Assembly: GCA_018654125.1 (NCBI GenBank)
Contig: JABIME010000054.1
Location: 1-17,932, forward strand
Direction of reading: 5' to 3'
DNA from: Candidatus Cloacimonadota bacterium
Lineage (GTDB): Bacteria; Cloacimonadota; Cloacimonadia; Cloacimonadales; TCS61
DNA: 17,932 bases
The position numbers were made by a program, and so were the translations under genes. This document shows positions 1 through 17,932 of this stretch, one piece after another; the stretch's first letter is position 1, and the number at the start of each line of letters is the position of its first letter. The notes below the pieces were generated by a model. It did not search any database. It was not told the DNA's origin and worked only from the letters and a program-made list of their open reading frames with translations.

Positions 1-630
1 ACTTTACTTCATGAAGCAGGACATGCAATGCATACATTTGCAATGAAAAACATCAAGCTTGATCCTTATAAAGGAACACCAAGTGAAGTTGCAGAGCTTG
101 CTTCTATGACAATGGAATTTCTCTCGATGGATCACTGGGATAAATATTACAGTGATGTAAACGATCTTAAAAAAGCAAAACGAGACCAATTTAAAGAAGC
201 ACTTGGGTTTCTGCCATGGTGTATGATAGTTGATGCCCTTCAACATTGGATCTACCTGAATCCAGAACATTCAGTTGAGGAGCGCGAAGAATTTTTCCTT
301 TCACTTTTACAAAGATATGATACAGGTATAGATTGGACAAATGTAGATAAATTCAAGAAAATTCTATGGCTTTTCCAACTTCATATTTTCGAAGTTCCTT
401 TCTATTACATTGAATACGGGATGAGCCAGCTGGGAGCACTTTCAGTATATAGAAATTACAAGAAATTTGGGAAAGAGAAAGCTTTGGAAAAATATGAAGA
501 TTTCTTGAAGCTTGGCTACACTGTTCCTGTAAATAAACTTTATGAAGCTGCGGGAATTAAATTTGATTTTTCTGCAAAATATGTAAAAGAACTGGTTGAT
601 TTTGTTAAAGAAGAATTGTTGAAGATTTAA
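1..630 (+). CDS. M3 family oligoendopeptidase (PepF-like), C-terminal part
   Basis: Zinc metallopeptidase that probably cleaves short peptides in the cytoplasm. The reading frame is open from base 1, so the gene starts outside the window and the ATG at 28 is internal. The first nine codons read TLLHEAGHA, which gives the HExxH zinc/catalytic motif at fragment residues 4-8. About 28 residues after the first His, in GTPSEVAELAS, sits a Glu (fragment residue 32) at the spacing expected for the third zinc ligand of family M3. The remaining ~175 residues are helical and aromatic-rich, with a Tyr-rich stretch (VPFYYIEYG), as in the M3 C-terminal domain. The stop is followed after 17 bases by the phosphodiesterase gene, so the two are probably co-transcribed. 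The family call is firm; the exact subfamily (PepF versus other oligoendopeptidases) is less so because the N-terminal half is missing. Confidence 0.88.
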   Translation, partial: TLLHEAGHAMHTFAMKNIKLDPYKGTPSEVAELASMTMEFLSMDHWDKYYSDVNDLKKAKRDQFKEALGFLPWCMIVDALQHWIYLNPEHSVEEREEFFLSLLQRYDTGIDWTNVDKFKKILWLFQLHIFEVPFYYIEYGMSQLGALSVYRNYKKFGKEKALEKYEDFLKLGYTVPVNKLYEAAGIKFDFSAKYVKELVDFVKEELLKI

Positions 631-647
631 GAGATTGAGGAGCTTAA

Positions 648-1880
648 ATGATTTCTAGAAACATATTAAAACGTTTTATATTTTTATGGATATTGATAAC
701 ATTCTCCATCACTTTATTCGCAGGAGAACCTTATGTGATCATGGTTTCGTTTGATGGTTTCAGATTTGATTATGATACGAAAACAGAAACACCAAATCTT
801 GATTTTATGCGAGATCATGGTACAAAAGCAGAATCGATAAAACCTGTTTTCCCATCTAAAACATTTCCAAATCACTATGCACTGGCAACAGGAGCTTATG
901 CCGCAACCAATATGATAACAGCAAATAAATTCTACGATTATGAATATGATGCAGTTTATAAAATCGCTGATAAAGAAAAAGTACGTGATGCAAAATGGTA
1001 TAAAGCAGAACCTATCTGGGCTACTGCAGAAAGACAAAACGTAAAAGCTGCTTCCTATTTTTGGGTTGGTTCAGAAGCTCCTACAAAGGGATTTTCACCT
1101 TCAATTGTAAAAGCGTATGAGCACAATTTTCCTTTCAAAGCTCGTGTAGATTCTGTAATGTCTTGGTTACAGCTGCCTGAAGAAAAAAGACCACAGCTTG
1201 TTATGTTGTATTTCCATGAACCTGATTCTGCAGGACATAAGTTCGGCCCGGAAAATCCCGATCTTATTCCAATTATTAAAAATATGGATGACCTTTTAGG
1301 ATATATTTTAGATGGAATTAAAAATCTGGATATTGCAGATGAGGTCAATCTGGTTTTGGTTAGCGATCATGGAATGACAACAATAAGTGAAGATAGAATT
1401 ATTTATTTGGATGATCATGTTTCTGATATGGATGCAATTTTTACTTTTACAGGAGATCCGGTTGCACAGATCCATTTTAAAGAGCAGAATGATGTGGTAG
1501 CTGATCGCATGGAAAAACAATTAAAACAAATTGAGCATATGACAGCTTATGCACGTGATGAAATTCCGGAAAGATATCATTTTGTAAATAGGAATACTGG
1601 TGATTTTGTGCTGGTTGCAGATGACGGATGGGTAATATTAACCCAAGGTGAAACATCCAGATCTAATGGTACTCATGGTTATGATCCGGCAGTTAAGAAT
1701 ATGCATGGAATTTTTTATGCAATGGGTCCACAGATAAAATCTAATTATAAAATAGGAACATTTGAGAATATTCATGTTTATCCATTGATCTGTGAATTAT
1801 TAGGAATAAAACCGTATTCCGATGCTCCCGATGCGCCTGAAGGAAGATTGGAAGTTTTGGAAGAGATCTTAGTAAAATAA
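648..1880 (+). CDS. Exported alkaline-phosphatase-superfamily phosphodiesterase (ENPP/nucleotide pyrophosphatase type)
   Basis: A 410-residue type I phosphodiesterase/nucleotide pyrophosphatase family protein, expected to hydrolyse phosphodiester or pyrophosphate bonds outside the cytoplasm. Residues 1-25 form a signal peptide (basic MISRNILKRF, a hydrophobic stretch, then FAG). The two-zinc site of the family can be traced: Asp36 in SFDGF, the nucleophile Thr72 in PSKTFPNHY (the ENPP signature), Asp193 and His197 in HEPDSAGH, Asp240-His241 in VSDHGM, and His343 in GTHGYDP. Length is normal for a bacterial single-domain ENPP. The start is supported by GAGG about 7 bases upstream. It lies between the peptidase and mnmH genes with gaps of 17 and 15 bases. 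The natural substrate (nucleotides, lipid head groups or other phosphodiesters) cannot be read from the sequence. Confidence 0.88.
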   Translation: MISRNILKRFIFLWILITFSITLFAGEPYVIMVSFDGFRFDYDTKTETPNLDFMRDHGTKAESIKPVFPSKTFPNHYALATGAYAATNMITANKFYDYEYDAVYKIADKEKVRDAKWYKAEPIWATAERQNVKAASYFWVGSEAPTKGFSPSIVKAYEHNFPFKARVDSVMSWLQLPEEKRPQLVMLYFHEPDSAGHKFGPENPDLIPIIKNMDDLLGYILDGIKNLDIADEVNLVLVSDHGMTTISEDRIIYLDDHVSDMDAIFTFTGDPVAQIHFKEQNDVVADRMEKQLKQIEHMTAYARDEIPERYHFVNRNTGDFVLVADDGWVILTQGETSRSNGTHGYDPAVKNMHGIFYAMGPQIKSNYKIGTFENIHVYPLICELLGIKPYSDAPDAPEGRLEVLEEILVK

Positions 1881-1895
1881 TTTCTTTAGGTGTTT

Positions 1896-2918
1896 ATGGA
1901 AAGCATCCCTATCCAAGAATTCATAAAACTTTCAAAATATCTTCCCATTATTGATGTTCGTACTCCTGCTGAATTCACTGACGGACACATAACAGGTGCG
2001 ATAAATATTCCTATATTTTCTAATGAAGAACGTGCAGTTGTAGGCACAAAATATAAACAAGAGAGTAAAGATACAGCTATTGCGCAAGCATTAGAATATA
2101 TAGCAGCAAAAACCGACCAATATCTTGATGAATTAGAAAGACTTGTTTCTACGCAGGAGATTTGTATTTATTGCTGGCGTGGTGGTTTTCGTAGTACCGG
2201 GATGGGATATCTCTTCCAAACTGCAGGTAAAAAAGTATATCGGTTAGATGGTGGCTATAAAGCATATCGCAATTTTATTTTAGGTTCTTTTAAGAAGAAA
2301 TTTAATCTTACTGTTATTGGTGGAATGACCGGAAGTGGAAAAACTGAAATTCTGGAAGAAATTGGAAAAACGAACCAACAAATGCTTGATTTGGAAGGAA
2401 TAGCTCATCACAAAGGTTCTGCATTTGGTGCACTAGGACAGGAAGATCAACCTACAACTCAACAATTTGAAAATAACCTTGCAGCACAATTAAATAGCTT
2501 TAATTTTGAGCAAAATATCTGGCTGGAAGACGAAAGCAGAATGATTGGAAGAGTGAAAATCCCAGATGATTTATTCATACAAATGAGAAGCACAAATGTA
2601 ATTAAAATCGAGGTTTCTAAAGATAATCGCATAAACAGGTTAATAAAAGATTATGCTAATTTTAACAAAGAATATTTGATAAATTCCATTACAAATATTT
2701 CCCGCAGATTGGGTGGATTAAATACCCAAAAAGCAATAGAAGCAATTGAAGAAGAAGATTATTATACTGCAACCGACATCATTTTAGATTACTATGACAA
2801 AACCTACACCTACGGGCTTTCTAAAAGAGAAGGACAAACAATATCTCCTTTAAAACTTGCTGGAAATGATGCAAAGTTTAATGCTAAAAAAGTGATTGGG
2901 TTTGTGAAGAACAATTAA
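1896..2918 (+). CDS. mnmH: tRNA 2-selenouridine synthase
   Basis: A 340-residue enzyme (SelU/YbbB/MnmH) that replaces sulfur by selenium in 2-thiouridine at the tRNA wobble position, using selenophosphate and passing through a geranylated intermediate. An N-terminal rhodanese domain (roughly residues 5-128) carries the catalytic Cys93 in CWRGGFRS, the family hallmark. A C-terminal P-loop domain starts with the Walker A motif GGMTGSGKT at residues 142-150. I chose ATG 1896 over the in-frame GTG at 1890 because the AGG of the ribosome binding site (1888-1890) overlaps that GTG. It is the last gene of the plus-strand cluster and converges tail to tail with the antiporter gene after only 6 bases. 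Its presence implies a selenophosphate supply (SelD) elsewhere in the genome. Confidence 0.94.
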   Translation: MESIPIQEFIKLSKYLPIIDVRTPAEFTDGHITGAINIPIFSNEERAVVGTKYKQESKDTAIAQALEYIAAKTDQYLDELERLVSTQEICIYCWRGGFRSTGMGYLFQTAGKKVYRLDGGYKAYRNFILGSFKKKFNLTVIGGMTGSGKTEILEEIGKTNQQMLDLEGIAHHKGSAFGALGQEDQPTTQQFENNLAAQLNSFNFEQNIWLEDESRMIGRVKIPDDLFIQMRSTNVIKIEVSKDNRINRLIKDYANFNKEYLINSITNISRRLGGLNTQKAIEAIEEEDYYTATDIILDYYDKTYTYGLSKREGQTISPLKLAGNDAKFNAKKVIGFVKNN

Positions 2919-2924
2919 TAAGTT

Positions 2925-4208
2925 TTATTCCTTCCCCACATTGATCTCACCAGCTTTTTCTAAAGCAATCCTGGTTAGTATCGGACCTATTATTTCAAAG
3001 AAAATACAAGTTGCAGTTACTGTGGTTAGAATTACAGTTCCAATTTGGTCTCCGGTTGTTATTTTGGTCCCATAAACGGTTTCTATCAAATTTCCATGTC
3101 CTGCAAATTCACTTTTTACCATTAGGGCAAGTCCAATTGCTACACCGGCTTGCGACAGAATTCCCAGCCCGATATAGTTCTTAATATTCTTATCTACTTT
3201 ACCAATTATCGCACCTAATCTTGAACCTAGAATTAAACCTGAAGAACGGCTAATAACATAGATCACACCGATAAGCCCTAATGATGGTAACGCTTTAATA
3301 TGTAAATTTGCTCCTGCAAGAGTGAAGAATAAAATGAACAATAACGGCATAAATGAACGCATACTATTCTGGATTCGGTTTACCAATGAACTTGGTTGAG
3401 TATTAATTATAAAAACACCCATTATCATCACGGTTAATATTATTGATGTATGCAAGATCTGTGAAAATCCACAAGCTGTTAGAATGAATCCAAAAACTAG
3501 TATTGGGATGTCGTCTGAATTTCTTAATTTACTTACAAGCAGTGAAAAAATAAATCCTATCAAGCCACCTAATAAGAAACTAAAACCGATCTCTTTTAGT
3601 GGAATTAGAATTGTTGCCCACAGCCCACAAGATGTTGCCCCCGCTTCATGCAAGATAATATTTTTAGCAATTGCTGCAGAAAAGCCAAAGATGATAATTC
3701 CCAACCCATCATCAAAACCTACAACTGCAAAAAGTGCTTTTGTAAGATTCCCCTTTGCTTTATATTCCTGAATTACTGCCACTGTTCCAGCAGGTGCACT
3801 TGCCGGTGCAACCGCCGCAAATAACAAAGAAAGCGGCAGATTCCTAGTAAAAAGGAACAACCCTGCAAATACAATTATAAATGCTGCAAATGATTCGAAC
3901 AGAATAACATAAACCATACCGCTACCTAATCTTTTTAGCGTGGAAAACTTTAATTCCATTCCAATACTGAGTGCTACAAAACCTAATGCAATATTCGTGA
4001 TAAACGATAAATTTTGTTGCATTGGTGTAGAGAGCAGATTTAGAAGTGATGGCCCTAAAACAACTCCAAATATCATGAATCCAATAATTGAGGGAAGCTT
4101 TAGGAACTTCATATTCTTCCCAAAATAATAACCCATTATTACTGTAAGTCCTACCAGAAGAAGTGCAGGTAAAATGAATGCATGTTCTAATGTTTCTGGT
4201 GAGTGCAT
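2925..4208 (-). CDS. CPA2-type cation:proton antiporter
   Basis: An integral membrane protein of 427 residues with about 12 hydrophobic segments, belonging to the Na+(K+)/H+ exchanger superfamily. The membrane core motif is GFDDGLGII, whose paired acidic residues (Asp166-Asp167) match the ion-binding pair of the superfamily; SAPAGTVAVIQE precedes it, as in CPA2-like transporters. There is no C-terminal TrkA-N/RCK regulatory domain, so the protein ends shortly after the last membrane segment. The gene starts one base after the stop of the EIIA-domain gene, which strongly suggests translational coupling; no strong ribosome binding site of its own is visible. The neighbouring EIIA protein is therefore the likely soluble regulator in place of an RCK domain. 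Ion specificity (Na+ or K+) cannot be decided. Confidence 0.85.
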   Translation of the reverse strand: MHSPETLEHAFILPALLLVGLTVIMGYYFGKNMKFLKLPSIIGFMIFGVVLGPSLLNLLSTPMQQNLSFITNIALGFVALSIGMELKFSTLKRLGSGMVYVILFESFAAFIIVFAGLFLFTRNLPLSLLFAAVAPASAPAGTVAVIQEYKAKGNLTKALFAVVGFDDGLGIIIFGFSAAIAKNIILHEAGATSCGLWATILIPLKEIGFSFLLGGLIGFIFSLLVSKLRNSDDIPILVFGFILTACGFSQILHTSIILTVMIMGVFIINTQPSSLVNRIQNSMRSFMPLLFILFFTLAGANLHIKALPSLGLIGVIYVISRSSGLILGSRLGAIIGKVDKNIKNYIGLGILSQAGVAIGLALMVKSEFAGHGNLIETVYGTKITTGDQIGTVILTTVTATCIFFEIIGPILTRIALEKAGEINVGKE

Positions 4209-4209
4209 C

Positions 4210-5019
4210 TTAGATTTCCAGTGAGCCGTGAAGATGTTCTATGTTTTGAATGAAGAACATAATGCCATTCTCATTTTTCTCTTCAATAATTTCGGTTAGA
4301 TCATTTGTGAGATTATCTACAAATTCAGATTCAATCGTGGCTGTTATTATCCTGCAAAAATCATTTCTGTCAGTTTGCATAAAACTTGTAAAAAGTGGCA
4401 TATGATAAAGATATCTGCTAGCATTAGAAGCTTCTGTAATTGTAATATTGCTGCCCTCAATTTCAGTTATTATGTTAATAATATCTTCAAATTTATCTTC
4501 GTTTTGAATTATTACTGTTACCAATTTATGTTTATCATTTTGTTTGACATCGGTTGCCATACTTGAATGTCGAATAATGCTCTGCCTGATATTTTCTGTA
4601 TCTTTTGAATTTATCAATCTGCTTATATTTTCATCTTTTCGCAAGTATTGTGAGATATAAGAAAGTAAGCGAACATGCTCTTTTTGCTGATTTGCAGGTG
4701 CAATAATGAATACGAAAACAAATGTATTTTTTTTATCTATTGCATCAAAATTTACACCTTCCTTAGATATAAATAAACCGACCACAAAATCATCAACACC
4801 CTTCAATCTGCAATGAGGAATTGCTATTTTAGATGAGATCGCTGTTGAACCCATCTCTTCTCTTTCTTTAAGTGCATCATAGATCTCAGTTTGAGTAATA
4901 TTACTAAGTGTTGGATTTAATTTTGCAAGATTAGAAATTTTTGTTAGTATGGAATTTCTGTCTTCTTTTTGTGTGCTGATCTCAATACAATTGGAATGTA
5001 GAATTTTTTCAATATCCAT
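4210..5019 (-). CDS. PTS EIIA (fructose-type) domain protein with C-terminal PII-like domain, likely antiporter regulator
   Basis: A 269-residue soluble protein. Residues ~3-150 form a PTS_EIIA_2 domain with the phospho-acceptor His69 in the signature IAIPHCR and a second conserved-looking His at 115 (KEHVRLLSY). Residues ~165-269 form a second alpha/beta domain starting HKLVTVIIQNEDKFEDI, which by pattern resembles a PII/ferredoxin-like fold; that assignment is tentative. I chose the ATG at 5019 because AGGAGG lies 7 bases upstream; a longer frame to 5070 would run through this site and a TTGACA promoter-like box. No EIIB or EIIC sugar-transport gene is adjacent. The one-base junction with the antiporter gene suggests that its job is to gate ion exchange according to PTS phosphorylation state or a small-molecule signal, not to import sugar. 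Confidence 0.8.
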   Translation of the reverse strand: MDIEKILHSNCIEISTQKEDRNSILTKISNLAKLNPTLSNITQTEIYDALKEREEMGSTAISSKIAIPHCRLKGVDDFVVGLFISKEGVNFDAIDKKNTFVFVFIIAPANQQKEHVRLLSYISQYLRKDENISRLINSKDTENIRQSIIRHSSMATDVKQNDKHKLVTVIIQNEDKFEDIINIITEIEGSNITITEASNASRYLYHMPLFTSFMQTDRNDFCRIITATIESEFVDNLTNDLTEIIEEKNENGIMFFIQNIEHLHGSLEI

Positions 5020-5202
5020 GCGTTGCCTCCTACTTCTGGGACCATCTTTTTTTTTGCATTTAGATGTCAATAGTAGAATAGCTTATTACAATTATATTCT
5101 TTTAGATTTGGAAGTTACTGTATTCTTTTATTTGGAGTTTGTGTCACACAGATCGAAGGAGAAGTAAATTGTTAAATTAGGGAAATAAATAATTTTATTG
5201 AA

Positions 5203-5826
5203 TTATACTCGTTGTAATACTTGTTCAATTTCATAGAACATTTCATCAGGTTCAAGTGCTGCCAGAGCATCTGCATCATTAACACCCCATGCAACTGCTC
5301 CGCATGGCATTCCCACTTTTTTTGAAGCAAAAATATCACGAAGTTCATCACCAATATAAATTGCATCTTTTTTATCGATTCCACTTAATTTTAGTACTTT
5401 CTTTAATTTGGATTCTTTGCCAAATACAGAAACACCACCCACAAAATAATCATTCATTTTTATGAGTTCATCACCTAGAACCTTAATGATATTCTCTTTT
5501 GAGTTTGTACTTACAATTGCAATTTTATGACCTAACTTTTTCAATTCGTGAAACATATTCTCTATACCATCAAACATTTTGATCTCATCTATATTTTCAC
5601 TCATCATATTTCGCATATATGTAGAAATTCTAGGAAGTTTATAAAGAGGGATCTTCAAGTGCTTTAGAAAACTTAAAGAATCTAATTTGCGAAGTTCCGG
5701 CATATCTTCAAGATTAATTTTATTCAAATTGAATTCATTAGTTACAATATCCAAAGTTTTCATAAACCATGGAAATGAATCAGCTAACGTACCATCAAAA
5801 TCAAATATTACTAATTTATATTTCAT
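5203..5826 (-). CDS. HAD family hydrolase (phosphoglycolate phosphatase-like)
   Basis: A 207-residue haloacid dehalogenase superfamily phosphatase of subfamily I. Motif I is DFDGTLADS with nucleophile Asp9 and acid/base Asp11. Motif II is VSTNS (Ser105/Thr106). A Lys in the GKESK region (~136-139) fits motif III, and GDELRD (158-163) is motif IV, supplying Mg2+ ligands. The insert after motif I (~15-85) is a helical cap of normal size. I chose ATG 5826 because an AGGA box precedes it and motif I starts right after; an upstream extension would cross the promoter region. The gene is divergent from the ArsR gene, and the 183 bases downstream separate it from the EIIA gene. The substrate is unknown: phosphoglycolate, pyrophosphate or a sugar phosphate are all possible. 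Confidence 0.87.
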   Translation of the reverse strand: MKYKLVIFDFDGTLADSFPWFMKTLDIVTNEFNLNKINLEDMPELRKLDSLSFLKHLKIPLYKLPRISTYMRNMMSENIDEIKMFDGIENMFHELKKLGHKIAIVSTNSKENIIKVLGDELIKMNDYFVGGVSVFGKESKLKKVLKLSGIDKKDAIYIGDELRDIFASKKVGMPCGAVAWGVNDADALAALEPDEMFYEIEQVLQRV

Positions 5827-5867
5827 AATTATTCCTTTGGAATGAAAAGCAGTTTTTGGTGATTTAG

Positions 5868-5873
5868 TGTCAA
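5868..5873 (-). promoter_or_regulatory. -35-like box upstream of the HAD gene
   Basis: The minus strand reads TTGACA about 45 bases upstream of the HAD start codon. No convincing -10 hexamer is seen at the usual spacing, so this is a candidate only. It lies back to back with the ArsR promoter in the 147-base divergent spacer. Confidence 0.35.
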
Positions 5874-5915
5874 TGTTTTTAACGATCAAGCTTAGATACA
5901 TTAAGAATAAATATT

Positions 5916-5944
5916 TTGACAAACAAAGAGTCTTTAGGTAATTA
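5916..5944 (+). promoter_or_regulatory. Candidate promoter of the arsR-sdpI pair
   Basis: TTGACA at 5916-5921 is followed after 17 bases by TAATTA at 5939-5944, an acceptable -10 element. Transcription would start near 5951, leaving a short leader with an AGGA ribosome binding site at 5968-5971. A tandem repeat overlaps the -10 (see the repeat at 5935-5950). Confidence 0.5.
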
Positions 5945-5950
5945 GGTAAT
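5935..5950 (+). repeat. Tandem 8-base repeat, possible operator
   Basis: TAGGTAAT occurs twice in immediate succession, overlapping the predicted -10 box and start site of the arsR-sdpI promoter. The position suits binding by the ArsR-family repressor encoded just downstream. ArsR proteins usually bind inverted repeats, so the operator reading is an inference. Confidence 0.4.
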
Positions 5951-5979
5951 CATCTAAATAAAAGAGCAGGAACATGAAT

Positions 5980-6261
5980 ATGGTTAACGATAAATTGTTC
6001 AAAGCACTTTCGGATGCAAACAGACGAAAGATAATTGATCTATTGAAAAAAAAAGAGATGACTGCTGGAGAAATAGCAGAGAATTTTAGTGTTTCTAAAC
6101 CTACAATTAGCGAGCACTTAAAAACATTAAAAAATGCCGATCTAATTCAATCAGAAAAAAATGGGCAATTCATAACTTATTTTCTAAATACAAGCGTATT
6201 AGAAGATATGTTATCTTATATGATTACTATTTTTGGAAAAAAGGAGAATAATGATGAATAA
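5980..6261 (+). CDS. ArsR-family winged-helix repressor, SdpR-like
   Basis: A small DNA-binding repressor of 93 residues from the ATG at 5980 (95 from the ATG at 5974). I prefer 5980 because the AGGA box at 5968-5971 then has an 8-base spacer instead of 2. The start LFKALSDANRRKIIDLL is the classic ArsR helix pair. The helix-turn-helix is MTAGEIAENFSVSKPTISEHLKTL and the wing is QSEKNGQFITYFLN. There is no metal-binding CxC in the recognition helix, so it is unlikely to be a metal sensor. It overlaps the start of an SdpI-type gene, the arrangement of Bacillus subtilis sdpR-sdpI, where SdpR represses its own operon and is sequestered by the membrane protein. By analogy it is probably an autorepressor. 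Confidence 0.87.
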   Translation: MVNDKLFKALSDANRRKIIDLLKKKEMTAGEIAENFSVSKPTISEHLKTLKNADLIQSEKNGQFITYFLNTSVLEDMLSYMITIFGKKENNDE

Positions 6262-6913
6262 GAAATTTTGGATAAGTATAATCATAATAATTGTACAAAT
6301 CGTATTAGCGCTTTATCTCAGCTCGTTTATTGCTGATGATGCAAAAGTACCGAGTCACTGGAATATTCGTGGAGAAATAGATGGTTATTCAAATAAGTGG
6401 ACTGCTATTCTATTATTCCCGGGAATTAATTTTCTTCTATTCATTTTCATGCTGATTTTACCTATTATCTCTGTACGTTATAAAGAAAGCTCTGAAAGGT
6501 CTTCCCGCATGGTTCCGATTATTACAAATATCATAATTTTCTTTTTTGCTGTAATTCATATATATACATTACTTTTGGGTGCAGAATTATTATTAAGTAA
6601 TGGCTCCTTCCTTTACTACTCTCTTGGTTTAATGTTTATTCTAATGGGAAACATACTGCCGAAAATGCCATCAAGTTTCTTTATAGGAATTCGTACTCCC
6701 TGGACTCTATCCTCAGAATATATCTGGCGTAAAACTCATAAAGTTGGTGGTGTATGCTTCGTTCTAAGCGGACTTATAATGATCTTCATTTCAGCTATTT
6801 GGGGGAATAATTCCACTGCCCTTACAATTATGTTTATTTTATTTATGACCTTTGTATTATATTCGGTTCTCTATTCATTCCTACTTTACAAAAAAGATGA
6901 AGATAATAAGTAG
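6254..6913 (+). CDS. SdpI family membrane protein (immunity/signal-transduction type)
   Basis: A 219-residue polytopic membrane protein with about six hydrophobic segments. The N-terminal part holds the DUF1648 signature VPSHWNIRGEIDGYSNKW between the first two membrane segments. The C-terminal SdpI domain shows GNILPKMP, FFIGIRTPWTLSSEYIW and KTHKVGG, all diagnostic. I chose ATG 6254 (7 bases after AAGGAG) over the adjacent ATG at 6251. Its start overlaps the end of the ArsR gene by 8 bases, so the two are translationally coupled. In B. subtilis SdpI gives immunity to the SdpC toxin and captures SdpR at the membrane. No SdpC-like toxin gene is nearby, so the role here may be defence against foreign peptides or envelope-stress sensing. 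Confidence 0.87.
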   Translation: MNKKFWISIIIIIVQIVLALYLSSFIADDAKVPSHWNIRGEIDGYSNKWTAILLFPGINFLLFIFMLILPIISVRYKESSERSSRMVPIITNIIIFFFAVIHIYTLLLGAELLLSNGSFLYYSLGLMFILMGNILPKMPSSFFIGIRTPWTLSSEYIWRKTHKVGGVCFVLSGLIMIFISAIWGNNSTALTIMFILFMTFVLYSVLYSFLLYKKDEDNK

Positions 6914-7024
6914 CACGTAATAATTTACATAAGTTTCTAGTAATTTAGTTAAATTTTAGTAAGCTCCATTAGCTAAATAACACATCTCGCATTTCTAGAA
7001 TCACACAAAACATTTCATACCTTT

Positions 7025-7039
7025 TATAATAAGTTGACA
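7025..7039 (+). promoter_or_regulatory. Candidate promoter elements upstream of the lysine catabolic genes
   Basis: The 182-base gap 6914-7095 holds a perfect TATAAT at 7025-7030 without a good -35, and a TTGACA at 7034-7039 without a good -10. Either could drive the saccharopine dehydrogenase gene. I see no riboswitch or strong hairpin in this leader. Confidence 0.35.
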
Positions 7040-7095
7040 CGTTTTTTTAAATTACCACTTTGTCATCCAAAAATAATGAATACTGGAGAAAATCA

Positions 7096-8415
7096 ATGAG
7101 TAAAAAAATAACTATCTTCGGAGCAGGACTCGTAGTAAAACCAATGGTCGATTATCTAGCTAAAAAAGGTTATGAAGTAACCATTGCCAGCCGTACATTA
7201 AGCAAGGCAGAAAAACTTGCAGAACCACATCCAAAAGCAACTGCAGCACAATTTTTAAGTAATGATGAAGCAGCAATGGAAAAATTCGTTAAAGAAAGTG
7301 ATCTGGTTGTTAGCTTACTTCCGGCAACACTTCATGTAGAAGTTGCTAAAAAATGTATCGAATTTAAAACAAATATGGTCACAACTTCATACATTAGTCC
7401 AGCAATGCGAGAATTAGATCAACAAGCAAAAGATGCAGGAATTATAATTCTTAATGAAATTGGTGTAGATCCCGGAATCGATCATATGAGCGCTATGAAG
7501 ATTTTCCATCATGTAGAAAAAGAAGGTGGAAAAATTGTTAGCTTTATGAGTTATTGTGGTGGTCTTCCAGCTCCAGAAGCAAATACGAATCCACTCGGTT
7601 ACAAATTCTCTTGGGCACCAAAAGGTGTTCTAAAAGCAGCTGGGAATGGTGCGAAATTCATGAAAGATGGTGAGATCATTGATGTCGAAGGACCAGAACT
7701 TTTCAATAATTACTGGTTCGTTGATGTAGAAGGTGCTGGCACACTGGAAGCTTATCCAAATCGTAATTCACTTGATTATATCGATCTTTATGATCTGAAA
7801 GATGTTAAAACAATGTATCGTGGAACTTTTAGAAATGTTAGTCATTGTAATACATGGTATACAATGTCTCAAATGGGATTTTATAAAGAAGATGAAATAT
7901 TTGATAATTTAACAGGTACTGTAAAAGAATTCATCCTCACTAAAATGTTCAAAGCAGATAAAAATAAATGTCTTAAAGAACTTTTAATGGAAAAATATAA
8001 TCTTCCAGCAGAAAGTGTGATCCTGAAGAAATTTGAATGGCTTGGATTCTTTGATGAAACTCCAATTCCAATTACTAAAGGTGGTGCAGTTGACGTTCTT
8101 ACCGCTATCATGCTAGATAAAATGTCATACGGAGAAGGTGAAAGAGACCTGCTGGTTCTTCATCACAAATTTGTAGCCAAATATCCAAATAAAACTCAAA
8201 ACATTACATCAACAATGATAGATTACGGAATTCCAAATGGTGATTCTTCAATGGCAAGAACTGTTTCTCTTCCTGCAGCGATCGGAGTTCATATGATACT
8301 TCAGGGTGAAATCACCGTAAAAGGTGTTTATATGCCAACATTACCAAATATTTATAATCCTGTTCTTAAAGAATTAGAAAATCTTGATATTAAACTTATT
8401 GAAAGATTTTATTGA
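7096..8415 (+). CDS. Saccharopine dehydrogenase (glutamate-forming)
   Basis: A 439-residue enzyme that oxidises saccharopine to glutamate plus 2-aminoadipate 6-semialdehyde. A Rossmann domain opens the protein (TIFGAGLVVKPMVDYL, residues ~5-20), followed by ASRTLSKAEKLA, and then family signatures LLPATLH, NEIGVDPGIDHM and YCGGLPAPEANTNPLGYKFSW. This matches the SDH half of animal and plant AASS and the stand-alone Lys9-type enzyme. I chose ATG 7096, 7 bases after GGAG; a TTG 36 bases upstream has no such support. It is the first of seven collinear catabolic genes, but a terminator-like hairpin follows it. The reaction is reversible and Lys9 is biosynthetic in fungi; the CoA-transferase and thiolase neighbours argue for degradation. 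Confidence 0.93.
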   Translation: MSKKITIFGAGLVVKPMVDYLAKKGYEVTIASRTLSKAEKLAEPHPKATAAQFLSNDEAAMEKFVKESDLVVSLLPATLHVEVAKKCIEFKTNMVTTSYISPAMRELDQQAKDAGIIILNEIGVDPGIDHMSAMKIFHHVEKEGGKIVSFMSYCGGLPAPEANTNPLGYKFSWAPKGVLKAAGNGAKFMKDGEIIDVEGPELFNNYWFVDVEGAGTLEAYPNRNSLDYIDLYDLKDVKTMYRGTFRNVSHCNTWYTMSQMGFYKEDEIFDNLTGTVKEFILTKMFKADKNKCLKELLMEKYNLPAESVILKKFEWLGFFDETPIPITKGGAVDVLTAIMLDKMSYGEGERDLLVLHHKFVAKYPNKTQNITSTMIDYGIPNGDSSMARTVSLPAAIGVHMILQGEITVKGVYMPTLPNIYNPVLKELENLDIKLIERFY

Positions 8416-8449
8416 TCTAAAGAAATGAGAATTTAATATGATTACAATG

Positions 8450-8477
8450 CGTTCCTAAGCCTTCTTAGGAACGTTTT
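8450..8477 (+). terminator. Terminator-like hairpin between the SDH and LKR genes
   Basis: A perfect 10-base-pair stem (CGTTCCTAAG with CTTAGGAACG) closes a CCTT loop and is followed by TTTTGT. The short T tract suggests partial termination, which would set lower expression of the downstream genes or act as a processing site. It sits within 100 bases of the next start codon. Confidence 0.65.
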
Positions 8478-8513
8478 GTACAAATAGCATCTTGTTGTAA
8501 TTTAAGGAGAAAA

Positions 8514-9815
8514 ATGAAAACGATAGGAATAGTAAAAGAAACAAAAAATAAATGGGAACGAAGAGTACCTTTGAATCCAATTGCAGTTCAAGAGTTGATA
8601 AATAAAGGTTTTGGTGTAACAATTCAACCATCTGAAAACAGAATATACAAAGATGAAGAATATACTTCTGTTGGTGCAAAACTTTCTGATGATCTTTCTC
8701 AATGTGATTTCATAATTGGAGTAAAAGAGATCTATCAAAAAGATCTTATACCCGGCAAACCTCATTTGTTTTTTTCACACGTTATCAAAGGTCAGGATTA
8801 CAACATGCCTAACCTACAGCATATTCTGGATACGAAAGTAACACTTCTTGATTATGAAAAAATTGAAGATGATAAAAACAGAAGACTCGTTTTCTTTGGA
8901 AAATTTGCAGGTGATGCGGGAATGATTGACACGCTTCATGGATTAGGGAAAAGACTCAAACAATATTATAATATTGAAACACCGTTCTTAAAAGTAAAAC
9001 ACTCTTATCAGTATGAGTCAGTTCAAGATGCGATTGATCAAATTAGTATTATTGGAAAAGAGATCGAGCAGAATGGACTTCCTAAAGAAATAACACCACT
9101 CAATATTTTCCTTTTGGGATACGGTCATGTGGCACAAGGATGTAAGGAAATTTTAACAGCCATGCCAATTGTGGAAATTGCTCCCGATGAGTTAGAAAAA
9201 CATTCTCAGAATTACAAAGATAACAAAATTTATCTTACTGTTTTTAAAGAAGAACATTTAGTAGAAAGAAAAGACGGTGGAGATTTTTCGCTTCACGACT
9301 ATTTTATTAACAATTCAGCATATAAATCTCGTTTAGAGCAGTACCTTAAACATTGCAGTATTTATATGAATGCAATTTATTGGACTCCTGACTGCCCGGT
9401 TTTTCTTCCAAATTCCTATTTAAAAAAGATTCAGAATAAAGACCCTAAACTTATCATTATTGGTGACATCACTTGTGATATTGAGGGATCTGTTCAGGCA
9501 ACAGTTAAACCAACTTGGCCAGATAATCCGGTATTTGTCTACAATACGGAAACCAAAAAAGAGAAAGATGGTTATACTGGTGAAGGATTTGCTATAATGG
9601 CAGTTGATAATCTACCTTGTGAATTCCCTAAAGAAGCGTCAGATACATTTTCAAGTTCTTTAATGCCATTTATGCAACAAATACTGAATAATGATTATTC
9701 TAAGCCTATCAATGAATCAACTCTTCCAGCAGAGATAAAATCTGCCTGCATTACACATCAAGGTAAATTGGAAGAAAATTTTAGATACCTTAAAGAATTT
9801 ATAAAATTAATATAA
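8514..9815 (+). CDS. Lysine-ketoglutarate reductase (saccharopine-forming), AASS N-terminal-half homologue
   Basis: A 433-residue enzyme that condenses lysine with 2-oxoglutarate and reduces the product to saccharopine with NAD(P)H. The N-terminus (GIVKETKNKWERRVPLNP) and residues ~85-145 (FFSHVIKGQ, NMPNL, LLDYEKI, RRLVFFGKFAGDAGMIDTLHGLG) follow the LKR domain of eukaryotic AASS closely. The nucleotide-binding loop is GYGHVAQG at 202-209. The C-terminal part keeps ITCDIEGSVQATVKPT and MAVDNLPCEFPKEAS, also typical of LKR. AAGGAG lies 4 bases upstream of the start. In animals and plants LKR and SDH are one polypeptide; here they are separate and in reverse gene order. The following aminomutase gene begins 13 bases after its stop. 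Confidence 0.92.
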   Translation: MKTIGIVKETKNKWERRVPLNPIAVQELINKGFGVTIQPSENRIYKDEEYTSVGAKLSDDLSQCDFIIGVKEIYQKDLIPGKPHLFFSHVIKGQDYNMPNLQHILDTKVTLLDYEKIEDDKNRRLVFFGKFAGDAGMIDTLHGLGKRLKQYYNIETPFLKVKHSYQYESVQDAIDQISIIGKEIEQNGLPKEITPLNIFLLGYGHVAQGCKEILTAMPIVEIAPDELEKHSQNYKDNKIYLTVFKEEHLVERKDGGDFSLHDYFINNSAYKSRLEQYLKHCSIYMNAIYWTPDCPVFLPNSYLKKIQNKDPKLIIIGDITCDIEGSVQATVKPTWPDNPVFVYNTETKKEKDGYTGEGFAIMAVDNLPCEFPKEASDTFSSSLMPFMQQILNNDYSKPINESTLPAEIKSACITHQGKLEENFRYLKEFIKLI

Positions 9816-9828
9816 TATAGGAGTAGTT

Positions 9829-11436
9829 ATGGCTACAATTCAAGATGCAATTCAAGAGAATCCTGATTCAATAAATTCCATTAATAAAATTGATATTCAA
9901 GATTCTGATGTTAAGAAAATGATGGATCGTTATCATTTTTCTGATGACATAAAAAGTAACATTGAGCAAGAAAATCTTCTACCTGCTGGTGTGTTATCAA
10001 GATTACATTCCTGCTTTCCACATCATTCAGGTATTATGGAAACCAACGAATTCTTATTTACCGGTAAAGAGCATTATGCAGGATTAAACGGATTCAGGGA
10101 AATCGTTGAGACTTTAAGCAAAAATGGAATCGATATTGGACATATAAAAGCGAGAGAATTTTTTATTGAAGTTTACCGCTTTTTAGCAACCAAGCACGTT
10201 CTAAACACAATTAATTGGAATGATTTTGCAAATGATTCACTCTTCCAACTTGTTTTCCCACAACCAGAAATGATACAGGCTGATGCTGTAAAATTATACC
10301 TTGATGCTAAAACAGATGATGAAAGAAAAACAGTTGTTAACGAATATATGAAAGAGACAAATCCTCACGATGGAAATCAATTATTAAATAAACCATGGTT
10401 CAAAAATGAAGATGGTGAATTAGAAATTCTTGATGGTTGTCAGCATAAATATCCACAATGTATTCTTCTTTTTGATAAAACAACACAAAGTTGTTTTTCA
10501 TTCTGTACATATTGTTTCCGTCATGCTCAGGTTCGTGGTGATGAAGATATGTTCATTCAAAGAGAAATTAAGCAAGTTCACGATTACTTAGAATTACATA
10601 CAGAAATTACAGACGTGCTTATGACCGGTGGAGATGCAGGACAAATGAGCTATGAAAGATTAGAACAATATGTTCTTCCATTAATAGAGAATCCAAAACT
10701 AATGCATATTAGAACTTTACGTTTAGGAACAAGAGCACTTACTTTTGCTCCTGAAATGATCTTGGACAATAAATATAATAAATTTTTAGATCTTTTAAGA
10801 AAATTAAATAATAATGGTGTTCAGGTTGTATGGATGGCACATATTTCTACCCCTAGAGAACTTATGAATATTAGCACAATAGCAGCTGTTCGCAGACTTC
10901 GTTCTGCTGGGATAGTTATAAAAAGCCAAAGCCCGATCATGAATCATATCAGCCTTTTTACAGATGAGAATGGCAAAGTTGATGTTGATCGCTCTGCCCA
11001 AAACTGGATTGATCTTGGAAATATTCTCGCAATATTATCTATTGGTTTCCACTCAATGTATTGTGCACGTCCAACCGGTGAACATCACTATTTCACAGTA
11101 CCAGTTGCAGATATCAATGTTGTTTTCAGTAAAGTTTATAGATCTTTACCTTCAATAAACCGTCCTTCAAGATATATTACAATGACATCATCTGCAGGAA
11201 AGATCTCGCTACTGGGAACTGTTGAGGTTAATGGAGAAACTGCCTTTGCTCTTAAATTTAATGAAGCCAGGAATATGAAGTGGATGGACAAAGTTTTCTT
11301 AACAAAGTATGATGAAATAGAGAACACAATTGCAAATCTAAAACCTCTTGATACTAAGAAACACTTCTATGAAGATGATCTAAAAAATGCTGAAAGTTCT
11401 CTTCAAAAAACTTTAGAGAAAAGATTAAAAAAATAA
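9829..11436 (+). CDS. KamA-family radical SAM 2,3-aminomutase, predicted to act on 2-aminoadipate
   Basis: A 535-residue PLP- and SAM-dependent aminomutase of the lysine 2,3-aminomutase family. The [4Fe-4S] motif CX3CX2C is at Cys222, Cys226 and Cys229. The SAM-binding GGD is at 267-269, and the PLP lysine aligns to Lys458 in SSAGK. Arg231 aligns with the Arg that holds the substrate alpha-carboxylate. The two Asp residues binding the side-chain amine of lysine (293 and 330 in the clostridial enzyme) are absent: Ala413 followed by Arg414, and Thr451. Glutamate 2,3-aminomutase also replaces both, so a side-chain carboxylate substrate is likely. The N-terminus is about 100 residues longer than in clostridial KamA. 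No kamDE or kdd/kce genes follow; beta-ketoadipate enzymes do. Family certain, substrate inferred. ATAGGAG precedes the start. Confidence 0.9.
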   Translation: MATIQDAIQENPDSINSINKIDIQDSDVKKMMDRYHFSDDIKSNIEQENLLPAGVLSRLHSCFPHHSGIMETNEFLFTGKEHYAGLNGFREIVETLSKNGIDIGHIKAREFFIEVYRFLATKHVLNTINWNDFANDSLFQLVFPQPEMIQADAVKLYLDAKTDDERKTVVNEYMKETNPHDGNQLLNKPWFKNEDGELEILDGCQHKYPQCILLFDKTTQSCFSFCTYCFRHAQVRGDEDMFIQREIKQVHDYLELHTEITDVLMTGGDAGQMSYERLEQYVLPLIENPKLMHIRTLRLGTRALTFAPEMILDNKYNKFLDLLRKLNNNGVQVVWMAHISTPRELMNISTIAAVRRLRSAGIVIKSQSPIMNHISLFTDENGKVDVDRSAQNWIDLGNILAILSIGFHSMYCARPTGEHHYFTVPVADINVVFSKVYRSLPSINRPSRYITMTSSAGKISLLGTVEVNGETAFALKFNEARNMKWMDKVFLTKYDEIENTIANLKPLDTKKHFYEDDLKNAESSLQKTLEKRLKK

Positions 11437-11467
11437 TCATTCAATCAATTTCAAGGGAGAATAATTA

Positions 11468-12184
11468 ATGATTAATAAAATTGTAAATTCAGCTGCAGAA
11501 GCTGTTGCAGATATTTTCGATGGTGCTGTAGTATTAATAGGTGGATTCGGTGAGGCAGGTAGCCCTATCGAATTGATACATGCACTGATCGATCATGGCG
11601 CAAAAGATCTTACTGTTGTTAGCAATAATACAGGAAGCGGTCATGTTGGTTTAGCAGCACTTATAGAGAATAAACAGGTAAAAAAAATGATCTGTTCATT
11701 TCCAAGAACTGCTAATTCCACAGTTTTCCCTGATCTATATTATAAAAAAGAGATAGAACTTGAGCTTGTTCCACAAGGTTCTCTTGCAGAACGTATAAGA
11801 GCTGGCGGAGCAGGTATTCCTGCATTCTATACTCCAAGCTCTGTAAATACTCCGTTAGCAGAAGGAAAAGAGTCTCGTGTTTTTGATGGAAAAACTTATG
11901 TGATGGAACATGCAATAAAAGCAGACTTTTCATTGGTTAAATGCAAAGCTGCAGATAGATATGGAAATTTAATATATAGTAAAACTGCCCGAAATTTTGG
12001 ACCTATCATGTGTACAGCCGCAAAAACAACTATTGTTCAAGCAAATAAAATAGTTGAACCCGGAGAGATAGACCCGGAGATCGTTGTAACTCCCGGGATC
12101 TTTGTAACACGAGTTGTAGAAGTTACAAATCCGGAAGCTGAATCTAAACTTGTAGCGGAAGACAGGAGGTATCCATGCCAATAA
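11468..12184 (+). CDS. pcaI: 3-oxoadipate CoA-transferase, subunit A (PcaI-like)
   Basis: A 238-residue alpha subunit of a family I CoA-transferase, predicted to move CoA from succinyl-CoA to 3-oxoadipate. The CoA-binding loop GGFGEAG is at 25-31. The stretches VVSNNTGSGHVGLAALI, KKMICSFPRTANSTVFPDLY, ARNFGPIMCTAAKTTI and EPGEIDPEIVVTPGIFV track PcaI of Pseudomonas, as I recall it, more closely than acetoacetate-specific AtoD or SCOT. GGGAG precedes the start. The 3' end overlaps the beta-subunit start by 10 bases, the usual arrangement for coupled subunits. PcaIJ normally belongs to aromatic degradation, but no aromatic genes are present here. A related 3-oxoacid substrate cannot be excluded. 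Confidence 0.88.
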   Translation: MINKIVNSAAEAVADIFDGAVVLIGGFGEAGSPIELIHALIDHGAKDLTVVSNNTGSGHVGLAALIENKQVKKMICSFPRTANSTVFPDLYYKKEIELELVPQGSLAERIRAGGAGIPAFYTPSSVNTPLAEGKESRVFDGKTYVMEHAIKADFSLVKCKAADRYGNLIYSKTARNFGPIMCTAAKTTIVQANKIVEPGEIDPEIVVTPGIFVTRVVEVTNPEAESKLVAEDRRYPCQ

Positions 12185-12831
12185 CAGATAAGAAAATTGG
12201 ATGGGATCGAAATCAAATGGCACAAAAAGCTGCTCTTGATATTCCCGATGGAGCCTATGTGAACCTAGGAATTGGTATGCCAGAATTAGTTGCAGACTTC
12301 GTTCCCGAAGGAAGAGAAGTTATCTATCATACAGAAAATGGTTTACTTGGAATGGGAAGTGTTCCAGAAAGCGGAAAAGAAGATCCAGAATTGATTAATG
12401 CAGGAAAGAAATGTATTACAGCAATTCCAGGAGCTTGTTTTTTTCATCATGCCGATAGTTTTACAATGATCCGCGGTAGCCATATAGATATTTGTGTTTT
12501 AGGAGCAATGCAGGTTTCTGCAGAAGGGGATCTGGCTAATTGGTCTACAGGTAAACCAGGTGCAATTCCTGCGGTTGGTGGAGCGATGGATCTGGTTGCT
12601 GGTGTTAAAACGATATTTGTAATAACTCAGCATATCACAAAACATGGTGATCCAAAGATAATTGAAAAATGCACCTTTCCTCTTACTGGAAAAGGTGTTG
12701 TTGATAGAATTTATAGTAATCTTGCTATACTTGATGTTACAGAAAATGGCCTCTTTGTAAGAGAGCTTGCACCTGATGTAACTTTTGAATATCTACAGCA
12801 AAATACCGGTGCAAAATTGAATCAGTATTAA
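12175..12831 (+). CDS. pcaJ: 3-oxoadipate CoA-transferase, subunit B (PcaJ-like)
   Basis: A 218-residue beta subunit carrying the catalytic Glu54 in the ENGLLG motif, which forms the glutamyl-CoA intermediate. NLGIGMPELVADF (~30-42) is the usual beta-subunit opening. FFHHADSFTMIRGSHID, GDLANWSTG and IPAVGGAMDLVAGVK follow PcaJ closely; SCOT-type B subunits differ in the HHADSF and ANW stretches. A strong AGGAGGT (12164-12170) lies inside the alpha-subunit gene, and the two frames overlap by 10 bases, so expression is coupled. It acts with the alpha subunit and just before the thiolase in the proposed route. The substrate call is from sequence pattern and context, not measured. Confidence 0.9.
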   Translation: MPITDKKIGWDRNQMAQKAALDIPDGAYVNLGIGMPELVADFVPEGREVIYHTENGLLGMGSVPESGKEDPELINAGKKCITAIPGACFFHHADSFTMIRGSHIDICVLGAMQVSAEGDLANWSTGKPGAIPAVGGAMDLVAGVKTIFVITQHITKHGDPKIIEKCTFPLTGKGVVDRIYSNLAILDVTENGLFVRELAPDVTFEYLQQNTGAKLNQY

Positions 12832-12870
12832 AATATTGTTATCTGATCTTATGGAGGATTAATTAGCATT

Positions 12871-14217
12871 ATGAATAATAATATAAATTCTAAAGAGCAA
12901 AAACACACAAGTGAAGAGATATATAAACAAGCTTGTAATGTGCTTCCCGGTGGTGTAAGTAGAAATACTATTTTTAGGAAGCCACATCCATTTTATGTTT
13001 CAAATGCCTCGGGATGTCATGTTACTGATATTGATGGTATTCAACGAATTGATTTCGCAAATAATATGGCATCTTTGATCCATGGTCATGCAAATCCGCA
13101 GATCGTTGAAGCAGTTATAGAGCAATTAAAAAAAGGAACTGCCTACACAATGGCAACTGAAGCTGAAGTTGCTTTTGCACAATTACTGTGTAACAGAGTA
13201 CCTAATTTTGATAAAATTCGTTTTATGAATTCAGGAACTGAAGCAGTTATGGCAATGATCAAAGCTTCTAGGGCTTATACCAGCAGACCAAAAATTGCCA
13301 AAGCAGAAGGCGCATATCATGGAACTTACGACTTTGCAGAAGTAAGCCAAACAGCCAACCCTACAAATTGGGGAGGCATAAACAAACCCAATAGTGTTCC
13401 ACTTGCTAATGGTACTCCGCAAAGTGTTTTAGATGATGTAATCATTTTCCCATTTAATGATATTGAGAGAACTATTTCTATTTTAGATGAGCATGCTAAT
13501 GACATAGCCTGCATTTTAATTGATCCTGTTCCACATAGAGTCGGGCTTATTCAAGCGCATACAGATTTTGTAGAAGCTATGTACAATTGGACTCGCAAAA
13601 ATGGCGCACTGCTTGTATTTGATGAAGTTGTAACTCTACGCGTAAATTATAGTGGTACACAAAATGATTATTCAGCAAAACCGGATCTTACTGCAATGGG
13701 AAAAATGATAGGTGGCGGATTTCCTGTGGGAGCTCTTGCAGGAAGAGCTGATGTAATGAAAGTACTCGACCCAAGCGAAAGCAAACTTCTCTTTCCTCAT
13801 TCAGGTACTTTTTCTGCAAATCCAATAACCATGACAGCAGGACGTATTGCCATGGAATTATTTGATGAAGATGCTGTTATAAAATTAAATGCATTAGCTC
13901 AAAAAGCAATCAGTCAAATTAGTGAAGCGATAAAACTTGTTGATGTTCCGATTTCTATTACCGGTGCCGGCTCGATGTTCCGCATACATCTAACAGCAAC
14001 ACCACCAACAACTTACCGTGAAGCATTCCAAACTAAAGAAAAGACAATGTTAATAAAAAAATTACTCGACTATCTTTTTATAAACGAAAGAATCATGATG
14101 GTTAACACTTGCACTTGCATGTTTTCAACTGCTATCACACAGAAGGAAGTTGATATACTTTCAGATGCAATGTTCAACGGGTTTAAACTAATAAAACCAG
14201 AACTTGAAAATATTTAA
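12871..14217 (+). CDS. Class III PLP aminotransferase, beta-amino-acid type (predicted 3-aminoadipate aminotransferase)
   Basis: A 448-residue fold-type I enzyme of the glutamate-1-semialdehyde aminomutase-like group. The PLP lysine is Lys278 in TAMGKMIGGG, Asp251 in LVFDEVV holds the pyridine nitrogen, and MNSGTEA (119-125) binds phosphate. A generic call would be HemL, but PGGVSRNTIF aligns without gaps to PGANSRSVLF of the Variovorax beta-phenylalanine aminotransferase, whose Arg41 (here Arg31) binds the beta-amino-acid carboxylate. The region GALAGRADVMKVLDP...HSGTFSANPITMTAG is also shared. No other heme genes are near. It would convert 3-aminoadipate plus 2-oxoglutarate to 3-oxoadipate plus glutamate. 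GGAGG (12853-12857) lies 13 bases upstream of the ATG, an unusually long spacer. Family firm, substrate inferred. Confidence 0.87.
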   Translation: MNNNINSKEQKHTSEEIYKQACNVLPGGVSRNTIFRKPHPFYVSNASGCHVTDIDGIQRIDFANNMASLIHGHANPQIVEAVIEQLKKGTAYTMATEAEVAFAQLLCNRVPNFDKIRFMNSGTEAVMAMIKASRAYTSRPKIAKAEGAYHGTYDFAEVSQTANPTNWGGINKPNSVPLANGTPQSVLDDVIIFPFNDIERTISILDEHANDIACILIDPVPHRVGLIQAHTDFVEAMYNWTRKNGALLVFDEVVTLRVNYSGTQNDYSAKPDLTAMGKMIGGGFPVGALAGRADVMKVLDPSESKLLFPHSGTFSANPITMTAGRIAMELFDEDAVIKLNALAQKAISQISEAIKLVDVPISITGAGSMFRIHLTATPPTTYREAFQTKEKTMLIKKLLDYLFINERIMMVNTCTCMFSTAITQKEVDILSDAMFNGFKLIKPELENI

Positions 14218-14231
14218 TTTGAGGTAAAATT

Positions 14232-15434
14232 ATGACAGAAGTATTTATTTGTGATGCAATTAGAACACCTGTAGGGAAATTTGGCGGTACTCTTTCATCT
14301 ATCAGACCAGATGATCTGGGTGCGGTCCCACTAAAAGAAATTGTAAGAAGAAACCCAAATGTTGACTGGCTTGCAGTTAATGATGTTCTTATGGGATGTG
14401 CTAATCAAGCTGGAGAAGATAATCGAAATGTTGCCAGAATGTCTTCCCTACTTGCAGGTTTTTCCGATACTATCCCAGGCTCTACAATAAACAGACTTTG
14501 CGGTTCGGGAATGGATGCGATTGGCACTGCTGCCAGAGCTATTAAAGCTGGTGAAGCAGATTTGATAATTGCTGGTGGAATTGAGAGTATGTCGCGTGCA
14601 CCGTATGTTATGGGAAAACCATTAGCGGCTTTTTCTAGAGCTCCGGAAGTACATGATACAACTATTGGTTGGCGTTTTATTAACAAAGTTTTCAATAAAA
14701 AATTTGGTACAGATCCATTGATAATGACTGCAGAAAATATAGCAAAAGAGCACAATATTAGTCGTGAAGATCAAGATAAATTTGCTCATTGGAGCCAGCA
14801 AAAGGCAAATAATGCTCAAAACAATGGTTTGTTAGCAGAAGAAATTGTCCCCGTTACAATTCCACAACGCAAAGGGGATCCGATAATATTTGATAAAGAT
14901 GAACATCCCAGATTGAGCTCACTCGAAAAATTAGCATCTTTAAGAGTTTTAACAGGTGAAAATGGAACTATTACTGCCGGTAATGCTTCCGGTATTAACG
15001 ATGGAGCTGCAGCACTGATTATAGCCTCAAAAAGTGCGGTTAAGAAATATGGATTAATTCCAAAAGTTAGAATTCTTGGAATGGATGTGGCAGGCGTTCC
15101 ACCACGCATCATGGGAATGGGACCTGTTCCAGCTACTACCAAGTTATTCAAACGTTTAGGGCTAACATTTGATGATATGGATATTATAGAGCTTAATGAA
15201 GCTTTTGCTTCACAATCGTTAGGCTGTACTAGAGAATTTGGTCTTAAAGATGATGACCCAAGAATAAATCAATTAGGTGGAGCTATAGCTCTTGGACATC
15301 CGCTTGGAATGAGTGGTGCCAGATTAGTTACAACAGCATTTTATCAAATGATGCGAACAGATGCAAAAAAGGCTCTTTGTACTATGTGTATAGGAGTTGG
15401 ACAAGGCATTGCAACGGTGCTCGAAAAAGTATAA
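14232..15434 (+). CDS. pcaF: 3-oxoadipyl-CoA thiolase (PcaF-like)
   Basis: A 400-residue thiolase that would cleave 3-oxoadipyl-CoA with CoA to succinyl-CoA and acetyl-CoA. Active-site residues are complete: nucleophile Cys90 (NRLCGSGMDA), NEAF at 322-325, His356 (GHPLGMSG) and Cys386 (CIGVG). Features typical of PcaF/PaaJ rather than acetoacetyl-CoA thiolase include EVFICDAIRTPVGKFGG, a PNVDW segment, GCANQAGEDNRNVARM and TTIGWRFIN (143-151). A GAGG precedes the start by about 7 bases. It is the last gene of the catabolic set and is followed by a strong terminator. Together with PcaIJ it forms the lower beta-ketoadipate pathway, here placed with lysine genes instead of aromatic genes. Confidence 0.93.
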   Translation: MTEVFICDAIRTPVGKFGGTLSSIRPDDLGAVPLKEIVRRNPNVDWLAVNDVLMGCANQAGEDNRNVARMSSLLAGFSDTIPGSTINRLCGSGMDAIGTAARAIKAGEADLIIAGGIESMSRAPYVMGKPLAAFSRAPEVHDTTIGWRFINKVFNKKFGTDPLIMTAENIAKEHNISREDQDKFAHWSQQKANNAQNNGLLAEEIVPVTIPQRKGDPIIFDKDEHPRLSSLEKLASLRVLTGENGTITAGNASGINDGAAALIIASKSAVKKYGLIPKVRILGMDVAGVPPRIMGMGPVPATTKLFKRLGLTFDDMDIIELNEAFASQSLGCTREFGLKDDDPRINQLGGAIALGHPLGMSGARLVTTAFYQMMRTDAKKALCTMCIGVGQGIATVLEKV

Positions 15435-15464
15435 CAGATTTAAATTATATAGCAATTATTTGTT

Positions 15465-15502
15465 CTGGCTTTCATATTAATATGAGAGCCAGTTTGTTTT
15501 TT
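15465..15502 (+). terminator. Rho-independent terminator of the lysine catabolic operon
   Basis: A near-perfect inverted repeat spans 15465-15492: the arm starts CTGGCTTTCATA and the other arm ends TATGAGAGCCAG, with one G-T wobble and a short AT loop. It is followed by TTTGTTTTTT at 15493-15502. It separates the thiolase from the permease gene, which has its own promoter. Confidence 0.88.
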
Positions 15503-15520
15503 GCAGAAGACTACTTTAAT

Positions 15521-15549
15521 TTGACACAAATATCTTCTACAATTATTTA
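15521..15549 (+). promoter_or_regulatory. Promoter of the SLC12-like permease gene
   Basis: TTGACA at 15521-15526 and TATTTA at 15544-15549 are separated by 17 bases. The start codon at 15558 is only 8 bases past the -10, so transcription would begin at or next to the ATG. No Shine-Dalgarno sequence is visible, so the mRNA may be leaderless. Confidence 0.6.
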
Positions 15550-15557
15550 AGACACTT

Positions 15558-17777
15558 ATGGAAAATGAAATTAATGTTGATAATAATAATATCCCTGTTG
15601 TAGAAAAATTTGGCACATTTTTAGGTGTTTATACGCCAAGTGTTCTCACAATTCTCGGGCTTGTAATGTATCTCCGTTTTGGTTGGGTTATTGGGAATGT
15701 AGGTCTCGGATTTACATTGTTTATAGTATTACTAGCCAGTTCAATAACCTTCATTACTGCACTCAGTGCTTCGGCTATCGCTACAAATATGCGTGTTGGA
15801 GTTGGTGGAGAATACTATATGATCTCCCGCAGTTTAGGTTTAGAGCTTGGTGGTGCAATTGGAATTCCGCTCTACTTATGCAGAACACTAAGCATAACAT
15901 TTTACAGCTTTGGTTTAGCAGAAGCAATAGGAATGTTTGTTCCGGGTGAACCTTCAGCACAAATGATACAGCTTATTGCTGTCATTATAATAGTAGGAAT
16001 CACAATCCTTTCCGGTAAAAGTGCTGGACTTGTGCTTAAATTACAGATCCCTATCTTAATTGCAGTTGGGTTATCTGTTGTTGCGTTACTTATTGGTGTT
16101 TTATCTGGAGGGTTTCACTCTCCGGAAATGACAACTACTTTCCGAACAGCGCCAAAAGGTTTCTGGTATGTTTTTGCAGTTTTCTTCCCGGCAGTAACAG
16201 GCTTCACAGCCGGTATTGGCATGAGTGGCGACCTTAAGGATCCACGTAAATCGATACCTAAAGGAACAATTTTAGCAGTTGCCACAGGTACATTTCTCTA
16301 TCTTCTTATTCCTGTTTTTCTTGCTATAACCACCAAAATCAATCCCGAAGGTTTAGCTAATGGCGGAGTAGAAACTTGGAGTAAAATCGCTCTTCTTGGT
16401 TCGATACTAGTTGTTCCTGGTATTTTTGGAGCTATTCTTTCATCAGCTTTTGGAAGTGTACTTGGAGGTCCACGAGTTTTGCAGTCACTTGCACAAGATA
16501 GGCTTGCACCATCTTTTTTGGCAAAACTTTCTAAAACCGGACAACCAACGATTTCTACATGGATCAGTGGAGTAATTGCTCTTATTGCAGTTGCTCTTGG
16601 AGACCTTAATGCTGTCGCACAATTCGTAACAATTCTCTTCTTAACACTTTATGTAATGATAAATTTTAGTGCAGCATTGGAAAATCTAACAGGTGATGCT
16701 TCTTATAGGCCAAAGGTTAAAGTTCCCTGGTTTGTATCATTGCTTGGCTCATTCGGAGCAATTGCAGTAATGTTCCTTATAAATCCTATAGCATGTATTT
16801 TTGCGGTAATTTTTGAAGTCATTTTATTCTGGATCTTACGAAAGCGCTCAATGCGTAAAGAGTGGGGAGATGTAAGAGCTGGATTTTGGGGAACCCTTGC
16901 ACGCTTTGCTCTTCTTAAATTAAAAAAACATGATAACGATCCACGTAATTGGCGTCCTAACATTTTAGTTTTTGCTGGTGATTTGAACAAGCGACTGCCA
17001 CTTGTACAACTTGCTAATTTTTTAAATCAACGTCGTGGAATTTTAACCGTTTGCAATATGATAATAGGTGATATAAAGAAAGGTGAGATCGACCTGAAAA
17101 AAGAAGTGCAAAAAATGGATGAAACACTTGATAGAGCTGGTATTCAAGCTTTCAACGAAATCGATGTTGTTTCTAAATTTGAAAGCGGAACAATAAATAT
17201 TACTCAAGCAAACGGTATTGCAGGACTCCATTCTAATACAATAATGTTTGGATGGTCAGATAAACAAAAACGCATGATTTCAATGCTTAAAACCATTAGA
17301 ACAATATCTGGGCTACAGAAGAGTTCATTACTTGTGAGGATAAATGTGTTACCAGAAATTTCTGGTAGGAACAGAATGGATATTTGGTGGCGTGGTAAGC
17401 ATAGTAATGGAGATTTAATGCTATTATTAGCTCATCTTCTAAGCATTAATGATGAATGGAAAAATGCTAGTATCATCATTCATACAATTATCTTACGAGA
17501 AGAAGATCGTGAATTCATGTTAGAGAATGTGACTGAAATGATTAATGAAGTTAGAATTAAAGCAGAACCAAGAATTATAATTAAACCTAGTGATAAATCT
17601 ATCACTGAAGTAATTCATGAAAACAGTCGTAGTGCAAACCTGGTATTTATGGGATTAAAATTACCTCAAGAGGGTGAAGAGAAAGATTACGTGAATAGGC
17701 TGGAAGAACTTTCTGATGGTCTTAAAACCACAATTTTTGTACGTAATTCAGAAGAATTCGCAGGTGAGATGATCTAG
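15558..17777 (+). CDS. Cation-chloride cotransporter-like (SLC12/APC superfamily) permease with C-terminal cytoplasmic domain
   Basis: A 739-residue transporter. Residues ~15-430 contain about 12 membrane segments; the opening KFGTFLGVYTPSVLTILG and YLRFGWVIGNVG, and FPAVTGFTAGIGMSGDLKDPRKSIPKGT, are signatures of the SLC12 (NKCC/KCC) branch of the APC superfamily. Residues ~465-739 form a cytoplasmic domain beginning NWRPNILVF. It contains DIWWRGKHSNGDLMLLLAHLL, similar to the eukaryotic CCC tail, and ends in a UspA-like segment (SANLVFMGLKLP). Eukaryotic members move Na+, K+ and Cl-; bacterial members are poorly characterised and may carry ions or amino acids. The gene follows the lysine operon but is separated by a terminator and has its own promoter, so a role in lysine uptake is only a possibility. 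Confidence 0.87.
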   Translation: MENEINVDNNNIPVVEKFGTFLGVYTPSVLTILGLVMYLRFGWVIGNVGLGFTLFIVLLASSITFITALSASAIATNMRVGVGGEYYMISRSLGLELGGAIGIPLYLCRTLSITFYSFGLAEAIGMFVPGEPSAQMIQLIAVIIIVGITILSGKSAGLVLKLQIPILIAVGLSVVALLIGVLSGGFHSPEMTTTFRTAPKGFWYVFAVFFPAVTGFTAGIGMSGDLKDPRKSIPKGTILAVATGTFLYLLIPVFLAITTKINPEGLANGGVETWSKIALLGSILVVPGIFGAILSSAFGSVLGGPRVLQSLAQDRLAPSFLAKLSKTGQPTISTWISGVIALIAVALGDLNAVAQFVTILFLTLYVMINFSAALENLTGDASYRPKVKVPWFVSLLGSFGAIAVMFLINPIACIFAVIFEVILFWILRKRSMRKEWGDVRAGFWGTLARFALLKLKKHDNDPRNWRPNILVFAGDLNKRLPLVQLANFLNQRRGILTVCNMIIGDIKKGEIDLKKEVQKMDETLDRAGIQAFNEIDVVSKFESGTINITQANGIAGLHSNTIMFGWSDKQKRMISMLKTIRTISGLQKSSLLVRINVLPEISGRNRMDIWWRGKHSNGDLMLLLAHLLSINDEWKNASIIIHTIILREEDREFMLENVTEMINEVRIKAEPRIIIKPSDKSITEVIHENSRSANLVFMGLKLPQEGEEKDYVNRLEELSDGLKTTIFVRNSEEFAGEMI

Positions 17778-17835
17778 TACATATTTATTATAAGATCTTT
17801 CAAATAATACACATTATTTATTACTCACATTAAAT

Positions 17836-17865
17836 TTGACACTTTTTTAAATCTTAAATTAATAA
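17836..17865 (+). promoter_or_regulatory. Candidate promoter of the gene starting at 17910
   Basis: TTGACA at 17836-17841 is followed after 18 bases by TAATAA at 17860-17865. A transcript starting near 17872 would have a leader of ~38 bases with a GGGG ribosome binding site at 17900-17903. Confidence 0.5.
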
Positions 17866-17909
17866 CCAAGAATAGATAATATTTAAAAAATAGTTATGTG
17901 GGGATAATT

Positions 17910-17932
17910 ATGAAAAACAAAATAGTCGTTCT
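17910..17932 (+). CDS. Start of an unidentified gene, truncated by the window end
   Basis: ATG at 17910 opens MKNKIVV and runs off the window. It has a GGGG box 6 bases upstream and a promoter-like pair further up. The Lys-Asn-Lys start followed by hydrophobic residues would fit a signal peptide or a beta-strand of a Rossmann domain, but seven codons are too few to identify it. Confidence 0.5.

Follow-up and report, generated by a model that had tools for sequence, protein, structure and literature searches.

Seven collinear genes in DNA of a Cloacimonadota bacterium probably encode a route of lysine catabolism that ends in the lower β-ketoadipate pathway. The genes lie in the window, i.e. 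the whole stretch of 17,932 nucleotides that was analysed. Lysine catabolism is regarded as well mapped. In the proposed pathway, lysine-ketoglutarate reductase (LKR) and saccharopine dehydrogenase (SDH) would convert lysine and 2-oxoglutarate, via saccharopine, to 2-aminoadipate semialdehyde and glutamate. A dehydrogenase encoded outside the window would oxidize the semialdehyde to 2-aminoadipate; many relatives have an ALDH7-type L-piperidine-6-carboxylate dehydrogenase, and in anaerobes such as Cloacimonadota an aldehyde:ferredoxin oxidoreductase (AOR) could take this step. A long KamA-type protein, here called KAM, would transfer the C2 amino group to C3, giving 3-aminoadipate, which a class III aminotransferase (AT) would convert to 3-oxoadipate. 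PcaIJ would activate 3-oxoadipate with succinyl-CoA, and PcaF would convert 3-oxoadipyl-CoA to acetyl-CoA and succinyl-CoA.

All seven reading frames (positions 7096–15434) are intact, close-set, and on the plus strand, and the PDB, NCBIfam, and Pfam assignments (Table 1) confirm the gene order and families given in an initial annotation of this DNA. The SDH frame as called opens at a TTG (7060), with an ATG in frame at 7096, and the PcaI and PcaJ frames overlap by 10 bases. Past PcaF, the cluster is extended by an SLC12/amino-acid-permease-type gene that was absent from the initial annotation. Its product reaches 396.6 bits against TIGR00930, under the cut-off of that model. In L001 and L003, the two long loci from Cloacimonadota, the gene likewise follows PcaF. 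The transporter is likely a cluster member in Cloacimonadota and may serve in uptake.

Table 1. Genes of the cluster, with positions in the window.
Feature	Position	Strand	Assignment based on
SDH, saccharopine dehydrogenase, L-glutamate-forming, AASS SDH-domain type	7096..8415	+	PF16653, PF03435; PDB matches
LKR, lysine-ketoglutarate reductase of the AASS LKR-domain type, on an ORF of its own	8514..9815	+	PDB matches
KAM, putative 2-aminoadipate 2,3-aminomutase; long radical SAM/PLP protein of the KamA superfamily	9829..11436	+	
PcaI, subunit A of a PcaI/ScoA-type 3-oxoacid CoA-transferase; putative succinyl-CoA:3-oxoadipate CoA-transferase	11468..12184	+	TIGR02429
PcaJ/ScoB-type 3-oxoacid CoA-transferase subunit B	12175..12831	+	TIGR02428
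AT, class III aminotransferase, proposed 3-aminoadipate:2-oxoacid aminotransferase	12871..14217	+	PF00202; PDB matches
PcaF, 3-oxoadipyl-CoA thiolase	14232..15434	+	TIGR02430, NF006551
SLC12/APC-type transporter	15558..17777	+	PF00324, PF03522

KAM, pcaI, pcaJ, AT, and pcaF stay together across phyla, beyond chance. We inspected the loci of 80 of 246 relatives, and the order and strand KAM-pcaIJ-AT-pcaF were kept in all 56 loci that reach at least 5.5 kb beyond KAM. The other 24 end at a contig edge: five have all five genes, 16 have some, and three stop within 201 bases of KAM. The initial annotation had taken rare conservation of the gene set in relatives as evidence against its pathway; for the five-gene core the opposite was found, and the co-occurrence that it predicted holds for this core, with LKR and SDH outside it and mostly elsewhere in the genome. 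Genome-wide tests covered 50 module genomes, obtained by picking 58 of the 80 loci and removing eight ahead of any result (L008, L014, L016, L022, L030, L066, L077, and L079); some, though not all, of the 22 loci outside these tests lie on short contigs. Completeness figures of the 50 genomes were not given, and absences are therefore soft.

The last steps of the proposed pathway are assigned to AT, PcaIJ, and PcaF. PcaI and PcaJ are placed in the PcaI/J-Sco subfamilies by models TIGR02429 (343.7 bits, cut-off 128.5) and TIGR02428 (298.3 bits, cut-off 243.55), and PcaI matches the succinyl-CoA:3-ketoacid transferase 3cdk, although neither these models nor the PDB matches tell 3-oxoadipate from acetoacetate transferases. 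At least 97% of 63 relatives share Glu54 of PcaJ, presumably a catalytic residue, which lies in an ENGLLG stretch. The nearest solved structure to AT is 6k8h (3.2e-114), with β-transaminases lower among the PDB matches (2yku, 4.0e-57; 4ao9, 1.2e-55), and Arg31 of AT is shared by at least 97% of 62 relatives. PcaF exceeds the cut-offs of the 3-oxoadipyl-CoA thiolase equivalog TIGR02430 (646.9 versus 597 bits) and of NF006551 (673.4 versus 605 bits), has the β-ketoadipyl-CoA thiolase 6pca as its second-best solved relative (1.4e-159), is 61% identical to Escherichia coli PaaJ, and is conserved along the module (60 sequences).

The usual role of PcaIJF is to complete the aromatic β-ketoadipate pathway, and the PcaI/J models also take in Sco-type transferases, which would suit a role in aromatic degradation or acetoacetate use, the other genes being mere neighbors. 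We give this explanation hardly any credence, given that the module is fixed in 56 of 56 loci and that an intradiol ring dioxygenase scored over its cut-off in only four of the 50 module genomes (and below it in one more). As a general role of PcaIJF, the aromatic lower pathway is disfavored by that count, which covers the intradiol route. Queries with PaaA and PaaH gave no match in the searched part of the close genome G001.

The central step of the pathway is assigned to KAM, which has one credible solved relative, lysine 2,3-aminomutase (LAM; 2a5h, 9.1e-14); three designed repeat proteins also gave short, weak matches in the PDB search. KAM matched six KamA-type NCBIfam models and stayed far under the cut-off of each, including those for the KamA family (TIGR00238, 81.2 bits, cut-off 199.2), LAM (TIGR03820, 71.9 bits, cut-off 525.4), and glutamate 2,3-aminomutase (TIGR04368, 58.8 bits, cut-off 650). 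It has the LAM-type radical SAM fold and keeps the SAM and PLP residues, among them the CxxxCxxC motif and the PLP lysine. In LAM, Asp293 and Asp330 presumably form the acidic pair that binds the ε-amino group of lysine. In the alignment, both positions are lost in KAM, corresponding to Ala413, with Arg414 adjacent, and to Thr451. An invariant Arg sits at or beside one lost Asp; the alignment is uncertain by one residue, such that the first Asp may correspond to Ala413 or Arg414, and the loop beside Arg414 has a pLDDT below 50 in the predicted model. We propose that KAM is a 2-aminoadipate 2,3-aminomutase.

The fold and cofactor residues, and the annotation of relatives as lysine 2,3-aminomutase by one source, would also accommodate KAM as a LAM. 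Transamination of β-lysine would then give 3-oxo-6-aminohexanoate, thiolysis would lead on to 4-aminobutyryl-CoA and acetyl-CoA, and LKR/SDH would form a separate route. This is highly improbable in view of the 72-bit score against a LAM cut-off of 525, the loss of both aligned Asp positions, and the presence in G004 and G006 of a distinct LAM gene over cut-off; moreover, the linked SDH and ALDH7 genes would have no role in such a cluster. The model scores, the lost Asp pair, and the separate LAM genes likewise disfavor the classical β-lysine fermentation. In G001, the module KAM is the sole KamA-type match. The phylum and order samples also contain a shorter KamA cousin of about 450 residues, which we treat as a different system because the module was not seen around it at any of nine loci in nine genomes (L137–L144 and L148; 5–9 kb on each side).

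The LKR of the window has the LKR domain of human AASS as its best PDB match (8dda, 1.2e-70), the yeast Lys1-type 3ugk trailing at 2.5e-17. SDH matches saccharopine reductase 1e5l best (2.1e-95), which we take to be fungal and biosynthetic, and also the human AASS SDH domain (5l78, 5.1e-82; 5l76). With AASS LKR and glutamate-forming SDH as nearest solved structures, both proteins are assigned to the AASS type. The match to 1e5l and the formal reversibility of the steps raise the idea of a new lysine biosynthesis, in which acetyl-CoA and succinyl-CoA would yield 3-oxoadipate and then 2-aminoadipate, from which AOR or a reductase, together with SDH/LKR, would make lysine. Such a reverse run is very hard to credit: thiolase condensation is strongly uphill, the partner family ALDH7 is oxidative, and a permease-type gene comes after the cluster. 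We rejected the biosynthetic direction on the grounds that DapA- and LysA-like genes occur in the near relative G001; DapB was not found in the part of that genome that was searched (1.07 of ~1.8 Mb).

Two separate lineages physically join the module to genes for the conversion of lysine to 2-aminoadipate. In Cloacimonadota, the window and L001 have SDH-LKR immediately before KAM, and in L003 one peptidase-like gene separates the two. In a Prolixibacteraceae-type lineage, PcaF is followed by ALDH7 and then SDH (L036, L039, and L058), and the genome of L052 has ALDH7-SDH after PcaF on one contig; this ALDH7-SDH linkage belongs to one lineage. L058 belongs to the cultured Maribellus sp. YY47. 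A divergently oriented SDH gene lies upstream of the module in L052 and L058. The ALDH of L036 passes the NCBIfam cut-off for L-piperidine-6-carboxylate dehydrogenase (803 versus 730) and matches AASADH/Pcd structures in the PDB.

Across the 50 module genomes, LKR (E ≤ 1e-25) was found in 36 and SDH (E ≤ 1e-79) in 34, mostly away from the module; 33 have both, three only LKR (G156, G166, and G167), and one only SDH (G196). Other entries to this semialdehyde are a yeast-Lys1-type enzyme (3.2e-93 for the G005 copy), a distant relative of LKR, located beside an SDH-type enzyme in G005 and G183, and lysine 6-aminotransferase. G163 and G195, which lack LKR/SDH, carry ALDH7 and a lysine 6-aminotransferase over cut-off, 2.5 kb apart in G195. 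Neither LKR/SDH, a Lys1-type pair, nor lysine 6-aminotransferase was recognised in nine of the 50 (G155, G159, G178, G185, G186, and G190–G193). In a control within the order, LKR occurred in 15 of 16 module genomes, defined as "long KAM" genomes by a score break (E 1e-123 to 1e-88), versus 97 of the 182 genomes without the module (Fisher test, p 0.0012); its frequency in these module-less genomes means that LKR also serves another role.

The nine genomes without a recognised lysine feed are what one would expect if the module handled another 2-amino dicarboxylate, for example glutamate, via 3-aminoglutarate (β-glutamate, an osmolyte) and 3-oxoglutarate to malonyl-CoA and acetyl-CoA, with the proximity of lysine genes being incidental. 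The module is borne by Shewanella (L056 and L061), Pseudoalteromonas, and Photobacterium, genera common in the sea, and an active site with Arg and no Asp would suit any ω-carboxylate, both of which fit this explanation. We nevertheless judge it unlikely: PcaF, conserved along the module, is over the 3-oxoadipyl-CoA thiolase cut-off, and the two lineages join the module and the lysine genes in differing arrangements. The 3-aminoadipate chemistry put forward in the initial annotation is the best-supported reading, based on the invariant core and the two-lineage linkage. The support is partial because LKR/SDH lie outside the core, nine of 50 genomes lack a recognised feed, and neither of the Cloacimonadota genomes searched (two) gave an ALDH7 match.

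The window has no enzyme for semialdehyde oxidation, as initially noted, and the dehydrogenase is proposed to be encoded outside it. ALDH7 is present in 27 of the 50 module genomes; the control within the order does not support it as a uniform partner, showing no enrichment with the module (5 of 16 versus 50 of 182, p 0.77). All 33 genomes with LKR and SDH have ALDH7 (20) or AOR (23), and AOR is possibly the semialdehyde oxidizer in Cloacimonadota. AOR is common (5 of 14 control genomes), and its presence is therefore weak evidence. G005 and G183 had neither of the two enzymes at the thresholds used.

A broader scheme, which we consider about evenly balanced, is that the genes from KAM to pcaF form a plug-in module, found in several phyla and containing a new class of radical SAM enzyme (2-aminoadipate 2,3-aminomutase) by which an amino-acid backbone becomes an intermediate of the β-ketoadipate pathway, that takes 2-aminoadipate from whichever front end the host has (AASS-type, Lys1-type plus SDH, or lysine aminotransferase), with a W/Mo aldehyde oxidoreductase yielding reduced ferredoxin in anaerobes. 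If correct, the pathway would add a new aminomutase activity and a lysine route without glutaryl-CoA, give many uncultured bacteria a balanced conversion of lysine to acetyl-CoA and succinyl-CoA, and account for pcaIJF-type genes in genomes that have no intradiol ring cleavage. A 2-aminoadipate aminomutase could also help to make 3-oxoadipate or adipate precursors from lysine. In the open-access literature searched, 3-aminoadipate-type terms appeared in PMC9854754, in a reference title on a β-lactam precursor, and in PMC5428853, on meteorite amino acids; passages of PMC8706239 deal with synthetic pathways. The pathway is provisionally judged novel on this literature, which excludes subscription papers and preprints and in which the spelling "2,3-aminomutase" may evade a search.

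KAM shares with LAM 2a5h the radical SAM and PLP fold, the CxxxCxxC motif, the PLP lysine, an Arg two residues past the third Cys, and the predicted 2,3-amino shift, but it is only ~20% identical, more than 100 residues longer, without the Asp pair, and set in another gene neighborhood. Glutamate 2,3-aminomutase, in which Lys and Asn replace the two Asp of LAM, resembles KAM as a KamA-type enzyme with a 2-amino dicarboxylate substrate, as proposed here, whereas KAM stays far from its model cut-off. The clostridial lysine fermentation (KamA, KamDE, Kdd, Kce) opens with a radical SAM 2,3-shift, according to excerpts of PMC8473912. Such a shift is proposed for KAM too; the substrate would differ, being 2-aminoadipate, and the β-amino group would be removed by transamination. 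The later clostridial enzymes had no match among the 15 window proteins scanned. The likeness to the saccharopine pathway (AASS, ALDH7A1) extends to 2-aminoadipate, with LKR and SDH in the window and ALDH7 in relatives. From there, that pathway continues through 2-oxoadipate and glutaryl-CoA, whereas the present one would proceed via 3-aminoadipate and 3-oxoadipate. With the lower β-ketoadipate pathway (PcaIJF), the cluster has the CoA-transferase and 3-oxoadipyl-CoA thiolase in common, but its 3-oxoadipate is proposed to come from an amino acid and not from aromatic ring cleavage.

The gene families named in the initial annotation for LKR, SDH and the PcaF-like thiolase were borne out. Both the saccharopine dehydrogenase (SDH) and the lysine-ketoglutarate reductase (LKR) are of the AASS type, and PcaF exceeds the 3-oxoadipyl-CoA thiolase equivalog cut-off and shares 61% identity with E. 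coli PaaJ. PcaI and PcaJ, whose ORFs overlap by 10 bases, meet the cut-offs of subfamilies that also include acetoacetate transferases. The closest structure for the class III aminotransferase (AT) is 6k8h, which we take to be an enzyme active on β-amino acids; β-transaminases stand lower in the match list. The KamA-type radical SAM protein (KAM, 535 residues) matched six KamA-type NCBIfam models, in each case scoring far under the cut-off. Its nearest named relatives are from Candidatus Cloacimonadota MAGs (86% identity), which makes this phylum the most likely origin of the window. The window also encodes MnmH, which suggests selenium use by the host organism.

Coordinates of features in the window and in two compared loci
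Feature	Sequence	Coordinates	Strand	Remark
MnmH (tRNA 2-selenouridine synthase)	window	1890-2918		over equivalog cut-off
SDH, LKR, KAM, PcaI, PcaJ, AT, PcaF (seven collinear genes)	window	7096-15434	+	ORF calling
SLC12/APC-type transporter	window	15558-17777		downstream of PcaF
Second saccharopine-dehydrogenase-like protein	L003 (Cloacimonadota)	12990-14111		374 aa, after permease
4HBT-type thioesterase	L074	9155-9565		~135 aa, adjoins module

When one genome was scanned for each species, 246 encoded a KAM relative, and 80 loci were kept for comparison. All 56 loci that reach at least 5.5 kb past KAM carry KAM, PcaI, PcaJ, AT and PcaF in the same order on one strand. Median intergenic gaps along the module are 24.5, -4, 35.5 and 15 bases. 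The other loci (24/80) end early at a contig edge: five nevertheless carry the complete module, 16 carry part of it, and three stop at most 201 bases after KAM. Bearers include Cloacimonadota, many Bacteroidota, Edwardsbacteria, Krumholzibacteriia, Shewanella, Pseudoalteromonas, Photobacterium and Motiliproteus. The genes upstream differ between loci and, among those scanned, are often unrelated; SDH-LKR lies immediately 5' of KAM in the window and in the Cloacimonadota locus L001, and in L003 one peptidase-like gene separates it from the module. Given the conserved core and the varying upstream neighbors, the true unit is therefore the five-gene module. Of the seven-gene cluster first proposed, KAM to PcaF stands as a fixed block, whereas SDH-LKR is an attachment in Cloacimonadota.

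Several neighbors were recorded. A 4HBT-type thioesterase adjoins the module in L074 (copy scanned) and, by similarity, in L063, L069 and L072, an arrangement reminiscent of E. coli, where the PaaI thioesterase neighbors PaaJ. In L074, a BCCT transporter also lies upstream, and a class I aminotransferase lies downstream. The second saccharopine-dehydrogenase-like protein of L003 is 28% identical to the window SDH and meets no NCBIfam cut-off. In L050, from a MAG labelled Aliivibrio sp. (NORP241), the module adjoins a LysR-type gene that groups with those of the Shewanella loci; searches of this genome for LKR, SDH, ALDH7 (the L-piperidine-6-carboxylate dehydrogenase type) and aldehyde:ferredoxin oxidoreductase (AOR) gave no match, and its label or binning may be wrong.

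Direct linkage to lysine genes was seen outside Cloacimonadota. In L036, L039 and L058, an aldehyde dehydrogenase and then SDH follow PcaF, and a separate contig of the L052 genome, starting at PcaF, reads the same; L052 and L058 have an additional, divergent SDH upstream. The L036 aldehyde dehydrogenase scores 803 against a cut-off of 730 for L-piperidine-6-carboxylate dehydrogenase, and its structural matches include AASADH and Pcd; the enzymes of the other such loci are 83-95% identical to it. These four loci (Prolixibacteraceae, Draconibacterium, Maribellus and one other Bacteroidota) are probably one lineage. The oxidation of the semialdehyde, for which the initial annotation had no enzyme, would be covered in these relatives by the ALDH7-type gene next to PcaF; the two Cloacimonadota genomes searched gave no ALDH7 match. 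Apart from the module, ALDH7 adjoins LKR in three further genomes (LKR-SDH-ALDH7 in L146; ALDH7-LKR in L145 and L147); the remaining ALDH7 loci examined, L152 excepted, have neither LKR nor SDH close by.

Within the order of G181 (198 genomes), LKR occurs in 15 of the 16 with a long KAM and in 97 of the 182 others (Fisher p 0.0012, kinship ignored). ALDH7 occurs in 5/16 vs 50/182 (p 0.77, kinship ignored) and is therefore not enriched with the module. In the phylum of G004 (148 genomes), LKR is found in 42 and long KAM in two. The anticipated co-occurrence holds for KAM with pcaIJF (56/56) and, as enrichment, for LKR with long KAM, but LKR is common without the module, so its presence alone is no proof. 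PF00775 ring dioxygenases exceed the cut-off in 4 of 50 module genomes and fall below it in one more. Short KamA cousins (L137-L144, L148; ~450 aa) form a distinct family common in Bacteroidota, outside the module; seven aligned have an Arg adjoining the position of Asp293 of lysine 2,3-aminomutase and lack the Asp pair. A related ~155-aa gene lies near the cousin in 5/9 loci.

Lysine feeds were surveyed in 50 module genomes, counting LKR at E≤1e-25 and SDH at E≤1e-79. LKR was found in 36, SDH in 34 and both in 33; LKR stands alone in three and SDH in one. Among the 33, ALDH7 occurs in 20 and AOR (PF01314) in 23, and all 13 without ALDH7 carry AOR, so each has one or the other. AOR is widespread (matched in 5/14 control genomes) and is therefore only a candidate semialdehyde oxidizer. 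The LKR matches of G174, G076 and G177 each hold one in-frame stop codon, reflecting assembly error, decay or recoding.

Two weaker LKR matches are of the yeast Lys1 type, a distant relative of LKR: G005 (Shewanella; Lys1-type match 3.2e-93) and G183 (Pseudoalteromonas; 70% identical copy) have this saccharopine dehydrogenase beside an SDH-type enzyme (3.5e-44), and we infer its degradative use there. At L165 and L166 (Shewanella, Pseudoalteromonas), the pair of Lys1-type, lysine-forming enzyme and SDH-type gene is divergent from a fused APH-kinase-like/class III aminotransferase protein and an NhaC-type antiporter. Neither LKR nor SDH is present in G163 (Balneolaceae) or G195 (Chlorobiaceae); both have ALDH7 and a lysine 6-aminotransferase, which was over the cut-off in these 2 of 18 genomes searched. 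Nine of the 50 matched no LKR/SDH, Lys1-type pair or lysine 6-aminotransferase. That three different front ends, one unrelated to the others, could feed the same intermediate argues, on gene content, for 2-aminoadipate as the substrate of the module.

In the proposed route, LKR and SDH, whose families are present, would convert lysine via saccharopine to the semialdehyde, and ALDH7, present in relatives, would yield 2-aminoadipate. The fold and active site of KAM, the AT type and the context point to conversion through 3-aminoadipate to 3-oxoadipate, which, from the PcaIJ and PcaF families, would be cleaved to acetyl-CoA and succinyl-CoA; the latter could supply the CoA-transferase. Three features lead us to infer a catabolic direction: the gene of permease type, the oxidative nature of the ALDH7 partner family, and the DapA- and LysA-like genes of the near relative G001. 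The examined part of G001 covers 1.07 Mb of about 1.8 Mb, and DapB was not found within it.

The clostridial β-lysine route of lysine degradation is mentioned in a passage of PMC8473912. Neither the aminomutase subfamily nor the proposed route is described in the open-access literature searched. The component enzymes are of known kinds, and sequence evidence suggests that their combination is likely a new pathway. To our knowledge, the known lysine routes (glutaryl-CoA, cadaverine, aminovalerate and clostridial β-lysine) have no 3-aminoadipate intermediate; the route proposed here would have one.
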